Positions 1-64,000 of a stretch of 64,000 nucleotides of DNA are shown piece by piece. Position 1 is the first letter of the stretch. Each line of letters starts with the position of its first letter. The stretch lies in NCBI RefSeq assembly GCF_009846865.1, contig NZ_WUWN01000003.1, positions 1-64,000 of the forward strand, in the 5' to 3' direction. The notes below the pieces were generated by a model. It worked only from the letters and a program-made list of their open reading frames with translations. It did no database searches and had not been told where the DNA came from. This stretch comes from Puerhibacterium puerhi (GTDB lineage: Bacteria; Actinomycetota; Actinomycetes; Actinomycetales; Cellulomonadaceae). The translations under genes were made by a program, and so were the position numbers.

Positions 1-131
1 CCGCCCGCTGTGGACGACGGCGCCGCGGCGCCGCTGGGGACACCGCCGGAGGGCCGCGCGGCCCGGCCCCGGCCCCGGCGCGGGCGTCGCCCGCGCGCCG
101 GACGCCCCGCCGCGGCCGACCGGCCGCGTGG

Positions 132-143
132 GACAATCGCGGC
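132..143 (+). promoter_or_regulatory. putative leaderless promoter of purB
   Basis: A -10-like hexamer GACAAT (132-137) lies only six bases before the GTG start at 144 and there is no Shine-Dalgarno sequence, the usual arrangement of a leaderless actinobacterial mRNA. The rest of bases 1-131 is very GC-rich and shows no gene I can support. Confidence 0.4.
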
Positions 144-1652
144 GTGAGTGCTGCCGCCCCCTCCCCCGCGACCCCCACGTCCCCGACGGCCGGCTCGGCC
201 CCCGCGAGCGACCGCGTGAACCTCGCCGACATCACCCCGCCGATCGCGCTCGGGCCGCTGGACGGCCGCTACCGCGCCGCCGTCGCGCCGCTGGTGGACC
301 ACCTCAGCGAGGCCGCGCTGAACCGCGCCCGCATCCACGTCGAGGTCGAGTGGCTGGTCACGCTGTGCAACGGCGTCGACGGCGTGGCCACCCCGGTGGT
401 CCCCGGCGCCCCGGCGCTCACGGACGAGGAGGTGGCGTACCTGCGCGCCATCCCCGCGACCTTCGGGGCGGCGGAGATCGCCGAGCTCGCGGAGATCGAG
501 CGGGAGACGGTCCACGACGTCAAGGCTGTCGAGTACTTCATCAAGCGCCGCATCGCCCGCGCGCCGGAGGTCCTGGGGGCCACGAGCCTGCCCGCCGCGA
601 GCGAGCTCGTCCACTTCGCCTGCACGTCCGAGGACATCAACAACCTGTCCTACGCGCTGATGGTGCAGGGCGCCGTGCGCGACGTCTGGCTGCCGGCCGC
701 CACGGCGCTGGCCGACCAGATCGCCGCGATGGCCCACGAGCACGCCGCCGTGCCGATGCTCAGCCGCACCCACGGCCAGCCCGCCACGCCGACCACGATG
801 GGCAAGGAGCTCGCCGTGCTCGCCCACCGGCTGCGCCGCCAGCTGCGCCGCATCGCCGGCGCGGAGTTCCTGGGCAAGCTCAACGGCGCCACCGGCACCT
901 ACGGCGCGCACGTCGTGGCCGTGCCCGGCGTGGACTGGCCGGCCGTCTCGCGCGCGTTCGTCGAGGGCCTGGGCCTGACCTGGAATTCGCTGACCACGCA
1001 GATCGAGTCGCACGACTGGCAGGCCGAGGTCTACGCCGACGTCGCGCGGTTCAACCGCATCCTGCACAACCTGGCCACCGACGTGTGGACGTACATCTCG
1101 CTCGGGTTCTTCACGCAGATCCCCGTCGCGGGCGCCACCGGCTCCTCGACGATGCCGCACAAGGTCAACCCGATCCGGTTCGAGAACGCCGAGGCCAACC
1201 TCGAGATCTCCTGCTCGCTGCTGGACACCCTCGCCGCGACGCTGGTCACCAGCCGGCTGCAGCGCGACCTGACCGACTCGACCACGCAGCGCAACGTGGG
1301 CCCGGCGTTCGGCCACTCGCTGCTGGCGATCGACAACGTGCGCCGCGGCCTCAAGGCGCTGGCCGTCAACGCCGACCTCATGGCCGCCGACCTCGACGCC
1401 AACTGGGAGGTGCTCGGCGAGCCGATCCAGTCGGCCATGCGCGCCGCCTCCGTGGCCGGCGTGCCCGGCATGGAGAACCCCTACGAGCGGCTCAAGGAGC
1501 TCACGCGCGGCCAGCGGGTGGACGCCGCGCGCATGCGCGAGTTCGTCGCCGGCCTCGGCCTGCCCGACGACGTCGCGGAGCGCCTGCAGGCGCTGACGCC
1601 GGCCTCGTACACGGGCCTGGCCGAGCGCCTCGTGGGCGACCACCTGGCCTGA
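144..1652 (+). CDS. purB: adenylosuccinate lyase
   Basis: Cytosolic lyase of purine synthesis that releases fumarate from SAICAR and from adenylosuccinate. The 502-residue protein has the fumarate-lyase superfamily signature GSSTMPHKVNP near residue 333, the conserved TSEDINN stretch near 162 and SRTHGQPATPT near 207 that carries a catalytic His. The length fits the longer PurB type (E. coli PurB is 456) with an extra Ala/Pro/Ser-rich N-terminus of about 25 residues. The GTG at 144 was chosen because it follows a leaderless-type -10; a start nearer the conserved domain is possible. The gene is monocistronic and ends at a strong hairpin shared with the convergent peptidase gene. Confidence 0.97.
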   Translation: MSAAAPSPATPTSPTAGSAPASDRVNLADITPPIALGPLDGRYRAAVAPLVDHLSEAALNRARIHVEVEWLVTLCNGVDGVATPVVPGAPALTDEEVAYLRAIPATFGAAEIAELAEIERETVHDVKAVEYFIKRRIARAPEVLGATSLPAASELVHFACTSEDINNLSYALMVQGAVRDVWLPAATALADQIAAMAHEHAAVPMLSRTHGQPATPTTMGKELAVLAHRLRRQLRRIAGAEFLGKLNGATGTYGAHVVAVPGVDWPAVSRAFVEGLGLTWNSLTTQIESHDWQAEVYADVARFNRILHNLATDVWTYISLGFFTQIPVAGATGSSTMPHKVNPIRFENAEANLEISCSLLDTLAATLVTSRLQRDLTDSTTQRNVGPAFGHSLLAIDNVRRGLKALAVNADLMAADLDANWEVLGEPIQSAMRAASVAGVPGMENPYERLKELTRGQRVDAARMREFVAGLGLPDDVAERLQALTPASYTGLAERLVGDHLA

Positions 1653-1670
1653 GCCCGCAGACCGCACCGA

Positions 1671-1721
1671 CGGACGACGCGGCCGGCCGGACCCTGGAGG
1701 TCCGACCGGCCGCGTCGTCCG
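1671..1721. terminator. bidirectional terminator hairpin, purB / M23 peptidase
   Basis: Two 20-base arms that pair at 19 positions surround an 11-base loop, midway between two convergent stop codons. There is no T-tract on either side, as is common for terminators in high-GC actinobacteria. Confidence 0.8.
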
Positions 1722-1743
1722 TGGTGGCGGGGCTGCCGACCGC

Positions 1744-3912
1744 TCAGCGGCGCACGCCGAGGGTGTCCTTGCGGTCGCCGTCCCAGTCGCCCACCAGCAC
1801 GGCGTCGCCGGCCCTGCCGTACCGGAACGTCACCTCGGCGTCACCGTCCGCCGCCTTGTTGGTCAGCAGGAACTCGGTGCCGCGGCGCATGCCGAGGGTG
1901 TCCTTGCGGTCTCCGTCCCAGTCGCCCACGAGCACGACGTCGTCCGCCTTGCCGTAGAAGAACGTCGTGTCGGCCTCGCCGCCGCGGGTCGTGTTCGCGA
2001 GGAAGTACTGCTTGCCGCGGCGCACGCCCAGGGTGTCCTTGCCGTCGCCGTCCCAGTCGCCCACGAGCACCACGTCGCCCGCCTTGCCGTAGAAGAACGT
2101 CGTGTCGGCCTCGCCGCCGCGGGTGCCGTTGGTGAGGAAGTACTGCTTGCCGCGGCGGACCGCCAGGCTGTCCTTCCCGTCGCCGTCCCAGTCGCCCACG
2201 AGCACCACGTCGCCCGGGCGGCCGTACGAGAACACCACGTCCGCCGCGCCGCCCGTGGTGCGGTTCGTCAGGTAGAACGTGTTCCCGCGGCGCACCGCGA
2301 GCGTGTCCTTCCCGTCGCCGTCCCAGTCGCCCACGAGCACCACGTCCTGGGGCAGGCCGTAGTCGAACGTGATGTCGGCGTCGCCGGCGCGCAGCGCGTT
2401 GGTCAGGTAGTACGTCCGACCCGGGATCCGGCCCGAGACGGTGAGCGTCGCCCTGGCCGTGGCCGCGGACTCGTAGCTCGCCGCCACGCTCGACGGCGTG
2501 TACGTGACCGTGACGGTGCGGCTGCCGGCCGTCGTGAGGCGCGGGAGCGTGATCGTCGCCCGGCCGCCCGCAGAGGCGGCGAGGGTGGCCGTGACCTTCT
2601 TCCCGTCGACGGTGGCCGTGAGCGTGCCCGAGGAGGACGCCGTGGTCACCGAGCTGACGGTCACCGTGACCGTCGGCGCCTTGGTCGTCGTGGCCGCCGG
2701 CACGCTCAGCGCGAGCGACGTCGACGTCGCGACGTAGCCGGTGGTGCTCCCCGTGGCCGAGGCGAGGGCCACGTACATCCAGCCGTCCTGCGCGGGCCGC
2801 AGCTGGTAGAGCTTCTGCCCCGCCGCGCGCGTGGCGACGACGGCGGCGCCGGCGGAGGCCGCCTTGCGCACGGTGACCCCGCCCGGCGCGTCCACGGTCC
2901 GGGTCGTGTAGGACCAGGTCGGGCCGATGTAGGCGTTGCTCACCCAGCCGGTGCGGCTGCCGGCCGTCACGCGCACCCACAGGCCCGAGTCGTCCGCGTC
3001 GCCCGGCTTCGCCGTCAGGCGGGTGTTGGCCGGCAGCACCGTGAGGGAGGAGTAGCCCGTGCCCGGCCCGCTGCGGAGGTTCAGGTTGACGTTGTTGTAG
3101 TAGGTGCACGAGGCCGGGACGTCGTTCTCCGCCACGGACGTCGCACCCGTCCTGAGGTCGGCGCCGTACCGGCGCATCCAGTCGTTCGGGTCCTGCACCT
3201 TGGCGCCGGACTGGCGCCAGACGCCGGAGTGCACCTCGAAGTGCAGGTGCGGGCCGGTCGCGGTGCCGGTCATCCCGACGTCCGCGATGTGCTGGCCCTT
3301 CCTCACCGTCGCCCCGGTGCGCACGTACGCGTCGCCGTCGATCACGTGGCCGTAGACCGTCGTGTACGTGACGCCGTTGAAGTTGTGGCGGACGGCCACC
3401 ACCTGCCCGAGGCCGCCCCCGGAGCTCCCCGCGAGCACCACCGTGCCGTCCGCGACGGCGAGCACGTCGGTGCCGCTGGCCGCGGACAGGTCCTGGCCCT
3501 TGTGGTACGTCGAGGCGCCGCGGGTCGGCATGCAGCGCGGCCCGAACCAGGAGGCGATGCGGTACGACTTGTCGGGCAGCGGTCGCCGGGCCGTGAACGC
3601 GGCAGCCACGGCGACGCGCGCGGCGATCCGCGGCTCGACCGGCTCGGGCTCCGCGCTGGGCGCGGGCTCCGGCTCGGCGCTCGGCGCCACCTCCGGCTCT
3701 GGCGTCGGCTCCGCGCTCGGCACGGGAACCGCCGTCGGCTCCGTGCTCGATCCAGCGCTCGGCGCGGGGGCCGCGGCGGGGTCCGCGCTCGCCCCCGCCG
3801 TCACAGCCGGCTCCGGATCGGTGGTGCCGGTGGCGGCCGCGGCCGGCACGGCGGCGCCGCCCACCACGACGGCCACCGCGAGGACGAGCCCGAGAACCTT
3901 GCGCACAGCCAC
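1744..3912 (-). CDS. secreted M23 family peptidase with SH3 domains and FG-GAP-like repeats
   Basis: Probable cell-wall endopeptidase of the LytM/lysostaphin type. From the N-terminus: signal peptide (residues 1-27, ending AAA); a Pro/Glu/Ala/Ser-rich linker to about 95; an M23 domain around 115-230 with the zinc ligands in HKGQD and HLHFEVH; one or two SH3-like domains (NLRSGPGTGYSS near 275); an Ig-like domain around 400-490; and five repeats of about 45 residues, each holding a DWDGDGKD or DWDGDRKD calcium-binding-like loop. The start is GTG at 3912 with a weak AGGGG upstream. The protein ends directly after the last repeat with no sorting signal, so it is probably released or bound to wall polymers. 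Substrate peptide is unknown. Confidence 0.9.
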   Translation of the reverse strand: MAVRKVLGLVLAVAVVVGGAAVPAAAATGTTDPEPAVTAGASADPAAAPAPSAGSSTEPTAVPVPSAEPTPEPEVAPSAEPEPAPSAEPEPVEPRIAARVAVAAAFTARRPLPDKSYRIASWFGPRCMPTRGASTYHKGQDLSAASGTDVLAVADGTVVLAGSSGGGLGQVVAVRHNFNGVTYTTVYGHVIDGDAYVRTGATVRKGQHIADVGMTGTATGPHLHFEVHSGVWRQSGAKVQDPNDWMRRYGADLRTGATSVAENDVPASCTYYNNVNLNLRSGPGTGYSSLTVLPANTRLTAKPGDADDSGLWVRVTAGSRTGWVSNAYIGPTWSYTTRTVDAPGGVTVRKAASAGAAVVATRAAGQKLYQLRPAQDGWMYVALASATGSTTGYVATSTSLALSVPAATTTKAPTVTVTVSSVTTASSSGTLTATVDGKKVTATLAASAGGRATITLPRLTTAGSRTVTVTYTPSSVAASYESAATARATLTVSGRIPGRTYYLTNALRAGDADITFDYGLPQDVVLVGDWDGDGKDTLAVRRGNTFYLTNRTTGGAADVVFSYGRPGDVVLVGDWDGDGKDSLAVRRGKQYFLTNGTRGGEADTTFFYGKAGDVVLVGDWDGDGKDTLGVRRGKQYFLANTTRGGEADTTFFYGKADDVVLVGDWDGDRKDTLGMRRGTEFLLTNKAADGDAEVTFRYGRAGDAVLVGDWDGDRKDTLGVRR
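1747..2418 (-). repeat. five tandem ~135-bp coding repeats
   Basis: The 3' third of the peptidase gene is a tandem array whose units each encode a YYLTN-type strand, a VVLVGDWDGDGKD loop and an L(A/G)VRRG strand. Units three and four are the most alike at DNA level, suggesting recent duplication or conversion; unit number may vary between strains. Confidence 0.75.
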
Positions 3913-4330
3913 ACACCCCTAGGACGACAGGTCGGTCCGCGTCGACGGACCTGCCCATCCACTCGGCCGCCGCGCGGCGATGTTAAGTGCCGCGGGCGTC
4001 GATAGCGTCGGGACCCGCCCCACGGGCGGGTGAACCTCGACCACGGGCTGTGGGCGGCCCGGTCGGGCGTGGCGGTGCTCACGCCGTCGGTGGACGACGG
4101 AGGACGGCGACGGCGGGGTGCGCGCACCGGGGGGCACGCCGCCGTCGTCGCACGTCAGGGCGGTCGCGTGCCGCCCGTGTCCGCCGCAGTCCCCCCACGC
4201 CCGCGGCGCGTGCCGCGCGCCCGCGCCGCGTTCGCCGGGCGCCGGGAGCACCCATGCCGGTGGCATACGCTGTCGCAGCCGCCGGCCGTGGCGTGCCGAG
4301 ACCCCGCAGCCGTGACAGGAGCAGCGAACG
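3913..4330. other. intergenic region without a recognisable gene
   Basis: This divergent spacer holds the upstream regions of the peptidase (leftward) and the GDSL esterase (rightward). I see one short inverted repeat, ATGCC-GGT-GGCAT (4254-4266), about 65 bases before the esterase start, but no clear promoter or RNA gene. Confidence 0.4.
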
Positions 4331-5653
4331 ATGACCGCAAACCGTGCCCGGAGCACGGCCGTGGCGCTCGCGGTGGTCGTCGCCTTCGTGGCCGCCGCCG
4401 CACTGGGCTGGCTGCTCCTCCCGCGGTTCCTCGGTCAGCCCGACCTGCCGGCCTTCGCCGCGGGTTCGGCCAGCCCCTCCGCGAGCCCGACGACGTCGCC
4501 GTCCCCGAGCGGCACCGCGGAGGCCGGTGCCGGAGCCGACGCCGAGACCGACGCCGTCGTCGCCTGGACCGCCAGCCCCGACCGCGTGAGCGGCGACGTC
4601 ATGGGCCGCACGGTGCGCAACCTCGTGCGGACCACGACCGCCGGCACGCAGGTGCGCGTGGGCCTGTCCAACGTGTTCGGCACGAAGCCGGTGACCTTCC
4701 AGGCGGTCCAGGTGGGCGTGTCGGCGGGCGACGCCGGCGTGGTGCCCGGCAGCAGCGCGCAGGTCACCTTCTCCGGCGAGCGGTCGGTCACCGTGCCGGC
4801 CGGCGCCCGCGTGCTGAGCGACCCGGTCGCCGTCACCGTGACCGCGCGCTCGACGGTCGCCGTCAGCGTGCTGGCCGCGGGGGACCCGGGCACCACCACC
4901 GGGCACCGCCTCGCGCAGACCACCAGCTACGTCTCCGAGCCGGGCGACGCGACCACTGACGTCACCGGCGACGCGTTCACGGGGACCACGACCAGCTGGT
5001 ACTGGGTGGACTCCCTGGTGGTGGACGCTCCCGCGGAGGGCACCGTGGTCGCCCTGGGCGACTCCATCACCGACGGCAACGGCTCGACGCCGGGCGCCGA
5101 CGCCCGCTGGCCGGACCGGCTCGCCACGCGCCTGGCCACCGCCGCCGGCGCGCCCCGGCTCGCCGTCGCCAACCAGGGCATCTCCGGCAACCGGCTGCTG
5201 GCCGACGGCACCGGGCCCAGCGCCCTGGCGCGGTTCGACCGCGACGTGCTGGCGGTCCCCGGAGTCCGGACCGTCGTCGTGCTGGAGGGCATCAACGACA
5301 TCGGCACCGGCGTGGTGACCACCGCCGACCAGCTGGTCGCCGGGTACCGCCAGGTCCTGGCGCGGGCGCACGCGGCGGGCGTGTGCGTGGTGCTCGGCAC
5401 GCTCACGCCGTTCGAGGGCGCGCGGTACTACAGCCCGGAGAAGGACGCGGTGCGCCAGCAGGTCAACGCCTGGATCCGCACCAGCGGCGAGGCCGACGCC
5501 CTCGCTGACTTCGACGCCGCGGTGCGCGACCCCGGGCAGCCGACGCGGCTGCTGCCGGCGTACGACCCGGGCGACCACCTGCACCCCAACGACGCGGGCT
5601 ACCGCGCGATGGCCGAGGCGGTGGACCTGGACGACCTCGCCTGCGCGGACTGA
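4331..5653 (+). CDS. membrane-anchored or secreted SGNH/GDSL hydrolase
   Basis: Esterase or lipase-like hydrolase acting outside the cytoplasm. One hydrophobic segment (about residues 10-32) is a signal anchor or signal peptide and is followed by a Ser/Thr/Pro linker. The SGNH blocks are present: GDSITDGN with the nucleophilic Ser (about 241-248), GISGNRL with the Gly block (about 283), GINDIG with the Asn block (about 320), and DHLHPND with the Asp-His pair (about 414-420). Between linker and catalytic domain lies a beta-rich module of about 150 residues, as in two-domain SGNH enzymes. AGGAGC lies eight bases before the ATG. The substrate (acetylated polysaccharide or lipid) cannot be told from sequence. 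Confidence 0.9.
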   Translation: MTANRARSTAVALAVVVAFVAAAALGWLLLPRFLGQPDLPAFAAGSASPSASPTTSPSPSGTAEAGAGADAETDAVVAWTASPDRVSGDVMGRTVRNLVRTTTAGTQVRVGLSNVFGTKPVTFQAVQVGVSAGDAGVVPGSSAQVTFSGERSVTVPAGARVLSDPVAVTVTARSTVAVSVLAAGDPGTTTGHRLAQTTSYVSEPGDATTDVTGDAFTGTTTSWYWVDSLVVDAPAEGTVVALGDSITDGNGSTPGADARWPDRLATRLATAAGAPRLAVANQGISGNRLLADGTGPSALARFDRDVLAVPGVRTVVVLEGINDIGTGVVTTADQLVAGYRQVLARAHAAGVCVVLGTLTPFEGARYYSPEKDAVRQQVNAWIRTSGEADALADFDAAVRDPGQPTRLLPAYDPGDHLHPNDAGYRAMAEAVDLDDLACAD

Positions 5654-5670
5654 CCCCGCTGTCTGAGGCG

Positions 5671-6006
5671 TCAGCGCTCGACCGGCAGGCCCCGCTGCTC
5701 CCAGGCGAGCATGCCGCCGTCGAGGTTCGCCGCCTCGTAGCCGACGCCGTCGACGAGGAACTGCGTGGCGCGCGCCGAGCGGGCCCCGCTGCGGCACACC
5801 ACGTAGACCGGCGCGTCGGGGTCCAGCTCGCCGTAGCGGACGGGCAGCTCGCCCAGCGGGATGTGCACGGCACCGGGTGCGTGGCCGGCGTCCCACTCGT
5901 CCTGCTCGCGCACGTCGAGGAGCGTGGTGCCGTCGGGGATCGGGGCGGCCGGGTCGAGGTCGTGCACGTCGACGGTGGGCACCTCGGGCTGCATGGGCGG
6001 GAACAT
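5671..6006 (-). CDS. rhodanese-like domain protein
   Basis: Small cytosolic single-domain rhodanese (111 residues), a possible sulfurtransferase that carries persulfide on Cys. The active-site loop CRSGARS (about residues 69-75) keeps the catalytic Cys, and the CH2A-like region LLDVREQDEW near the N-terminus and the C-terminal LDGGMLAW complete the fold. It converges on the GDSL gene with a 17-base gap. Its partner is unknown; it is not next to the organosulfur genes further right. Confidence 0.9.
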   Translation of the reverse strand: MFPPMQPEVPTVDVHDLDPAAPIPDGTTLLDVREQDEWDAGHAPGAVHIPLGELPVRYGELDPDAPVYVVCRSGARSARATQFLVDGVGYEAANLDGGMLAWEQRGLPVER

Positions 6007-6108
6007 GGCTCCAGCCTAGGCACGGCCGCCGCGTGCTCGGGCACGGGCGGCGCCGTCCGCCGGGGCCGGGGGGGTGCGAGCGGCCGCGGCCTCCGCCACG
6101 CTCGACCC

Positions 6109-6396
6109 ATGGCCCCCGAGCACGACGGACAGCACCAGCCCCGCAAGGCGCCCGGTCAGGGCACCGTCCCGGACCCGGACCCGGTGACCTCGCCCACCGG
6201 CGGCGGCAGCGGCCCGGGCGGCGGCGTCGAGCCCGGCGAGACGCCGCCCGACTCCGGGCAGGTCAGCGCGCCGCAGGGGCACGAGGAGCACGGGCCGGCC
6301 AGGGCCGTGCCGTGGCTGTGGATCGGCGGGATCGGGCTCGTGGCCGTCGTCGTGGCGCTGATCTTCGTCGGCTACGCGTCGGGGCTGTGGTCCTGA
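6109..6396 (+). CDS. DUF6480 family small membrane protein
   Basis: A 95-residue protein with an acidic, Pro/Gly-rich N-terminal two thirds containing DPDPVTSP and GGGVEPGETPP, then one C-terminal membrane helix (PWLWIGGIGLVAVVVALIF, about residues 68-86). This matches the DUF6480 layout known from many actinobacteria; function unknown. The ATG at 6109 was chosen because the family motif follows it. The last 25 bases overlap the 3' end of the convergent MFS gene. Confidence 0.8.
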   Translation: MAPEHDGQHQPRKAPGQGTVPDPDPVTSPTGGGSGPGGGVEPGETPPDSGQVSAPQGHEEHGPARAVPWLWIGGIGLVAVVVALIFVGYASGLWS

Positions 6397-7733
6397 GCCG
6401 CGCCCGCTGAGGCGCGGGCGCTGAGCACGGCGGCCGCCCCGGCCAGCACCGCGAGCGCCACGAAGACGCTCACGTAGCCGGCGCCGAGGCGCAGCAGCCC
6501 GACGGCGACCAGCGGCGCCGCGGCCTGCGTCGCCGTCGTCGCCACGCCCACGACGCCGAGCTCGCGGCCGGCGGTGCGCCGGTCGGGCAGGGCGTCGTAC
6601 GTCTCGGCCGTCTGCACCGTGAGGAAGGCGCCGTGCGCCAGCCCGCCCACCGCGGCGAACAGCGCCACCGCCGGCAGCGCGGGCCAGACGACCGGCACGA
6701 GCGCCACGACGGCGACGGTGCCCGCGGCCGCCGCGGTGAGCCGGTGCTTGGCCGCCAGCCGGTCGGCCACGCGGGCCACGACGACGTTGCCCAGCACGGC
6801 GGCGACCAGGTGCACGGGTACGAGGACCGCGGACGCCTGGGCGGCCCGCGCCAGCGGCATCCCGACGTGGTCGGCCAGGATGTAGAGCTGGTAGGTGGAC
6901 ACGCCGTGCTGGCCGAGCACCATCAGCACCCGTGCGGCGACGATGCGCCGCAGGTGCGGGTCGCGGCCCACCGTGCGGAACCCGTCGAGCACGCGGGCGG
7001 GCCGGGCGGCCCCGGTCGTGCGGGCGGCGGGCCCGGCGGCACCGGCCCCGCCGGGCGGGTCCGCGACGTAGGCGCCCCGCCCGCGCAGCAGCGGGAACGC
7101 CAGCGCGCCCAGCGCCGCGACGGCGCCGGCGGCGGCCACCGCGGCCACCGGGGAGGCCGCCAGGGCGCCCACGAGCACGACGCCGGTCCCCGCGCCGACC
7201 CCCGCCCCGAGGGCGAGCGCGCCTGATGCGGTCCCGCGGCGGCGCGCGGGCAGGTCGTCGGCGACGGCGGCACCCACCGCGCCGTCGACGGCGTTGAGCG
7301 CGACCTGGGCCAGCACCCACCAGACGGCGAGCCACAGGACCGACTGGACGAGCGGCAGCGCGACGACGGCGAGCCCGCCGACGACGCCGCCGACCACGGC
7401 CCACGGCGCGCGGCGCCCCCACGGGGAGCGGGAGCGGTCGGCGAGCGCGCCGAGCGCGGGCAGGCACGCGGCCGTGAGCAGGGCGGACAGCGCCGCCAGC
7501 AGCCCGAGCGTGCTCTCCTTGGACGTCGGCGCCGCGGCCGCGACGAGCAGGGGCAGCGCGACGGCGACGACGCCGCCGAGCGCCACGTAGGTGGTGGTCT
7601 GGGCGACGAAGATCGCGGCGAGCGGGCGGCCGACGCCCTCGCGGTGAACGCCCTCGCGGCCGACGCCCTCGCGATCGGTGGCTTCCTGTCGCGCGCGCAC
7701 GGCGCCCGCGTGCCGCTCCCCCTGCTGGCTCAC
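6372..7733 (-). CDS. MFS transporter, divergent from helR
   Basis: Major facilitator with about twelve membrane helices in 453 residues. The loop after helix 2, ALADRSRSPWGRRAPW, is a typical MFS motif A. The distal half contains GRELGVVGVATTATQAAAPL, as in exporter-like actinobacterial MFS proteins. The start chosen is GTG at 7733, just upstream of a charged repeat REGVGREGVHREGVGR that precedes helix 1; no clear Shine-Dalgarno is visible and a later start is possible. A promoter (TTGCCG, 17 bases, TATACG) reading toward this gene uses the rifamycin-associated element as its -35, so it may be induced with helR. The substrate is unknown; rifamycin or another RNA-polymerase inhibitor is my inference. 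Confidence 0.85.
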   Translation of the reverse strand: MSQQGERHAGAVRARQEATDREGVGREGVHREGVGRPLAAIFVAQTTTYVALGGVVAVALPLLVAAAAPTSKESTLGLLAALSALLTAACLPALGALADRSRSPWGRRAPWAVVGGVVGGLAVVALPLVQSVLWLAVWWVLAQVALNAVDGAVGAAVADDLPARRRGTASGALALGAGVGAGTGVVLVGALAASPVAAVAAAGAVAALGALAFPLLRGRGAYVADPPGGAGAAGPAARTTGAARPARVLDGFRTVGRDPHLRRIVAARVLMVLGQHGVSTYQLYILADHVGMPLARAAQASAVLVPVHLVAAVLGNVVVARVADRLAAKHRLTAAAAGTVAVVALVPVVWPALPAVALFAAVGGLAHGAFLTVQTAETYDALPDRRTAGRELGVVGVATTATQAAAPLVAVGLLRLGAGYVSVFVALAVLAGAAAVLSARASAGAAQDHSPDA

Positions 7734-7823
7734 GGCCGCAGCGTAGCGCCGTCGTCGGCGGGGCTGGGGGACGCGGACGAGGAGGGAGGTCGGGGCGGCC
7801 GAGGCCTTCCCCGCCACTCTCAA

Positions 7824-7852
7824 CGTATAGCGGGCCGGGGGTCTTGCGGCAA
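7824..7852 (-). promoter_or_regulatory. promoter of the MFS gene
   Basis: On the minus strand the -35 is TTGCCG (7852-7847), then exactly 17 bases, then the -10 TATACG (7829-7824). The -35 lies inside the rifamycin-associated palindrome. Predicted start near 7817 leaves a leader of about 84 bases. Confidence 0.5.
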
Positions 7853-7859
7853 GGCCCCC
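7837..7859. promoter_or_regulatory. rifamycin-associated element (RAE)
   Basis: A 23-base palindrome with arms GGGGGnCTTGC and GCAAGnCCCCC around a central G, imperfect only at the n pair. It matches the published RAE (GGGG-CTTGCGGCAAG-GCCCC as I recall it) found upstream of rifamycin-responsive genes such as rph and helR. The core CTTGCGGCAAG supplies a -35-like TTGC on both strands: TTGCGG (7844-7849) toward helR, with a possible -10 CAGAAT (7869-7874) 19 bases away, and TTGCCG toward the MFS gene. Confidence 0.85.
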
Positions 7860-7936
7860 TCGGACGCGCAGAATCACCGGCCTGAGCGGGTCCGTGCGGG
7901 CCCGCCGGCCGCCGCCGCCCGATCGGAGCCGATGCC

Positions 7937-10093
7937 ATGACCTCCCTGACCACCGGTGTCTTCGCCCTGCCCGACCGCCTCGCCCGCAAGGCCGACCCCG
8001 CGCTCGTCGCGGACGACGAGCGGCACCTCGCCGCCGTCGCCCGCGCCGTCCGGGAGCAGGTCGACGACCTGACCGACCGTCTCGACGCCGCCCGCCGCGC
8101 CCCGGCGCCCCTGGGGCAGGCGGTGCTGGACCGCGACGCGGAGATCCGCCGGCTCGGTGCCCGGCTGCGGACCCTGCGCCGCTTCGGCCTCGACCTGTGC
8201 CTGGGCCGTCTGGTGCGGGCCGACGCACCCGAGCCTGTCTACGTCGGGCGCGTCGGGCTCACCGACGCCGCCGGCCGCCAGCTGCTGGTCGACTGGCGCG
8301 CGCCGGCGGCGGAGCCGTTCTTCGCCGCGACCCACGCCGACCCCCGAGGCCTGGTCAGCCGCCGCCGGTACCGCTGGACCCGGGGCCGGATCACCGACTA
8401 CTGGGACGAGGTGTTCACCGCCGAGGGCCTGGTCGGGCACGCCGCCCTGGACGACCAGTCGGCGTTCGTCGCGAGCCTGGCGGAGAGCCGCTCGCCGCGG
8501 ATGCGCGACGTGCTGGCCACCATCCAGGCGGACCAGGACGCGATCGTCCGCGCGGGGTCGCGGGGCGCGCTGGTGGTCGACGGCGGCCCGGGCACGGGCA
8601 AGACGGTCGTCGCCCTGCACCGCACCGCCTACCTGCTGTACTCCGACCCGCGCCTCGGCCACCGCCGCGGCGGCGTGCTGTTCGTCGGCCCGCACCGGCC
8701 GTATCTGGCCTACGTCGCCGACGTCCTGCCGAGCCTCGGCGAGGAGGGGGTGCAGACCGCCACCCTGCGCGACCTCGTGCCGGAGGGCGCGACGGCGGCG
8801 GCCGAGGCCGACGCGCGGGTCGCGGCGCTCAAGGCCGACGCCCGGATGGTGGCGGCGATCGAGCCCGCCGTCGGCCTCTACGAGGAGCCGCCGGCAGAGG
8901 GGACGGAGGTCACCACGCCGTGGGCGGACGTGTGGCTCAGCAGCGCCGACTGGGCCGAGGCGTTCGGCGCGGTCGAGCCCGGCACGCCGCACAACGAGGC
9001 GCCCGACCAGGTCTGGGAGGCGCTGACCGAGATCCTCGTCGACAAGCTGCGCGACGAGGCCGGGGACGTCGACGAGGACGTGCTGCGTCGGGCGCTGCGG
9101 CAGGACCGGGACCTGGTCCGGGCGGTGCGGCGCGCGTGGCCGGTGCTGGAGCCCACCGACCTGGTCGGCGACCTGTGGACGGTGCCCGCGTACCTGCGCC
9201 GGTGCGCGCCGTGGCTCGAGCGCGACGACGTGCAGCGGCTCCAGCGTCCGGACCCGCAGGCCTGGACGGTGGCGGACCTGCCGCTGCTGGACGCCGCCCG
9301 CCGCCGGCTCGGCGACGCCGAGGTCTCCCGCCGGCGGCGCCGCCAGGCCGCGGCCGCCGAGGCGGAGCGCGAGCGCCGGGCCGACGTCGCCGCCGACCTC
9401 GTCGCGGCCGACGACTCCGAGCTGATGGTGATGTCCATGCTGCGCGGGCAGGACCTGCAGGATGCGCTCGTGGACGACGCCGCCGTCCCCGCCGTCGAGC
9501 CGGACGCGCTGGCGGGGCCGTTCGCCCACGTGGTCGTCGATGAGGCGCAGGAGCTGACCGACGCCGAGTGGCAGATGGTCCTGGCCCGCTGCCCGTCGCG
9601 CAGCCTGACGATCGTGGGCGACCGCGCGCAGGCCCGCCACGGCTTCCCCGAGCCGTGGGACGCGCGGCTCGCGCGCGTCGGGCTCGACCGGGTCCGGCAG
9701 GCCACGCTCACCGTCAACTACCGCACGCCGGCCGAGGTCATGGCGGCGGCCGAGCGGGTCATCCGGGCGGCGGTCCCGGACGCCAACGTGCCGACGTCCG
9801 TGCGCCGCACCGGCGTGCCGGTCCGCCGCGGCTCGGTCGCCGAGCTCGGCGCGGTCGTCGACGGCTGGCTCGCCGAGCACGCCGAGGGCACCGCCTGCGT
9901 CGTCGGCGAGCCGTCGTTCGCCGGCACCGACCGGGTCGCGTCGCTGACCCCCGCGCTGGCCAAGGGGCTCGAGTTCGACCTCGTGGTGCTGGTCGACCCC
10001 GACGCCTTCGGGACCGGCGTCGAGGGGGCGGTGGACCGCTACGTCGCGATGACGCGCGCGACGCAGGAGCTCGTCGTGCTCACGCGGCCCTGA
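7937..10093 (+). CDS. helR: RNA polymerase recycling motor ATPase HelR
   Basis: UvrD/Rep-like ATPase of the HelD group that removes stalled RNA polymerase; HelR homologues also displace rifamycin from polymerase and give tolerance. The 718-residue protein has an N-terminal coiled arm, the conserved WRAPAAEPFF segment near residue 118, Walker A GGPGTGKT near 215, Walker B VVDEAQE near 533, GDRAQ near 560, motif IV/V NYRT near 594 and C-terminal MTRAT. The first about 100 residues are rich in charged residues, as expected for the arm entering the secondary channel. GGAG precedes the start. The RAE 78 bases upstream independently supports HelR rather than generic HelD. Confidence 0.93.
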   Translation: MTSLTTGVFALPDRLARKADPALVADDERHLAAVARAVREQVDDLTDRLDAARRAPAPLGQAVLDRDAEIRRLGARLRTLRRFGLDLCLGRLVRADAPEPVYVGRVGLTDAAGRQLLVDWRAPAAEPFFAATHADPRGLVSRRRYRWTRGRITDYWDEVFTAEGLVGHAALDDQSAFVASLAESRSPRMRDVLATIQADQDAIVRAGSRGALVVDGGPGTGKTVVALHRTAYLLYSDPRLGHRRGGVLFVGPHRPYLAYVADVLPSLGEEGVQTATLRDLVPEGATAAAEADARVAALKADARMVAAIEPAVGLYEEPPAEGTEVTTPWADVWLSSADWAEAFGAVEPGTPHNEAPDQVWEALTEILVDKLRDEAGDVDEDVLRRALRQDRDLVRAVRRAWPVLEPTDLVGDLWTVPAYLRRCAPWLERDDVQRLQRPDPQAWTVADLPLLDAARRRLGDAEVSRRRRRQAAAAEAERERRADVAADLVAADDSELMVMSMLRGQDLQDALVDDAAVPAVEPDALAGPFAHVVVDEAQELTDAEWQMVLARCPSRSLTIVGDRAQARHGFPEPWDARLARVGLDRVRQATLTVNYRTPAEVMAAAERVIRAAVPDANVPTSVRRTGVPVRRGSVAELGAVVDGWLAEHAEGTACVVGEPSFAGTDRVASLTPALAKGLEFDLVVLVDPDAFGTGVEGAVDRYVAMTRATQELVVLTRP

Positions 10094-10141
10094 GCCCGCC
10101 CGGCCGATGGCGGGGGCGGCACCGGGCGCGGGCGGCGCGCC

Positions 10142-11389
10142 TCACCCCTCGGCCGGGCGGGCGCGGTGCCCGGACTCGCCGGTGCTCCACCAGCCGGCCA
10201 CCGGGACGTCGGTGAGCAGCAGCCCGCCCAGCGACCGCGCCTTGTAGCGGGCCGGGTTGTGCGAGGCCACCGTGCGCGCGTTGCGCCAGTGCCGGTCGAG
10301 CGCGAGCCCGGTGTCCGTGGCGCTCGCCCCGCCCACCTCGAACAGCTGCGTGGCGGCGTCCAGCACCGACCGCAGCACAATGAGCTGGGCGCGGGCGGTG
10401 TCGGCGTCGAGCGCCGCGACGATCCGGGCGAGCTCCTGGTCGTCGACCCCGGCGGCCGCCGCGGCGGCCGAGGCGTCGAGGGAGCGGGCGACGTGCGCGA
10501 CGGCGGCGTCGGCGGCGAAGCGCAGCGCGTCGAGCTCGCCGACCGTCTCCTGGACGATGGGGTCCTCGCGCGCGGTGGCCGCGCTGCCGTGGCTGTACGC
10601 GCGCGTGCGCGCCCGCACGAACGCCGTCGCGTCGTCGACGACGGCGCGCCCGATGCCGGCGGCGACGGCGAGCAGCACGAGCTGCACGAACGCCGAGCCG
10701 TGCGAGGGCCGCGCGGCGCGGTGCCGCTGGACGGCGTCCGGCGTGACGGCGACCCCGTCGAAGACCGTGGTGCCGCTGCCGGTGAGCCGCTGGCCGAACC
10801 CGGTCCAGTCGTCCACCCGGCGCACGCCGGGCGCGTCGGTCGGCACGAGCACGCTCACCGGCTCGCCGTCCTCGTCCTGGGCCGCGACCGAGACGACGTC
10901 GGCGAACAGCGTGCCGGTGCTGTAGTACTTCGTGCCGTCGAGCCGCAGCGCGCCGTCGGCGCCCGTCGTGAGGCGGGTGGCGTAGGACCCGACGATCGCC
11001 GCCGACCGCTCGTGCGAGGCGTTGCCGACGATCTTGCCGGCCGCCACGAGGGCCAGGTTCGCCTCCCGGCGCTCCGAGGCCGGCGCCAGGAGCGAGCGGT
11101 CGACGAAGGCGAAGTGCGACCGGAAGAGCTGCGCGAGGTTCGGGTCGCGCCGGGCCAGCTCGGCGAGCAGGTCGAACAGCTCGCTGCGGGTCGCCCCCGC
11201 GCCGCCGAGCCCGGCCGGCAGCGTGACGCGGGTGAAGCCGGCCTCCCGGAGGGCCTCCACCTCCGCGTACGGCAGGCGGCGGTCCCGCTCGCGCGCGACG
11301 GCGTCGGCGCCCACCTCGTCGAAGACCGGGGCGAAGCGGGCGACCAGGTCGCGCTGCCCGGTCGGGGCCCAGGCCGTCCCCGCCGTCAT
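10142..11389 (-). CDS. DszC/SfnB-like flavin monooxygenase of the acyl-CoA dehydrogenase fold, second copy
   Basis: A 415-residue protein of the acyl-CoA dehydrogenase superfamily, most like the FMNH2-dependent group of DszC (dibenzothiophene) and SfnB (dimethylsulfone). Visible landmarks are LPAGLGGAGATRSELF near residue 60, LDGTKYYSTGT near 150, the FGQRLTGSGTTVFDGV strand near 200 and a C-terminal LDRHWRNARTVASHNP. The last motif is characteristic of this monooxygenase branch rather than true acyl-CoA dehydrogenases. It is the last gene of the six-gene operon and overlaps its paralogue by ATGA. It would need reduced flavin, probably from the reductases at 20.5-21.6 kb. Substrate unknown. 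Confidence 0.85.
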   Translation of the reverse strand: MTAGTAWAPTGQRDLVARFAPVFDEVGADAVARERDRRLPYAEVEALREAGFTRVTLPAGLGGAGATRSELFDLLAELARRDPNLAQLFRSHFAFVDRSLLAPASERREANLALVAAGKIVGNASHERSAAIVGSYATRLTTGADGALRLDGTKYYSTGTLFADVVSVAAQDEDGEPVSVLVPTDAPGVRRVDDWTGFGQRLTGSGTTVFDGVAVTPDAVQRHRAARPSHGSAFVQLVLLAVAAGIGRAVVDDATAFVRARTRAYSHGSAATAREDPIVQETVGELDALRFAADAAVAHVARSLDASAAAAAAGVDDQELARIVAALDADTARAQLIVLRSVLDAATQLFEVGGASATDTGLALDRHWRNARTVASHNPARYKARSLGGLLLTDVPVAGWWSTGESGHRARPAEG

Positions 11390-12780
11390 CGCGGCTGCCC
11401 CGCGGCCGGTGCGGCGGGGGCGTCGGCAGGGGCGTCAGCCGGGGCGCCGCCGTCGTCGCCGGGCTGGTCGCCGGGTTGGGCGTCGGCCTGGTCCCCGGCC
11501 GCGGGCGGCGCCCCCGGCGCCCGCCACTGCGGCAGCGTGCCGTCGAGCTCGAGCTGGCCGATGGCCGCCGCGCGCTGGACCGCCGGGTTGTGCGACGCGA
11601 CGGTGCGCGCGTTGCGCCAGTGCCGGTCGAGCCCGCGCGCGGTGCTCGTCGCGCTCGCGCCGCCGACCTCGAAGAGCTCCGACGTCGCGTCGAGCACGAG
11701 CGGCAGCACGACCTGCTGCGCCCGGAACACGTCGAGCTGCACGGAGCGGGCGGCCCCCTGCGCCGCCCGGCCGTCGCGCACCGCCTCGACGAACCCGTCG
11801 AGGGCGCGCGCGTTGTGCAGCACGATCGCGCGTGCGGCGTGGGCGGCGGCGCTGAGCCGGCCGACGACCGCCTGCACCAGCGGGTCCTCCCGGGGCGCGT
11901 GCTCGCCGGCGTGGCCGAACGTCCGGCGGCGCCCGCGGGTGTACTCCACCGTGTCGTCGAGGGCGGCCTGCGCGATGCCGGCCACGGTGGCCAGCAGCAC
12001 GAGCTGGAAGACGGCGCCGAGGTAGGGCCACGTCTCGTCGTCCGGCTCGTGCCGCGTGATGTCCTCGGGGAGGACCGGCACGGCCTCGAACGTCGTCGTG
12101 CCGCTGCCGGTGAGCGGCTGCCCGAATCCGTCCCAGTCGTCGACGGAGCGGACGCCGGGCAGCGACGCGTCGAGGGTCACCCCCACCCGCTCGTCGCCGT
12201 CGAGCGCGGCGAGGTGGATCCAGTCGGCGTAGATGCTGCCGGTCGTGTAGTACTTCGTGCCGGTGACCCGCCAGCCGCCGTCCTCGCCCCGCTCGAGCCG
12301 GGTGCCGAGGTCGCCGAGCTCGCGCCGCTCCGACTGGGCGTTGCCCACGAGGTCGCCGCGGCGCAGCCGCGCCACCCAGCGCTCCTGCGACGCGTCCAGC
12401 TCCTGGCCGTCGCGCAGCCCGGTCAGCAGCAGCGTCTCGACGAACGCCACGTGCCCGCGCACCAGGTGCCCCAGGTTCGAGTCGGCCGCCGACAGGTCGA
12501 CGAGCAGCCCGAACAGCTCCTCGAGCGACACGCCGGCGCCGCCGTGCTCGCGGGGCAGGCGCAGCGCCCCGAAGCCGAGCGACTGCAGCTCGCGGACCTC
12601 GTCGAACAGCAGGCGCCGGTGGGCCTCCCGCTCGCGCGCGCCCGGGCGCAGCCGGTCCAGGAACGCGCGGAAGGCCGCGCGGTCGAACGGACCGGCGTCG
12701 GAACCGGCGTCGGGACCGGCACCGGGACCGACCTCGGCGTCGGCGTCGGCGGCGGGACGGGACTGGGTGGTGAGGCTCAC
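11386..12780 (-). CDS. DszC/SfnB-like flavin monooxygenase of the acyl-CoA dehydrogenase fold, first copy
   Basis: Paralogue of the next gene (464 residues) with the same landmarks: LPREHGGAGVSLEELF, VTGTKYYTTGSIY, GFGQPLTGSGTTTF and GLDRHWRNARTVASHNP. Both ends carry extra low-complexity sequence: an Asp/Gly/Ala-rich N-terminus (PGAGPDAGSDAG) and a C-terminal tail of Gln/Asp/Pro/Ala repeats that neither enzyme core needs. Proteins of this class oxygenate sulfur, nitrogen or activated carbon with FMNH2. The start at 12780 lies 19 bases after the ATPase stop and follows AGAGAGGGAAGCC, a usable ribosome site. Having two unequal paralogues suggests two substrates or a heteromeric enzyme. Confidence 0.85.
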   Translation of the reverse strand: MSLTTQSRPAADADAEVGPGAGPDAGSDAGPFDRAAFRAFLDRLRPGAREREAHRRLLFDEVRELQSLGFGALRLPREHGGAGVSLEELFGLLVDLSAADSNLGHLVRGHVAFVETLLLTGLRDGQELDASQERWVARLRRGDLVGNAQSERRELGDLGTRLERGEDGGWRVTGTKYYTTGSIYADWIHLAALDGDERVGVTLDASLPGVRSVDDWDGFGQPLTGSGTTTFEAVPVLPEDITRHEPDDETWPYLGAVFQLVLLATVAGIAQAALDDTVEYTRGRRRTFGHAGEHAPREDPLVQAVVGRLSAAAHAARAIVLHNARALDGFVEAVRDGRAAQGAARSVQLDVFRAQQVVLPLVLDATSELFEVGGASATSTARGLDRHWRNARTVASHNPAVQRAAAIGQLELDGTLPQWRAPGAPPAAGDQADAQPGDQPGDDGGAPADAPADAPAAPAAGQPR

Positions 12781-12798
12781 GGCTTCCCTCTCTGCGTG

Positions 12799-14451
12799 TC
12801 AGACCGGGACGTCCACCCGCGGCACGGCCGCGAGCAGCTCCCGGGTGTAGGCGTGCTGCGGCCGGTGGAACACCGCGTCGGCGTCCCCGGCCTCGACCGC
12901 GCGCCCGTCCTTGAGCACGAGGACGCGGTCGGCCACGTGGTGCACGACCCCGAGGTCGTGGCTGATGAAGACCGACGCGACGCCGGTCGCCTCGCGCACG
13001 TCCGCCAGCAGGTCGAGCACCTGGGCCTGGACGGAGACGTCGAGCGCGGACACCGGCTCGTCGCACACCAGGACGTCCGGCCGCGGCGCCAGCGCCCGCG
13101 CGATCGCGACCCGCTGGCGCTGCCCGCCCGACAGGCGCAGCGGGTGCCGCGCCAGGTGCTGCTCCCCCAGCCCGACCAGCTCCAGCAGCTCGACCGACCG
13201 GGCCCGCATGTCGCGGGCCGACGGCCGCTCGCCGTCGTCGGTCGCGCGCAGCGCCTCGGCGAGGATCCGCCCGACGTCGTGCCGGGGGTCGAAGGTGCCC
13301 AGGGCGTCCTGCGAGACGGCCTGGACACGCCGGCGCAGCGCCCGGCGCTCGCTCCGGCTCAGGTCGGACCACGCCCGCCCGTCGACGGCGACCCGGCCGG
13401 CGTCGGGCCGGTCGAGGCCGAGCAGGAGCCGCGCGACGGTCGACTTGCCCGAGCCGGACTCGCCGACGATGCCGAGCGTCTCGCCGCGGTGCAGCTCGAA
13501 CGACACGTCGTCCACCGCCCGGCGGACCGACCCGTCGCGGCCGGCGAAGGTGCGCACCAGGCCGCGGGCCTCGACGACGACCTCGGGCGCCCGGTCGCTG
13601 CGCCAGGCGCGGCCGATGCGGCTCGCGTACCGCGAGCGCTCGCCGCCCGCGAGCCGCCGGCCGCGCGAGGCGCCCGACGGCACGGCGGCCAGCAGCGCGC
13701 GGGTGTACGGGTGCTGGGGGTCGGTGAGCACCTGGCGGGCGGGCCCCTGCTCGACGATCGCGCCGTCCTTCATCACGAGGATCCGGTCGGCGACCCCGGC
13801 CACGGCGGCCAGGTCGTGGCTGATCAGCAGCAGCGAGCGGCCGTCGTCCACGAGCCGGCGCAGCAGGGCGAGCACCTGCGCCTGGACGGTGACGTCCAGC
13901 GCGGTGGTCGGCTCGTCCGCGACGATCAGGTCCGGGTCGCCCGCCAGCGCGCTCGCGATGAGCGCCCGCTGGCGCAGGCCGCCGGACAGCTCGTGCGGCA
14001 GCTGGTCGAGCCGGGCCTCCGGGTCCGGGATACCCGCCTCGCGCAGCAGCGCGGCGGCGCGCTCCCGGCGCCGGGCCCGCGGCGCCGGCGCGTGCCGCAC
14101 CAGGACGTCGTCGAGCTCGGCGCCGACGGTGCGGACCGGGTCGAAGGACACCAGGGCGTCCTGCAGCACGAGCCCCACGCGCCGGCCCCGCACGGTGCGC
14201 CACCGGCCCTCGCGGTAGGCGAGCAGGTCGTCCCCGTCGAGCTCGAGGCGCCGAGCGTGCACGTGCGCCCCGGCCCCCGCCAGCCCCACCAGCGACCGGG
14301 CGGTGACGGACTTGCCCGACCCCGACTCCCCGACGATCGCCACGGCCTCGCCGCGGTCGACGGTGAAGGAGATGCCGTGCACCACGCGGTCGTCGGCGGC
14401 GTCGCTGCCGAAGCCGACCTCCAGCCCCTCGACGGTGAGCAGGCGGCTCAT
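12799..14451 (-). CDS. fused dipeptide-type ABC transporter ATPase (DppD-DppF fusion)
   Basis: Cytosolic energy-coupling subunit of the importer encoded by this operon. Two complete nucleotide-binding domains lie in one 550-residue chain: the first with Walker A GESGSGKS near residue 41 and signature LSGGLRQRA near 155, the second with Walker A GESGSGKST near 327 and signature LSGGQRQRVAIARAL near 430. The oligopeptide/nickel-type C-terminal extension HPYTRALLAAVP occurs after the first domain and HAYTRELLAAVP after the second. The ATG at 14451 overlaps the permease stop by ATGA. Confidence 0.93.
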   Translation of the reverse strand: MSRLLTVEGLEVGFGSDAADDRVVHGISFTVDRGEAVAIVGESGSGKSVTARSLVGLAGAGAHVHARRLELDGDDLLAYREGRWRTVRGRRVGLVLQDALVSFDPVRTVGAELDDVLVRHAPAPRARRRERAAALLREAGIPDPEARLDQLPHELSGGLRQRALIASALAGDPDLIVADEPTTALDVTVQAQVLALLRRLVDDGRSLLLISHDLAAVAGVADRILVMKDGAIVEQGPARQVLTDPQHPYTRALLAAVPSGASRGRRLAGGERSRYASRIGRAWRSDRAPEVVVEARGLVRTFAGRDGSVRRAVDDVSFELHRGETLGIVGESGSGKSTVARLLLGLDRPDAGRVAVDGRAWSDLSRSERRALRRRVQAVSQDALGTFDPRHDVGRILAEALRATDDGERPSARDMRARSVELLELVGLGEQHLARHPLRLSGGQRQRVAIARALAPRPDVLVCDEPVSALDVSVQAQVLDLLADVREATGVASVFISHDLGVVHHVADRVLVLKDGRAVEAGDADAVFHRPQHAYTRELLAAVPRVDVPV

Positions 14452-15344
14452 CGGGCCGCCCCCGTCCCGCGCTGCAGCCGGCGCCCGACCACCGTGACGC
14501 TCACGACGAGCAGCGTGATCGCCAGGCCCGGGAAGAGCGCGCCCCACAGGGAGTTGGCCAGGAAGTTGCGGGCGGTCGAGAGCATGACGCCCCACGAGGG
14601 AGCGGGCGGCGCCTCCCCCAGGCCGATGAAGCTGAGCCCGGCGCCGGCGACGCTGGCCGTCCCGACGCCGATGGTCGCGAGCACGAGGACCGGGCGCACG
14701 GCGTTGGGCAGCACGTGCCGCAGCACCACCGCCCGCTCGGTGAGCCCGAGCCCCCGGGCCGACTCGACGTAGGACGACCGCCGGATCGTGAGCGTCTGCG
14801 CGCGCACCAGCCGGGCGAACGTGGGGATGCCGGCGATGCCGATAGCGATGAGCGCGTTGCGCGCCCCGCGCCCGGAGACGGCGATGACGACGAGCGCCAG
14901 CAGCATCTCGGGGAAGGCGAGGCCGATGTCGACGAACCGCATGACGACGGTCTCGACGAGCCGGTTGCCGAGCCCCGCGAGGACGCCGAGGAGCGAGCCG
15001 CCGACGAGCGAGAGCGTGACCGCGCCGAAGCCGAGCAGCACCGCCTCGCGGGCGCCGCCGACGATCCGGCTGTAGGTGTCACGGCCGTTCTCGTCGGTGC
15101 CGAGCCAGTGCTCGGCGCTCGGCGGGGCCAGCAGGTCCGGGGTGATCTCGAGCGGGTCGTGGGTCTGCAGCAGCGACGGCCACGCCGCGGCGACGCCGAG
15201 GAACACGAGGAACGCCAGGGCGAGGACCACGCCGACGCCCGGTCCGCGGCGACGGCCGCCGCGGGCGCGGCGCGGGTTGGCCGCCGAGGCGCGCCGGGCG
15301 AGGGGCTCCGGCGCCGTGGGGGGACGGTGCAGCACGGTGGTCAT
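14448..15344 (-). CDS. DppC-type ABC transporter permease
   Basis: Second membrane subunit (298 residues, about six helices). It has the DppC N-terminal pattern with one helix followed by HWLGTDENGRDTYSRIVGGAR, and the cytoplasmic coupling loop ESARGLGLTERAVVLRHVLPNA near residue 192. The start ATG at 15344 overlaps the previous stop by four bases. The family imports peptides, nickel, or small sulfur compounds such as glutathione; the operon favours an organosulfur compound. Confidence 0.92.
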   Translation of the reverse strand: MTTVLHRPPTAPEPLARRASAANPRRARGGRRRGPGVGVVLALAFLVFLGVAAAWPSLLQTHDPLEITPDLLAPPSAEHWLGTDENGRDTYSRIVGGAREAVLLGFGAVTLSLVGGSLLGVLAGLGNRLVETVVMRFVDIGLAFPEMLLALVVIAVSGRGARNALIAIGIAGIPTFARLVRAQTLTIRRSSYVESARGLGLTERAVVLRHVLPNAVRPVLVLATIGVGTASVAGAGLSFIGLGEAPPAPSWGVMLSTARNFLANSLWGALFPGLAITLLVVSVTVVGRRLQRGTGAAR

Positions 15345-16339
15345 GCCTGCCTCCCGAGGCGAGGGTCGATGAGGGGGTAGAGCAGGTCGACGACGAGGTT
15401 GACGAGCACGTAGACGGCGGCGGACAGCACCACGAGGCCCACGACGAGCGGCATGTCCTTCGTCGAGACGGCCGACAGGAGGGTCCGCCCGAGCCCTTGG
15501 CGGGAGTAGAGCGTCTCGGTGATCACGGCGCCGCCGAGCAGGCCGGCGACGAGGTAGCCGGCCATCGTGGTCAGCGAGATCAGCGAGTGCCGCAGCACGT
15601 GCACCAGGCGCACCGCCGTGTCCGACAGCCCGCGGGCCCGGGCACTGATCACGAACGGCTGCTCGAACGTCTCCTCGGCCACGTTCCGCACGACCTGCGC
15701 CAGCACCGCGGCCAGCGGCAGCGCGAGCGTCAGGGTGGGCAGCACCAGGGAGGCCAGGCCCTCGTTGCCGATCGCGGGCAACCAGCCGAGCCGGTAGGAG
15801 AACACCGACAGCAGCAGGATCCCGAGCCAGAACCCGGGCAGCGACGCGAGCGTGAGGTCCACGACCGAGGCGGTGCCGCGCACCGCCCGGCGACGGTTCG
15901 CCGTGAGCAGCGCCCAGACGACGGCGAGGACGACGGCGAGCGCGCCCGCCGCGACGGCGAGCTGGACGGTGGCGCCCGCCTGCTCGGCGATGACCGTCGT
16001 GACCGGCAGCCGCCGCTGGTAGGACTCGCCGAAGTCGCCCGTCACGGCCCCGCCGAGGAACGCCAGGTACTGCACCCACCAGGGGCGGTCGAGGCCGTAC
16101 TGCTCGCGCACGGCCGCGAGCGCCTCCGGCGTCGGGTTCGCGTCGGGGCCGCCGAGGACGGCGTAGGCCGGGTCGCCGGGCGTGAGGTAGACGGCGGCGT
16201 AGGTGATGGTCGCGGCGCCCCACAGCACGCCGACGGCGCCGAGGACGCGCGCGGCGGTGCGGCCCAGGGGCCGGGCGGCCGACGACCGCGCGGTGGTGAG
16301 GGCCGAGCGCGCCCGCCGCCCCGCGGCGAGCTCACTCAC
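15341..16339 (-). CDS. DppB-type ABC transporter permease
   Basis: First membrane subunit (332 residues). It shows the DppB hallmarks TPGDPAYAVLGG and YGLDRPWWVQYLAFLGGAVTGDFGESY after helix 1, and the coupling loop SARARGLSDTAVRLVHVLRHS near residue 230. The N-terminus is unusually Arg/Ala-rich before helix 1. The ATG overlaps the 3' end of the binding-protein gene by eight bases, so translation is probably coupled. Confidence 0.92.
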   Translation of the reverse strand: MSELAAGRRARSALTTARSSAARPLGRTAARVLGAVGVLWGAATITYAAVYLTPGDPAYAVLGGPDANPTPEALAAVREQYGLDRPWWVQYLAFLGGAVTGDFGESYQRRLPVTTVIAEQAGATVQLAVAAGALAVVLAVVWALLTANRRRAVRGTASVVDLTLASLPGFWLGILLLSVFSYRLGWLPAIGNEGLASLVLPTLTLALPLAAVLAQVVRNVAEETFEQPFVISARARGLSDTAVRLVHVLRHSLISLTTMAGYLVAGLLGGAVITETLYSRQGLGRTLLSAVSTKDMPLVVGLVVLSAAVYVLVNLVVDLLYPLIDPRLGRQA

Positions 16340-17978
16340 CGCCCACCGTCCAGATGTCGTGCGGCAGCACCGCGGGGTAGGCCACGTCGAGCCGCAGCCC
16401 GTGCACCGTCTGCTTGTCGTAGGCGACGACGCGCTGGTCGTCGAAGAGCGGCACGGCGGGCGCGAGCTCGACCAGCCGCTGCTGCGCCTGGGCGTAGAGG
16501 TCGGCCTGCTCGGCGGTGTCGGTGGTCTCCCGGGCCCGCTGCACCAGGTCGTCGAACGTCGCGTCGCTGAGGTAGGAGGTGTTCAGGCCGATCCGCTCCG
16601 GCGTCGTGATGCCGTCGGTCGAGTACTTCAGGTAGAGGATGTCCGGGGTGTTGGTGCCCCAGATGCCGTTGGAGATGTCGTAGTCGCCGTTGCGGCTGCG
16701 GTCGGACAGCTCCTGCGCCGCGGGGTACTCGATGGTGATCTCGAGGCCCAGGTCCCGCTTGGCGGCGGCCTGCACCTGCTCGGCGATCTGCACGCGGTAG
16801 GCGATGGTGTTGGACATCGGGAAGACCGCCGTGAGGCGCTCGCCGTCCTTGGTGCGGTACCCGTCGCCGTCGCGGCCGGTCCAGCCGGCCTCGTCGAGCA
16901 GCCGGTTCGCCTCGTCGACGTCGTAGTCGACCGGGTTCTCGGAGTACTGGTACGTCGAGGACGTCAGGAAGCCCTTCGATGCCTCGTACTGCCCGAACAG
17001 GACGCTGTCGACGATGCCCTGGCGGTCGATGCCGTGCAGCAGCGCCTGGCGCACCCGCACGTCGTCGAACGGCGCCCGGCTCGCGTTGAGGTACCAGGCG
17101 AAGGGGTGCCCGGGGGTGGTGACCTGCAGGACGTCGAGCCGCGGGTCGCTCTTGGCGGTCTCGAGGTTCTGCGCGGGCACCCAGTCGATGGCGTCGACCT
17201 GGCCGGACTGCAGGGCGCTGAACCGGGTGGCGTCCTCGGCGATGAACAGGACCGTGTAGTCCTTGAGGTACGCCGGGCCCTGGTGGCTGCCGGGCGGGCC
17301 CCAGTCGTAGTCGTCGTTGCGGGTGTAGGTGACGGACTGGCCCTTGGTCCACTCGACGATGGAGAACGGGCCGGTGCCGATCGGGTCGGTGCACACCGAG
17401 CCCGGGTCCTCGGCGAGCTGCTTCGGGGAGATCACCCCGAAGAAGCCCTGCGCCAGCACGCGCAGGAACGCCGAGTAGGGCGTCGACAGGTGCACCTCGA
17501 GCGTGCGGTCGTCGACCACCGTCGAGCCCTCGTACGGGGCGATGTACGAGGCGGCCATCGGCGACTTCGTCTCGGGCTGCACGATCCAGTCGAGGTTCGC
17601 CTTGAACGCCGCGGCGTCCCAGGCGCTGCCGTCGGTGAACGTCACGCCGTCCCGGAGGGTGAACGTGTAGGTCTTGCCGTCCGGCGAGATCTCCCAGTCC
17701 TCGACGAGCCACGGCTCGATCTCGCCGGACTCCGGGTCCTGCCACACGGGCGAGTCGGTGAAGGCCCGGGCGGCGAGCGCCCCGTTGAGGCTGGAGTTGA
17801 GCGCCGGGGCGATGCAGTCGAACTCCTGGCCGTTCGTGGCGATGGTGAACGACCCGTCGCGGACCGGCTCGCCGCTCGCGGCGGCCGCGCCGCCGCCGCC
17901 CGACGACGGCGCGCACGCGGCGAGCGCCAGCATGGCCGCGGCGGACACGGCGAGGGCGGTGCGTGGCGTGTGCTTCAC
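16332..17978 (-). CDS. ABC transporter substrate-binding lipoprotein, SBP family 5
   Basis: First gene of the importer/monooxygenase operon: a 548-residue extracytoplasmic binding protein of the peptide/nickel/glutathione family. The signal sequence ends in the lipobox LALAAC with the lipidated Cys at 22, followed by a Ser/Gly linker. The family 5 core is clear (WLVEDWEISPDGKTYTFTLRDGVTFTDGS, and later DDVRVRQALLHGIDRQGIV). Translation starts at GTG with GGGAGA upstream. A sigma-70-type promoter with an upstream box shared by the other sulfur genes lies about 80 bases before it. The ligand is not known; context suggests an organosulfur compound or S-containing peptide. Confidence 0.92.
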   Translation of the reverse strand: MKHTPRTALAVSAAAMLALAACAPSSGGGGAAAASGEPVRDGSFTIATNGQEFDCIAPALNSSLNGALAARAFTDSPVWQDPESGEIEPWLVEDWEISPDGKTYTFTLRDGVTFTDGSAWDAAAFKANLDWIVQPETKSPMAASYIAPYEGSTVVDDRTLEVHLSTPYSAFLRVLAQGFFGVISPKQLAEDPGSVCTDPIGTGPFSIVEWTKGQSVTYTRNDDYDWGPPGSHQGPAYLKDYTVLFIAEDATRFSALQSGQVDAIDWVPAQNLETAKSDPRLDVLQVTTPGHPFAWYLNASRAPFDDVRVRQALLHGIDRQGIVDSVLFGQYEASKGFLTSSTYQYSENPVDYDVDEANRLLDEAGWTGRDGDGYRTKDGERLTAVFPMSNTIAYRVQIAEQVQAAAKRDLGLEITIEYPAAQELSDRSRNGDYDISNGIWGTNTPDILYLKYSTDGITTPERIGLNTSYLSDATFDDLVQRARETTDTAEQADLYAQAQQRLVELAPAVPLFDDQRVVAYDKQTVHGLRLDVAYPAVLPHDIWTVGGE

Positions 17979-18058
17979 GGGGTCTCCCGGGATCGATGGG
18001 CTGCGAGGGCCGCCGCGAGGCGGCCGGCCGCTGACCGGCGACGGCCGCGGCGGGCGGG

Positions 18059-18111
18059 AAAGTAGGCACGGCCGTCGCGGGCGTCAACGCCTTCGTGTGA
18101 CGTCTCACATG
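18059..18111 (-). promoter_or_regulatory. promoter of the importer/monooxygenase operon with CATGTGAGA box
   Basis: On the minus strand: box CATGTGAGA (18111-18103), 15 bases, -35 TTGACG (18087-18082), 17 bases, -10 TACTTT (18064-18059). The same box, spacing and TACNTT -10 recur at two other promoters in this locus. The remainder of 17979-18294 shows no gene; the leader from the predicted start to the GTG has no ATG and no evident riboswitch. Confidence 0.75.
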
Positions 18112-18294
18112 GCGGACGGCGGCGGCCCCCCGCGGGCCCGCGCCACCGGCGCCCGGGCGCCCGTGGCGAGCGGGCCGACGCGAGGAGCGGCACATCGCTG
18201 CAGGTCAGGGCGCCGAGATGGGCAGCGGCAACCGCGCGGTCAGACCCACGGTCGACCACATCGCGAGACGGTGACGTCGCCGCGGAGCGGGTGG

Positions 18295-18669
18295 TCAGCG
18301 CGGCGGCGCGCGGAAGTAGTCGGCGGCGAGCTGGCCCAGCACACCCAGCACGAGCAGGCCCACGGCGGGCCACAGCGCCAGCGGACCGAGGCCCGCGCGC
18401 ACGTCCCACCCCACCGCAGGCCCGAACATCGCGACCATCAGCCAGGCCGCTCCCGCTAGCACGCCGGCGTAGAGGACGGGCCCGGCCTTGCGCGCCTTGC
18501 GCGGCCCGGGCACCAGGGCGTCGGCGTACTCCTCGGGGCGGCCGAGCTCCTGCCGGAGCTCGGCGTCGTCCAGGCCGCGCCCGGCGGTCGTGCGCAGGAC
18601 GTCGGCGATCATCTCCTCGCTGGCGCCGCGCGCCCGCAGCGCCATGGTGAGCCTGCGCGCGTAGGACAC
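18295..18669 (-). CDS. HAAS-domain small membrane protein
   Basis: A 124-residue protein whose first 60 residues have the HAAS pattern (YARRLTMALRARGASEEMIADVL, then EELGRPEEYADAL-like ending) followed by two membrane helices (about 68-90 and 97-115). HAAS proteins usually sit beside a PadR regulator and are thought to transmit a signal across the membrane; no PadR gene is visible here. The start is GTG at 18669 with AAGGAGG eight bases upstream. It diverges from the LLM operon, whose operator palindrome lies between them. Confidence 0.75.
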   Translation of the reverse strand: MSYARRLTMALRARGASEEMIADVLRTTAGRGLDDAELRQELGRPEEYADALVPGPRKARKAGPVLYAGVLAGAAWLMVAMFGPAVGWDVRAGLGPLALWPAVGLLVLGVLGQLAADYFRAPPR

Positions 18670-18822
18670 GTCAGCCTCCTTCGCCCGTCGTGCCGCGATC
18701 CTCCAGCGTCCCCGCCAGGCCGCTCGGACGCCACCCCCTGAGGCCGCGGGCAGGCGCGGGCAGCCGCGGGCCGGCGCGGGGCGGAGCGGGGCGGAGCCGG
18801 ACAGAGCGGGTGAAACGGTGCG

Positions 18823-18850
18823 TCTCACATGATGGTCCCACCATGTGAGA
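18823..18850. promoter_or_regulatory. 28-bp palindromic operator of the LLM monooxygenase operon
   Basis: Arms TCTCACATG and CATGTGAGA, with an inner TGG/CCA pair, form a 28-base dyad broken at one base pair and at the two centre bases. Its right arm is the box that precedes the promoter of the rightward operon, and the left arm faces the HAAS gene. A dimeric regulator is the simplest reading. Confidence 0.75.
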
Positions 18851-18894
18851 ACTCCGGCCGGCCTGTTGCCCCGCCGCCGGAGGGCACCTACCTT
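18842..18894 (+). promoter_or_regulatory. promoter of the LLM/flavin reductase operon
   Basis: Box CATGTGAGA (18842-18850), 15 bases, -35 TTGCCC (18866-18871), 17 bases, -10 TACCTT (18889-18894). The weak -35 fits activator dependence. The leader contains a perfect 9-bp hairpin, GGCCGCGCC with loop CGC and GGCGCGGCC, around 18911-18931. Confidence 0.7.
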
Positions 18895-18982
18895 CCGGGC
18901 ACCGATCGCCGGCCGCGCCCGCGGCGCGGCCGACCGACCACGCCGAGCGGGACGAGCTCCCGTGCCCGACCGGAGGCCTCCG

Positions 18983-20395
18983 ATGACGAACGAGCCCAAG
19001 CAGCTGATCCTCAACCTGTTCGAGATGGCCTGCGTCAGCCACATCACCCACGGCCTCTGGCGCCTGGACGGCAACAACCGCCACCGGTTCGCCGACCTCG
19101 ACTACTGGACCGAGCTGGCGCAGATCCTCGAGGACGGCGGCTTCGACGCGGTGTTCCTGGCCGACGTGATCGGCACGTACGACGTGTTCCGCGACGGGCC
19201 GGAGACGGCGCTGCGCGAGGGCGTCCAGAGCCCGGACCTCGACCCGCTGCTGCTGGTGCCCGCGATGGCTGCCGTGACCGAGCGCCTCGGCTTCGGCGTG
19301 ACGTTCTCGACCACGTACGAGCCACCGTTCGCGTTCGCCCGCCGCATCTCCACGCTCGACCACCTCACCCGCGGGCGGATCGGCTGGAACATCGTCACCT
19401 CCTACCTGCCCAACGCGGCCCGCAACTTCGGCCTCGACGACCAGATCCCGCACGACCGGCGCTACGAGCTCGCCGACGAGTACCTGCACGTGCTCTACAA
19501 GCTGTGGGAGGGCTCGTGGGACGACGGCGCCCTGGTCCACGACCGCGAGCGCGGCGTCGTGACCGACCCCGCCAAGGTGCGCTACATCGACCACGTCGGC
19601 GAGACGCACCGCGTGGCCGGGCCGCACCTGGTGCACCCGTCGCCGCAGCGCACCCCCGTGCTGTTCCAGGCGACCGGCTCCCCGGCGGGCTCGGCGTTCG
19701 CCGGGCGGCACGCCGAGGTGCTGTTCACCGGCGGGCGCACCACCGAGCAGTTCCAGGCCGTCAAGCGCTCGGTCCAGGACGCCGCCGTGGCGCAGGGGCG
19801 CACGGAGGGCTCGGTGCGGTTCATCGTCCAGGCCGGCGTCATCGTCGGGCGCACCCAGGAGGAGGCCGAGGACAAGTGGCGCCTGTACCAGGCGTACACC
19901 AGCCTCGACGGCATCCTGGCCCACCAGGGGCTGCCGGTGGACCTCACCGCCGCGCCGCGCGACATCACCGTGGCCGAGGCGATCGCCCGCAGCGGCAAGG
20001 ACCTGGGCCGGGCGCCCCAGCTGCCGCTCGACAGGACCGTCGGCGAGGTGCTCGACCAGGTCCGCGTCGGGCGCGCCGAGCGCTTCTTCGTCGTCGGCAC
20101 GCCCGACGTCGTCGCCGACGAGATCGAGCGCTGGCTCGACGTGGACGGCATCGACGGCATCAACCTGCGCCAGTACCACTCGTTCGGCACCGCGCAGGAC
20201 TTCGCCGAGCTGGTGGTGCCGGAGCTGCGGCGCCGCGGGCGCCTGCCCGAGGCCGGCGAGCACGCGGGCGCCACCCTGCGCGAGCGCATCTTCGGCCACC
20301 CGCGGCTGCCGTCGGAGCACGTCGGCACGCGGTACCGGGGCGGGGCCCACCTCGGCGCCGGAGCCCTGCCCGCGCCCGAGCCGACCGCCGTCTGA
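18983..20395 (+). CDS. NtaA/SnaA/DszA family FMN-dependent monooxygenase (LLM class)
   Basis: Two-component luciferase-like monooxygenase (470 residues) that would use FMNH2 from a partner reductase to cleave C-S or C-N bonds in compounds such as sulfones, sulfonates or nitrilotriacetate. Family landmarks are WTELAQILEDGGFDAVFLAD, TFSTTYEPPFAFARRISTLDHLTRGRIGWNIVTS and HPSPQRTPVLFQATGSPAG. GGAGG ends six bases before the ATG at 18983; a GTG 21 bases earlier is in frame but less likely. Two flavin reductase genes follow in the same operon, matching the ntaA/ntaB and dszA/dszD logic. Substrate unknown. Confidence 0.92.
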   Translation: MTNEPKQLILNLFEMACVSHITHGLWRLDGNNRHRFADLDYWTELAQILEDGGFDAVFLADVIGTYDVFRDGPETALREGVQSPDLDPLLLVPAMAAVTERLGFGVTFSTTYEPPFAFARRISTLDHLTRGRIGWNIVTSYLPNAARNFGLDDQIPHDRRYELADEYLHVLYKLWEGSWDDGALVHDRERGVVTDPAKVRYIDHVGETHRVAGPHLVHPSPQRTPVLFQATGSPAGSAFAGRHAEVLFTGGRTTEQFQAVKRSVQDAAVAQGRTEGSVRFIVQAGVIVGRTQEEAEDKWRLYQAYTSLDGILAHQGLPVDLTAAPRDITVAEAIARSGKDLGRAPQLPLDRTVGEVLDQVRVGRAERFFVVGTPDVVADEIERWLDVDGIDGINLRQYHSFGTAQDFAELVVPELRRRGRLPEAGEHAGATLRERIFGHPRLPSEHVGTRYRGGAHLGAGALPAPEPTAV

Positions 20396-20450
20396 CACCG
20401 TCCGACGCCGTCCGGCGCCCACCGACCTCCGAGCAGCTCCTGGAGCACCC

Positions 20451-21005
20451 ATGACCTCCCCCCACTCCCCCGCCGGCCCCGTCGTCGTGCTGTCCGGCAA
20501 CCCCCGCCCGGGGTCGCGGACCCTCGGCGTCGCCGAGGCCGTCGGCGGGCGCGTCGCCGACCTGCTGGGCGCCCCCGACGTCGTCACGGTCGACCTGGCC
20601 GGCCTGGCCGGCGAGCTCTTCGCCGCCGACCGTCCAGCGGTCGAGCGGGCGCGCGAGCAGGTCGCCGCCGCAGCCGTCGTGGTCGTCGCGACGCCCGTCT
20701 ACAAGGCCGCCTACACGGGCCTGCTCAAGTCGTTCCTCGACCTGTACGGCCCGGACGGCCTGGCCGGCGTCGTCGCCGTGCCGCTGGTGGTCTCCGGCAA
20801 CCCGGCCCACGCGCTCGCGGGCGAGGTGCACCTGCGCCCGGTGCTCGTCGACCTCGGCGCGGTGGTGCCCACGCGGTCGTTCACGGTGACCGAGGCGCAG
20901 CTGGCGGACCTCCCGCCGGTGCTGGACGCCTGGCTGGACCGGTGGGCCGACGCGCTCGCCCGCGCCGTCGGGGTGCCCGCCGTCGCGACGGGGGGCGCCC
21001 GATGA
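20451..21005 (+). CDS. NAD(P)H-dependent FMN reductase (SsuE/MsuE-like)
   Basis: Flavodoxin-fold reductase (184 residues) that supplies FMNH2 to two-component monooxygenases. The phosphate-binding loop SGNPRPGSRT lies near residue 15 and the family motif ATPVYKAAYTGLLKSFLDLYG near 80-100, as in SsuE and MsuE of sulfonate assimilation. It is the second gene of the operon and overlaps the next gene by ATGA. Confidence 0.92.
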   Translation: MTSPHSPAGPVVVLSGNPRPGSRTLGVAEAVGGRVADLLGAPDVVTVDLAGLAGELFAADRPAVERAREQVAAAAVVVVATPVYKAAYTGLLKSFLDLYGPDGLAGVVAVPLVVSGNPAHALAGEVHLRPVLVDLGAVVPTRSFTVTEAQLADLPPVLDAWLDRWADALARAVGVPAVATGGAR

Positions 21006-21565
21006 CCGCCGAGCGCACCAGCCTGGCCGCCCTCGAGCTGCTGCTGTCCGAGGACGACGAGCCGCACCTGACGCCCGAGGCGTTCAAGGCCGTGTTCCGC
21101 CGGCACCCGGCGGGCGTGGCGGTCGTCGCGCTGCTCGACGACGAGGGTCCGGTCGGCTTCACTGCCACGTCGGTCATCTCGGTGTCGGCAGCGCCGCCGC
21201 TGCTGGCCTTCTCGGTCGCCTCGACGTCGTCGTCGTGGCCCGCGCTCGCGCGCGCCCGCACCCTCGCCGTCAACTTCCTCGCCGACGACCAGGACGACGT
21301 CTCCGCCCGCTTCGCGACGCACGGCATCGACCGCTTCGCCGCCGGCGGCTGGACCGCGCTCCCCACCGGCGAGCCGGTCATCGACGGTGCCGTGTCCTGG
21401 GTGCGGGCCCGCGTCGTGCAGCGCACGCCCGTGGGCGACAGCTACCTGGTGTCGCTGCGCGCGCTGGAGTCGGGGACCGCCGCGCCCGAGGCGGGCGGCG
21501 CGGCGTCCCCCCTCGTCTACCTCGACCGCACCTATCACCGGCTGGGCGACGACACCGCGATCTGA
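21002..21565 (+). CDS. flavin reductase family protein (HpaC/DIM6-like split barrel)
   Basis: FMN-binding split-barrel reductase of 187 residues, a second possible supplier of reduced flavin. Typical stretches are FRRHPAGVAVVALLDDEGPVGFTATSV, SVSAAPPLLAFSVA and ARTLAVNFLADDQ. Having two unrelated reductases in one operon is unusual and may serve the several monooxygenases of the locus separately. The last 31 bases overlap the convergent LLM gene. Confidence 0.9.
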   Translation: MTAERTSLAALELLLSEDDEPHLTPEAFKAVFRRHPAGVAVVALLDDEGPVGFTATSVISVSAAPPLLAFSVASTSSSWPALARARTLAVNFLADDQDDVSARFATHGIDRFAAGGWTALPTGEPVIDGAVSWVRARVVQRTPVGDSYLVSLRALESGTAAPEAGGAASPLVYLDRTYHRLGDDTAI

Positions 21566-22863
21566 CCGGCCGCCTCGGGCCGCCGCCGCGCCGTGCCGCG
21601 CGGTGCGCGGCCCGCGACGCCCGTCGGGGTGTCCGTGACCCGGGAGCCCGTCGCGCGGACGCCCGACGCGCCGCCGACGGCGGGCAGGCCGAGGGCCGCG
21701 CGCAGCGTGGTCGCCGCGACGGGCGCGACCTCCCGGCGCAGGCCCGCGACCTCCAGCGCGGGCAGGGCGTGGTCGACGACGGCGTCGAGGTCCGCCCCCA
21801 GGGAGGACGGGCGCAGGACGAAGCCGTCGGCGGCGCCCGAGTCGCGCCAGGCGCCGGCCAGGTCCGCCAGCCCTCCCGCGGTGCCCGCGAAGACCAGCGC
21901 CCCGTGCGCCACCTCCGGCCCCTCGAGCGACTCCACGAGCTCGAGCCGCGCCTGGGCGCTCTCCCGGTCCGTCGACAGCACCACGTACGCGTCGACGAGG
22001 ACGCGCGGCGCCGCGAGGCGGCCCGCGGCGAGGGCGGCCTCCCGCAGCCGCTCGCGCAGCTCCGCCGCCCGCCCGCGGTAGGCCACCGCCACGCGCACGA
22101 CGTCGGCCACACGCGCCGCGAGCGGCAGGTCCGCCTCGGTGCGCACCCGCACGACGACGGGCGGGCGGCCCTGCGGCGAGGCGGCGACCTCGTCCGCCTC
22201 GCGGCGCACCGCGAACCGCACCCCGTCGCGCTCGACGGCGTGGCGACCCTCGCCGTCGAGCCGGACGGCACCGTCCCGCTCGCCGGTCCCCCAGTGGCGC
22301 ACGACGGCGTCGGCGTCCGCGGCGGCGCGGTGCGCCCAGGCGTCGTCGCTGGTGACGAGCGTGGGCGGCAGGCCCACCTGCCAGCCGGCGCGCCCGGCGC
22401 TCTCCCGGTCCACGCTCGTGATGGCGCCGGCCACGTGCGCGGCCTCGACGTGCACCGTCTCGACGGCGGCCACGAGGCCGACCCGCGTGGTGAGCGGGGC
22501 GACGCGGGCCGCGGCGACGGCGGCGTCGAGCCGCCCGGTGAGCCGGCTGCGGCCGGGGTGCAGCAGGAAGCTCTCGTCGAGGGTCACCAGGTCGACGCCG
22601 CCGGCGTCGGCGCGACGGACGAGGTCGACGAAGCGCCGGCCGTCGAACGACCGCGGCGACTGCAGGCCCCGGGCGCGGTGGGAGCCCGGGCGGGCGCCGG
22701 CCGCGCTGAGATCGACGCCGACGACGAGGTGGCGGTCGGTCTGGTCGGCGTGCCGGCGGTGGTGCAGCTGGTCCGGGTGGTCCAGGTGCGGCTGGTGCGA
22801 CTGGTTCAGGTGCGGGTGGCTCAGGTGCGGGTGGCTCAGGTGCGGCTCGTTCAGGTGCGACAT
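21535..22863 (-). CDS. LLM class flavin-dependent oxidoreductase with His-rich N-terminus
   Basis: A 442-residue luciferase-like protein, diverged from the NtaA/DszA family member at 18983. Recognisable parts are FVDLVRRADAGGVDLVTLDE, VAPLTTRVGLVAAVETVHVEAAHVAGAITSVDRESAGRAGW and the later PPVVVRVRTEADL strand. Before the fold, residues 1-43 are a repetitive His/Pro/Leu segment (HLSHP, HLNEP units, about 14 His), which could bind metal or simply reflect DNA repeat expansion. The C-terminal 60 residues are low complexity. Its promoter belongs to the shared organosulfur set and its leader contains a Cys-rich mini-ORF. Substrate unknown. Confidence 0.82.
   Translation of the reverse strand: MSHLNEPHLSHPHLSHPHLNQSHQPHLDHPDQLHHRRHADQTDRHLVVGVDLSAAGARPGSHRARGLQSPRSFDGRRFVDLVRRADAGGVDLVTLDESFLLHPGRSRLTGRLDAAVAAARVAPLTTRVGLVAAVETVHVEAAHVAGAITSVDRESAGRAGWQVGLPPTLVTSDDAWAHRAAADADAVVRHWGTGERDGAVRLDGEGRHAVERDGVRFAVRREADEVAASPQGRPPVVVRVRTEADLPLAARVADVVRVAVAYRGRAAELRERLREAALAAGRLAAPRVLVDAYVVLSTDRESAQARLELVESLEGPEVAHGALVFAGTAGGLADLAGAWRDSGAADGFVLRPSSLGADLDAVVDHALPALEVAGLRREVAPVAATTLRAALGLPAVGGASGVRATGSRVTDTPTGVAGRAPRGTARRRPEAAGQIAVSSPSR
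22803..22862 (-). repeat. four tandem 15-bp repeats encoding HLSHP-type units
   Basis: Four 15-base units related to GGCTCAGGTGCGGGT lie immediately after the LLM start codon and encode the His-rich N-terminus. The two central units differ only at their last bases, indicating slippage expansion. Confidence 0.8.
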
Positions 22864-22963
22864 GGAGGGCTCCGGCTCGGCACGCGCCCGGGCACGCGCG
22901 CCGCCGGGCCCGGTACGGGCTCGGCGCGCGGCGGTCCGGCGCTGCGGGAAGGTGGGGGCGGCT

Positions 22964-22981
22964 CGGCGCTCGCGAGCGCCG
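22964..22981. promoter_or_regulatory. 18-bp perfect palindrome in the LLM leader
   Basis: CGGCGCTCGCGAGCGCCG is self-complementary over 18 bases and lies between the Cys-rich mini-ORF stop (23025) and the LLM start (22863). With GC-rich complementary segments nearer the LLM ribosome site it could form part of an attenuator; this is inferred. Confidence 0.4.
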
Positions 22982-23024
22982 GGGGCGCGGACGTCGGCGC
23001 GTCCGGCGCTGGACGGTCAGGTCG

Positions 23025-23141
23025 TCAGCAGGGACGACAGCACATTCGCCGCCGGGGCAGGGTGTCGCCGCCCTGCTCGGCGGTGCAGCGGGACCGCAGG
23101 ACCTGCGCGACCGCTGTGCGGCGCGTCGTGCTCCTGGCCAT
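23025..23141 (-). CDS. putative Cys-rich leader peptide upstream of the LLM gene
   Basis: A 38-residue reading frame, MARSTTRRTAVAQ at the start and RRRMCCRPC at the end, with four Cys of which three lie in the last five residues. A strong AGGAGGAG lies eight bases before the ATG. It sits in the long leader of the LLM gene, 161 bases before its start and about 190 bases after the predicted transcription start. Cys-rich leader peptides upstream of sulfur-assimilation genes are known in actinobacteria, where ribosome stalling at Cys codons signals cysteine shortage. The good ribosome site and placement support it; no homologue was recognised. Confidence 0.5.
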   Translation of the reverse strand: MARSTTRRTAVAQVLRSRCTAEQGGDTLPRRRMCCRPC

Positions 23142-23339
23142 CGTGGGCTCCTCCTGGCGCCCGCCCGGGGGCGGGCTCGCGTGTTGCCCCACCGCCGGGC
23201 GGCGGTGGGCCTGGTCCTCACCCGGGGCACCCGCCCGCGCGGGGGGTTGCCGTCCGACCAGCCGGGGCTTCGCGTCGGAGCTCATGACCTGTCGCGCCCG
23301 ACGACGCCATCGACGGCGTCACCTGGTGCGACGCGCGGA

Positions 23340-23393
23340 AAAGTACGGAGGGGCGGCGGCGGTGTCAACGGCTGCCCGGGGAGTTCTCAGATG
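23340..23393 (-). promoter_or_regulatory. promoter of the leader peptide/LLM gene with CATCTGAGA box
   Basis: On the minus strand: box CATCTGAGA (23393-23385), 16 bases, -35 TTGACA (23368-23363), 17 bases, -10 TACTTT (23345-23340). The box is followed by ACTCC, as at the promoter at 18842. The rest of 22864-23498 beyond the leader peptide shows no other gene. Confidence 0.75.
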
Positions 23394-23504
23394 TCGGGAC
23401 CTGCGGCCACGTCCCGCCCGGCCCGGCGGTCTCGTCGGCGACCGTGTGCGGCCTCGAGGGCGTCCGGGTAGCGTCGGGCCGACCCCGTCCCGGAGGAGAT
23501 GACG

Positions 23505-23651
23505 ATGGCACGACTGATCAGCGGTCTCGTGAAGTCCGCCCTGGTGGCGAAGGCGTTCCAGATCGCCCGGCGCGAGATGGCCAAGCCCGAGAACCAGCGG
23601 AGGGCCAAGGAGCTCCTCGCGAAGGCCACCCGCCGGCGCACCGCCCGCTGA
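23505..23651 (+). CDS. small basic protein, unknown function
   Basis: A 48-residue protein, strongly basic, predicted as one or two amphipathic helices (LVKSALVAKAFQIARREM then KPENQRRAKELLAKATRRR). GGAGG lies eight bases before the ATG at 23505; an in-frame ATG at 23499 is too close to it. The clean ribosome site and balanced composition suggest a real gene. It is not a domain I recognise; nucleic-acid binding is only a guess from charge. Confidence 0.6.
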   Translation: MARLISGLVKSALVAKAFQIARREMAKPENQRRAKELLAKATRRRTAR

Positions 23652-23683
23652 CGCCCGGGTTCGACGAGGCGGCGGCCGGCGAC

Positions 23684-23737
23684 GTCACACAGGGGCGCCG
23701 CGTCACGCAGGGGCGCCGCGTCACGCAGGGGCGCCGA
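23684..23737. repeat. three tandem 18-bp repeats
   Basis: Three copies of an 18-base unit, GTCACGCAGGGGCGCCGC with one or two changes, lie at the 3' end of the leftward DHFR-family gene; the stop codon falls inside the third copy. A single related GTCACGCAGGGGC occurs near 28775. Too few and lacking spacers for a CRISPR array. Confidence 0.8.
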
Positions 23738-24326
23738 GCGGCGGGTGCTCGAGCACGCGTGGCGCGTACTCGACGAGCTGGATGCGGCCGTCGAAGGTGC
23801 GGTGCTCGATCATCTCGAGGGCGACGTCCGGATAGCCGTCGTAGATGCGCTCCTGCCCCGTGGCGCCGGTGATGACCGGGAACATCACGACCCGGAAGCG
23901 GTCGACGAGCCCGGCCCGCAGCAGGGACCGGCACAGGCTGAGGCTGCCGATCGTGCTGAGGATCCCCGAGCCGCTCGCCTTCATCTCCCGGACCGCTGCG
24001 ACGGCGTCGTCGCGGACGAGCGTGCAGTTGGCCCACGCCAGCGGCTCCGCGAGGGATGCGGAGAAGACCACCTTGGGCGCCTGCGTGAGCCCGTCGACGG
24101 ACGCCTCCTCCTCGGCCCTGAGCTCGTCCTGACCGTCCGGGAGCGTGCCCGCGGCGAAGCCCGACATGAGGCGGTAGGTGTTGGCTCCCATGAGGTAGGT
24201 GACCTCGGGCTGCTCGCCGAGCCAGGCGAGGTACTCCGGGCCTTCGAGGCCCCAGAACCCGGGCCAGCCCTCTCCCGACGCGTACCCGTCGAGGGAGGTG
24301 ATGAAGTCGACGAGAAGCTCCGACAT
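23721..24326 (-). CDS. dihydrofolate reductase family protein (RibD C-terminal domain)
   Basis: A 201-residue NADPH-binding protein of the RibD-C/DHFR-like superfamily, common in actinobacteria as stand-alone reductases of unknown substrate. It shows the typical start LLVDFITSLDGYASGEGWPGFWG, the YLMGANTYRLM segment, KVVFSASL, and ILSTIGSLSLCRSLLRAGLVDRFRVVMFPVITGATG. The C-terminus (PPLGAPA) is encoded by the tandem 18-bp repeat and is probably not functional. It is transcribed toward the small basic gene and follows the VOC gene in the same direction after 77 bases. Confidence 0.88.
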   Translation of the reverse strand: MSELLVDFITSLDGYASGEGWPGFWGLEGPEYLAWLGEQPEVTYLMGANTYRLMSGFAAGTLPDGQDELRAEEEASVDGLTQAPKVVFSASLAEPLAWANCTLVRDDAVAAVREMKASGSGILSTIGSLSLCRSLLRAGLVDRFRVVMFPVITGATGQERIYDGYPDVALEMIEHRTFDGRIQLVEYAPRVLEHPPLGAPA

Positions 24327-24403
24327 GGCGGTGTCCCTTCCTCCGGTGTCAGGAGGTGGGACCGGCCGGGAGCCCCGATCTCATCGGGCGAGGCGGCGAC
24401 CGC

Positions 24404-24811
24404 TCAGTCGAGGTCGAACTCGTTGTCCTCGACGTCGCGCATGAGGATGCACGACTCGTTCTCCGCGTCGGCGTACAGCGTCCGCACGTGCGTCGCGCCG
24501 AGCGCCACGAGCCGCGCGCACTCGGCCTCCAGGGCGGCGAGGCGCTCCTGCCCCACGAGCCCGGTGCCGACCCGGACGTCGAGGTGCACGCGGTTCTTGA
24601 CGGCCTTGCCCTCGGGCACGCGCTGGAAGTACAGCCGCGGCCCGACGCCGGTCGGGTTCTCGCAGGCGGACCAGGAGTCCTCGCCCTCGGCGGACGGCGC
24701 GATCCGGTACCCGAGCACCTCGCACCAGAAGCGCGCGACCTTCGCGGGCTCGGCGCAGTCGAACGTGACTTGAACCTGCCTGACCTGCGTGACCTGCGTG
24801 ACCTGCGGCAT
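24404..24811 (-). CDS. VOC family protein (glyoxalase/bleomycin-resistance fold)
   Basis: A 135-residue vicinal-oxygen-chelate domain protein with FDCAEPAKVARFWCEVLGYRI near the start and RVHLDVRV and MRDVEDNEFDLD later, resembling the glyoxalase-like domain of unknown substrate. The N-terminus MPQVTQVTQVRQVQVTF is encoded by tandem GTGACCTGC-type repeats, so an expanded strand precedes the fold. No clear Shine-Dalgarno precedes 24811; a start inside the repeat cannot be excluded. Confidence 0.82.
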   Translation of the reverse strand: MPQVTQVTQVRQVQVTFDCAEPAKVARFWCEVLGYRIAPSAEGEDSWSACENPTGVGPRLYFQRVPEGKAVKNRVHLDVRVGTGLVGQERLAALEAECARLVALGATHVRTLYADAENESCILMRDVEDNEFDLD

Positions 24812-24974
24812 GGGGGAACCGTAGCGGCGGGCGCGGCCGGCGATCACCCCGTTTTCACGGGGCACCCACCCGCGGCACGCCCTGTCGGCCCGCCGGCCGG
24901 CGCTGGCGGGGTGCGCCGCTCCCTGGGTGCGTCCCGGCCTTCTGCACCGGACGGGGCCGCACGAGGGTGGGGGC

Positions 24975-25718
24975 ATGCCAGACACCTTCCCCACCTTCAC
25001 GGCCGCCGGCCTGGCCGCCGTGCGCGCCGGCGCCGACCGGCCCCTGCTCCTGACCAACGCGACGGTCCACACGCTGGATCCGCTGATCGGCACCATGCGC
25101 GGAGCCGACGTGCTGATCGGCGGGGCGCTGGTCGTCGGCGTCGGGCCCGGCATCGTCACCGCGGCCGAGGACGACGGCGCCGTGGTCGTCGATGCCACCG
25201 GCACCACCGTCCTGCCGGCCCGCCTCGACGCGAGCGTCGCCCTCGGCAGCGCCCCGCGCGGCACGGGCGCCGGGACGCTCGCCCCCGGCGCCGACGCCAG
25301 CCTCGTCGTCGTGCCCGACCAGCACGCCGCCGACCTGCCCGCGGCGCTGCACGCCGCGTTCGCCCGGCCCGGGCGGCTGCTGGCCGTGCTGCACGAGGGG
25401 CGGCCCGTGCACTGGGCCGGCGCGCACGTCGGCACGACCCCGACCCGCGAGCGGCTGCAGCCCGACCGGCTCGCAGTCGACCCCGCCCGGGTGGGCGTGT
25501 GGGTCGACACCGAGGACTTCCTGCACCAGGAGCTGACCGCCGACGGCCGCTACGACGAGACCCGCGGCGGGCGGCCGCACGCCTTCCAGGGCAGCTACTG
25601 GATCGACGGCGACCGCATCGACTACCTCGACGACCTCGGCTTCTGGGCCTTCGGCCGGTTCGCCGGCGACGCCCTGCACCACGCCGGATACACCATGCAC
25701 CGGAAGGACGCCCGATGA
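24975..25718 (+). CDS. barrel-less amidohydrolase-like protein with C-terminal Atu4866 domain, first copy
   Basis: A 247-residue protein in two parts. Residues about 22-80 (LLLTNATVHTLDP, GADVLIGG, VVVDATGTTVLPARLDAS) match the N-terminal beta-domain of metal-dependent amidohydrolases, and about 90-155 (GAGTLAPGADASLVVVPDQ, LLAVLHEGRPVHWAG) match the C-terminal strands that complete that domain; the catalytic TIM barrel normally between them is absent. Residues about 170-247 form an Atu4866 domain (VGVWVDTEDFLHQEL, GRYDETRGGR, IDYLDDLGFWAFG), a small beta-barrel family of unknown role. Overlaps the true amidohydrolase gene by ATGA. Probably a non-catalytic partner or ligand-binding protein. 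Confidence 0.85.
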   Translation: MPDTFPTFTAAGLAAVRAGADRPLLLTNATVHTLDPLIGTMRGADVLIGGALVVGVGPGIVTAAEDDGAVVVDATGTTVLPARLDASVALGSAPRGTGAGTLAPGADASLVVVPDQHAADLPAALHAAFARPGRLLAVLHEGRPVHWAGAHVGTTPTRERLQPDRLAVDPARVGVWVDTEDFLHQELTADGRYDETRGGRPHAFQGSYWIDGDRIDYLDDLGFWAFGRFAGDALHHAGYTMHRKDAR

Positions 25719-27106
25719 GCACCGACCCCACCCTGGACGCACTGACCCGCTCCGCCGCCGATCCCGACCGCCTCGTCCTGCTGCGCGGCGGCACCGTCGT
25801 GACGATGGACCCCACGCTCGGCATCCTCGACGCCGGCGACGTGCTGGTCCGCGGGGCACGCATCGTCGAGGTCGGCCGCCACCTGCCCGACGCCGGGGCG
25901 ATCGTCGTCGACGCGACCGGCAGCATCGTGGCCCCCGGCATGGTGGACACCCACCGCCACGCCTGGCAGGCCCAGATGCGCCGCACGATCCCCGACGTCG
26001 ACGACCTGGGCGGCTACCTGCGGTCCACGCTCATGCACGTCGCGCCGGCCTACACCGCCGACGACGTGTACCTCGGCACCCGGCTGGCCGCGCTGACCGC
26101 CCTCGACGGCGGCATCACCACGATGCTCGACTTCTCGCACAACTCGCGCACCACCGCCCACTCCGACGCCGCGATCACCGCGCTGATCGACACCGGCATC
26201 CGTGGCGTGCACGCCTCCATGGCCCCGCACTTCGGCCACTGGGACGGCCAGTGGCCCGCGGACCTGGCCCGGCTGCGCTCGACCTACGTCCCCACCGATG
26301 ACCAGCTGGTCACGCTGCGCATGGCAGCGCTGGCCACCGGCGACATCGCCGGGCACCTCGCCTACGGCCCCGAGCTGGCCCGCGTCGCGACCGACCTGGA
26401 CATCGGCGTGAGCCTGGACGTGATGTTCGGCCAAGCCGCCTCGGCGGCCATCCTCGACTGGCGCAGGCAGGGGCTGCTCGGCCCGCACCTGGAGTCGATC
26501 CACTCCACCGCGCTGTCCGCAGACGCCTGGGCGGCGATGCGCGACCACGGCGTCACCGTGTCCCTGGCCCCCACCTCCGACGCCCAGATCGGGCTCGAGG
26601 ACGCCGTCCCGCCGGTCGACGAGGCCCTCGCCCACGGGATCCGCCCCGGACTGTCGGTGGACGTGGAGGTCGCGCTGGCCTCCGACATGTTCACGCAGAT
26701 GCGCGCGCTGCTGACGATCCAGCGCATGCGCGCGGTCAACGCCGCCTACGGCACCGAGGCGGAGCCCACCCGCATCACCACCCGCGACGTGCTGGACTTC
26801 GCCACCCTGTCCGGGGCGCGCACGCTGCGCCTCGACGACCGCACCGGCTCGATCACCCCCGGCAAGCAGGCCGACCTGATCGTCGTGGACGCCGAGGCGA
26901 TCAACACCATGCCGCTGCACGACGCCGTCGGGACCCTCGTGCTGGGCGCCGACCGTTCCAACATCACCTCCGTGTGGGTGGCCGGCCAGGTGCGCAAGTG
27001 GGCCGGCGCGCTCGTCGGCGTGGACGTCGACGCCCTGCGCACCCAGGTGCACGACTCGGTCGCCGCCATCACCGAGCGCCTCGCGACCACCGGGGCGCGC
27101 CGGTGA
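25715..27106 (+). CDS. amidohydrolase family protein (TRZ/ATZ, cytosine-deaminase-like)
   Basis: A 463-residue metal-dependent hydrolase with both beta-domain halves (LLRGGTVVTMDPTLG; GSITPGKQADLIVVD and SVWVAGQVRKWAG) and a full barrel. Metal ligands visible are HRH in VDTHRHAW near residue 77, the His of SIHSTALS near 260, and the Asp of SVDVE near 315. The strand-5 ligand, usually His, appears as Asp in GVSLDVMFG, which may change the metal site. The family deaminates or dechlorinates ring compounds such as cytosine, guanine or triazines. Encoded in an overlapping trio with two barrel-less relatives. Substrate unknown. Confidence 0.9.
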   Translation: MSTDPTLDALTRSAADPDRLVLLRGGTVVTMDPTLGILDAGDVLVRGARIVEVGRHLPDAGAIVVDATGSIVAPGMVDTHRHAWQAQMRRTIPDVDDLGGYLRSTLMHVAPAYTADDVYLGTRLAALTALDGGITTMLDFSHNSRTTAHSDAAITALIDTGIRGVHASMAPHFGHWDGQWPADLARLRSTYVPTDDQLVTLRMAALATGDIAGHLAYGPELARVATDLDIGVSLDVMFGQAASAAILDWRRQGLLGPHLESIHSTALSADAWAAMRDHGVTVSLAPTSDAQIGLEDAVPPVDEALAHGIRPGLSVDVEVALASDMFTQMRALLTIQRMRAVNAAYGTEAEPTRITTRDVLDFATLSGARTLRLDDRTGSITPGKQADLIVVDAEAINTMPLHDAVGTLVLGADRSNITSVWVAGQVRKWAGALVGVDVDALRTQVHDSVAAITERLATTGARR

Positions 27107-27753
27107 CCCCGCCGGCGACCCCGCCGAGCAGCAGCACGTTCGTCCTCACGGGCGCCCAGGTCAGGACACGGCCCGACGCGGTGGCGCCCGGCGAGCTGCA
27201 CGTCGTCGGCGAGCACCTGGCCGCGGAATCCACCGGCCTCGGCCGGGAGGCGATCGACGTGGACGGCGCGCACGTGGTCCCGCTGCTGGTGGACAGCGCG
27301 GTCGCACAGCTGCCGCCGGCCCGGCGCGGCGCCTACGACCTGGTGCCCGGCAACCCGGCCACCTTCGCCGTGGTGCGCCGCCCGGTCACCGCGACGCAGG
27401 TGCGCCGCATGCTCGTCGTCTCCCCGCGCGACCTGCTGGCCGTCTGGGTCGCCGGGCGCCTCGAAGCCTGGGACGGCGCCCCAACCCGGCCCGCGGGCCA
27501 GGACGTCGCCGACCCGACCGTCCGACGGGCGTGGGTGGGCACCTGGCACGACCCTGGCCGCGGCCTGCAGCAGCACCTGCGGCCCGACGGCCGCTACTCG
27601 GAGACCCGGGGCGGGCGCGCCGACGCCTACACCGGCCGCTACTGGGTCCACGTCGACCGGATCACCTATCTCGACGACTCCGGCTTCTGGGCGTTCGGCC
27701 AGCTGCTGGACGGCGTGCTGCACCACGCCGGGTTCGTGATGACGCGACGCTGA
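27103..27753 (+). CDS. barrel-less amidohydrolase-like protein with C-terminal Atu4866 domain, second copy
   Basis: Diverged paralogue (216 residues) of the first gene of the trio. The N-terminal strands (TFVLTGAQVRT, GELHVVGEHLAAE, IDVDGAHVVPLLVDS) run directly into the C-terminal ones (YDLVPGNPATFAVVRR, LLAVWVAGRLEAWDG), again without the barrel or any metal ligands, and an Atu4866 domain follows (VGTWHDPGRGLQQHL, GRYSETRGGRADAY, ITYLDDSGFWAFG). The GTG start overlaps the amidohydrolase stop as GTGA. Two such proteins flanking one enzyme suggests a heteromeric complex; this is inferred. Confidence 0.85.
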   Translation: MTPPATPPSSSTFVLTGAQVRTRPDAVAPGELHVVGEHLAAESTGLGREAIDVDGAHVVPLLVDSAVAQLPPARRGAYDLVPGNPATFAVVRRPVTATQVRRMLVVSPRDLLAVWVAGRLEAWDGAPTRPAGQDVADPTVRRAWVGTWHDPGRGLQQHLRPDGRYSETRGGRADAYTGRYWVHVDRITYLDDSGFWAFGQLLDGVLHHAGFVMTRR

Positions 27754-27856
27754 GCAGGCGGTGCGCCGGGCCGTCGGGCCCGGCGCGCCGCGTCCGACGG
27801 CTGCCAGGGAGCACCACGTCCTGGTTGCCGCCGGGCGCGGCCCCTACGGTCTGATC

Positions 27857-28702
27857 GTGAGCACCTCCGACCTCGGCCCGTTCCTCAAGGCCCGCCGCGG
27901 CCACGTCCAACCCGACGACGTCGGGCTGCCCGGGCACACCACCCGCCGCGTGCCCGGGCTGCGGCGCGAGGAGGTCGCGATGCTCGCCGGCGTGAGCGTG
28001 GACTACTACGCCCGCCTGGAGCAGGGCCGCGAGCGCAACCCGTCGCCGTCGGTGCTCAACGCGATCGCCAGCGCCCTGTGCCTCGACCCCGACCAGCGCG
28101 AGCACCTGTTCCGCCTGGCCGACCTGGCGCCCACCGCCCTGGCGTCGCCCAGCGAGGCACCGTCGCAGTCCCTGCTGGACCTGCTGGAGGCGTGGCCGCA
28201 CACCCCCGCGCTGATCATCGACCGGCAGCTCGACGTGCTGGCGCACAACGCCCTGGCCGGCGCCCTGTACGGCGAGTTCGAGCGCATCGACAACCTGGCG
28301 CGCATGACGTTCCTCGACCCGGTCGGCGCGCGCTTCTACGCCCACTGGGACCGCGCCGCGGAGTCCTGCGTGGCCAACCTGCGCCTGGCCCAGGGACACG
28401 TGGGCTCCGCCGACGCCGTCCGCCGGCTGGTGGTCGAGCTCTCCGGGGCCAGCGCCGCGTTCCGCCACCTGTGGGCCCGGCACGACGTCCGCGGCAAGAC
28501 GCACGACGCCAAGGCGCTGCGCCACCGCGACGTCGGCGACCTGGTCCTCGACTACCACGCGTTCGACGTCAAGGGCTCCCCCGGCCGCCAGCTGATCGTC
28601 TACCAGGCGGCGCCCGGGTCGCCGAGCGCCGACAAGCTGCGGCTGCTGGCCTCGTTGCACGCGACGGCCGCCGCGGCCCCCGCGGCGCCGGACGTCACGT
28701 AG
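27857..28702 (+). CDS. XRE family regulator with MmyB-like ligand-binding domain
   Basis: DNA-binding regulator of 281 residues: an N-terminal helix-turn-helix (residues about 8-70, RRVPGLRREEVAMLAGVSVDYYARLEQGRERNPS) and a C-terminal MmyB/MLTR ligand-binding domain (LIIDRQLDVLAHNALAGALY, then DVGDLVLDYHAFDVKG). Such proteins bind fatty acids or other ligands and usually control a neighbouring enzyme. It follows the amidohydrolase trio by 104 bases in the same direction and may regulate it. The start is GTG at 27857. Confidence 0.9.
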   Translation: MSTSDLGPFLKARRGHVQPDDVGLPGHTTRRVPGLRREEVAMLAGVSVDYYARLEQGRERNPSPSVLNAIASALCLDPDQREHLFRLADLAPTALASPSEAPSQSLLDLLEAWPHTPALIIDRQLDVLAHNALAGALYGEFERIDNLARMTFLDPVGARFYAHWDRAAESCVANLRLAQGHVGSADAVRRLVVELSGASAAFRHLWARHDVRGKTHDAKALRHRDVGDLVLDYHAFDVKGSPGRQLIVYQAAPGSPSADKLRLLASLHATAAAAPAAPDVT

Positions 28703-28735
28703 GAGCGCCGCGCGTGGCCGCCGGCGGACGGACGA

Positions 28736-28772
28736 CGAAGGCGTCCCCGGCCGACGGCCGGGGACGCCTTCG
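28736..28772. terminator. bidirectional terminator hairpin
   Basis: A perfect 17-bp stem with a GAC loop, its outer part reading CGAAGGCG and CGCCTTCG, sits between the convergent XRE and SDR genes. Confidence 0.9.
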
Positions 28773-28803
28773 TGTCACGCAGGGGCCGTGTACTGGAGCG
28801 GAG

Positions 28804-29562
28804 TCAGAGCTGCGAGCCGCCGCCGTCGACGACCAGCTCCGCCCCCGTCGTGTACGTGGCGTCGAACATCAGGAACGCGACGGCCTTCGCGATCTCGTCG
28901 ACCGTGCCCATGCGCCGCATCGGGTTGTCGGCGGCCATCGCGGTCTTCGTCTGCTCTGCGGCCTCGGCCGGCATCGACTTGGCCAGGATGCCCGAGTCGA
29001 TCGGGCCCGGGCTGATCGCGTTCACCCGCACGGCGTTCGGCAGCAGCTCCCGCGCGAGTCCTCGCGCCATCGCGCGCACCGCCGCCTTGCTCGCCGCATA
29101 GGCGCTGAGCGTCGGCAGCCCCAGCGTGGCGGCCACCGACGTCGTGAGCACGACACCGCTGCCCGGCGCCAGCAGCGGCGCGAGCCGTTGCACCGTGAAG
29201 TACGGCCCTCGCGTGTTGATGGCGAAGACGTCGTCGAACTGCTCGGGCGTCGTGTCGGCGACGGGCGCGAAGGAGTTCACGCCGGCATTCGCGAACAGCC
29301 CGTCGATCGTGCCGAGCTCCTCGCGCACCCGCGCGGCGAGCGCGTCGATGTCGTCGATCAAGCCCGCGTCGCTGCGCACCGCGACGACCCGCTCCCCCAG
29401 CGTGACGCGCGCGGCATCGAGGGCCTCCTTGTTGCGCCCCGTGAGCAGCACGCGCGCCCCGCCGTCGGTCAGCAGACGCGCGGTGGCGAGCCCGAAGCCG
29501 GTGCTCCCACCCGTGATGACGATCCTCTTGCCTGCGTAGGGACCTTCCGTCAGGTCGGTCAT
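28804..29562 (-). CDS. SDR family oxidoreductase
   Basis: Classical short-chain dehydrogenase/reductase of 252 residues: cofactor loop TGGSTGFG near residue 19, NAG in FANAGVNSF near 88, catalytic Tyr and Lys in YAASK near 150, and the C-terminal GAELVVDGGGSQL. An Arg after the first strand (TGRNKEAL) suggests NADP. The ATG at 29562 is preceded by GGAGGA. It diverges from a LysR regulator, which probably controls it. Confidence 0.92.
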   Translation of the reverse strand: MTDLTEGPYAGKRIVITGGSTGFGLATARLLTDGGARVLLTGRNKEALDAARVTLGERVVAVRSDAGLIDDIDALAARVREELGTIDGLFANAGVNSFAPVADTTPEQFDDVFAINTRGPYFTVQRLAPLLAPGSGVVLTTSVAATLGLPTLSAYAASKAAVRAMARGLARELLPNAVRVNAISPGPIDSGILAKSMPAEAAEQTKTAMAADNPMRRMGTVDEIAKAVAFLMFDATYTTGAELVVDGGGSQL

Positions 29563-29729
29563 CGTTCCTCCGATGTGATGTGGGACGGACCGCGGCGCGG
29601 GCCGCGATCCCGTTCTGCGGGCCCAGTCGACCTCCGCCGAACCCCCGCCGTCCAAGACCTGTCTCGCACCCGGCCATGCCTCGGATGCATGTCCGGCACC
29701 ACCCCTCCCGGCCGCCATAGGCTGGTGGG

Positions 29730-30659
29730 ATGACGGTCGGAACGGACGATCGGGAGCAGGCCGGGCCGGACCTCGACCTGCGACTGATCCGCTACTTCGT
29801 CGCGGTCGCCGAGCACGGCAACTTCGGCCGGGCGGCCGACGCGCTGCTGATCGCGCAGCCTTCGCTCAGCCGGCAGATCCGCCGGCTGGAGGCCCAGGTC
29901 GGGGCGCGCCTGCTCGACCGCACGCCGCGCGGCAGCCGGCTCACCGCCGCCGGCACCGCCTTCCTGCCGCAGGCCCGCGCGCTGCTGCGCCAGGCGCGGA
30001 GCGCCACCGACGCCGCGCGCGCGGCGGCTGGCGTCCGGACGTTCACGATCGGGTACACGGGCGGGATCGTCGTCTCGCCGATCTCCCGCCATCTCTCCGA
30101 GCGCTTCCCCGGCGTCGCGATCGCGACCCGCCGGCTGCCCGAGGAGAAGCCCGCCGACGCCCTGCGGGAGGGCCTCGTCGACGGCCTCGTCGCTCGGCTG
30201 CCACTGGAGACCGACGGCCTTCAGGTGACCATGATCGGCGCCGACCCGCGCGCCCTGGTCGTCTCGGTCGACCACCCCCTCGCGGCCCGCGCGTCGGTGG
30301 CGCCCGAGGACTTCGAGGGGGACCCGCGCGTGTCCTGCGCCTCGGCCGACGCCGACTGGACGTCGTTCTGGAGGCTCGAGGACGACTCCCCCGTGCCGCT
30401 CTCCCGCCTCTCGGCCGACAGCTTCGACGACAAGCTCGAGCTCGTCGCCACCCGCCAGGCCGTCGCCGTGCTTCCCGAGCACGATCCGCGGCTCGCGATC
30501 CGGCCCGACATCGTGGCGATCCCGATCGACGGTGCCCCACCGGCGCTGGTGGCCGCGGCGACGCGCGACGACGACGAGATCGCACGCGAGTTCCACGCGG
30601 CCGCGCAGACCTACCGGTGGACGCCCGCGGGCGCCGCCGCGGCGTTGCCGCGCGGCTAG
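29730..30659 (+). CDS. LysR family transcriptional regulator
   Basis: A 309-residue LTTR with the winged helix at residues about 16-75 (LIRYFVAVAEHGNFGRAADALLIAQPSLSRQIRRLEAQVGARLLDRT) and a periplasmic-binding-like effector domain from about 100. It is transcribed away from the SDR gene across a 167-base spacer, the usual layout for an LTTR and its target. A near-palindrome CGGATGCATGTCCG in that spacer could be its site, though it lacks a clear T-N11-A frame. Confidence 0.93.
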   Translation: MTVGTDDREQAGPDLDLRLIRYFVAVAEHGNFGRAADALLIAQPSLSRQIRRLEAQVGARLLDRTPRGSRLTAAGTAFLPQARALLRQARSATDAARAAAGVRTFTIGYTGGIVVSPISRHLSERFPGVAIATRRLPEEKPADALREGLVDGLVARLPLETDGLQVTMIGADPRALVVSVDHPLAARASVAPEDFEGDPRVSCASADADWTSFWRLEDDSPVPLSRLSADSFDDKLELVATRQAVAVLPEHDPRLAIRPDIVAIPIDGAPPALVAAATRDDDEIAREFHAAAQTYRWTPAGAAAALPRG

Positions 30660-30779
30660 ACCACGACGGAACCTCGCGCTGCGCCGCCCGAGGGCGACGT
30701 CGAGGCGCTCGGCGGTCGGCTGCACCGCTGGGGGGCGCCGACGGTCTTCGGGCTGGGGCCCTGCGTGCCCCTGGAGCCG

Positions 30780-31298
30780 TCAGGCCCTGGCCGCCCTGGC
30801 CGCCTTCCGGCGTCGTCGCGGCGCTGCCGACCGCGGCGGCGCCTGACGCATGTGGTCCCTCGCCCGGGTCAGGATCTCGGCGAGCGTCTCGACGTCGGAC
30901 GGTGACAGCGCGGCGAACAGCAGCTCCTCGAGGACGGCGACGTGGCCCGGGAAGACCTGGGCGAGCACGGCACGGCCCTCGTCGGTGATGGTGACGGTGA
31001 TGCTGCGCTCGTCGTCGCGCGACGGCGCGCGGCTCACGAGCCCTCGCTTCTCCAGGGTCTGGGCCTGGTACGTCAGCCCGCTGCGGCTGTAGACGACCCC
31101 GTCGGCCAGGTCGGTCATCCGTCGGCTCCCGCCCGGGGCGTCGCCCAGCGTGGCCAGCAGCTGGAACTGGACGTAGCTGAGGTCCCCGGCCTCGTGCAGC
31201 TGCTGGTCGACCGCATGCCGCAGCAGGCTGCTGGCCTCGATGAGGGCGAAGTACGCACCGAGCTGCACGGCGTCGAGAGAGCGAGGGGCGGAGGACAT
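30780..31298 (-). CDS. MarR family regulator, divergent from quinone oxidoreductase
   Basis: A 172-residue MarR protein with LSYVQFQLLATLGDAPGGSRRMTDLADGVVYSRSGLTYQAQTLEKRGLV (helix-turn-helix, about 40-90) and the wing DDERSITVTITDEGR. The C-terminal 25 residues are an Arg/Ala-rich tail. It starts 114 bases from the oxidoreductase, across a spacer with three copies of a TGCTTC-N6-GAAGCA operator, so autoregulation and repression of the oxidoreductase are likely. No Cys suggests that it is not a simple thiol-redox sensor of the OhrR type. Confidence 0.92.
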   Translation of the reverse strand: MSSAPRSLDAVQLGAYFALIEASSLLRHAVDQQLHEAGDLSYVQFQLLATLGDAPGGSRRMTDLADGVVYSRSGLTYQAQTLEKRGLVSRAPSRDDERSITVTITDEGRAVLAQVFPGHVAVLEELLFAALSPSDVETLAEILTRARDHMRQAPPRSAAPRRRRKAARAARA

Positions 31299-31314
31299 GC
31301 CCCGATCCTACCGG

Positions 31315-31390
31315 TGCTTCGAATGCGAAGGGGTTGCTTCTGATTCGAAGCACTGCTAGCGTCCTCCTCAGTTGCTTCGAACCCGAAGCA
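31315..31390. promoter_or_regulatory. three MarR operators, TGCTTC-N6-GAAGCA
   Basis: Sites at 31315-31332 (right arm degenerate, GAAGGG), 31335-31352 and 31373-31390 (both with perfect 6-bp arms) fill the spacer between the divergent MarR and oxidoreductase genes. Centres lie 20 and 38 bp apart. Confidence 0.8.
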
Positions 31391-31411
31391 CCTGAGGAGC
31401 GGAGAGACATC

Positions 31412-33196
31412 ATGAAGGCAGTTCGGTTCCATGAGACTGGCGGCCCCGAGGTCCTGCGGTACGAGGACGTCGACCAGCCGGCGCCCGGCGCCGGCCAGGT
31501 CCGCGTGCGGGTCGCCGGCTCGGCGTTCAACCCCGCCGACGGCGGGATGCGCGGCGGGTTCCTCCCGATCCCGATCACGCTGCCGCACACGCCCGGCTAC
31601 GACGTCTCCGGCACGGTCGACGCGCTCGGCGAGGGGGTGGAGGGCCTCGCGGTGGGCGACGAGGTCATCGGGTTCATCCCGATGGCCGCGGACGGCTCGG
31701 CGGCGCAGTACGTCGTCGCTCCGGCGGACGCGCTGGTCGAGGCGCCGACGCGCATCCCGCTCGCCGACGCGGCCGGGCTGCCGTCGGTCGGGCTCACCGC
31801 CTGGCAGGCGCTGTTCGAGGCGGGCGGCCTCCAGTCCGGGCAGCGCGTGCTCGTCAACGGGGCCGGCGGTCCGGTCGGCGGGTACGCCGTCCAGCTGGCC
31901 AAGCGTGCCGGCGCGCACGTCGTCGCCACCGCGAGCCCGCGCAGCCGCGAGAGCGTCGTGGCGTCGGGCGCGGACCAGGTCGTCGACCACACGACGACCT
32001 CCGTGCTCGATGCCGTGGACGAGCCCGTCGACGTCCTGCTCAACCTGGCTCCCCTCACCCCGGAGGGGTTCGTCGCCCTGGCGGCGCGGGTCCGCGACGG
32101 TGGCGTGGTCGTCTCCACCACCCCGACCGTGCCGACCCCGAGCGACGAGGACCGCGGCGTGCGCGCCGCCACGATCTTCGTCCACCCGGACGCCGAGGTG
32201 CTCTCCCGGCTCGTCGCCCTGGTCGACAGCGGCGACCTGCACGTGGAGATCGCCCGCCGCGTGCCGCTGAGCGAGCTGCCCACGATCCACGAGCAGGCCG
32301 ACGCCGGCCAGGTCCGCGGCATGGTCGGGGTCGTCCCGCCCGCCGCCTCACGGAGCCCGGCGCGCGCCACCCGCGCCCCGCGGCGCCGCAGCCGGCCCCG
32401 AGACGGGCCGGCTGCGGCGCGGCGAGGTCCTTCTGCACGCCCGGGCGGGGCGTGCGACGCTGGTCGGACATGCTCCGCGAGTGGGGAGGGCCGCGTGGAC
32501 CGCTCCGACGGACAGGCGACCGACGGCATCGTGCTCGGCCTGGTCGACGAGCACCTGGAGCACTTCGCCGCGCACGCGGCGGTCACCCTCGGCAACGGCG
32601 CGTCGTGCAGCATCACGATGCGGTTCGGGCAGGACGTCCGCCGCTCCGCCAGCACCGACCCGGCGGCGGCCGGCTGCGACGAGGTGGAGATCGCGTCGGG
32701 GACCGGCCCCTGCATCGATGCGATGGACGGCGGCGGCGTCATCGTGGTCGACGACGTGCGGGCCAGCCCCCGCTGGCCCGAGTGGACCGACGCCTCCCTC
32801 CGGGCCGGGCTGCTGTCCTCGGGCGCGTTCCCCGGCCATGCCCGCACCGGCACGGGGGTGTCGATGAACGTCTACCGCCCCTGGCCCGGGCCCTGGAGCA
32901 CCGACGACCTGCTGCGCGCCGACGTCTACGCCCAGGAGATGGCCCGGGTGCTGGACCTGTGCACCACCGTCGGCGCGGTGGAGGCTCAACGCCGGGCGCT
33001 GCAGGAGGCGCTGGCCGCGCAGGCCGCGATCGACCGTGCCGTCGGCGCCGTCATGGTGACCAACCGGTGCGACGCGGCCACCGCGCTGACCATCCTCAAG
33101 AGCGGAGCCGGCAACCGGAACGTGGACCTGCCCGACGTCGCGCTCAGCGTGCTCGAAGGGCTGGTCGCACGACCGTCGGCCGCCGACGAGGCATGA
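31412..33196 (+). CDS. NADP-dependent quinone oxidoreductase-like protein, open in frame into a GAF-ANTAR module
   Basis: Residues 1-312 form a complete zinc-independent MDR oxidoreductase (MKAVRFHETGGPEVLRYEDV at the start, cofactor loop NGAGGPVGGYAVQLAK near 150, ending VRGMVGVVPP). Codon 313 (32348-32350) is TCA where homologues of this length would stop; a TGA to TCA change would explain why the frame continues through 48 residues of junk-like Arg/Pro sequence and a terminator hairpin into the GAF-ANTAR protein. As written it encodes 594 residues; I infer two genes with a lost stop or a base error. GGAGCGGAGAG precedes the start. Confidence 0.8.
   Translation: MKAVRFHETGGPEVLRYEDVDQPAPGAGQVRVRVAGSAFNPADGGMRGGFLPIPITLPHTPGYDVSGTVDALGEGVEGLAVGDEVIGFIPMAADGSAAQYVVAPADALVEAPTRIPLADAAGLPSVGLTAWQALFEAGGLQSGQRVLVNGAGGPVGGYAVQLAKRAGAHVVATASPRSRESVVASGADQVVDHTTTSVLDAVDEPVDVLLNLAPLTPEGFVALAARVRDGGVVVSTTPTVPTPSDEDRGVRAATIFVHPDAEVLSRLVALVDSGDLHVEIARRVPLSELPTIHEQADAGQVRGMVGVVPPAASRSPARATRAPRRRSRPRDGPAAARRGPSARPGGACDAGRTCSASGEGRVDRSDGQATDGIVLGLVDEHLEHFAAHAAVTLGNGASCSITMRFGQDVRRSASTDPAAAGCDEVEIASGTGPCIDAMDGGGVIVVDDVRASPRWPEWTDASLRAGLLSSGAFPGHARTGTGVSMNVYRPWPGPWSTDDLLRADVYAQEMARVLDLCTTVGAVEAQRRALQEALAAQAAIDRAVGAVMVTNRCDAATALTILKSGAGNRNVDLPDVALSVLEGLVARPSAADEA
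32383..32420 (+). terminator. terminator-like hairpin inside the fused frame
   Basis: Perfect 16-bp arms around a 6-base loop (CGAGAC), placed just after the expected end of the oxidoreductase. A strong intergenic-type terminator inside an open frame argues that two separate genes were meant. Confidence 0.75.
32495..33196 (+). CDS. GAF and ANTAR domain-containing protein
   Basis: A 233-residue antiterminator-type regulator when started at GTG 32495, which has GGGGAGGG five bases upstream. The GAF domain spans about residues 10-150 (AAVTLGNGASCSITMRF, SGTGPCIDAMDGGGVIVVDD) and the ANTAR three-helix RNA-binding domain about 165-225 (ALQEALAAQAAIDRAVGAVMVTNRCDAATALTIL). Such proteins sense a ligand or redox state and bind tandem hairpins in leader RNAs. 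It lies in the same frame as the upstream oxidoreductase but is likely an independent gene. Confidence 0.85.
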   Translation: MDRSDGQATDGIVLGLVDEHLEHFAAHAAVTLGNGASCSITMRFGQDVRRSASTDPAAAGCDEVEIASGTGPCIDAMDGGGVIVVDDVRASPRWPEWTDASLRAGLLSSGAFPGHARTGTGVSMNVYRPWPGPWSTDDLLRADVYAQEMARVLDLCTTVGAVEAQRRALQEALAAQAAIDRAVGAVMVTNRCDAATALTILKSGAGNRNVDLPDVALSVLEGLVARPSAADEA

Positions 33197-33253
33197 TCCC
33201 GCGGGACGGCGGCCCGGCGTCGACGTCGCGTCCCGGGCCGTCCCGTCCCGCGG
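33197..33253. terminator. bidirectional terminator between GAF-ANTAR and gap
   Basis: Outer arms CCCGCGGGAC and GTCCCGCGGG with an inner GGCCCGG/CCGGGCC pair form a long stem with small bulges between two convergent stops. Confidence 0.6.
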
Positions 33254-33260
33254 GCAGGCC

Positions 33261-34265
33261 TCAGCGCCGCGACCGGGCGATCAGCTCCAGCGTGTCCACC
33301 ACGCGGTTCGAGAAGCCCCACTCGTTGTCGTACCAGGCGACCACCTTGACGTGCCGCCCCTCCACCCGGGTCAGCAGCGAGTCGAAGATCGACGACGCCG
33401 GGTTGCCGACGATGTCCGACGACACGAGCGGGTCCTCCGAGTACTCGAGCACGCCCTTCAGCGGCCCGGCGGCCGCGGCCCGGTAGGCGGCCAGCACGTC
33501 GTCGCGGGTGACGTCGCGCGCCACGGTCGTGTTGAGCTCCACCAGCGACCCCACCGGCACGGGGACCCGGATCGAGTCGCCGGACAGCCGGCCGTCGAGC
33601 TGCGGGAGCACCAGCCCGATCGCCTTGGCGGCGCCCGTCGTCGTCGGCGCGATGTTCAGGGCGGCGGCGCGGGCCCGGCGCGGGTCGCGGTGCGGGCCGT
33701 CCTGCAGGTTCTGCTCCTGCGTGTAGGCGTGCACGGTCGTCATGAAGCCGTGCTCGATGCCGGCCAGCTCGTGCAGCACGAGCGCCAGGGGCGCGAGCGC
33801 GTTGGTGGTGCACGAGGCGTTGGAGACGATCGTGTGGGCGGCCGGGTCGTAGGCGTCGGTGTTGACGCCGTAGGCGACCGTGACGTCGGCGCCGTCCGAC
33901 GGCGCACCGACCAGGACGGTGCGCGCGCCGGCCTCGAGGTGGGCGCGGGCGGCGGACGCCTTCGTGAAGCGCCCGGTCGCCTCCAGCACGACGTCGACGC
34001 CGAGGTCCGCCCACGGCAGGCTCGCGGGCTCGCGCTCGGCGAGCACCGCGATGCGGCGGCCGTCGACGACGAGGGCGTCGCCGTCCACGTCCACCGGGCG
34101 CCCGAGCCGCCCGGCCGTCGAGTCGAAGGCCAGCAGCCGTGCCAGCGCGGCCGGCTCGGTGAGGTCGTTGACGGCGACGACGTCCAGGTCGCTGCCCCGC
34201 TCCAGGAGCGCGCGCAGCACGTTGCGGCCGATGCGGCCGAAGCCGTTGATGGCGATGCGGGTCAT
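33261..34265 (-). CDS. gap: type I glyceraldehyde-3-phosphate dehydrogenase
   Basis: Glycolytic enzyme (334 residues) converting glyceraldehyde-3-phosphate to 1,3-bisphosphoglycerate. The Rossmann loop INGFGRIGRNVLRAL opens the protein, the active-site Cys is in SNASCTTN near residue 148, and WYDNEWGFSNRVVDT closes it. GGGAGGG precedes the ATG. It is not linked to pgk or tpi and the NAD-binding part reads AVNDLTEPAALARLLAFDSTAGRLGRPV, less standard than housekeeping Gap, so it may be a second, specialised copy. Confidence 0.95.
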   Translation of the reverse strand: MTRIAINGFGRIGRNVLRALLERGSDLDVVAVNDLTEPAALARLLAFDSTAGRLGRPVDVDGDALVVDGRRIAVLAEREPASLPWADLGVDVVLEATGRFTKASAARAHLEAGARTVLVGAPSDGADVTVAYGVNTDAYDPAAHTIVSNASCTTNALAPLALVLHELAGIEHGFMTTVHAYTQEQNLQDGPHRDPRRARAAALNIAPTTTGAAKAIGLVLPQLDGRLSGDSIRVPVPVGSLVELNTTVARDVTRDDVLAAYRAAAAGPLKGVLEYSEDPLVSSDIVGNPASSIFDSLLTRVEGRHVKVVAWYDNEWGFSNRVVDTLELIARSRR

Positions 34266-34402
34266 GGGTCCCTCCCGGTGGTTCCTGTCGGACGCCACGA
34301 GGATGTCCGGGACCGACCCGGCGCGGACAGCGGCGCGAGCGCCACGGTCCGCAAGGATCTCGCCAGCCGCCCCGCGCTCCGTCCCGGCGCCGGGCGCGCG
34401 TG

Positions 34403-35359
34403 CTACCCGCCGCGCGCGAAGGTGCGCCGGTACTCGCTCGGCGTCGTCCCCAGGACGCGCTGGAAGTGGCGCCGCAGGTTGGCGCCCGTGCCGAGCCCGA
34501 CGTCGGCCGCCACCTGCTCGACGGAGCGCTCCGAGCGCTCGAGGAGCGCGCGGGCCACGTCGACACGGGCGCGCAGGACCCACTGCATCGGCGTGTAGCC
34601 GGTGTCCTCGACGAAGCGGCGCGAGAACGTGCGCGGCGACACCGCGGCGTGCCGCGCGAGCACCTCCAGGGTCAGCGGCTTGTCGAGCCGGTGCAGCGCC
34701 CACTCGCGGGTCGCGGCGAACCGCTCGCCCAGCGGCTCGGGCACGCTGCGCGGCACGTACTGCGCCTGGCCGCCGCTGCGGTACGGCGCGGCGACCAGGC
34801 GCCGGGCGGCGTGGTTCGACGCCGCCACGCCGAGGTCGCGCCGGACCATGTGCAGGCACAGGTCGATGCCGGACGCCGCGCCGGCCGAGGTGAGCACGCG
34901 CCCCTCGTCCACGAACAGGACGTTCTCGTCCACCGTGACGCGGGGGTACCGCGCCGCGAACGCCCGCGTGTAGTGCCAGTGCGTGGTGGCGCGGCGCCCG
35001 TCGAGCAGGCCCGTGGCCGCCAGGGCGAAGGCCCCGGTCGAGATGGCGGCGAGGTCCGCGCCGCGGTCGTGCGCCGCCACGAGCGCCTCGACGACTGGCG
35101 TCGGGGGGTCCTCGCGGTCGGGGAAGCGGTAGCCGGGCACGAAGACGACGTCGGCCCACCCGAGCGCGTCGAGCCCGTCGGCGACGTGGTACGACAGGCC
35201 GTCGCCGCCGCGCACCAGGCCCGGCGCGGGGCCGCAGACGCGGACCTCGTACGGCATGCTCGGGCGGGTCGTGAAGACCTGCGCGGGGATGCCGACGTCG
35301 AGCGGCTTGGCGCCCTCGAGCACCAGGACGGCGACGCGGCGCAGGCGGGTGGCTGCCAC
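34403..35359 (-). CDS. GlxA family regulator (DJ-1/PfpI plus AraC HTH)
   Basis: A 318-residue regulator with an N-terminal DJ-1/PfpI-like domain (VAVLVLEGAKPLDVGIPAQVF; DLAAISTGAFALAATGLLDGRRATTHW) and a C-terminal AraC double HTH (LTLEVLARHAAVSPRTFSRRFVEDTGYTP; SVEQVAADVGLGTGANLRRHFQRVLGTTPSEYRR). The usual elbow Cys of DJ-1 enzymes is Thr (AISTGAF), so this is a sensor, not an enzyme. Target unknown; it lies between gap and the MocR gene on the same strand. Confidence 0.92.
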   Translation of the reverse strand: MAATRLRRVAVLVLEGAKPLDVGIPAQVFTTRPSMPYEVRVCGPAPGLVRGGDGLSYHVADGLDALGWADVVFVPGYRFPDREDPPTPVVEALVAAHDRGADLAAISTGAFALAATGLLDGRRATTHWHYTRAFAARYPRVTVDENVLFVDEGRVLTSAGAASGIDLCLHMVRRDLGVAASNHAARRLVAAPYRSGGQAQYVPRSVPEPLGERFAATREWALHRLDKPLTLEVLARHAAVSPRTFSRRFVEDTGYTPMQWVLRARVDVARALLERSERSVEQVAADVGLGTGANLRRHFQRVLGTTPSEYRRTFARGG

Positions 35360-35428
35360 GGCGCCAGCGTAGGGCCCGGCGCCGGCTCGTCGGACGGACC
35401 GGCCGGGCGTGCACGGCGCCCCGGTCCG

Positions 35429-36877
35429 TCAGCGCCCCGCCGCGGACACCGCCTCCGCGAGCCGCGTCACGGCCTCGTCGACGCGGGCGTCGGCGAGGTT
35501 GCCGTAGCCGAGCACGAGGGTGCCCGAACGGGGGGCCGGGCGGGCCTGGTAGCGGCGCAGGTCGGCGACGGCGACCTCGCGGTCGGCCGCCGCGCGCACG
35601 ACTGCCGCAGTGTCCGGGGCGCCCGCGCCCAGGTCGAGCAGCAGGTGCAGCCCCGCCGGCAGCCCGCGGACCCGCGCCTCGGGCAGGGCGCGGCCGAGGG
35701 CCGCCACCAGCGCGTCCCGCCGCCGGCGGTACCGGACGCGCGTCGCGCGCAGGTGCCGGTCGTACGCGCCGCCGTCCAGCAGCCGCGCGAACGTCAGCTG
35801 GTCGACCGTCGAGGGACCGTCCGCGACGTCCCGCGCCGCCCGCTCCAGGGGCGTGCGCCACCGCGGCGGCACCACGGCCCAGCCGGTCCCGAACGCGGGC
35901 GCGAGCGTCTTGCTCAGCGAGCCGAGCAGCAGCACGTGCTGGGGGGCGAGGCGCTGCAGGGCTGCCACGGGGCGCCGGTCGTACCGGAACTCCGCGTCGT
36001 AGTCGTCCTCCACGACCAGGCCGTCGACCGCCCGGGCCCACGCCACCACGCGTTGACGGCGCTCCGGCGCGAGCGCCGAGCCGGTCGGGAACTGGTGCGC
36101 CGGGGTCAGCAGCGCGGCGCGCGCCCCGGTGCGCGCCGCGGCGGCGGCGAGGGCGTCGGCGTCCACCCCGTCGTCGTCGACCGGCACGGGGACGGGCTCC
36201 AGCCCGGCCCGGCGTGCCACCTCCCGCAGCACCGGCCAGCTCGGGTCCTCCACGAGCAGGTGCCGGTGCCCGGCGGCGGCGAGCGCCGCGGCGACCAGCG
36301 CCATGCCGCGGGTGGCGCCGTGGGTCAGGACGACGGCCTCGTCCGGCGCGGCGACCATCCGGGCGCGCCGCAGGTGGGCGGCGAGCGCGGCGCGGGCCCG
36401 CGGGTGCCCGCCCCACGGGACGCCGCCGAGGTCGTCGCCCGCCGCGACCGCGAGCGCCTCGCGCGCCGCCCGCAGCCAGGCGTCGCGCGGCACGTGCCGC
36501 AGGTCGGGGACGCCGGGTGCGAGGTCGAACCGGGGCCGGCGGGCGAGCTGCGGGCCGCCTCCGGCCTCTGGGCCGCGCGCCGGGCGGCCGACCTCGGGGA
36601 GCGCGACCTGCGCCGCCACCCGGGTGGCCGACCCGGTGCGCGCCTCGAGCACGCCCTCGGCCACGAGCTGGCCGTACACCTCGGTGACCACCCAGCGGGA
36701 GACGCCGAGCACCTCCGCCAGCCGCCGGCTCGCGGGCAGCGCCGCGCCGGCCGGCGCACGGCCCGTGCGGACGGCGTCCCGCACCGCCCGCTCCAGCTGC
36801 GCGACGCGGCTGCCCGCGCCGTCGAGCTCGAGGAGCGTCTCCCACGCGAGCCGCGAATTGGTCTGGTCGGCGGCCAT
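35429..36877 (-). CDS. MocR/PdxR family regulator (GntR HTH fused to aminotransferase domain)
   Basis: A 482-residue chimera: GntR winged helix at residues about 15-80 (LERAVRDAVRTGRAPAGAALPASRRLAEVLGVSRWVVTEVYGQLVAEGVLEAR) and an aminotransferase class I fold with the PLP Lys in GSLSKTLAPAFGTGW near 325 and DDYDAEFRYDRRPV near 300. MocR proteins sense PLP or an amino compound. It diverges from the aldo/keto reductase gene across 91 bases; PdxR controls vitamin B6 genes, and pyridoxal reductases are aldo/keto reductases, so a B6-related role is a plausible inference. Confidence 0.93.
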   Translation of the reverse strand: MAADQTNSRLAWETLLELDGAGSRVAQLERAVRDAVRTGRAPAGAALPASRRLAEVLGVSRWVVTEVYGQLVAEGVLEARTGSATRVAAQVALPEVGRPARGPEAGGGPQLARRPRFDLAPGVPDLRHVPRDAWLRAAREALAVAAGDDLGGVPWGGHPRARAALAAHLRRARMVAAPDEAVVLTHGATRGMALVAAALAAAGHRHLLVEDPSWPVLREVARRAGLEPVPVPVDDDGVDADALAAAAARTGARAALLTPAHQFPTGSALAPERRQRVVAWARAVDGLVVEDDYDAEFRYDRRPVAALQRLAPQHVLLLGSLSKTLAPAFGTGWAVVPPRWRTPLERAARDVADGPSTVDQLTFARLLDGGAYDRHLRATRVRYRRRRDALVAALGRALPEARVRGLPAGLHLLLDLGAGAPDTAAVVRAAADREVAVADLRRYQARPAPRSGTLVLGYGNLADARVDEAVTRLAEAVSAAGR

Positions 36878-36968
36878 CGAAACGGACCGTACACCCGGAC
36901 CACCACGCCCGTAGCGTCGCTCGCACGGCCCGGCGCCTGCCGCGCCCACCCCGCCCCGAGGAGGACCC

Positions 36969-37952
36969 ATGCAGTACCGCACCGTCGGCGACGGCGAGCA
37001 CGCCGTCGAGGTCTCGACCCTGTGCCTGGGCACGATGTTCTTCGGCACGCGGACCGACGAGGAGACGACCTTCGCGATCCTCGACCGGTTCGTGGAGGCC
37101 GGCGGCACGTTCCTCGACACCGCGAACAACTACAACGCCTGGGTGGGCGGCCACGGCCGGGACAGCGAGGACCTCATCGGCCGCTGGCTCGCGGACCGCG
37201 GCGTGCGCGACCACGTCCGGATCGCCACCAAGCTCGGCGCGGCGAAGAAGGACCCCGCGCTGCCCCTGTCCAACACCCCGCCCACGAACTTCCAGGGCCT
37301 GTCCGGCGAGGTCGTCGACCGCGAGGCGCGCGAGAGCCTGCGCCACCTCGGCGTCGAGCGGATCGACGTGCTCTACGGCCACGTCGACGACCGGGAGACG
37401 CCCCTGGCCGAGACCGTCGCCGCGTTCGGCAAGCTCCAGGCCGAGGGGATCGTGGGGCTCACCGGCATCTCCAACGCCGCGCTGTGGCGCGTCGTCGAGG
37501 CGCGCGAGGAGGCGCGCCGCCAGGGCGTCGCGCCCTACAGCCTGGTGCAGCAGAACCTCACCTACGCCTACCCCGCCCCGGACCCCGGGCGGCACGGCTG
37601 GGCGTCGCCGGAGCTGCTCGACTACGCCCGCTCCACGGGCGCGCCGGGCCGGCCGTCGCTGGCCGTCGTCGCGTACTCGCCCCTGCTGCAGGGCGCCTAC
37701 GTGCGGCCGGACAAGCCGCTCTTCGCGGGCTTCGACCACCCGACCACGCACGCGCGGGTCCGCGCGCTCCGCGAGGTGGCCGCCGAGCTGGGCGCCACGC
37801 CGCACCAGGTGGTGCTGGCCTGGTTGCTCGGCGGCGAGGTCCCCGTGATCCCGGTCGTGGGCGCCAGCAGCGTGGAGCAGCTCGACGAGCTCCTCGGGGC
37901 GGTCGACCTCGAGCTGCCAGCCGAGCTGCGCGCCCGGCTCGACGCCGTCTGA
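36969..37952 (+). CDS. aldo/keto reductase
   Basis: A 327-residue NADPH-dependent carbonyl reductase. The catalytic tetrad is visible: Asp and Tyr in FLDTANNYNAWVGG (about 50-60), Lys in IATKLG near 84 and His in LYGHVDD near 138. The C-terminal VIPVVGASSVEQLDELLGAVDLEL is typical. GAGGAGG lies seven bases before the ATG. Divergent from a MocR regulator. The substrate could be pyridoxal or another aldehyde. Confidence 0.93.
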   Translation: MQYRTVGDGEHAVEVSTLCLGTMFFGTRTDEETTFAILDRFVEAGGTFLDTANNYNAWVGGHGRDSEDLIGRWLADRGVRDHVRIATKLGAAKKDPALPLSNTPPTNFQGLSGEVVDREARESLRHLGVERIDVLYGHVDDRETPLAETVAAFGKLQAEGIVGLTGISNAALWRVVEAREEARRQGVAPYSLVQQNLTYAYPAPDPGRHGWASPELLDYARSTGAPGRPSLAVVAYSPLLQGAYVRPDKPLFAGFDHPTTHARVRALREVAAELGATPHQVVLAWLLGGEVPVIPVVGASSVEQLDELLGAVDLELPAELRARLDAV

Positions 37953-37994
37953 GGTCGTGGCGGGCCATGACGGGTGCGGCACCTCGGGTGCAGC

Positions 37995-38516
37995 ATGACG
38001 GCGAGGCGTGACCACGGGGTGCGGCGGGCGCCCACGCTGGGCGACGTCGCGCGCCGGTCCGGCTACTCGACATCCACCGTGTCGCGGGTCCTCAACGACG
38101 ACGAGCGTGCGAGCCCGGTGGCGCGCGCGGCGGTCCCGGCGGCGATCGCCGAGCTCGCCTACGTCCCGTCCGCCGCCGCACGGGGCCTGGCGTCCCAGCG
38201 CACCGGCATGGTCGGCGTGGTGCTCGGGCCCGCGGCGGTCGGCGCGCTGCCGGACCTCGAGCTGGCCGCCTGGGAGGCCGGCCTCGCGGTCACGGTGGCG
38301 GTGGCTCGCGGACCCGGTCGCGAGGAGCGCGTGCGCTCCATGGTCGGTCGGGTCGACGGCATCGTCGTCGTCGGCGACGCCCTTCCCCGTCGGGTGCTGC
38401 GCCAGGTCGCCGCGCGGGTCCCCGTGGCGCCCCTGGCGCCCGGCCCGGACGGGCGCCTCCCCGCCGCCCGGGTCCGTCGCGCCATGGCCCTCGCCGCGGG
38501 GACCGGGACGTCGTGA
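37995..38516 (+). CDS. truncated LacI family regulator
   Basis: A 173-residue protein with an intact LacI HTH and hinge (LGDVARRSGYSTSTVSRVLNDDERASPVARAAVPAAIAELAYVPSAAARGLASQRTGMVGVVL) but only about 105 residues after it, against about 270 in a full effector domain. The HTH lacks the standard V-S-P-A-T-R spacing (SPVARAA). The end is a clean TGA in unbroken sequence. It may be a natural short DNA-binding protein or an old deletion product. It follows the aldo/keto reductase by 42 bases in the same direction. Confidence 0.75.
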   Translation: MTARRDHGVRRAPTLGDVARRSGYSTSTVSRVLNDDERASPVARAAVPAAIAELAYVPSAAARGLASQRTGMVGVVLGPAAVGALPDLELAAWEAGLAVTVAVARGPGREERVRSMVGRVDGIVVVGDALPRRVLRQVAARVPVAPLAPGPDGRLPAARVRRAMALAAGTGTS

Positions 38517-38563
38517 GCCGAGGGGGCGGGCTGGCGGCAGGCGGCGCATCCGTGCGACGCGCA

Positions 38564-39745
38564 TCAGGTGCGGTGGCGCTCGAACCGCCCGAACAGCGCC
38601 ACCAGGCCGACCAGCACGAGCCCGTAGGCGGCGAACCACGTGGGCAGGCTCGCCCACCAGTCGGCGCTCCAGGGCTCGGGCAGCCGGTGGCCCATGCCGA
38701 CCAGCACCACCCCGACCACGGTGAACATCGCCGTCAGGTGCCACAGGTAGACGGTCATGGCGCGGCGGGCGAGCCCCCGCACCACGGCGCCGCCGCGAGC
38801 CGAGCGCGCCCAGCGCACAAGGACCGGCCGCAGCAGGACGACGGCGCAGACCTGCGCGACGGCCTGGGCGACCACCGGGGCCGTGGGCGGGCCGAGGTTG
38901 GAGATCGCGTCGCCCGGCATGCCGACCATGCTCGGCGGGTACGGACCGAGCAGGACCAGCAGCACCATCGCCGCCAGCCCGGCGAGGACGCCGAGCGCGA
39001 GGACTGCGCGCCCGCCGCCGGCCGCGGGGCGGCGAGCCGCCCGGTCGGTGGCGTAGGCGATGCCCGCCAGGAACGGCACGGTCCACACGAGCAGCAGGTT
39101 CGCCCACGCCAGCCGGTCGGCGCCGGCGGTGAAGCGCAGCAGGTCGACGCCGAGCGGGAGGGCCACCGCGACGGCCAGCGCCCGCCAGCGCCACCGCCGC
39201 CAGGCCGCCTGCAGCATCGGCACGACCGCGAGGAGCACGACCCACAGGCCCAGGAACCACAGCAGCTGCGGCGCCATCCGCGCCAGCCGCAGCACGGCGT
39301 CGTGCGGCACACCGGCGGCGAGCAGGGCGCCCACAGCCACGGCCCACGCCACCGCGAACGCCGCGACGGGCCGGACGACCGCCCGCACCCGCCGCCCCAC
39401 GACCACGGGCCACCGGGGCGCGACGCCCGGCACGCCGGCCGCCCGCTCGTAGGCGGCTGCGGCGCCGGCCGCGAAGAACAGCAGCGGCAGGGCCTGCCCC
39501 ACCCAGGTGAGCACCCACGCCCACCCGTGCCCGAGGGCGTTGCCGACCTGCAGCGTCCGCCCGTCCCAGGCGGCCTCGGCCATCAGCCAGTGCAGCACGA
39601 CGACGCACGTGGTGCCGATGGCGCGCACGGCGTCGACGAACACGTCGCGGCGAGGCTGCAGCCGGGCGGTGGTGGGCGCGGGACCGACGGCCCGGCCGGG
39701 CGGCGCGACGGTCGACGTGCTGGGCGGTGGGGCGAGGCTGACCAC
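38564..39745 (-). CDS. acyltransferase family membrane protein
   Basis: A 393-residue integral membrane protein with about ten helices, of the acyltransferase 3/OpgC-like superfamily. After a Pro/Ala-rich N-terminus comes RRDVFVDAVRAIGTTCVVVLHW, the family R-x-x-x-x-D-x-x-R-A signature with an HW that may hold the catalytic His, and later MTVYLWHLTAMF near residue 340. Such proteins O-acylate exported polysaccharides or antibiotics. GTG start at 39745. Monocistronic. Confidence 0.85.
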   Translation of the reverse strand: MVSLAPPPSTSTVAPPGRAVGPAPTTARLQPRRDVFVDAVRAIGTTCVVVLHWLMAEAAWDGRTLQVGNALGHGWAWVLTWVGQALPLLFFAAGAAAAYERAAGVPGVAPRWPVVVGRRVRAVVRPVAAFAVAWAVAVGALLAAGVPHDAVLRLARMAPQLLWFLGLWVVLLAVVPMLQAAWRRWRWRALAVAVALPLGVDLLRFTAGADRLAWANLLLVWTVPFLAGIAYATDRAARRPAAGGGRAVLALGVLAGLAAMVLLVLLGPYPPSMVGMPGDAISNLGPPTAPVVAQAVAQVCAVVLLRPVLVRWARSARGGAVVRGLARRAMTVYLWHLTAMFTVVGVVLVGMGHRLPEPWSADWWASLPTWFAAYGLVLVGLVALFGRFERHRT

Positions 39746-40036
39746 GGGAGGCCTCCGGGGTGGGGGACGCTGACGTGTCCAGCCTCGTGACCTGGCACGA
39801 CGCGTCCCATGGGCGGCTCCCCCGAGCCTGCCGCCGCCCTCCCCCGCCCGGCTCGGGGGACATCCCCCGCCGCAGCGGTCCGCTCGTGGTCCCCCGGCTG
39901 CGCCACGCCGTCGTCGACGGCCGGCTCGGGTTCGCCGAGGCCAGCCGCCCGCACATCCCTGCGATCGATCGTCCCGGGGCAGAGTGTGGCGCCCACCCTG
40001 CGCCGGCTCACGGTCGCCGGGCGGACGGCCACGCTG

Positions 40037-40411
40037 TCATCGCTGGTCGTGGACCGTGATCGCGTACCCGTCGGGGTCGGCGAAGGTGAAGGTTAGGCCG
40101 AAGGGGCCGTCGGTCGGTGCCGCGAGGATCACCACCCCGGCCGCCGCGAGCTCGTCGTGCAGCCCCTGGGCGTCACTGGCGTGCAGCCACAGAGCGACAC
40201 CGGCGCCGGGGCGCGGGTCGATCGCCTCCAGATCCGTCCCGGGCAACGGGGCCCGGACCGCGAAGGCGATCGGGGTGGTGGTGAAGACGACGGCGCCCGG
40301 CGGACTCATGGGCGCGCGCCGCAACCCCAGGCGGGTCTCGTAGAACCTTGCGGCGGCGTCGACGTCGCGCACCTGCAGGGCGATGAAGTCGGGACCGGTG
40401 ACGGTAGGCAT
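40037..40411 (-). CDS. VOC family protein under MarR control
   Basis: A 124-residue glyoxalase/bleomycin-resistance fold protein: FIALQVRDVDAAARFYETRLGLRRAP at the start, GVALWLHASDAQGLHDELAAAGV in the middle and FTFADPDGYAITVHDQR at the end. The ATG at 40411 was chosen because AAGGAG lies five bases upstream; the GTG at 40417 overlaps that site. It diverges from a MarR gene over two identical operators, so it is probably induced by a compound that MarR senses and may bind or detoxify it. Confidence 0.88.
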   Translation of the reverse strand: MPTVTGPDFIALQVRDVDAAARFYETRLGLRRAPMSPPGAVVFTTTPIAFAVRAPLPGTDLEAIDPRPGAGVALWLHASDAQGLHDELAAAGVVILAAPTDGPFGLTFTFADPDGYAITVHDQR

Positions 40412-40423
40412 GGACACTCCTTG

Positions 40424-40468
40424 ATGTCAGGACTTTGACATGCCGACTGTATGTCAGACTCCTGACAT
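40424..40468. promoter_or_regulatory. two MarR operators, ATGTCA-N6-TGACAT
   Basis: Two 18-bp sites with perfect 6-bp arms, 40424-40441 and 40451-40468, centres 27 bp apart. The second overlaps the first two bases of the MarR start codon, so binding would block its own expression. Confidence 0.85.
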
Positions 40469-40919
40469 GAGCGAACCGCAGGTAGACCTCGACACCTCGG
40501 TCGGCTACACCCTCAAGCGCGCCGCCGCGGCGCTGCGGGCATCGATGGACGTCGCGCTGCGCCCCCTCTCGCTGACCGTGCCGCAGTACGCGTGCCTCGA
40601 GCTGCTCGGTCAGCGGCCGGGGCTGTCCGCCGCCGAGCTCGCCCGGGGGGCTTTCGTCACCCGGCAGTCCATGCACTCGGTGCTGCACGGGCTGGAGCAG
40701 CGCGGGCTGCTGGCCCGCCCCGCCGAGGCCAGGCGGGGGCGGGCGATGCCCTCGCAGCTCACCCCGGCCGGCCGCGAGCTGCTGACTGCGGCTAGTCAGG
40801 CGGTCGCACAGGTGGAGCAGACCATGCTGGCAGGACTGGCCGCGGCCGAACGGCAGCGCTTGCAGTCCAGTCTCTCCGCGTGCGCCGACGCCCTTCGCCC
40901 CCTGACCGAACCGGCCTGA
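40467..40919 (+). CDS. MarR family regulator, divergent from VOC gene
   Basis: A 150-residue MarR protein: LSLTVPQYACLELLGQRPGLSAAELARGAFVTRQSMHSVLHGLEQRGLLAR holds the helix-turn-helix and RGRAMPSQLTPAGRELL the wing. The ATG at 40467 lies within the second operator and has no ribosome site, suggesting a leaderless or tightly autoregulated transcript. It controls the divergent VOC gene by inference. Immediately downstream is the decayed block. Confidence 0.92.
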   Translation: MSEPQVDLDTSVGYTLKRAAAALRASMDVALRPLSLTVPQYACLELLGQRPGLSAAELARGAFVTRQSMHSVLHGLEQRGLLARPAEARRGRAMPSQLTPAGRELLTAASQAVAQVEQTMLAGLAAAERQRLQSSLSACADALRPLTEPA

Positions 40920-40950
40920 GGCCACGCAGACCACGCCGACCACGCCTCGA

Positions 40951-41380
40951 TCGAGCGCCGTCCTCGCCGCCTACCGGGAGATCGGTCTCGGCCTGGACGA
41001 CATCCGGGCCGTGCTGGACGGCCCGGACGTCGACGTGCCGACGCTCGACGCCCACGAGCGTTGGCTGCTGCTGACGGTCGAGCAGCAGGCGGCGATCTTC
41101 GGGCCCGACTGGGACCCGGGCTGGTCCACGGGAGCCCGCCGCCTCTACGGGGACACGGTGCAGCGGCGGCAGCACGCCGAACGCTCGGCCTCCCGCAGCC
41201 CGGAGAAGTGGCAAGCAGTCACGGACGCCGTCACCGACCGCGAGCGCGCCCTCGCGGACGCGATGGAGACCCGTGTCGGCCCCCGGCAGCCCGGAGGTCG
41301 ACGCGCTCGTCGAGCGACACCGCGCGGTGTACAGCTCGTCGTCCTCCCCCTTCACGCGGCAGCTGCAGGTGTGGCGGTAG
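40951..41380 (+). pseudogene. MerR/TipA-type regulator remnant
   Basis: A broken frame similar to the C-terminal TAS-like ligand domain of TipA-type MerR regulators. AYREIGLGLDDIRAVLDGP is the end of the MerR HTH, the coiled-coil after it is largely missing, then DAHERWLLLTVEQQAAIFGPDWDPGW and EKWQAVTDAVTDRERALADAM continue in one frame. Near 41270-41300 the homology moves to another frame (SPEVDALVERHRAVYSSS, FTRQLQVW) ending at TAG 41378. The first half of the HTH and any start codon are absent, so this is decayed rather than a single base error. Confidence 0.65.
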
Positions 41381-41459
41381 CCGTCACGCTGCGTCGACGC
41401 CTGTCCGTGGTGCAGGCCCGGTCAGGTCGGCTCGGGAGCGACGTCGCGCGCGCTCGGCG

Positions 41460-41693
41460 ATGCGTGCCGAGCCGGCGGTCACGGGTGGACCCGTGACGCT
41501 CGGCCGACCCGAGGGCGTCGCCCGGACGATCGTCTCCGGGCACGGTCGGGAGGCCCTGGCGCGGCTCGTCGCGGTGGTGCGCTACCGTGACGGCAGCGTC
41601 GCGTGCCGGTGGCAGACCGTGCCAGGCATGGAGGCGTGGGACACGAAGGACTGCGACATGATGACGTCGTCGCCTTCGCCCTCGCGTGACTGA
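41460..41693 (+). CDS. small hypothetical protein or gene fragment
   Basis: A 77-residue frame from ATG 41460 (VTLGRPEGVARTIVSGHG, LARLVAVVRYRDGSVACRW) whose stop overlaps the GTG start of the hemerythrin-like frame, as in coupled genes. I recognise no domain, and it lies in a decayed block, so it may be the C-terminus of a lost gene. Confidence 0.3.
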   Translation: MRAEPAVTGGPVTLGRPEGVARTIVSGHGREALARLVAVVRYRDGSVACRWQTVPGMEAWDTKDCDMMTSSPSPSRD

Positions 41694-42155
41694 GGGCGAG
41701 AAGACCAGGCTGATCGCCTGGAGCCACGAGCTGCGCGGGGTGCACGCACGCCTGCGTGAGGCGCTGCAGGTCACCCGAGCCGCGCTCGGCCGTGGAGCAC
41801 CGGCCGAGCAGGCGAGCCGAGACCTGCTGCTGTTCTGCCACGGTTCTGCACCGCCCTGACGGGGCACCACGAGGGCGAGGACCGTGAGCTGTTCCCGGCG
41901 ATCGCGGCCGCCCACCCCCACCTGGGCCCGACGCTGCGCCTGCTGGAGCAGGACCACTCGATGATCGCCCACCTGCTGTCCGGGCTGCAGGCGGCGGTCG
42001 AGGCGGCCGCCTCGCCCCCGCAGCTGGACCAGCACCTGGAAGGCATCGCAGCGATCATGGAGAACCACTTCCGCTACGAAGAGCACGCACTGTCTCAGGT
42101 GCTCGAGACTCTCGCTCTCGACACCGACCCCGGGCGGGCGCTGGGGCCGCTGTGA
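41686..42155 (+). pseudogene. hemerythrin-domain protein, frame broken
   Basis: The first frame (GTG 41686, VTEGEKTRLIAWSHELRGVHARLREAL to LLLFCHG) and the second (CTALTGHHEGEDRELFPAI, LLEQDHSMIAHLLSG, ENHFRYEEHALSQVLETL, TGA at 42153) together form one hemerythrin-like four-helix domain with the His/Glu di-iron ligands. They are joined by restoring one T near 41843 (GGTTC to GGTTTC). Full length would be about 156 residues. Oxygen or nitric-oxide sensing would be the expected role. A single missing base may be a sequencing error or a true mutation. Confidence 0.75.
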
Positions 42156-42427
42156 CCGCGGCGGACACCTGCACGCCAGGTTGCGGTCCCCAGTGCATCC
42201 CTTCGAACGAGCCGCCGACGCCGGCCCTGACCGGTGCGGGTTCGACGACGTGGCCGCACGTGCGGCCGCCCTGCCGCACGTGCGGGTCCTCTCCGGCCGG
42301 CTCGGCCTGTTCTCCCCCGAGAGAGCCACGCGGGCTGCCCACCTCGGGGTGATTCGCCGTTGCCCGGGTGTTCCTAGCGTTGCTGCTGGTCGCCGGTCCG
42401 AGCGGCCACCGAGCGACGGAGGCCCTG

Positions 42428-43297
42428 ATGAGCACGACGACCACGACATCCCGACCGGACGCCTCGAGGGCCGCCGGCGGCGGCCGGGTAGCCCGCTTCT
42501 TCCGGTACCCGCTGACGTGGGCGCTGACGGGCGCGGTCGGCGTCGGCGCGGTCGCGGGTCTGACCGCGCAGCGCGAACCGCTCACCGTGGTCCCCGTGCT
42601 GGGCGCGGTGCTGGCGGTCATCGTCTACCGCGTCGTCATGCGATTCGTCGCCCGGCGCCCGACTCCCGAGATCGCCGCCCGCCGTGCCGTCTCCGAGGCG
42701 CTGCTGGGTGCCGTGCTCGGTCTGGGCTTCGTGGCGGCATCGGCCTCCATCGTCACCGCTCTCGGCGGTTACACGTTCCGCGGCGCCGGCACAGACGTCC
42801 CTGCCGTGGTGGCCCCGGTGCTCACCGTCATGCTCGGCGTCGCGGTCACCGAGGAGCTCATGTTCCGCGGCTTCGGGCTGCAGGCCGTCGAGCGTCTCGC
42901 CGGCAGCTGGGGCGCGCTGCTGGTCACCGCCCTGTTCTTCGGTCTGGTGCACCTGCTCAACCCGGGCGCCACCCCGTGGACCGCGCTGGCGATCACGATC
43001 GAGGCCGGTGGCCTGCTCGGCGCCGCGTTCCTCTGGCGTCGCAACCTGTGGTTCGTCATCGGGCTGCACCTCGCCTGGAACGCCACCGTCGCGCTGCTCG
43101 GCCTGCCCGTCTCGGGCCACGCGGGACAGGGTCTGCTGGTCGCGGACGTCTCCGGCCCGGCCCTGCTCACGGGCGGCGCCTTCGGGATCGAGGGCTCGCT
43201 GGTGACCGTGACGGTGGGGGTGCTGCTGGCCGTCCCGATGCTCGTGCTGGCCCGCCGACGTGGCACGCTCGTCCCGGCGGCACGCCGTCGCCCGTAG
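42428..43297 (+). CDS. CPBP family intramembrane glutamic endopeptidase
   Basis: A 289-residue membrane protein with about eight helices. The catalytic motifs of CPBP/Abi proteases are present in order: EELMFRG near residue 142, FFGLVH near 174 and HLAWN near 215. A Ser/Thr-rich start and Arg-rich end flank the membrane part. AGGCCC is a weak ribosome site. Ten bases after its stop the two-component genes begin, so the protease may be linked to envelope-stress signalling. Family roles include prenyl-protein processing and bacteriocin self-immunity. Confidence 0.9.
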   Translation: MSTTTTTSRPDASRAAGGGRVARFFRYPLTWALTGAVGVGAVAGLTAQREPLTVVPVLGAVLAVIVYRVVMRFVARRPTPEIAARRAVSEALLGAVLGLGFVAASASIVTALGGYTFRGAGTDVPAVVAPVLTVMLGVAVTEELMFRGFGLQAVERLAGSWGALLVTALFFGLVHLLNPGATPWTALAITIEAGGLLGAAFLWRRNLWFVIGLHLAWNATVALLGLPVSGHAGQGLLVADVSGPALLTGGAFGIEGSLVTVTVGVLLAVPMLVLARRRGTLVPAARRRP

Positions 43298-43306
43298 GCT
43301 CGGGCG

Positions 43307-44547
43307 GTGCCTGCCACCTCCGCCGCCGACCGGGTCACGCGCCCCGGTCCACCGCCCGGACGATGGCTCGCGAGCCGGCCGGGCGTCCAGGACACGGTGT
43401 TGGCGGTCGTCCTCGGCGGGCTCGGTTTCGTCCCGACGCTCTCGACGATCGGCGTCGAGCTCGGCGACCTGCCCGAGCGGCCGCGGGACGCGCTCGCGGT
43501 GACGCTGCTCCTGCTCCAGTGCGCACCCCTTGCGGTCCGCCGTCGTCGCCCCGGGCGTGCCTGACGGTCGTCGGCGGCGCCTTCGCCCTCAACCAGGTTC
43601 TGGCCTACCCGCCGACGTTCGCGAGCGTCGGCCTCTACGTCGCGGTGTACAGCGCCGGGGCGCACCTGGCGAGGCTCCGCCGCAGCAGGGCCGCGCTGGC
43701 GACTGTCGGCTATGCCGTCCTCGTGGCCACGCTGTCTGGACTGGGCTCGCCCACCCGGATCCCAGCCTTCCTCGCCTTCTACCTCGTCCTGGTGGTGATC
43801 TGGATGGCCGGCACCGGGGTGCGCCGCTGGCGGGCCGAAGAGCTCGAGCGCCGGCGCCTGGCTGCCGCCGTGGCGAGGTCGGACGAGCGGGCTCGGATCG
43901 CGCGGGAGCTGCACGACGTGGTGACGCACCACGTGACGGCGATGGTGGTGCAGGCCGACGCCACGCAGTACCTCGTGTCCGTCCGACCGGATCGCGCCGT
44001 CGACGGGCTCGTCGCGATCAGCGACACCGGACGGCTCGCGCTGACCGAGCTGCGGCACCTGCTGGGTGTGCTGGAGGCGACCGGCGAGTCGGCGTCCTCG
44101 GGGCGGGCGCCCGTCCTCGGCCGTGTGGGCGACCTCGTCGAGCAGGCCCGCCGGTCGGGCCAGCCGGTGGAGTGGAGCGAGGAGGGTAGACGGCGGACCG
44201 TGCCGGACGCCGTCGGGCTCGCCGCCTACCGGGTGATGCAGGAGGGCCTCACCAACGCGCTCCGACACGCCCCCGGGCGACCGACCACGGTCCCCCTGCG
44301 GCACAGCCCCGAGCACCTCGAGATCGAGGTGACCTGCTACCCCGCCTCGTCGGCGGCCACCTCCGGCACCCCTTCGCCGGCGCGGCCCGCCGCGACGGCG
44401 GTGTCACCACCTGCCGGGCGCGGCATCGCCGGTCTCCGCGAGCGCGTCCGCCTCCTCGACGGTGACCTGGAGGCCGGCCCGACGCCCGAGGGCGGGTTCC
44501 GCCTGCGCGCCGTGATCCCCACGATCCCGACCAGGAGCAGCCCATGA
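43307..44547 (+). pseudogene. sensor histidine kinase (NarL-type partner), frame broken near 43555
   Basis: The first frame (43307-43564) has the N-terminal membrane segment (DTVLAVVLGGLGFVPTLSTIG) and stops in GRA. From about 43555 the homology continues in another frame: more membrane helices (LTVVGGAFALNQVLAYPPTF; LVVIWMAG), the HisKA_3 dimerisation region with the phosphorylated His in RIARELHDVVTHHVTAM, and an HATPase domain (LAAYRVMQEGLTNALRHAPG; GRGIAGLRERVRLLDGDLEAGP). One indel at the join would restore a protein of about 410 residues. It overlaps the intact response regulator by four bases. Sequencing error or recent inactivation cannot be separated. Confidence 0.8.
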
Positions 44548-45251
44548 CCGCTTCGTCGACGACGCGAGAGCCCCCGATCCGGGTCCTGGTGTGCGAGGAC
44601 CAGGAGCTGGTTCGGGTCGGTTACGTCACGATCTTCTCCGCGCAGGCGGACATGGAGGTCGTCGGTGAGGCGGAGGACGGGCGTGCAGCCGTCGAGGCCG
44701 CGCGCAGGCTGCGCCCCGACGTCGTGGTCATGGACATCCGGATGCCCGTGCTGGACGGCATCGAGGCGACACGGCAGATCGCGGGACCGGACGCCCCACG
44801 GCCGGTCAAGGTGCTGATGGTGACCACCTTCAACGTCGACGAGTACGTCTATGAGGCGCTGCGCGCCGGGGCGAGCGGGTTCCTGCTCAAGGACGCGCCT
44901 CCCGCCGATCTGGTCGATGCCGTCCGGACGATCGCTCGGGGCGAGTCTCTGCTGGCCCCGACCGTGACCCGCACCCTCATCGGCCGCTTCGCCGAGCGGG
45001 TGCGGCCGACGCACTCGTCCCGCCCCGCGAGGGACGAGGTCCTCCGCCACCTGACCCCGCGCGAGCTGGAGGTGTTCCAGCATCTCGCCGCCGGGCTGTC
45101 GAACGCGGAGATCGCGACAGAGCTCGTCATCACGCCAGAGACGGTCAAGACGTACGTGTCCCGGATACTCGCCAAGCTCCACCTGCGCGACAGGGTGCAG
45201 GCGGTCGTGCTCGCCTACCGGGTCGGCCTGGTCTCGGCGACGGACGACTGA
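44544..45251 (+). CDS. NarL/LuxR-type response regulator
   Basis: A 235-residue regulator: receiver domain with the phosphorylated Asp in VVMDIRMPVLDG near residue 65 and Lys in FLLKDAPPADL near 114, and a LuxR HTH (LTPRELEVFQHLAAGLSNAEIATELVITPETVKTYVSRILAKL, about 170-215). The gene is intact although the kinase overlapping its start is frame-broken. Targets unknown; the CPBP protease upstream is a candidate. Confidence 0.94.
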   Translation: MTASSTTREPPIRVLVCEDQELVRVGYVTIFSAQADMEVVGEAEDGRAAVEAARRLRPDVVVMDIRMPVLDGIEATRQIAGPDAPRPVKVLMVTTFNVDEYVYEALRAGASGFLLKDAPPADLVDAVRTIARGESLLAPTVTRTLIGRFAERVRPTHSSRPARDEVLRHLTPRELEVFQHLAAGLSNAEIATELVITPETVKTYVSRILAKLHLRDRVQAVVLAYRVGLVSATDD

Positions 45252-45346
45252 CCGGTGGCGCGCGACGACGTCCCCCTGCTTCCTGACGCGGCGGATGTGC
45301 CGCCTGCCGCCCTGCGAACGTGCACGAACGACGTCGTCCAGGCTCG

Positions 45347-45844
45347 TCACCGTCGGCCGGGGTCCACCGCCTCCGGACGGAACATGCACACCAGACCGGG
45401 CCGGGGATCCCAGGACGGAACGACAGCGAACTGCCGTGACAGGTACAGCCGCTGCGCCTGCGTCCGCCAGCTCCACACGGTGAGGCGGACGGCGCCCGGC
45501 GCCTCGCGCAGCACCGCGTCGATCAGCGCAGACCCGACGCCCCGACCGCGCACCTGCGGATCTGCCCACAGCCGCTTGATCTCGGTTGCACCCGCCTCGG
45601 GCTTCGCGACGGCAACTCCCACGGCCGCCCCGTTCAGCTCAGCCAGGAACACCACGGCGTCGACGAACGCGCTTTCGGGTCGCGCGATCTCCGCCCGGTA
45701 GCTCTTCGGAAGCTGGCCGCTGGTCGGTGGCGTAACCCCCAGATGGTCGGCCTTCTCGCGCTCGGTCTGCCACAGGTACGCCTCGAGCAGACGCGCAACA
45801 TGGTTCCGGTCGGCGCCCGAAAGGTCCGCGCGTCGGACGGTCAC
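45347..45844 (-). CDS. GNAT family N-acetyltransferase
   Basis: A 165-residue acetyl-CoA-dependent acetyltransferase. The core strands and acetyl-CoA loop are FLAELNGAAVGVAV, IKRLWADPQVRGRGVGSALIDAVL (Q/R-x-x-G-x-G/A motif RGRGVG) and VRLTVWSWRTQAQRLYLSRQF. The GTG at 45844 was chosen as it opens VTVRRADLSGADRN; an ATG further upstream at 45957 would add 38 residues lacking GNAT features. Substrate unknown. Confidence 0.8.
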   Translation of the reverse strand: MTVRRADLSGADRNHVARLLEAYLWQTEREKADHLGVTPPTSGQLPKSYRAEIARPESAFVDAVVFLAELNGAAVGVAVAKPEAGATEIKRLWADPQVRGRGVGSALIDAVLREAPGAVRLTVWSWRTQAQRLYLSRQFAVVPSWDPRPGLVCMFRPEAVDPGRR

Positions 45845-45951
45845 CTCGTCCGCGTGGTCGGGTCTTTCCCTTGCGGGCGGCACTGAGCGCCGCCTGCCGA
45901 CGGCTGCGCCGGCGACCGTTCGATTCGGCGGGATGGAACCTGACGGCTTGG

Positions 45952-47127
45952 TCATCGCGGCGCTGTCGCTGGAGCCGTCGCGGGGCTGGCGAGCGCTGGT
46001 CCGACGTACCGGGCGGAGGGGCGGATGATCTTCGGGTCGTCGGCCTGTTCGAGTACGTGTGCCGCCCATCCGATAGTGCGGGCGAGCGCGAACGTGGGGG
46101 TGAACATGTCTCGCGGCACACCGACGCGTTCGAGCACGACCGCGGCGTAGAACTCGACGTTGGCGTGCAGCGCTCGGCCCGGCTTCGAGCGGGCGAGCGC
46201 CTGTTCCGCCTGCTCCTCAAGATGCAGCGCGAGGTCGACCCGGTCGCCGCCGAGGCCGATCGCGATCTCCTTGAGCAGCTCCGATCGGGGGTCCCGGGTT
46301 CGGTAGATCGCGTGCCCGAACCCCATGAGCCGTCGCCCAGCCGCCAGCTCCCCCCTGATCCACGCCTCGACGTCGGCTGGCGACGAGAGCTGGTCCAGCG
46401 CGTCGAGGACCCGGGAGGGTGCTCCGCCGTGGAGCGGACCCGAGAGCGCGCCGAGCGCGCCGGCGAGGGCCGACGCGACATCTGCGGCCGTGGAGGCGAT
46501 GACGCGGGCGGTGAACGTCGACGCGTTCAGGCCGTGGTCGATCACCGCGACCAGGTACGCGGTGAGCGCTCGTTCCTCCGCTGCAGTGGGGACCCTACCT
46601 GTGAGCTGGTGCAGATAGTTCGCGACGACGCCACGCTCCGGGAGCGGCTCGGCCGCCCCCGCGCCGTGGCCACGTTGCCAGAGACTGGTGAGGATCAGTG
46701 GGAGCACCGCAACCAAGGCAAGCGCGTCGGCGCGGCGTTGGTCACGCGTGAGGTCGTAGAGCGGTCGCATCCGTCGCCGCCCGGCGAGCAGCGGCCACGC
46801 CGCCTTTGCCCCGGAGAGGACGTCGGTGCCCGCGGACGCGACGGCATCGATGACCGCCGCCAGGTCGTCGCCGCGCTGAGCTGCCGTGAGGTCCTGCGTG
46901 AACCGGGCCAGGGCGTCACGGTCCGGCAACGCGCCGTAGAGGAAGAGGTGTGAGACCTCCTCGAGCGTCCGCGTTCGCGCCAGCTCAGTCGCGGAGTGCT
47001 CTCGGTACTGGTAGTACCCCTCGAGTCCGCGCACATCGCTGATCGCGGTCTCGGTCACCGCGACGTTGGTCAGGCCGCGCGGCACTGCGATGAGGTCGTC
47101 GTTCATCCGGTCGATCTGCACGCCCAT
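45952..47127 (-). CDS. citrate synthase/2-methylcitrate synthase
   Basis: A 391-residue type I-like citrate synthase. The first catalytic His lies in LSGPLHGGAPSRVLDAL near 230 and the second in GFGHAIYRTRDPRSELL near 270. The third catalytic residue, Asp in the NVDFY motif of most homologues, is Glu here (NVEFYAAVVLERVGVP). The remaining core (MFTPTFALARTIGWAAHVLEQ) is standard. Asp to Glu may lower or change activity. It diverges from an HTH-fused homologue over a TTGATC operator. GGAAGGGGCGAC precedes the ATG. Confidence 0.88.
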   Translation of the reverse strand: MGVQIDRMNDDLIAVPRGLTNVAVTETAISDVRGLEGYYQYREHSATELARTRTLEEVSHLFLYGALPDRDALARFTQDLTAAQRGDDLAAVIDAVASAGTDVLSGAKAAWPLLAGRRRMRPLYDLTRDQRRADALALVAVLPLILTSLWQRGHGAGAAEPLPERGVVANYLHQLTGRVPTAAEERALTAYLVAVIDHGLNASTFTARVIASTAADVASALAGALGALSGPLHGGAPSRVLDALDQLSSPADVEAWIRGELAAGRRLMGFGHAIYRTRDPRSELLKEIAIGLGGDRVDLALHLEEQAEQALARSKPGRALHANVEFYAAVVLERVGVPRDMFTPTFALARTIGWAAHVLEQADDPKIIRPSARYVGPALASPATAPATAPR

Positions 47128-47164
47128 GGTCGCCCCTTCCTCGGGTCGGCATCAGTGTGGATAC

Positions 47165-47197
47165 TTGATCGAAAGGCGTCAACGTTGATCGGATCAA
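47165..47197. promoter_or_regulatory. TTGATC operator between the two citrate-synthase genes
   Basis: A perfect 13-bp palindrome TTGATCGGATCAA (47185-47197) ends next to the GTG at 47199, and a second TTGATCG half-site lies 20 bp upstream (47165-47171), so both face one side of the helix. Confidence 0.65.
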
Positions 47198-47198
47198 T

Positions 47199-48447
47199 GT
47201 GGAAGCACCACTCGGGATGCCCCTGCTCACCGCGCAGCAGGCCGCGGCACGCCTCGGCGTGAAACCGGAGACGCTCTACGCATACGTGTCCCGCGGGCTG
47301 CTCGAACGCACCCGCACGGCGAACGGGTCCCTCTTCGACCCGCTCGAGATCGAGGCGTTCGCGACGCGACGAACACGTGCCGCCACGCCCCGGCCCTCCG
47401 ACGGCACCCGTCGCGGTGGGGGGCGGGCGACCGCTCATGGTCCTCGACACCGACATCGCGAACATCGACGACGGTGACCTCTTCTACCGCGGCCGGCTCG
47501 CGTCGGAGCTCGCCGCCAGCACCGCCTTCGACGCGGTCGCCGCCTGGCTCTGGGGCAACCCGCTCGACCCCTCGCGGCGACTGACCGCCCCAGCGGAGTT
47601 CATCACGCCCGCCCGCCGGGCCACCGAGGCGCTCCCACCGGGAGCGTCCTGGATCGATCGAGCGGTCGTCGCGGTGCGCGGGCTCGCCGCCGCAGACCCC
47701 CTCCGCGACGACGTCGCACCGGGCGCGCTGCGGCGTGTCGGTGCGATCATCACCGCCGCGCTGCCGCAGGTCGTCGGCAGCCCCGTCCCCATGGTCCCGG
47801 ACCAAACCGTGCCGGGCGCGCTCTGGGTCGCGCTACAGGGGTCAGCGCCGTCGAAGCGGGAACTTGCGGCCGTCAACACCGCGATGATCCTTGCCATCGA
47901 CCACGACCTCCCGGTATCCACGATGGCCGCGCGGGTCGCCGCATCAGCGCGGGCCTCCGGCTACGCGATCGTCACAGCAGCCCTCGGCGCGTTCGACTCG
48001 CCGCTGCACGGGATCGCGAGCCACCGCGCCGCCCAGCTCCTCCGCGACGTCCTCGACGGCACGGCCGCCGACGTCGCGGTCCGGCGCCAGCTACGACTGC
48101 TCGGCGGGCACGTGCCGGGCTTCGGACAGCCGCTCTACCCGCGCACCGACGCACGAGCCGCCCATCTGTTCACGGTGACGGACGAGATCGCCCCCGCACT
48201 CGCAGACGCGGTGACTGCGCTGCGCGAGGTGATGGCGCCCACCGGGCTGCATCCGAACTTCGATCTGGCACTCGCCGCGCTCACCATCGCCACGGGCATG
48301 GACGACGACGCCGGGTCCCTCCTCTTCGCCGCCGGACGGACCGTCGGCTGGATAGCCCATGCCATCGCCGAGTATGACGAGAAGCCGTTGCGGCTTCGCC
48401 CCCGTGGCCGTTACGTCGGCCCGGAACCCGACAGGAGCGAGCCCTAG
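47199..48447 (+). pseudogene. HTH-fused citrate-synthase homologue, frame broken in a G6 run
   Basis: The N-terminal frame (47199 or ATG 47217 to about 47420) encodes an HTH_17/MerR-like domain, LLTAQQAAARLGVKPETLYAYVSRGLLERTRT. The rest, from about 47425 in another frame, is a citrate-synthase fold (MVLDTDIANIDDGDLFYRG; DSPLHGIASHRAAQLL; NFDLALAALTIATGM). Removing one G from the six at 47418-47423 joins them into one protein of about 410 residues. The second catalytic His is replaced: GFGQPLYP instead of GFGHPLYP. This suggests a metabolite-sensing regulator rather than an enzyme. A TTGATC palindrome overlaps its start, fitting autoregulation. Confidence 0.8.
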
Positions 48448-48610
48448 CAGCGGACGCCGAAGTGCACCCCCGCGAAGTCCTGGTACGACCCGGTGTCGAA
48501 CGTCGCGTCGGTGACCGGGTAGGGCAGGACTGCACCCTTGAACCACGTCGCCGCCCTCTTCGCCGCCGCCGGCGCGGCCAAGACCGCGAGGACATGGCGC
48601 GCCTATCGGC
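48444..48610 (-). pseudogene. C-terminal fragment of an unidentified gene
   Basis: On the minus strand a frame without start reads WFKGAVLPYPVTDATFD and ends GVHFGVRC before TAG (48446-48444), overlapping the end of the citrate-synthase homologue. Codon use looks like real coding sequence, but the upstream part is missing. I do not recognise the family. Confidence 0.35.
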
Positions 48611-48632
48611 CGGCTCCGCGACTGGCCGTGCG

Positions 48633-49277
48633 CTACGCCTGGCCCGCCTCGTCCTGCGCGGCGATAGCCGGCCACAGCGAGGCGACGACTCGCTCGGCGA
48701 AGTCGGCGGGGACCTCGCGTCCATACCGGTTGAAGTCGGCGAAGTAGCTACCGAAGCAGAGCGTCGCGACCATGTCGACGTCGACTTCTGAGCGGACAGC
48801 GCCACGGGCCTGGAGGTTCGCCAGAACGTCCGCGAGCTCTTGGCAGCGCGGCTGATTGGCGAGCTCCCTCATCTGCGCATGCAGACCCGGTGCGCGTTCC
48901 GCTTCCGCCATGAAGTTGCCGTGCAGCGTCATGGCGCGCGGGTTGTGGTACCGCGGATCGAGCCGACGCACCGCCTCGACCATCGCATCTCGAGGGCCGA
49001 GCTGCTCGAGGTCGAGCGGCGGATACGCCTCGCGCTGCTTGCGCAGGCCGTACCGCAGGGCGTCGAGGACGAGCGCGTACTTGTCGGACCAGCGTCGGTA
49101 GAGCGTCGGGCGGGTGACGCCGGCGTCCGTGACGATGTCCCGGATGGTCATCGACGAGTAACCCTTGGTCGCAAGGAGCTTGCGGGTCGACGCGATGATC
49201 GCCTCTTCGATTGCTGGGTCGCGGGGGCGCCCGGTGGTCGGCGCCGGCTCCTCGCCCCTCGGGTCCTCGCTCAGCAC
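48633..49277 (-). CDS. TetR family transcriptional regulator
   Basis: A 214-residue TetR repressor with HTH at residues about 25-70 (IIASTRKLLATKGYSSMTIRDIVTDAGVTRPTLYRRWSDKYALVLDAL) and a TetR_C-like ligand domain. GTG at 49277 is preferred over GTG 49283 because GGAGGA then has six-base spacing. It diverges from the ABM-SDR-LtrA operon over two TTACAG-N7-CTGTAA operators, which it very likely binds. Confidence 0.92.
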   Translation of the reverse strand: MLSEDPRGEEPAPTTGRPRDPAIEEAIIASTRKLLATKGYSSMTIRDIVTDAGVTRPTLYRRWSDKYALVLDALRYGLRKQREAYPPLDLEQLGPRDAMVEAVRRLDPRYHNPRAMTLHGNFMAEAERAPGLHAQMRELANQPRCQELADVLANLQARGAVRSEVDVDMVATLCFGSYFADFNRYGREVPADFAERVVASLWPAIAAQDEAGQA

Positions 49278-49310
49278 GATCACTCCTCCCGCCTCTCGGC
49301 GCGCCTTAGT

Positions 49311-49387
49311 TTACAGATATTGACTGTAACGCTGTCGTCCCCTACCGTCCACACTGGCCGTTCCGTTACAGGTGGTATCTGTAACGG
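49311..49387. promoter_or_regulatory. two TetR operators, TTACAG-N7-CTGTAA
   Basis: Site 1 is 49311-49329 with 6-bp arms. Site 2 is 49363-49387 with 9-bp perfect arms CCGTTACAG and CTGTAACGG. Centres are 55 bp apart; each sits close to one of the divergent genes. Confidence 0.85.
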
Positions 49388-49444
49388 AAGGCGCGTCGAG
49401 CCTGGTATCCGCCTCTCGACGATCTCCGGCGTAGGGAAAGCTGA

Positions 49445-49768
49445 ATGACCGCGACATCTGATGGATACGTGACCGTCCTCTGGGACGCCAAGGCGAAGCC
49501 CGGTCGGGAGGAAGAGCTCAAGGCGTTCATCACGGCGGCAGTCACGCCGTCGCGTGACGATCCCGGCAACATCGACTACGAGGCCCACGAGGTGGATGGG
49601 CAGCCCGGCGTGTTCGTCATCTACGAGCGCTGGGAGAGCAGGGCGCTTCTGGAAGCCCACCTTCAGGCGCCGCGGATGGCCGCTCTCGTGCCGAAGATGC
49701 TCGAGCTGATCCAAGGTTCCGTGGAGGACGGCATTCGCCTGCTCCGTCCGTTCCGACCCGCCGCCTGA
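49445..49768 (+). CDS. antibiotic biosynthesis monooxygenase (ABM) domain protein
   Basis: A 107-residue ABM/quinol monooxygenase-like protein (YVTVLWDAKAKPGREEELKAFITAAVTPSRDDPGNIDYEAHE, then FVIYERWESRALLEAHL), probably a dimeric cofactor-free oxygenase acting on quinols or aldehydes. First gene of a TetR-controlled three-gene operon, 38 bases before the SDR gene. Confidence 0.9.
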   Translation: MTATSDGYVTVLWDAKAKPGREEELKAFITAAVTPSRDDPGNIDYEAHEVDGQPGVFVIYERWESRALLEAHLQAPRMAALVPKMLELIQGSVEDGIRLLRPFRPAA

Positions 49769-49806
49769 GCGCAGCGGCTCCGACACCATCGAAAGGAAGC
49801 TGTGCG

Positions 49807-50499
49807 ATGACGACGACACTGATCACCGGGGGAAACCGGGGGCTCGGCTACGAGATCGCCCGTCGACTGGTCGAGGCGGGGCAGGACGTCTGGATCGGCG
49901 CCCGCAACCCTGCTGACGGGCAGGAAGCCGCTGATCACCTCGGCGCCCGCCACGTCCCGCTCGACGTCACGGACGACGCATCGGTCGAAGCCGCCGCGGC
50001 CGTGATGCGCGAGCACGTAGGTCGCCTGGACATCCTCATCAACAACGCCGGCATCCTCGGCGAGGTGGCAGCGCCGGAGGACATGACGGCGGAGCAGCTT
50101 CGGCCTGTGTATGAGACCAACGTGTTCGGAGTCGTGCGGGTCACCCACGCGTTCCTGCCACTGCTGCGGCGGGGGACGGATCCGTCGGTGATCAACATCA
50201 CGAGCGGCATGGGGTCGTTCGCGTTGACGCAGGACCCGGCTCGCGTCGAGTCGCAGTACACGCTCGCCGCCTACGGATCCTCGAAGAGCGCCGTCACCAT
50301 GCTCACCACGCAGTACGCCAAGACGATCCCGGACGTCCACTTCAACGCTGTCGACCCCGGGCAGACCGCGACGGACTTCACCGGCCATGTCGGGCAGAGC
50401 ATCGAAGAAGGTGCCGAGGCGGCAGTGCGGATGGCCATGCTGGGTGCGAACGCACCCACCGGAACGGCCACTGACCGCGAGGGCATCCTGCCGTGGTGA
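49807..50499 (+). CDS. SDR family NAD(P)-dependent oxidoreductase
   Basis: A 230-residue short-chain reductase of the carbonyl-reductase-like type: TGGNRGLGYEIARRL at the start, NNAGILG near 80, catalytic YGSSK near 157 and VDPGQTATDFTG near 180. GAAAGGAAG lies before the ATG. The middle gene of the operon; with the ABM protein it suggests detoxification of a reactive carbonyl or quinone. Confidence 0.92.
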   Translation: MTTTLITGGNRGLGYEIARRLVEAGQDVWIGARNPADGQEAADHLGARHVPLDVTDDASVEAAAAVMREHVGRLDILINNAGILGEVAAPEDMTAEQLRPVYETNVFGVVRVTHAFLPLLRRGTDPSVINITSGMGSFALTQDPARVESQYTLAAYGSSKSAVTMLTTQYAKTIPDVHFNAVDPGQTATDFTGHVGQSIEEGAEAAVRMAMLGANAPTGTATDREGILPW

Positions 50500-51677
50500 C
50501 CGGACAGCTCCAGCGCCGCGACGATGCTGAGACCCAGCGCGCCGCGACGCTGGAGCTGTTCTACGACCTCGTCTTCGTCTTCTCGATCACCCAGATCTCG
50601 CACCTCGTGCTCGATCGCCTCACATGGGTCGGAGCGGGTCAGGCCGCGATCGTCCTGCTCGCAGTCTGGTGGTCGTGGAACTACACCACCTGGGCGACGA
50701 ACGAGCTGAATCCGAACACCAACCCAGTCCGCTTCCTCCTGATCGCGCTGATGGCGGGGAGCTTGCTGATGGCGATCGCCATCCCCGACGCCTTCGGTGA
50801 CCGCGGACTGCTCTTCGCCGCCGCATATCTCGCCATCCAGGTCGGACGCCACGCGTTCCTCACGTTGGTGGCGGCGCGGCGCGGGACGATCGAACGAGAG
50901 CACGCTGCGCGCATCCTCGTCTGGTTCTTGATAGCTGGGTCGTTCTGGGTTGCCGGTGGCCTTGCAGAGGGCGGCCCAAGAACATGGCTCTGGATCCTGG
51001 CGCTCGCTCTGGACTATGTCGCTCCGCTCGCCATGTTCCCTCTTCCGCGTCGGCCTCGCCTGGCGGCAGGCTCCTGGCGTATCGCCTCCGGACACTTCAC
51101 CGAACGGTTCGGACTGTTCGTGATCGCGGCGCTCGGCGAGACGATCGTGCTGACCGGAGTGACCACCGGCGCACATCACCTGGACATCGCCACCATCGCC
51201 GCTCTTGCGAGTGCATTCGCCGGCACCGCTGCTCTCTGGTGGCTCTACTTCGTCTCGACCAGCCGAGTCGGAGAGCAGTCACTCGAGGCCGAATCGACTC
51301 GTACCGGGCGTGCCCGCGACATCTACACGTACGGCCATGTGTTGATCGTCGGGGGGATCATCCTGACCGCTGTGGGCGATGAGATCGTCATTGCCCACCC
51401 ATTGCATTCCCTCGAAGGACCGCGATTGCTCGCGGTGGCCGCTGGCCCCACCCTCTTCCTCGTAGCGCAGCTCGCTCTGCACCTGCGGGCCACGGGGCGG
51501 GTGGCCTACAGCCGGGTGGCAGGAATTGCCGGCTGTGCGGCTATCGGCCTGGTCGGGTCCTTGCTTCCATCGATAGTGGTCGGCGCGGCGCTGGTAGCGA
51601 CGCTGGTTGCGGTAGCGGTGCTGGACGGCGTCGAGTCTTCCCACCTCCGCACCAAGCACAGCTGGGCTCGCACCTGA
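50496..51677 (+). CDS. low temperature requirement protein A (LtrA) family
   Basis: A membrane protein of about 393 residues with roughly eleven helices. The family signature ELFYDLVFVFSITQISH follows the short N-terminus, and ASGHFTERFGLFVIAALGETIV lies near residue 200. Its role is unknown despite the name. GTG at 50496 overlaps the SDR stop as GTGA. Last gene of the TetR-controlled operon, followed by a strong terminator. Confidence 0.93.
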   Translation: MTGQLQRRDDAETQRAATLELFYDLVFVFSITQISHLVLDRLTWVGAGQAAIVLLAVWWSWNYTTWATNELNPNTNPVRFLLIALMAGSLLMAIAIPDAFGDRGLLFAAAYLAIQVGRHAFLTLVAARRGTIEREHAARILVWFLIAGSFWVAGGLAEGGPRTWLWILALALDYVAPLAMFPLPRRPRLAAGSWRIASGHFTERFGLFVIAALGETIVLTGVTTGAHHLDIATIAALASAFAGTAALWWLYFVSTSRVGEQSLEAESTRTGRARDIYTYGHVLIVGGIILTAVGDEIVIAHPLHSLEGPRLLAVAAGPTLFLVAQLALHLRATGRVAYSRVAGIAGCAAIGLVGSLLPSIVVGAALVATLVAVAVLDGVESSHLRTKHSWART

Positions 51678-51690
51678 TGGCAGAGAGGAT

Positions 51691-51727
51691 CGAGCACGCT
51701 CCAGCCGTTCTGGCGGGAGCGTGCTCG
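51691..51727 (+). terminator. terminator of the ABM-SDR-LtrA operon
   Basis: Perfect 12-bp stem, CGAGCACGCTCC and its complement, around a 13-base loop, 14 bases after the LtrA stop. Confidence 0.85.
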
Positions 51728-51756
51728 AGTCCTGCAGTCCGTGGACTCAGCAGTGG

Positions 51757-51936
51757 TCACCATGTGCTGCCGCTGCGGGTGAGCGCGTCGTAGGCGCCGT
51801 CAACGAAGGTGACCTGTCCACCGGGACGACGGCACCGTCGCCACCCTGCGTGTGCGTGACCACGCCAACGGCCTTGGGGCAGCGCGTCGAACCCGATGGC
51901 CCCGAACGTGCCGATCGGGGTGCGCGGCCGGCTCAT
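51757..51936 (-). pseudogene. N-terminal fragment of a tyrosine integrase
   Basis: A 59-codon remnant starting MSRPRTPIGTFGAIGF, matching the start of integrases of actinobacterial integrative elements. After about 25 residues the similarity is lost, and the arm-binding, core-binding and catalytic domains are missing. Its ATG overlaps the excisionase stop, the standard xis-int arrangement. Remnant of an element that used a nearby tRNA gene. Confidence 0.6.
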
Positions 51937-52142
51937 GGCCGGGCCATACCGTCGGGCAGCAGGCCGGGCACGGTCTCGCGCCCGGTGGCGACCCAGTCCC
52001 ACACGTCCGATCGCAGGAACTTCAGGTGCCGGCCGATGCGGACCGCGCGCGGGCCCTTGCCGTCCACGCGCCAGTCGTCGATGGTCGCCACCGGCACGCC
52101 GAGGTAGGCGGCCACGGTGTCGATGCTCAGCAGCGGCTCCAC
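51933..52142 (-). CDS. excisionase-like helix-turn-helix protein
   Basis: A 69-residue HTH_17/AlpA-type protein (LLSIDTVAAYLGVPVATIDDWRVDGKGPRAVRIGRHLKFLRSDVWDWV), the kind that serves as recombination directionality factor beside integrases. It overlaps the truncated integrase by ATGA. It is probably a leftover with no working partner. Confidence 0.8.
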   Translation of the reverse strand: MEPLLSIDTVAAYLGVPVATIDDWRVDGKGPRAVRIGRHLKFLRSDVWDWVATGRETVPGLLPDGMARP

Positions 52143-52534
52143 GCCGTCGAGGTCCGGGTCGTCAGCGGGGGTACGTGCGTGCCATGCCTCCTACGTGGGG
52201 CGCTGCTACCAGGGGCTCCGAGCAGGGTTCGCGACCCGGTCGCAGGAGTCGCCGTGTCGCCGCGTGCACCAGGCGCCGCGTGTCCGCACTGGTCACGCAT
52301 CCCCGCTGCCGCTAGGGCACCGAGTCGGCGCACTCCCCCTGGTGGGTGCCGAAGCCGCGGGCATCAACGCGCCTACCCGGCGTGCTCGAGCCAGAGCCGT
52401 CATGCCCTCATCCCGGCGCGCGTGAGGTGGATCGCTTCGGATCGCGATCCGGCCAGGTCGGTAGCATCGCCGTCGGCGCAGCCGGCCAGACCATTCGGGT
52501 GCGCGGACAAGGTCATGGACATAGGGGGATGCGG
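52143..52534. other. intergenic region without a recognisable gene
   Basis: No gene is supported between the excisionase start and the lipoprotein. Frames here have no family resemblance and poor start contexts. Confidence 0.4.
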
Positions 52535-53089
52535 ATGCGCGCAGGAACGCTCGTCGCGACGGCGGCGATGGCGGTCATGGCTCTGAGCGGATGCTCCGGC
52601 GGCGACACGTCGGTCCCCGCGGCAACGCAGCCCGCCGCGGAGACCACCTCGTCCGCTCCCGCCGAAACACCCACCCCCCAGACGTCCACGCCCGAGCAGC
52701 TGGCATCGATCATCGCCGGGCAGGAGAGCGACTGGCGGGAGACCATCGACGGCTCCGGCGAGTGCCGGATACTGTGGGTGCTCGAGTCGGACGACCCGGT
52801 CGACCAGGCCAACGCCTACTCCTGCTACCTGCGCGAGCAGACCATCGTGATGAGCGCCAGCAACGCTGGCCGAGACCTGCGCGCGCTGACCCCGCCGGCC
52901 GAGATGAGCTCGCTGTACAACAGTACGCTCGGCCAGCTGGACGCTATCAGCGCCGTCGATCTCACCGGCGCCTGCGGTCAGGACTCGTCGCCTGCGAAGT
53001 CGGACGGGTGCAACGCGTCGCTCGGTGAGCTTTACGCCCACTACAACCTGCTCGAGGACGTGCTCGACCAGTGGAAGCCGTACATGTAG
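52535..53089 (+). CDS. small secreted lipoprotein, unknown function
   Basis: A 184-residue lipoprotein with signal peptide and lipobox ALSGC (lipidated Cys near 22), a Ser/Thr/Pro/Ala linker, and a helical domain with six further Cys (ECRILW, YSCYLRE, GACGQDSS, DGCNASL) that could form disulfides. ATG at 52535 is preferred because AGGGGG would directly abut the earlier ATG at 52529. I recognise no domain. It lies in the mobile-element region and may be cargo. Confidence 0.7.
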   Translation: MRAGTLVATAAMAVMALSGCSGGDTSVPAATQPAAETTSSAPAETPTPQTSTPEQLASIIAGQESDWRETIDGSGECRILWVLESDDPVDQANAYSCYLREQTIVMSASNAGRDLRALTPPAEMSSLYNSTLGQLDAISAVDLTGACGQDSSPAKSDGCNASLGELYAHYNLLEDVLDQWKPYM

Positions 53090-53660
53090 CGGCGACCAGC
53101 GCGGCCCGGCGCTACGGCACGGTGCGGGTGCGGTGTGAAGCGAGGCGAGTCGTTCAGCCGCCGCTGCGCATTCTCCTGGAGTCGCGGGGAACATGTCAGG
53201 AACCGTCTGGGGCCAGCATCTTCGTACACAACGCGCCGTTCACCCGCCAGGCGGATGCAGTCCAGTACGGCGACGACTACGGCGACGACCTGGCTCGTCG
53301 TCGTCGGCCGAACTGAGGCGCTGAGCTCGCCGTCATCGAGTCGGTGACCATGGCGCTCCTTTCGGTCCCGACCTGCCAGCGCGCTTCGGGTACGTTCCAG
53401 CAGGGCATGCGCTAGTCGAGGTAGGTATGGGTGTCTTCGTCGAGGTCGGCTGCGTCGTAGGGGTGGTGCTGCTGCCTTACGAAGGCAGCCATCTCAGCCT
53501 CGGTGTGCTAGCTGCGGCGCTCCTCGCGGTTGTCCACGGCGCAAACGGTCCCGTTGCCTAACTGAGGCGCAGTGGCCGCGCCGTGTCGTCCCTGGCCGGC
53601 GTGGGACCGCCCGGCAGAGCGGATGGGAGGAGTGCGTGACGTTACCTGGTGGCCGCGGCT
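53090..53660. other. gene-poor part of the mobile-element region
   Basis: Only short frames occur. One 44-codon rightward frame from ATG 53427 (MGVFVEVGCVVGVVLLPYEG) and an antisense 26-codon frame are open, but neither has support. Sequence is less GC-biased than the backbone. Confidence 0.35.
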
Positions 53661-54002
53661 TCATCGCTGTGGTCGACGAATACGACGGCCGCGTCGGCGA
53701 GCTGGGGCAGGCCGCGCGAGTCGGGTGACCAGCCGGTGCCGCCGGCGAGGAAGGCTCGCGGCCAGGGCGACCAGCCAGAGGTCGTCCGTGGATTCCCGAC
53801 GCTTGCGCGGGTTGGCGTGCGCAGGGGTGCGCCAGCGCACCTCCAGTGCGCTGACGGCGGGCGGCCCGAGGTCGGCGACGGTCAGCCCGTCGGGGTGCGC
53901 GCTGGCTCCGGGGTCGAAGGGCAGCGGGTCGGGCAGCTGCCGGGCGACCGGCTGGCCGGTGGCGTCGCGGACGGTGACGTAGGGCTTGGACCAGTTGCTC
54001 AT
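53661..54002 (-). CDS. hypothetical protein of the mobile-element region
   Basis: A 113-residue frame opening MSNWSKPYVTVRDATGQPVA with ordinary composition for about 75 residues; the last 35 residues turn Arg-rich, while another frame reads AFLAGGTGWSPDSRGLPQLADAAVVF and stops near 53646. The gene may thus be frame-broken near 53770. Its ATG overlaps the stop of the upstream small gene. No domain recognised. Confidence 0.4.
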   Translation of the reverse strand: MSNWSKPYVTVRDATGQPVARQLPDPLPFDPGASAHPDGLTVADLGPPAVSALEVRWRTPAHANPRKRRESTDDLWLVALAASLPRRRHRLVTRLARPAPARRRGRRIRRPQR

Positions 54003-54205
54003 GCGTGGGCTCCGGAGCCGGCGGCTGCGCCGACGGGGGTGGTGGGGTCGAAATTGGGGGCGCCGTCGATCACGACGTGCGGCGGCAGCTGCTCGGGTCG
54101 GGTGCTCGCCCAGCGCACGAGCAGCGCCACCGGCCGGTCGAGCACGGCGGCCGCGGCCGCGGAATCGACGTATCCAGCCGGCTCCGGGCGGGCAGGTCCG
54201 GGCAT
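53999..54205 (-). CDS. small hypothetical protein, possibly DNA-binding
   Basis: A 68-residue frame (YVDSAAAAAVLDRPVALLVRWASTRPEQLPPHVVIDGAPNFDP) with a pattern loosely like an excisionase HTH. It overlaps the next gene by ATGA. The coupled pair resembles plasmid or integrative-element genes. No clear ribosome site. Confidence 0.35.
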   Translation of the reverse strand: MPGPARPEPAGYVDSAAAAAVLDRPVALLVRWASTRPEQLPPHVVIDGAPNFDPTTPVGAAAGSGAHA

Positions 54206-54615
54206 CGGGGCGGCCGGAGCGACAGTGTGTCGACGCGGGGTGATCGGGCGTTAGGTGCTGCGGCGGATGCCGACCAGGCGGGGATGCGCGGCAGCGGCTC
54301 CTGCAGGCGCCCGTGGCTGGCGGCGGGCCGCAGGGACGGGGCGGGAAGGCGGGGCATGCACCGGACTGGTGCGGTGTCCGCCGGGCCCGACCCACAATGC
54401 GCCGGGGCGCCGCACGGTGGTCCCCGCCGGACACGGCGTCGTGTGCCCGCCGCTGTGTCCTGCCCCTGCCCCGGTGTGTCCCCGCCGCGGCGGGAGCGTC
54501 CGTCGACGGACTTGGATCGAGGCCGCGCACGGCCCCGGCTGGCGGCGCCGACGGGATCGTCAGCGCCGAGGGAATGCCGTCCGACCTGGGCGAGCGCGGT
54601 TCCCGGCACAAGGGA
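54206..54615. other. intergenic region without a recognisable gene
   Basis: GC-rich sequence with open frames on both strands but no family resemblance or credible start sites. It lies on the 3' side of tRNA-Arg, where an integrated element would begin; I did not find a repeated tRNA 3' end in it. Confidence 0.35.
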
Positions 54616-54646
54616 GAAGGCCCCGCACCGGGGGTGCGGGGCCTTC
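54616..54646 (-). terminator. terminator of tRNA-Arg
   Basis: Perfect 14-bp stem GAAGGCCCCGCACC with its complement and a GGG loop, ten bases beyond the tRNA 3' end. Confidence 0.85.
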
Positions 54647-54656
54647 GTAGGGAGCG

Positions 54657-54729
54657 TGCGCCCGGAGGGATTCGAACCCCCAACCTTCTGATCCGTAGTC
54701 AGATGCTCTATCCGTTGAGCTACGGGCGC
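54657..54729 (-). tRNA. tRNA-Arg(ACG)
   Basis: A 73-base cloverleaf: acceptor GCGCCCG paired with CGGGCGC, discriminator A, D-arm with TAGCTCAACGGATAGAGC, anticodon stem TCTGA/TCAGA around CTACGGA (anticodon ACG), and T-arm with GGTTCGAATCC. CCA is not encoded. Its 3' end points at the mobile-element remnant. Confidence 0.95.
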
Positions 54730-54902
54730 GTGGCTTGTCTGCCTTCCGGCTGACCGGCCGACGAGAACATTACCCGACCGGGCCGGTTCCCCCAAACCGG
54801 ATCCGCCCGACGTGACGCACCCCACCAGCAGCGCGGCGGGCGGCCATCAGGGCGGGTGATCAGGGCGAGCACCTCGGCACGAAAGGGCCCCCGGGCAACA
54901 GA

Positions 54903-54936
54903 AAAGGCCCCGGGCTCTTGGCATCCGAGGCCTTCC
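54903..54936 (-). terminator. terminator of tRNA-Ser
   Basis: Stem AAGGCC/GGCCTT extended by imperfect pairs, followed on the minus strand by TTTTCTGTT, just after the tRNA 3' end. Confidence 0.65.
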
Positions 54937-54939
54937 TGG

Positions 54940-55028
54940 CGGAGACGGCGGGATTTGAACCCGCGAACGGGTTGCCCCGTTACCACCTTAGCAGGGTGGC
55001 GCACTAGACCTGACTATGCGACGTCTCC
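54940..55028 (-). tRNA. tRNA-Ser(GCT)
   Basis: An 89-base class II tRNA: acceptor GGAGACG/CGTCTCC with discriminator G, anticodon stem CCACC/GGTGG around CTGCTAA (anticodon GCT), a long variable arm (ACGGGG and CCCGT) and T-arm GGTTCAAATCC. Confidence 0.95.
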
Positions 55029-55177
55029 TCACGGGTGGCCGCTGATGGACCGAAAGACCCACCACAGCACCGTGGCCGTCAGGTTACCCGGACGACCCCT
55101 CCAGCGCCAAAGCCGCGCCGACGCGCCAGGAACCAGACCCAGGTCGATGCCCGACGACGGGTTCGCAGCACCGGTCC

Positions 55178-56080
55178 TCACACGCGCGCACGGGCGGTCA
55201 TCGCGATCGCCCCGGACACCAGCGCCAGGCCGGCGATCTCGGGCCACGTCGGGATCTGCCGCAGCACCACGGCCCCGACGACGACGGCGGTGGCGGGCAG
55301 CAGCGCCGTCAGCACCGAGAACGCGGCGGTGCCGACGCGCCGCAGCACCACCTGGTCGAGCACGTACGGCACCACCGACGAGCAGATCGCCACCACGAGC
55401 AGGAACACCAGCACCCGCGGGTCGGTGACGACGTCGCCGGCCGTGCGGGCGAACACCGGCGCGAACACCAGCGCGCCCGCCGCCATCCCGACGGCGAGGC
55501 TGTCGATCCCGGAGCCCGCCCCGGCCACGCGCTTGCCGAGCACGATGTAGCCGGCCCAGCACACCGCCGCGGCGCCGATCGCCGCGAGGCCGATCACGAC
55601 GTCCTGTCGCGGCAGGCCGGACTCGAGCGTCACCCCGGCGAGCAGCACCACCCCGCCCGCTGCCACGAGGATCGCGCCGCGCTCGGCCCAGCCGCGGCCG
55701 GTGATCGCGGCGACGGCCACCGGCCCGCAGAACTCCAGCGCGACGGCGACGCCCAGCGGCAGGTGGTCGATGCCCACGTAGAACACGACGTTCATCGCCG
55801 ACAGCGCGATGCCGAACGCCGCGGCCCAGGCCAGCTCGCGCCCGGTCCACCGCCGGCGCCACGGCCGGCGCCACGCCAGCAGCACGACGGCGGACAGCAG
55901 GATCCGCCACCACCCCACCGCGGGAGCGCCCAGGGTGTCGAAGAGCCCCACCGCCACGGCCGCGCCGACGTAGAGCGTCAGGCCCGAGACGACGAACAGC
56001 AGCGGGGCGGGGACGCGGGCGAGGGCGCCGCCGGCGCGCGCGCTGGCCGGCGTCGAGCGCCGGCCGTCAGGGGTGGTCAC
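55178..56080 (-). CDS. EamA family transporter (RhtA-like exporter)
   Basis: A 300-residue DMT superfamily protein with ten helices in two EamA repeats. LYVGAAVAVGLFDTLGAPAVGWWRILLSAVVLL opens the first and AVCWAGYIVLGKRVAG the second. RhtA-like members export amino acids such as threonine or homoserine. GTG start at 56080. It follows the tRNA genes on the same strand but has its own spacer. Confidence 0.9.
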   Translation of the reverse strand: MTTPDGRRSTPASARAGGALARVPAPLLFVVSGLTLYVGAAVAVGLFDTLGAPAVGWWRILLSAVVLLAWRRPWRRRWTGRELAWAAAFGIALSAMNVVFYVGIDHLPLGVAVALEFCGPVAVAAITGRGWAERGAILVAAGGVVLLAGVTLESGLPRQDVVIGLAAIGAAAVCWAGYIVLGKRVAGAGSGIDSLAVGMAAGALVFAPVFARTAGDVVTDPRVLVFLLVVAICSSVVPYVLDQVVLRRVGTAAFSVLTALLPATAVVVGAVVLRQIPTWPEIAGLALVSGAIAMTARARV

Positions 56081-56251
56081 GTGCCGACCCTAGCCGCGCG
56101 ATGCTCCACGGCTCGCACGGGCCTGGTCCGGCGATCTCGCTGGTGGTCGAGCCGGTGCAGGACCGGCCGGAGCACGAGCGTCCCGCGTCGTCGCCCTCCC
56201 CCACCAGGACGACGACGACGGACGCTCGCCGGGTCCTGGCAGGATCGGCGG

Positions 56252-56539
56252 GTGCCCTCCTACCGCGTGACACTCGCCGTCGGGACGCTGCAGCCCGGCG
56301 TCGACCCCGAGGCGGTGCTGCCGGCCGCGTGCGACGCCGCCCGCGCGCTCGCCACCGTCGAGTCGTGGGACGTCGGCGTCGTGCGCGGGCAGGCGCGGAT
56401 CACGGTGCGGTTCATGGCCGACGCCGACGGCGACGCCCACCAGGTGGCCGACGCCGTGCAGGACGCCGTCGACCGCCTGGCCGACACGTGGGGCACGCGG
56501 GTGACCCGCCGGTGGGGCAACCGCTGGCACCCCGCCTGA
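56252..56539 (+). CDS. small conserved-looking hypothetical protein
   Basis: A 95-residue protein (VPSYRVTLAVGTLQPGVDPEAVLPAACDAAR, then WDVGVVRGQARITVRFMADADGDAHQVADAVQDAVDRLADTW) with an alpha/beta ferredoxin-like pattern. The GTG has no Shine-Dalgarno; a GGATCG a few bases upstream could be the -10 of a leaderless gene. Function unknown. Confidence 0.65.
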   Translation: MPSYRVTLAVGTLQPGVDPEAVLPAACDAARALATVESWDVGVVRGQARITVRFMADADGDAHQVADAVQDAVDRLADTWGTRVTRRWGNRWHPA

Positions 56540-56579
56540 CGGCTGGCGCCGGACGCTCGGCACTCGGACGCCGGACGGC

Positions 56580-56621
56580 GAGCGGCCCGGGCCGGCGACC
56601 TTCCGCCGGCCCGGGCCGCTC
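56580..56621. terminator. bidirectional terminator hairpin
   Basis: Perfect 18-bp GC-rich stem with loop ACCTTC between the small gene and the convergent sugar-transporter operon. Confidence 0.9.
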
Positions 56622-56640
56622 GTCCTGCGACGCCGCCGCG

Positions 56641-57606
56641 TCAGCCCTTGACCGACCCGGCCAGCAGACCGCGCACGAAGTAGCGCTGCAGCGCGACGAA
56701 GACCACCAGCGGCACGATGATCGAGATGAAGGCCCCGGCCGACAGGATGTGCCAGTCGCCGCCGCGGGAGCCGGACATCTCCGCGACGCGCACCGTCAGC
56801 GGCGCGACGTCGGGCGTGCCGCCCGCGAAGACCAGCGCGACGAGCAGGTCGTTCCACACCCACAGGAACTGGAAGATGCCGAACGCCGCGATCGCCGGCA
56901 CCAGCAGGGGCATCACCACGCGGAAGAAGATCGTGACGTGCCCGGCGCCGTCGACGCGGGCCGCCTCGACCAGCGAGCTGGGGATGTCCTTCATGAAGTT
57001 GTGCAGCAGGAAGATCGCCAGCGGCAGGGCGAAGATCGAGTGCGACAGCCAGACCGTCCAGAAGGAGCCGGCGATCCCGACGTCCACGTACGCGGTCAGC
57101 AGCGGGATCATCGTCACCTGGATCGGGACGATCTGGAGGGCGAACACCGCGACGAACAGCCAGTTGCGGCCCGGGAAGTCGATCCAGGCGAAGGCGTACG
57201 CCGCCAGCAGCGCGACGGTGATCGGGATGATCACGCTCGGCAGCGTGATCACGATCGAGTTGACGAAGTACTGCACCAGGTTGGTCGAGCTGCCGTACAG
57301 GGCGGTCTGGTAGTTCTCCAGCGAGAACTGGTTCTCGCCGGTGAACAGGTTGCCGAACACCGTCCACCAGCCGCTGCGGCGGATGTCGGACTCGGGACGG
57401 AACGAGGTGATGAACAGCCCGATCGTCGGGATCGTCCACAGGATGCCGAGCACGATGGCGATGCCCGACGCCCACGGGTTCGACAGCCGGCGCTTGGCCC
57501 GGGCGGCCCGCCCGGACAGCCGCCCGGCGCGCGTGCCGCGGCCGGCGTCGACCGCCGGCTCCGGCAGGACGACCTGGGGGCCTTGGGTGAGTCCTCCGGC
57601 GCTCAT
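56641..57606 (-). CDS. carbohydrate ABC transporter permease (CUT1, MalG-like)
   Basis: A 321-residue permease with six helices. The coupling loop SLVEAARVDGAGHVTIFFRVVMPLL (near residue 205) is the CUT1 EAA motif, and LQRYFVRGLLAGSVKG is the MalG-type C-terminus. The ATG overlaps the partner permease stop by ATGA. No ATPase gene follows, so a shared MsiK-type ATPase encoded elsewhere is likely. Confidence 0.93.
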   Translation of the reverse strand: MSAGGLTQGPQVVLPEPAVDAGRGTRAGRLSGRAARAKRRLSNPWASGIAIVLGILWTIPTIGLFITSFRPESDIRRSGWWTVFGNLFTGENQFSLENYQTALYGSSTNLVQYFVNSIVITLPSVIIPITVALLAAYAFAWIDFPGRNWLFVAVFALQIVPIQVTMIPLLTAYVDVGIAGSFWTVWLSHSIFALPLAIFLLHNFMKDIPSSLVEAARVDGAGHVTIFFRVVMPLLVPAIAAFGIFQFLWVWNDLLVALVFAGGTPDVAPLTVRVAEMSGSRGGDWHILSAGAFISIIVPLVVFVALQRYFVRGLLAGSVKG

Positions 57607-58592
57607 CGGACCTCCTCCGCGAGACGCAGCTGCCGCACGTTGTAGACGATGATCGGGATCACCAGGATGAACAGGACCACCGCGAGCGCGGCGCCGAGGC
57701 CGGCGTTGTTCTGCCGGAACGACTGCGTGTAGAACTCGTTGGCCACGACGGACGTGCCGAACTGGCCGGCCGTGGTGGTGCGCACGATGTCGAACACCTT
57801 CAGCGTGGTGATCGCGATCGTGGTGAGCACGACGACGAGGGCCGGGCGGATGCTCGGCACCGTGATGTAGCGGAACATCCCCAGGCCGTGCAGGCCGTCG
57901 AGCCGCGCAGCCTCGGTGATGTCGTCGGGGATCGCCTTGATGGCCGCGCTGAGCAGGGTCATGGCGAACCCGCTCTGGATCCAGATGAGGATCACGATGA
58001 GGAACACCGTGTTCCAGGGCTGGTTGATGAGGAACTGCTGCGGGGGCAGGCCCAGCCACACGAGCAGCTGGTTGAGCAGACCCGTCTGCTGCACGCCCGG
58101 CTGGTCGGGCTTGAACTCGTAGACGAACCGCCAGATGATGCTCGCGCCCACCATCGAGATCGCCATCGGCAGGAAGATCAGCGCCTTGGCGAAGCGCTCG
58201 AACCGGCTGCGGTCGACGACGACCGCGTAGACCAGGCCGATGAGCGTCGACAGCACGGGGGCGACGAGCACCCAGATCGCCGTGTTGCGCAGCACGATGA
58301 GGAACTGCTCGTTCGTGAACGCCGTGACGTAGTTGTCGAAGCCCACGAACTCGGCGCCGCTGCGGTCGAAGAACGAGTTCTTGATGGTGACCAGGCCCGG
58401 GTAGACCAGGCCGAACGCCAGGCCGAGCAGCGCCGGCCCGACGAAGCCGACGGCCACGACCCAGCGCGGGACGCGCTTGGGCCGGTCGACGGCGAACAGG
58501 ATCGCGCCCATGACGACGACGAACAGCAGGATCGCCACCGCCATGACGCCGAACTTCTGTGCCGGTGACCCGGCCTCGAGGAGCCAGTCCAT
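57603..58592 (-). CDS. carbohydrate ABC transporter permease (CUT1, MalF-like)
   Basis: A 329-residue permease with an additional N-terminal helix (FGVMAVAILLFVVVMGAILFAV) before the usual six and the coupling loop DITEAARLDGLHGLGMFRYITVPSIRPA near 215. This shape is like AglF-type alpha-glucoside permeases. Encoded between the binding protein and the second permease. Confidence 0.93.
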   Translation of the reverse strand: MDWLLEAGSPAQKFGVMAVAILLFVVVMGAILFAVDRPKRVPRWVVAVGFVGPALLGLAFGLVYPGLVTIKNSFFDRSGAEFVGFDNYVTAFTNEQFLIVLRNTAIWVLVAPVLSTLIGLVYAVVVDRSRFERFAKALIFLPMAISMVGASIIWRFVYEFKPDQPGVQQTGLLNQLLVWLGLPPQQFLINQPWNTVFLIVILIWIQSGFAMTLLSAAIKAIPDDITEAARLDGLHGLGMFRYITVPSIRPALVVVLTTIAITTLKVFDIVRTTTAGQFGTSVVANEFYTQSFRQNNAGLGAALAVVLFILVIPIIVYNVRQLRLAEEVR

Positions 58593-58628
58593 GGCCCGCT
58601 CCCTCCAGGGGTGTGATGCCGAGCCGGT

Positions 58629-58669
58629 GCCGACGGCGCCCGCCCCTGGCGGGGGCGGACGCCGTCGGC
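58629..58669 (-). terminator. intercistronic hairpin after the binding-protein gene
   Basis: Arms GCCGACGGCG and CGCCGTCGGC continue inward through CCGCCCC/GGGGCGG with a TGGC loop. Placed between the binding-protein stop and the first permease, it probably attenuates or stabilises so that binding protein exceeds permease. Confidence 0.7.
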
Positions 58670-58699
58670 GTGCCGGCTGCCGGTGTCGGGGTTCCGGTG

Positions 58700-60106
58700 T
58701 CAGGACTTCGGCCAGGAGCTCTCGATCTGGTCGAGCACCTGCTTGGTGTCCGCCCCTGTCAGCCAGTCGACGATGCCCTTCCAGAAGGTGCCGGCACCGA
58801 CCTCGCTGGGCATGAGGTCGGAGGCGTCGTAGCGGGCGACGGTCGCCTCGTCCGTGAGCGTCGCGTAGACCAGGCGGTCGAAGTCGGTCGCCAGCAGCTC
58901 GGGGTCGAGGTTCTTGTTGGCGCTGACCCAGCCGCCCGCGGGCGTCGCGACGGCCTTGGCGTTGGCCCAGTCGGCGCTGGCCAGGTACGTCTGGAACGCC
59001 TGGACCTCGGGCCGGTCGGCGAACGCCGCGATGAACGGGCCGGCGACGAGCGTCGGCTTCTCGTCCGTGGTCTGCGCCGGGAGGTAGAACGCCCAGACGT
59101 CGCCGTCCTCGGCCACCTCGGTGCCCTCGGGCCACTGCGCCTGGTAGAAGTTCGCCGCGCGGTGCATCCAGCAGGCGCCGTCGAGGATGCCGAAGCCGGC
59201 GTCGGTCCACGGCGTCGTGGCGATGGAGTCGACCCCGCCCAGGCCGGCGTTGACGAAGTCCGGGTTCTTGAGGATCTCGCCCGCGGTGTCCCAGGCCTTC
59301 TCGATCTGCGGGTCGTTGAACGGGATCTCGTGGGTGTACCACTGGTCGTAGACGTCCGGACCGGCCGTGCGCAGCACCATGTCCTCGATGAAGTCGGTGC
59401 CCGGCCAGCCCGTCGCGTCACCGGACTCGACCCCGGCGCACCACGGCATCGCGACGTCGCCGGACTTCGCGTCGTCGGCGATCTGCTGGCTGAGGGTCAT
59501 CAGCTCGTCCCAGGTCTGCGGGACCTCGTAGCCCGCGTCCTCGAACATCGAGGGCGAGTACCAGACGAAGGACTTCACGTTGGCGTCGTAGGGCGCCGCG
59601 TAGAAGGTGCCGTCGACCGTGCCGTACTCCTTCCAGTCGGCCGAGAAGTTGGCGTCGACCTCCTTGACGACCGGCTCGGGCGCGGGCAGCACGGCGTCGT
59701 ACTGCCGCACGAGGGTCTGCAGCAGGCCGGGCTGGTTGACGATCGCGATGTCCGGCGGGTCGCCCGCCTGGATGCGCACCGGCAGCTGCGCCTCCTGCTC
59801 GCGCGACGCCTCGTACTCGATCTCGACGCCCGTGCACTCGGTGAACGGCTCGTACGACGCCTGGTGCGCCGCACCCTCCGGGTCGACGATCGTCGTGTAG
59901 ACGTGGACCGTCTTGCCGTCGATGTCGCCGAACTGGTCGTACTTCGAGCAGTCGATCTTGTAGGCCTCGGCGCTGGACTCGCCGCCGCCCCCGCCGCCAC
60001 CGCCACCGCCGCCGCTGCACGCGGCCAGCACCAGCGCCAGCACCGAAGCCCCGGCACCCGCCGCGAGCAACGAACGACTGCGCCTGGTTCTCGTGGTCGT
60101 CCTCAT
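58700..60106 (-). CDS. carbohydrate ABC transporter substrate-binding lipoprotein (CUT1)
   Basis: A 468-residue family 1 binding protein. The lipobox ALVLAAC (lipidated Cys near 30) is followed by a run of eleven Gly. The domain starts TVHVYTTIVDPEGAAHQASYEPFTECTGVEIEYE and contains GVDSIATTPWTDAGFGILDGACWMHR, as in AglE-like alpha-glucoside binding proteins. GGAGGA precedes the ATG. The sugar cannot be told from sequence and no glycosidase or LacI gene is adjacent. Confidence 0.92.
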   Translation of the reverse strand: MRTTTRTRRSRSLLAAGAGASVLALVLAACSGGGGGGGGGGGESSAEAYKIDCSKYDQFGDIDGKTVHVYTTIVDPEGAAHQASYEPFTECTGVEIEYEASREQEAQLPVRIQAGDPPDIAIVNQPGLLQTLVRQYDAVLPAPEPVVKEVDANFSADWKEYGTVDGTFYAAPYDANVKSFVWYSPSMFEDAGYEVPQTWDELMTLSQQIADDAKSGDVAMPWCAGVESGDATGWPGTDFIEDMVLRTAGPDVYDQWYTHEIPFNDPQIEKAWDTAGEILKNPDFVNAGLGGVDSIATTPWTDAGFGILDGACWMHRAANFYQAQWPEGTEVAEDGDVWAFYLPAQTTDEKPTLVAGPFIAAFADRPEVQAFQTYLASADWANAKAVATPAGGWVSANKNLDPELLATDFDRLVYATLTDEATVARYDASDLMPSEVGAGTFWKGIVDWLTGADTKQVLDQIESSWPKS

Positions 60107-60432
60107 CGTCGTCCTCCACCTCGTCGTGGCATCGGTCGGAGCCTCGCGTGATGACGCGGCTCTCTTCGCGCACAAGGCAACCCCCAAGTGCCGCGGGCCG
60201 CAACCAGGAAGGGGGTATCGCCCCCGGTAGGGGGGCGTGTTCACCCATCCCTCACACGACCGTGATGTCCCCGTGATCCCACCGCGTCCTGTCCGTGACC
60301 GCCGCCGTCGGGCCTCCGGCGGCCGCCGCCCCGCGGACGCGCGGCGGGACGGCCGATCCCCGCGCCGCGGCCCGGCGTGGGATCCTTCAGGGGCAGACTT
60401 GTGCCGTGCGCTGGAGGAGGAAGAGGACACCG
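60107..60432. other. divergent spacer of the sugar-binding protein and map
   Basis: No gene. A G/C-run segment around 60210-60237 (GGGGGTATCGCCCCC, then GGTAGGGGGG) forms a short inverted repeat that could be an operator. I cannot identify a convincing -35/-10 pair for either gene. Confidence 0.4.
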
Positions 60433-61215
60433 ATGATCGAGCTGAGGACCCCGCAGGAGATCGAGGAGATGCGGCCGGCGGGCCGGTTCGTGGCGGAGGT
60501 GCTCACCGCGTGCCGCGAGGCGGCGAAGCCGGGCGTCAACCTGCTGGAGCTCGACGCCCTGGCGCACCGGATGATCAAGGAGCGCGGCGCGGAGTCCTGC
60601 TACATCGACTACCACCCGTCCTTCGGCGCGATGCCGTTCGGCAAGGTCATCTGCACGTCGGTGAACGACGCCGTGCTGCACGGCCTGCCGCACGACTACG
60701 TGCTGGCCGAGGGCGACCTGCTGAGCCTGGACTTCGCCGCCGCCGTCGACGGCTGGGTCGCCGACTCCGCGGTCTCCGTCGTCGTCGGCGACCCGGCCGA
60801 CGCCGAGCGTGCCGCCCGTGACGCCAAGCTGATCCGCACCACCGAGGAGGCGCTGGCCGCCGGCATCGCCGCCGCGACGGTGGGCAACAAGATCGGCGAC
60901 ATCTCCGCCGCGATCGCCCAGGTCGCGCACGCCGCCGGCTACGACATCAACACCGACTTCGGCGGCCACGGCGTCGGGCGCACCATGCACGGCGACCCGC
61001 ACGTGCCGAACGACGGGCGCGCCGGGCGCGGGTTCCCCCTGCGACCGGGCCTGGTCATCGCCGTCGAGCCGTGGTTCCTCGAGACCACCGACGAGATCTA
61101 CACCGACCCCGACGGCTGGACGCTGCGCTCGGCCGACGGCTCGCGCGGCGCGCACTCCGAGCACACGATCGCGATCACCGAGGACGGGCCGATCGTCCTG
61201 ACCGCGCGCGACTGA
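60433..61215 (+). CDS. map: type I methionine aminopeptidase
   Basis: Removes the initiator Met from nascent proteins. The 260-residue protein has the di-metal ligands in LLSLDFAAAVDGWVADSAVSV (two Asp), the His of GGHGVGRTMHGDPHVPN, and the Glu residues in AVEPWF and AHSEHTIAI. GGAGGAAGAGG precedes the ATG. The domain begins IELRTPQEIEEMRPAGRFVAEVL without the zinc-finger extension of MetAP1c-like forms. Confidence 0.96.
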   Translation: MIELRTPQEIEEMRPAGRFVAEVLTACREAAKPGVNLLELDALAHRMIKERGAESCYIDYHPSFGAMPFGKVICTSVNDAVLHGLPHDYVLAEGDLLSLDFAAAVDGWVADSAVSVVVGDPADAERAARDAKLIRTTEEALAAGIAAATVGNKIGDISAAIAQVAHAAGYDINTDFGGHGVGRTMHGDPHVPNDGRAGRGFPLRPGLVIAVEPWFLETTDEIYTDPDGWTLRSADGSRGAHSEHTIAITEDGPIVLTARD

Positions 61216-61234
61216 GCGCCCGCCCCGCCGATCC

Positions 61235-61283
61235 CGTCAGGGTCGGTTCCGGAATCCGCCCGATCCCGGGACCGACCCTGACG
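61235..61283. repeat. 49-bp palindromic repeat, copy 1
   Basis: Outer arms CGTCAGGGTCGGT and ACCGACCCTGACG pair perfectly and the inner part (TTCCGG...CCGATCCCGG) is partly self-complementary. It lies between the convergent map and AbiEi-like genes, holds the stop codon of the latter and can act as a terminator. A homologous copy lies at 62360. Confidence 0.85.
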
Positions 61284-62318
61284 CTTTCCACGTCGACGAC
61301 GGCAGCAGCAGCTCGCCCGGGCAGGCCCGCCCCGGGCGCCACCCGGCGTCGTCGAGCACCTGCCGCACGTCGTCCAGCATCGCGCCGCTGCGCGCCTGGG
61401 CCCCCGTCCAGCGCCGCAGGACCGTCGAGCCGGTGACGATCGCGTTCTGCCGGTGCAGGTCCGCCACCACCGCCTCGCGGGTGCCGTGCACGTCGATGCC
61501 GTCCACCTCGCCGAGCAGCCAGCGCCCATCGCCCAGCGCCCACGCGAGGTCGACCCGGGCGAGCAGGCGGCCGTCGGCGCCGCGGACCGGGAGCTGGAGC
61601 ACGTCCGGCGGCACCCCGCCGTCGACCAGCCGCAGCCGGGCCCACGTCTCGGCCGGCGACTCGGCCCGGGCGTCGGAGGCGTCCCACCACCCGCGGCTGC
61701 GCGCCGCGCCCCGGCGCCCGCGGGCGATCTGGCGGGCCCTGGCGAACGCGCGGTCCGTCAGCACCCGACGCTGGCGGAGTCCATCAGCGCCACCGCCGTC
61801 CAGCGGTCCACGTCCCCGACCGCCTGCGCGAGCGCGACCTCGGGCAGCACGCAGGGCACCCCGCCGCGGTGCACGATCCGCGGCACCGGCTCGCGGCGCA
61901 CCCGAGCGCCGTCGGCCCGCGCCGCAGCGCCGCCGCGGCGCAGCGCCACCTCGGGCGTGAACGACGGCGGGACGCCGCGCACGCCGTACAGCACCAGGGC
62001 GCTGAGCCCCGTGGCGACGGCCGCGGGACCGTGCAGCAGCACCCCCAGCCGAGCGGTCCGCTCCCGCTGCCGGTCGAGGCGGGCGGTGCGTTCCGCGGGG
62101 ACCGGGACGGTCGTGAGGTCGTACACGCCCCGAGCGACACGGACGAGCAGACCGGCGTCGACCAGCCGGTGCACGCGCGACTTCGCGACCCCACAGGCCG
62201 CGAGCTGCCAGGCAGCGACCAGGCCCGCCTGGGCGTGCGCCGTCGTCACGACGACGGCGGGAAGCGGGGCGAGCGGACGGGCGGCCACGGACCCAGCCGA
62301 CCAGAGCCGGGGCACCAC
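61237..62318 (-). pseudogene. AbiEi-like antitoxin domain plus DUF559 endonuclease-like domain, frame broken
   Basis: The first frame (62318-61758) has an AbiEi-type winged-helix region (ACGVAKSRVHRLVDAGLLVRVARGVYDLT) and the linker domain ending VGDVDRWTAVALMDSA. The second (61764-61237) continues as RVLTDRAFARARQIARGRRGAARS and a DUF559 PD-(D/E)XK-like domain (LLARVDLAW, LLGEVDGIDVHG, AVVADLHRQNAIV). One missing base near 61776 separates them; restored, the protein has about 355 residues, typical for stand-alone AbiEi/DUF559 proteins of actinobacteria. No AbiEii toxin is adjacent. The last residues are encoded by the palindrome. Bracketed by two 49-bp repeats. Confidence 0.75.
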
Positions 62319-62359
62319 GCGGGGCCGTCGTCCACAGGTCCGCCGCGCGGCCTTCGCGA

Positions 62360-62408
62360 AGCGTCAGGATTGGTTCCGGGATCCGGCCGATCCCGGAACC
62401 AACCCTGA
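62360..62408. repeat. 49-bp palindromic repeat, copy 2
   Basis: Same layout as copy 1, with arms CGTCAGGATTGGTTCCGG and CCGGAACCAACCCTGACG (one mismatch). Differences between the copies are mostly compensatory (G-C to A-T pairs), which keeps the stem intact. Lies between the HAD gene and the AbiEi-like gene, both leftward. Confidence 0.85.
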
Positions 62409-62431
62409 CGGGATCCGACGGGCGGAGGACC

Positions 62432-63232
62432 TCAGAGCAGGCTGCGCAGCACCGTCGCCGCGCCGTCCTCCTCGATCGTGCCGGTCACCTCGTCGGCCAC
62501 GGCACGCACCGCCTCGTCGGCGTGCCCCATCGCGACGCCCCGCGCCGCCCACCGCAGCATCTCGACGTCGTTGTGCCCGTCGCCCACGGCGAGCGTGCAC
62601 GCCGGCTCGACGCCGAGCCGCTCGCGCACGTGGTCCAGGGCGGTGGCCTTGGTGACGCCCTGCGGCGCGATGTCCATCCAGGCGGTCCAGCCGACGGCGT
62701 AGGTGACGTCGTCGAGCCCCAGCCGCTCGACCAGCCGGTGGAAGTCCGTGCTCGTGGCGTCGGGGCTGCGCACCACCACGCGGGTGACCTCGCCGCCGGC
62801 GGCCAGCTCCTCGAAGTCGACCACGCTGTGCTCGCCGTCGAGCTCCCCGTCGGGGAAGAGCTCGTTCAGCCGGAAGCCGACGCCCACGTCCTCGACCGCG
62901 AACCGGGCCTCGGGCAGCTCCTGGCGCAGCAGGCGCAGGGCCGGCTCCGGGTCGAACGTCTCGATCTGCTCCACGACCCAGCCGCCCGGCCGGTCCGGGT
63001 CCAGGCGCACGGTCACCGAACCGTTGGAGCAGACCATCCACCCGGTCTCGATCCCCAGCAGCCGGGCCACCGGCGTCATCGCGATGAGCGAGCGCCCCGA
63101 GGCGAGGACGACGTGGTGCCCCGCCGCGCGCACGTCGCGCACGGCGTCGCGGACGACGTCGGACAGCGTCTGGTCGTAGTCGAGCAGGGTGCCGTCGATG
63201 TCCAGCGCGACGAGCCAGGGCTGCGACGTCAT
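62432..63232 (-). CDS. HAD family hydrolase (Cof-type)
   Basis: A 266-residue sugar-phosphate phosphatase-like protein with the nucleophile motif [15 protein letters not shown] near residue 8, [17 protein letters not shown] (motif II region), and [24 protein letters not shown] (motif IV, about 212-235). The type IIB cap sits between. The ATG overlaps the serS stop by ATGA, so both are co-transcribed, an arrangement common in actinobacteria. Confidence 0.92.
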
Positions 63233-64000
63233 GCGACCGGCTCGAGCACCTCGAGGCCGCCCAGGTACGGGCGCAGCCCCTCCGGGACGCGCACCGAGCC
63301 GTCGGCCTGCTGGTGGTTCTCCAGGATCGCCACGATCCAGCGCGTGGTGGCGAGCGTGCCGTTGAGGGTCGCGACCGTGCGCGTGGTGCCCTCGGCGGTG
63401 CGCTCGCGCACGTTCAGGCGCCGGGCCTGGAACGTGGTGCAGTTCGACGTCGAGGTGAGCTCGAGGTAGCGCTGCTGGGTGGGCAGCCACGCCTCGCAGT
63501 CGAACTTGCGCGCGGCGCTGGTGCCCAGGTCGCCCGCGGCCGTGTCGATCACCCGGTAGGGCAGGTCCGCCTTGGCGAGCATGGCCTCCTCCCAGGCGAG
63601 GTAGCGCTGGTGCTCGGCCTCGGCGTCCTCGGGGCGGCAGTAGCCGAACATCTCCACCTTGTGGAACTGGTGGACGCGGATGATGCCGCGGGTGTCGCGG
63701 CCCGCCGCGCCGGCCTCCCGGCGGTAGCAGGCGCTCCAGCCGGCGTAGCGCAGCGGCCCGCCGGACAGGTCGAGGATCTCGTCCGCGTGGTAGCCGGCCA
63801 GGGCCACCTCGGAGGTGCCGACGAGGTACAGGTCGTCGCGCTCCAGGTGGTACACCTCCTCGGCGTGCTTGCCGAGGAAGCCCGTGCCGCGCATGGTCTC
63901 GGGCTTGACGAGCGTGGGCGTGATCATCGGCGTGAAGCCCTCGGCCACCGCCTGGTCGATCGCGGCGTTGAGCAGCGCCAGCTCGAGGCGCGCGCCGATC
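63229..64000 (-). CDS. serS: serine--tRNA ligase, C-terminal part (cut by the window edge)
   Basis: Charges tRNA-Ser. The last about 257 residues are present: class II motif 1 region ([22 protein letters not shown]), [15 protein letters not shown], motif 2 ([36 protein letters not shown]) and motif 3 ([19 protein letters not shown]). The N-terminal tRNA-binding coiled coil and the start lie beyond 64000. Co-transcribed with the HAD gene. Confidence 0.97.

Follow-up and report, generated by a model that had tools for sequence, protein, structure and literature searches.

The closest described systems are the IclR-family regulators of the NdgR/LtbR group and, for organosulfur use, CysR and SsuR of Corynebacterium glutamicum. 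NdgR of Streptomyces coelicolor activates some genes and represses others; its targets are cys, met and branched-chain amino acid genes, and its ChIP-seq site is GTCCGCCATGCGGAC (PMC4340878). For the group, the accessible part of PMC8222616 gives the consensus KTYCRSMWYSYGRRM and the function 'amino acid biosynthesis', and describes motifs like GTNCG-N5-6-CGNAC as common to many IclR regulators. CysR and SsuR belong to the ROK family and activate genes for the use of sulfonates and sulfate (PMC2580772).

Three operons in the window (the whole 64-kb stretch analysed) are preceded by 9-mer boxes CATSTGAGA at positions 18103-18111 (minus strand), 18842-18850 (plus) and 23385-23393 (minus). The boxes are followed at 15, 15 and 16 bp, respectively, by -35 elements, and the spacer between the -35 and -10 elements is 17 bp in all three promoters (Table 1). 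Two of the three boxes are followed by ACTCC, and one is half of a 28-bp dyad TCTCACATG-N10-CATGTGAGA at 18823-18850. An earlier note on this DNA had proposed this arrangement as a code common to the three promoters, and all of its coordinates and spacings, the ACTCC motifs and the dyad are confirmed by the sequence. The motif is also non-random in the whole genome and related genera. Of the six copies of CATSTGAGA in the 3.9-Mb genome, four are inside the window; the two others, on contigs C1 and C7, lack TTG-N17-TACNTT. The C7 copy is kept in the sister species. The composite pattern of box, -35 and -10 matches these three promoters only in the 149 genomes searched, and a looser version matches four promoters of the same genome plus a single one of the sister species, the reversed pattern giving zero matches.

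Table 1. Predicted sites, leader elements and genes (positions in the window unless a contig is given)
Feature	Position	Strand	Evidence
NdgR/LtbR-type operator GTCCGCCATGTGAGA, ABC-transporter operon	18103..18117	-	0/15 mismatches to consensus; window top score 31.0
Second, divergent operator GACCATCATGTGAGA	18823..18837	-	2/15 mismatches; left half of dyad
NdgR/LtbR-type operator TCCCACCATGTGAGA, LLM monooxygenase operon	18836..18850	+	1/15 mismatches; score 24.6; right half of dyad
NdgR/LtbR-type operator TCCCGACATCTGAGA, SAM-IV/LLM3 operon	23385..23399	-	2/15 mismatches; score 27.7
leuC-linked operator GTCTCAGCACCTGAGAC	G000:C6 (L285)		between leuC and divergent IclR gene
Promoter TTGACG-N17-TACTTT, SBP/permease/ATPase/SfnB-like operon (ABC)	18059..18087	-	sequence, pattern search; -35 at 18087-18082
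Promoter TTGCCC-N17-TACCTT, LLM operon (LLM1)	18866..18894	+	sequence; -35 at 18866-18871; present too in sister-species locus L155
Promoter TTGACA-N17-TACTTT, third operon (SAM-IV/LLM3)	23340..23368	-	sequence; -35 at 23368-23363
SAM-IV riboswitch (RF00634), predicted, third operon leader	23176..23289	-	76.6 bits, gathering score 38
Candidate Cys-rich leader ORF, 38 aa, MARSTTRRTAVAQVLRSRCTAEQGGDTLPRRRMCCRPC	23025..23141	-	sequence; AGGAGGA ahead
Two SfnB/DszC-like acyl-CoA-dehydrogenase-fold oxidoreductases	10142..12780	-	Acyl-CoA_dh_2; TIGR04022 280.9 / 265.7 bits (cut-off 430.9, both below)
ABC permeases and double ATPase (Dpp/Opp type)	12799..16339	-	profile matches, first permease and ATPase; second permease by homology
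Extracellular solute-binding protein family 5	16332..17978	-	SBP_bac_5 2.1e-90
LLM1, NtaA/DmoA-family FMN-dependent monooxygenase	18983..20395	+	TIGR03860 460.7 bits, cut-off 279.7; Bac_luciferase 2e-47
SsuE-like NADPH-dependent FMN reductase	20451..21005	+	FMN_red 6.9e-25; TIGR03567 1.2e-27, below cut-off
Flavin reductase	20984..21565	+	Flavin_Reduct 1.8e-32
LLM3, NtaA/DmoA-like monooxygenase homologue	21535..22863	-	TIGR03860 3.6e-26, below curated cut-off; N-terminal repeat leaves true start uncertain

The functional unit is a 15-bp imperfect palindrome rather than the 9-mer, which forms only its right part; the palindrome extends 6 bp further upstream, and this left half had been overlooked. 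The 28-bp dyad consists of two operators that abut. Its left one has a box score of 20.4 and no -35 element at the proper distance. The two are 13 bp apart, whereas tandem IclR sites are commonly separated by 18-22 bp. The sites at the sulfur promoters are asymmetric, with GTCCR or TCCCR in one half and YGAGA in the other, unlike the symmetric ndgR-leuC operators.

The box matches the known NdgR/LtbR binding site, and the window operator GTCCGCCATGTGAGA may be set against the S. coelicolor ChIP-seq site GTCCGCCATGCGGAC; from this agreement of sequences NdgR is the putative binder. Thus the promoters would be new targets of a known kind of regulator, not a new system. The earlier note correctly separated the motif from that of CysR/SsuR, whose TGAAtnnAAt inverted repeat (PMC2580772) is absent from all three boxes on inspection, but it had left the motif unrecognised. 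A literature search by motif string gave no relevant match. Operators of two other families were considered and rejected: the symmetry of the operator does not yield T-N11-A, the LysR-type motif, and the half-site orientation is wrong for CRP/GlxR. A LysR gene lies at 29730-30659, without a link to the boxes.

No regulator gene adjoins the three promoters, in agreement with the earlier note. The best candidate, an NdgR/LtbR orthologue, is on contig C6, where the neighbour of leuC encodes an IclR protein (IclR_C 4.7e-25, HTH_IclR 3e-11). In 30 of 30 genomes, this one included, the stretch between leuC and a divergently oriented reading frame contains the related palindrome TCTCR-N5-YGAGA. A matrix built from ndgR-leuC operators only ranks 18836 first in the window (14.3) and gives 11.8 to 23399, level with matches in coding sequence; 18117 is absent among the matches listed.

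Upstream of SAM-IV riboswitches of other genera, motif discovery independently recovered this box, with an unchanged distance to TTGAC. The 49 SAM-IV leader regions from outside the genus yielded de novo the motif gcCCac.AtGtGAGAC...gtTga, with a log-likelihood of 342 versus 111-129 in shuffles. A site with at most one mismatch is present in 30 of these 49 regions (about 2 in shuffles, 1 in random flanks), and its distance to TTGAC is most often 15-16 bp. The matrix from other genera places the window promoters at ranks 1-3 in 64 kb (31.0, 27.7 and 24.6), the next independent site scoring 10.9 and reversed controls at most 11.1. Exact 9-mer searches found almost no matches in relatives outside the genus and had nearly suggested an orphan motif, an interpretation rejected with the recovery of the box in other genera. 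The box varies, YGAGA being paired with either GTCC or TCTC. The site is absent from the LLM loci of relatives outside the genus (2 matches versus 4 for the reversed control in 1.33 Mb).

In the sister species, the dyad and promoter are kept beside a conserved gene but precede a diverged SBP operon (35% identity), and another box with TTGACA is found on contig C13. Sites on contig C11 have a class-V aminotransferase and an LLM as putative targets. The regulon list is a lower bound, as the scan pattern (YCYR half) misses TCTCR sites. A match on contig C70 just upstream of a LepA-like gene is probably due to chance, and a dyad-like match in genome G403 looks like a hairpin. Another dyad-like match, upstream of a nirB-like gene in G028, has the same 9-bp arms with a different spacer and a composite-matrix score of 13.4.

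The leader of the third operon carries, one after another, the operator, a predicted SAM riboswitch and an upstream ORF (uORF) rich in Cys codons, the last two of which the earlier description of the locus had overlooked. The riboswitch, scored by the covariance model against its gathering threshold, was not found by the same search at the other two promoters. The candidate leader ORF is preceded by a Shine-Dalgarno-like sequence and ends in CCRPC; it had no NCBIfam match. Upstream ORFs with cysteine-containing ends also follow SAM-IV aptamers in other loci (ECCR, SCCR, RCCCR, MCCCRH). No intrinsic terminator was found at 22500-23500. The SfnB/DszC-like and NtaA/DmoA-like genes together with the riboswitch make sulfur control likely, as the earlier note had assumed.

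We consider it probable that the leuC-divergent NdgR/LtbR orthologue activates all three transcripts, one of which is additionally gated by the SAM-IV riboswitch and the Cys leader. NdgR would bind some 58 bp ahead of the predicted start, with the operator centre 23-24 bp before the -35 element. It would activate the transcript of the ABC importer with two SfnB/DszC-like flavin enzymes, that of the NtaA/DmoA-like monooxygenase with two flavin reductases, and a third one with the second LLM gene. In the third transcript the riboswitch and then the Cys-rich leader would add two layers downstream, so that full expression would need both low SAM and low charged tRNA-Cys. We infer activation rather than repression, a sulfur signal and attenuation at the uORF. 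Points against this reading are the asymmetry of the sulfur sites, of which the ndgR-leuC matrix singles out 18836 alone, the 13-bp spacing in the dyad, the lack of the site at LLM loci outside the genus, and the ability of S. coelicolor NdgR to repress as well as activate. A common activator, formerly suggested from the fixed spacing to weak -35 sequences, agrees with the activator-like position of the site, but only TTGCCC is weak, the other two being near consensus.

Similarity of the three upstream regions by chance hardly deserves consideration: the 9-mer is short when taken alone, but the genome-wide and cross-genus counts, the de novo motif and the matrix ranking already contradict it. 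It is only slightly less improbable that no dedicated protein is involved and the box works as an intrinsic element of the promoter or like an UP sequence. The fixed spacing to the -35 element would suit such an element, whereas the box is palindromic, very rare (six 9-mers in the genome) and agrees with the motif of a ChIP-validated regulator.

Another IclR-family paralogue with the same motif, not linked to leuC, could be the dedicated sulfur activator. The sulfur sites do differ from the ndgR-leuC operators as a subtype of their own, an asymmetric one, and GTNCG-N5-6-CGNAC-like motifs are widespread in the family (PMC8222616, accessible part). However, the ChIP-seq sites of S. coelicolor NdgR on cys and met genes are of the GTCC type (PMC4340878), so one protein can serve both operator types, and the consensus in the accessible part of PMC8222616 embraces both. 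We regard the paralogue as unlikely. Even less likely, NdgR represses or only tunes the basal level, the sulfur response coming from the riboswitch and the Cys leader. LtbR of C. glutamicum is described as a repressor (in a title cited in the accessible part of PMC8222616), cysM of S. coelicolor is apparently repressed by NdgR (PMC4340878), and one promoter is followed by SAM-IV and the uORF. On the other hand, many promoters have the operator centre at a fixed place upstream of the -35 element, without overlap with -35 or -10, and a riboswitch was found at only one of the three window promoters.

Beyond activation of the three transcripts by NdgR, one tentative extension, which we hold somewhat more doubtful than not, is that NdgR acts throughout this actinobacterial order as the master activator for sulfur scavenging and is part of a three-input gate (NdgR, SAM, Cys-tRNA). 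A single fixed promoter geometry would then serve SAM-IV-controlled genes and, in certain lineages, organosulfur operons as well. If so, the gate would couple leucine and thiol status to organosulfur use. The recurrent operator/SAM-IV geometry in many genera is a bioinformatic marker by which sulfur regulons of high-GC actinobacteria can be recognised.

The pairing of NdgR with SAM-IV appears to be undescribed in the literature searched. The system shares with S. coelicolor NdgR a 15-bp imperfect palindrome, divergent ndgR and leuC with the operator between them, and sulfur genes as targets (PMC4340878). However, the half-sites there are mainly GTCCA/YGGAC, whereas here one half is YGAGA, and the published 34-gene regulon comprises cys, met and branched-chain amino acid genes without ABC-LLM-SfnB organosulfur operons or SAM-IV leaders. 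The group motif fits the window operators with 0-2 mismatches, and the accessible part of PMC8222616 makes no mention of a fixed distance of 15-16 bp to TTGAC upstream of SAM-IV leaders. The riboswitch resembles known SAM-IV (RF00634) in having an aptamer above the gathering score; here it stands between an operator and a Cys-rich uORF. The polycysteine uORF attenuators known from mycobacterial cys genes (PMC1262725; Canestrari 2020, cited in PMC13236596) resemble the candidate leader, likewise a short ORF that precedes a sulfur gene, has cysteine codons close to its stop and shows no classical terminator. Unlike them, the putative attenuator here has a Shine-Dalgarno-like sequence and sits behind a SAM-IV aptamer.

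The CATSTGAGA boxes reported in the earlier note were confirmed at their positions ahead of the three operons. They lie 15, 15 and 16 bp from the -35 elements, with 17-bp spacers, and the -10 elements (TACTTT, TACCTT, TACTTT) have the TACNTT form claimed there. The 3.9-Mb genome has only six copies of the 9-mer, four of which lie in this locus. In a genome-wide search the composite pattern CATSTGAGA-N15,16-TTGNNN-N17-TACNTT matched the three window promoters alone, not at random frequency, and no matches were observed in the 148 other genomes searched. A looser pattern added one promoter on contig C11 of the same genome and one in the sister species; its reversed control had no matches. The shared code of box, -35 and -10 is far beyond chance. 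The sequence CATCTGAGACGGTGACCG is kept in both species (loci L002, G000:C7, and L192, G001:C167), flanked on one side by a BASS-type transporter gene and on the other by a divergent amidotransferase-like gene; the -35/-10 geometry is absent at both sites.

In the sister species, the region by a conserved small gene (85% identical) contains TCTCACATCCTGGTCCCACTATGTGAGA, 15 bp, TTGCCG, 17 bp, TACCTT. The SBP operon following this promoter is only 35% identical, and the entire dyad, including its centre, is kept despite the different downstream genes. At a second site (contig C13) the box is followed after 15 bp by TTGACA, then by an unrelated reading frame cut by the contig end.

Features of the locus and of related loci (window coordinates unless a locus or contig is named)
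Feature	Coordinates	Strand	Remarks
Dyad operator	18823-18837		abuts the next; together the 28-bp dyad
Dyad operator	18836-18850		abuts the preceding one
Tandem repeats, 15 and 24 bp	22756-22859		start of LLM3 frame (His/Pro-rich N terminus)
Cys-rich ORF, 38 codons	23025-23141	-	downstream of SAM-IV; ends MCCRPC; AGGAGGA upstream
SAM-IV riboswitch	23289-23176	-	third operon leader; Rfam, 76.6 bits vs gathering score 38
18-bp unit CGTCACGCAGGGGCGCCG, three copies	23683-23736		97% matches
Dyad TCTCACATG-N11-CATGTGAGA	L198 (G028:C1:935952-935980)		upstream of nirB-like gene
SAM-I riboswitch (RF00162)	L151:10644-10738		own genome, contig C5; upstream of SfnB-like/LLM locus
SAM-I riboswitch (RF00162)	L154:5694-5785		sister species; upstream of SfnB-like/LLM locus

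The genome contains six SAM-IV riboswitches, in the window and on contigs C11, C40 and C56; three are within 10 kb on C11, together with genes of transporter, class-V aminotransferase and LLM type. Such riboswitches are frequent among relatives (46 of 59 genomes). Unbiased expectation-maximisation on 140 bp upstream of 49 SAM-IV aptamers, own genus left out, produced the motif gcCCac.AtGtGAGACgccc.gccc.cccgtTga (log-likelihood 342, against 111-129 in six dinucleotide shuffles), which is the box of the earlier note at the same distance from -35. The matrix derived from it ranks the window promoters 1-3 in the 64 kb (31.0, 27.7, 24.6), with the next independent site at 10.9 and the reversed control at 11.1 or below. 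It also retrieves the three C11 SAM-IV promoters (26.9, 25.3, 23.4) and both sister-species sites (27.7, 24.4). The C40 leader has a box-like palindrome, TCTCAGTAAGTGAGA, and a weak -35. No strong NdgR-type site was found by matrix scan at the SAM-I locus on C5.

The complete site is 15 bp long, [GT][CT][CT]CR-N5-YGAGA. The NdgR/LtbR consensus in Actinobacteria, as given in a comparative IclR-family study (PMC8222616), is KTYCRSMWYSYGRRM, from which the window operators differ at zero (GTCCGCCATGTGAGA), one (TCCCACCATGTGAGA) and two (TCCCGACATCTGAGA) positions. Sites within one mismatch occur in 30 of the 49 SAM-IV leader regions, compared with about two in shuffles and about one in random flanking DNA, and their distances from TTGAC have a maximum at 15 and 16 bp. 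In loci L249 (G008) and L250 (G005), close matches CCATGTGAGAC and CCAGGTGAGAC lie downstream of TTGAC, 34 bp ahead of the aptamer, a repressor-like position unlike that of the remaining sites. The L198 dyad may reflect the same regulator or coincidence.

ChIP-seq in S. coelicolor (PMC4340878) placed NdgR at GTCCA-N5-YGGAC-type sites of cys, met, ilv and leu genes. TCTCR-N5-YGAGA occurs upstream of leuC in all 30 genomes, own included, and in the examined cases between leuC and a divergent reading frame. The own divergent frame encodes a 239-aa IclR protein (IclR_C 4.7e-25, HTH_IclR 3e-11). The arrangement is that of S. coelicolor, and synteny with leuC and the operator, rather than a tree, suggest orthology to NdgR. 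By sequence, the boxes are probable NdgR/LtbR-type operators at organosulfur promoters, new targets of a known regulator type. However, the sulfur-promoter sites are asymmetric, unlike the symmetric ndgR-leuC operators, and a matrix built from the latter alone clearly picks out the site at 18836 but neither of the other two window promoter sites. Therefore a second IclR paralogue, instead of the leuC-linked NdgR, is possible as the regulator.

The organosulfur substrate is inferred from protein families; scores for the SfnB and SsuE models fall short of their curated cut-offs. The true start codon of LLM3 may lie further downstream. As the composite site is absent from LLM loci of other genera, recruitment of these organosulfur operons looks lineage-specific. 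On C11, the promoter from the looser pattern is arranged like the third operon leader of the window: box and promoter are followed by SAM-IV, then by a short ORF with the end ECCR and an LLM gene. Short ORFs with CCR-type cysteine ends follow SAM-IV in several genera (L207, L242, L243, L244, L249). Cysteine-codon leader ORFs lacking clear terminators precede actinobacterial cys operons (PMC1262725), and no clear terminator was found in the third operon leader either.

The operator centre is 23-24 bp before -35, which, judging by promoter spacing, would put it at about position -58. Since this position is fixed upstream and does not overlap -35 or -10, an NdgR/LtbR-type regulator bound there would probably activate transcription; two further sensors, SAM-IV and the Cys-rich ORF, could act downstream of the operator in the third operon. 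The order-wide pairing of operator and SAM-IV leader, of which no description was found in the literature searched, most deserves tests. The centres of the dyad operators are 13 bp apart, whereas in tandem IclR sites the usual distance is 18-22 bp.
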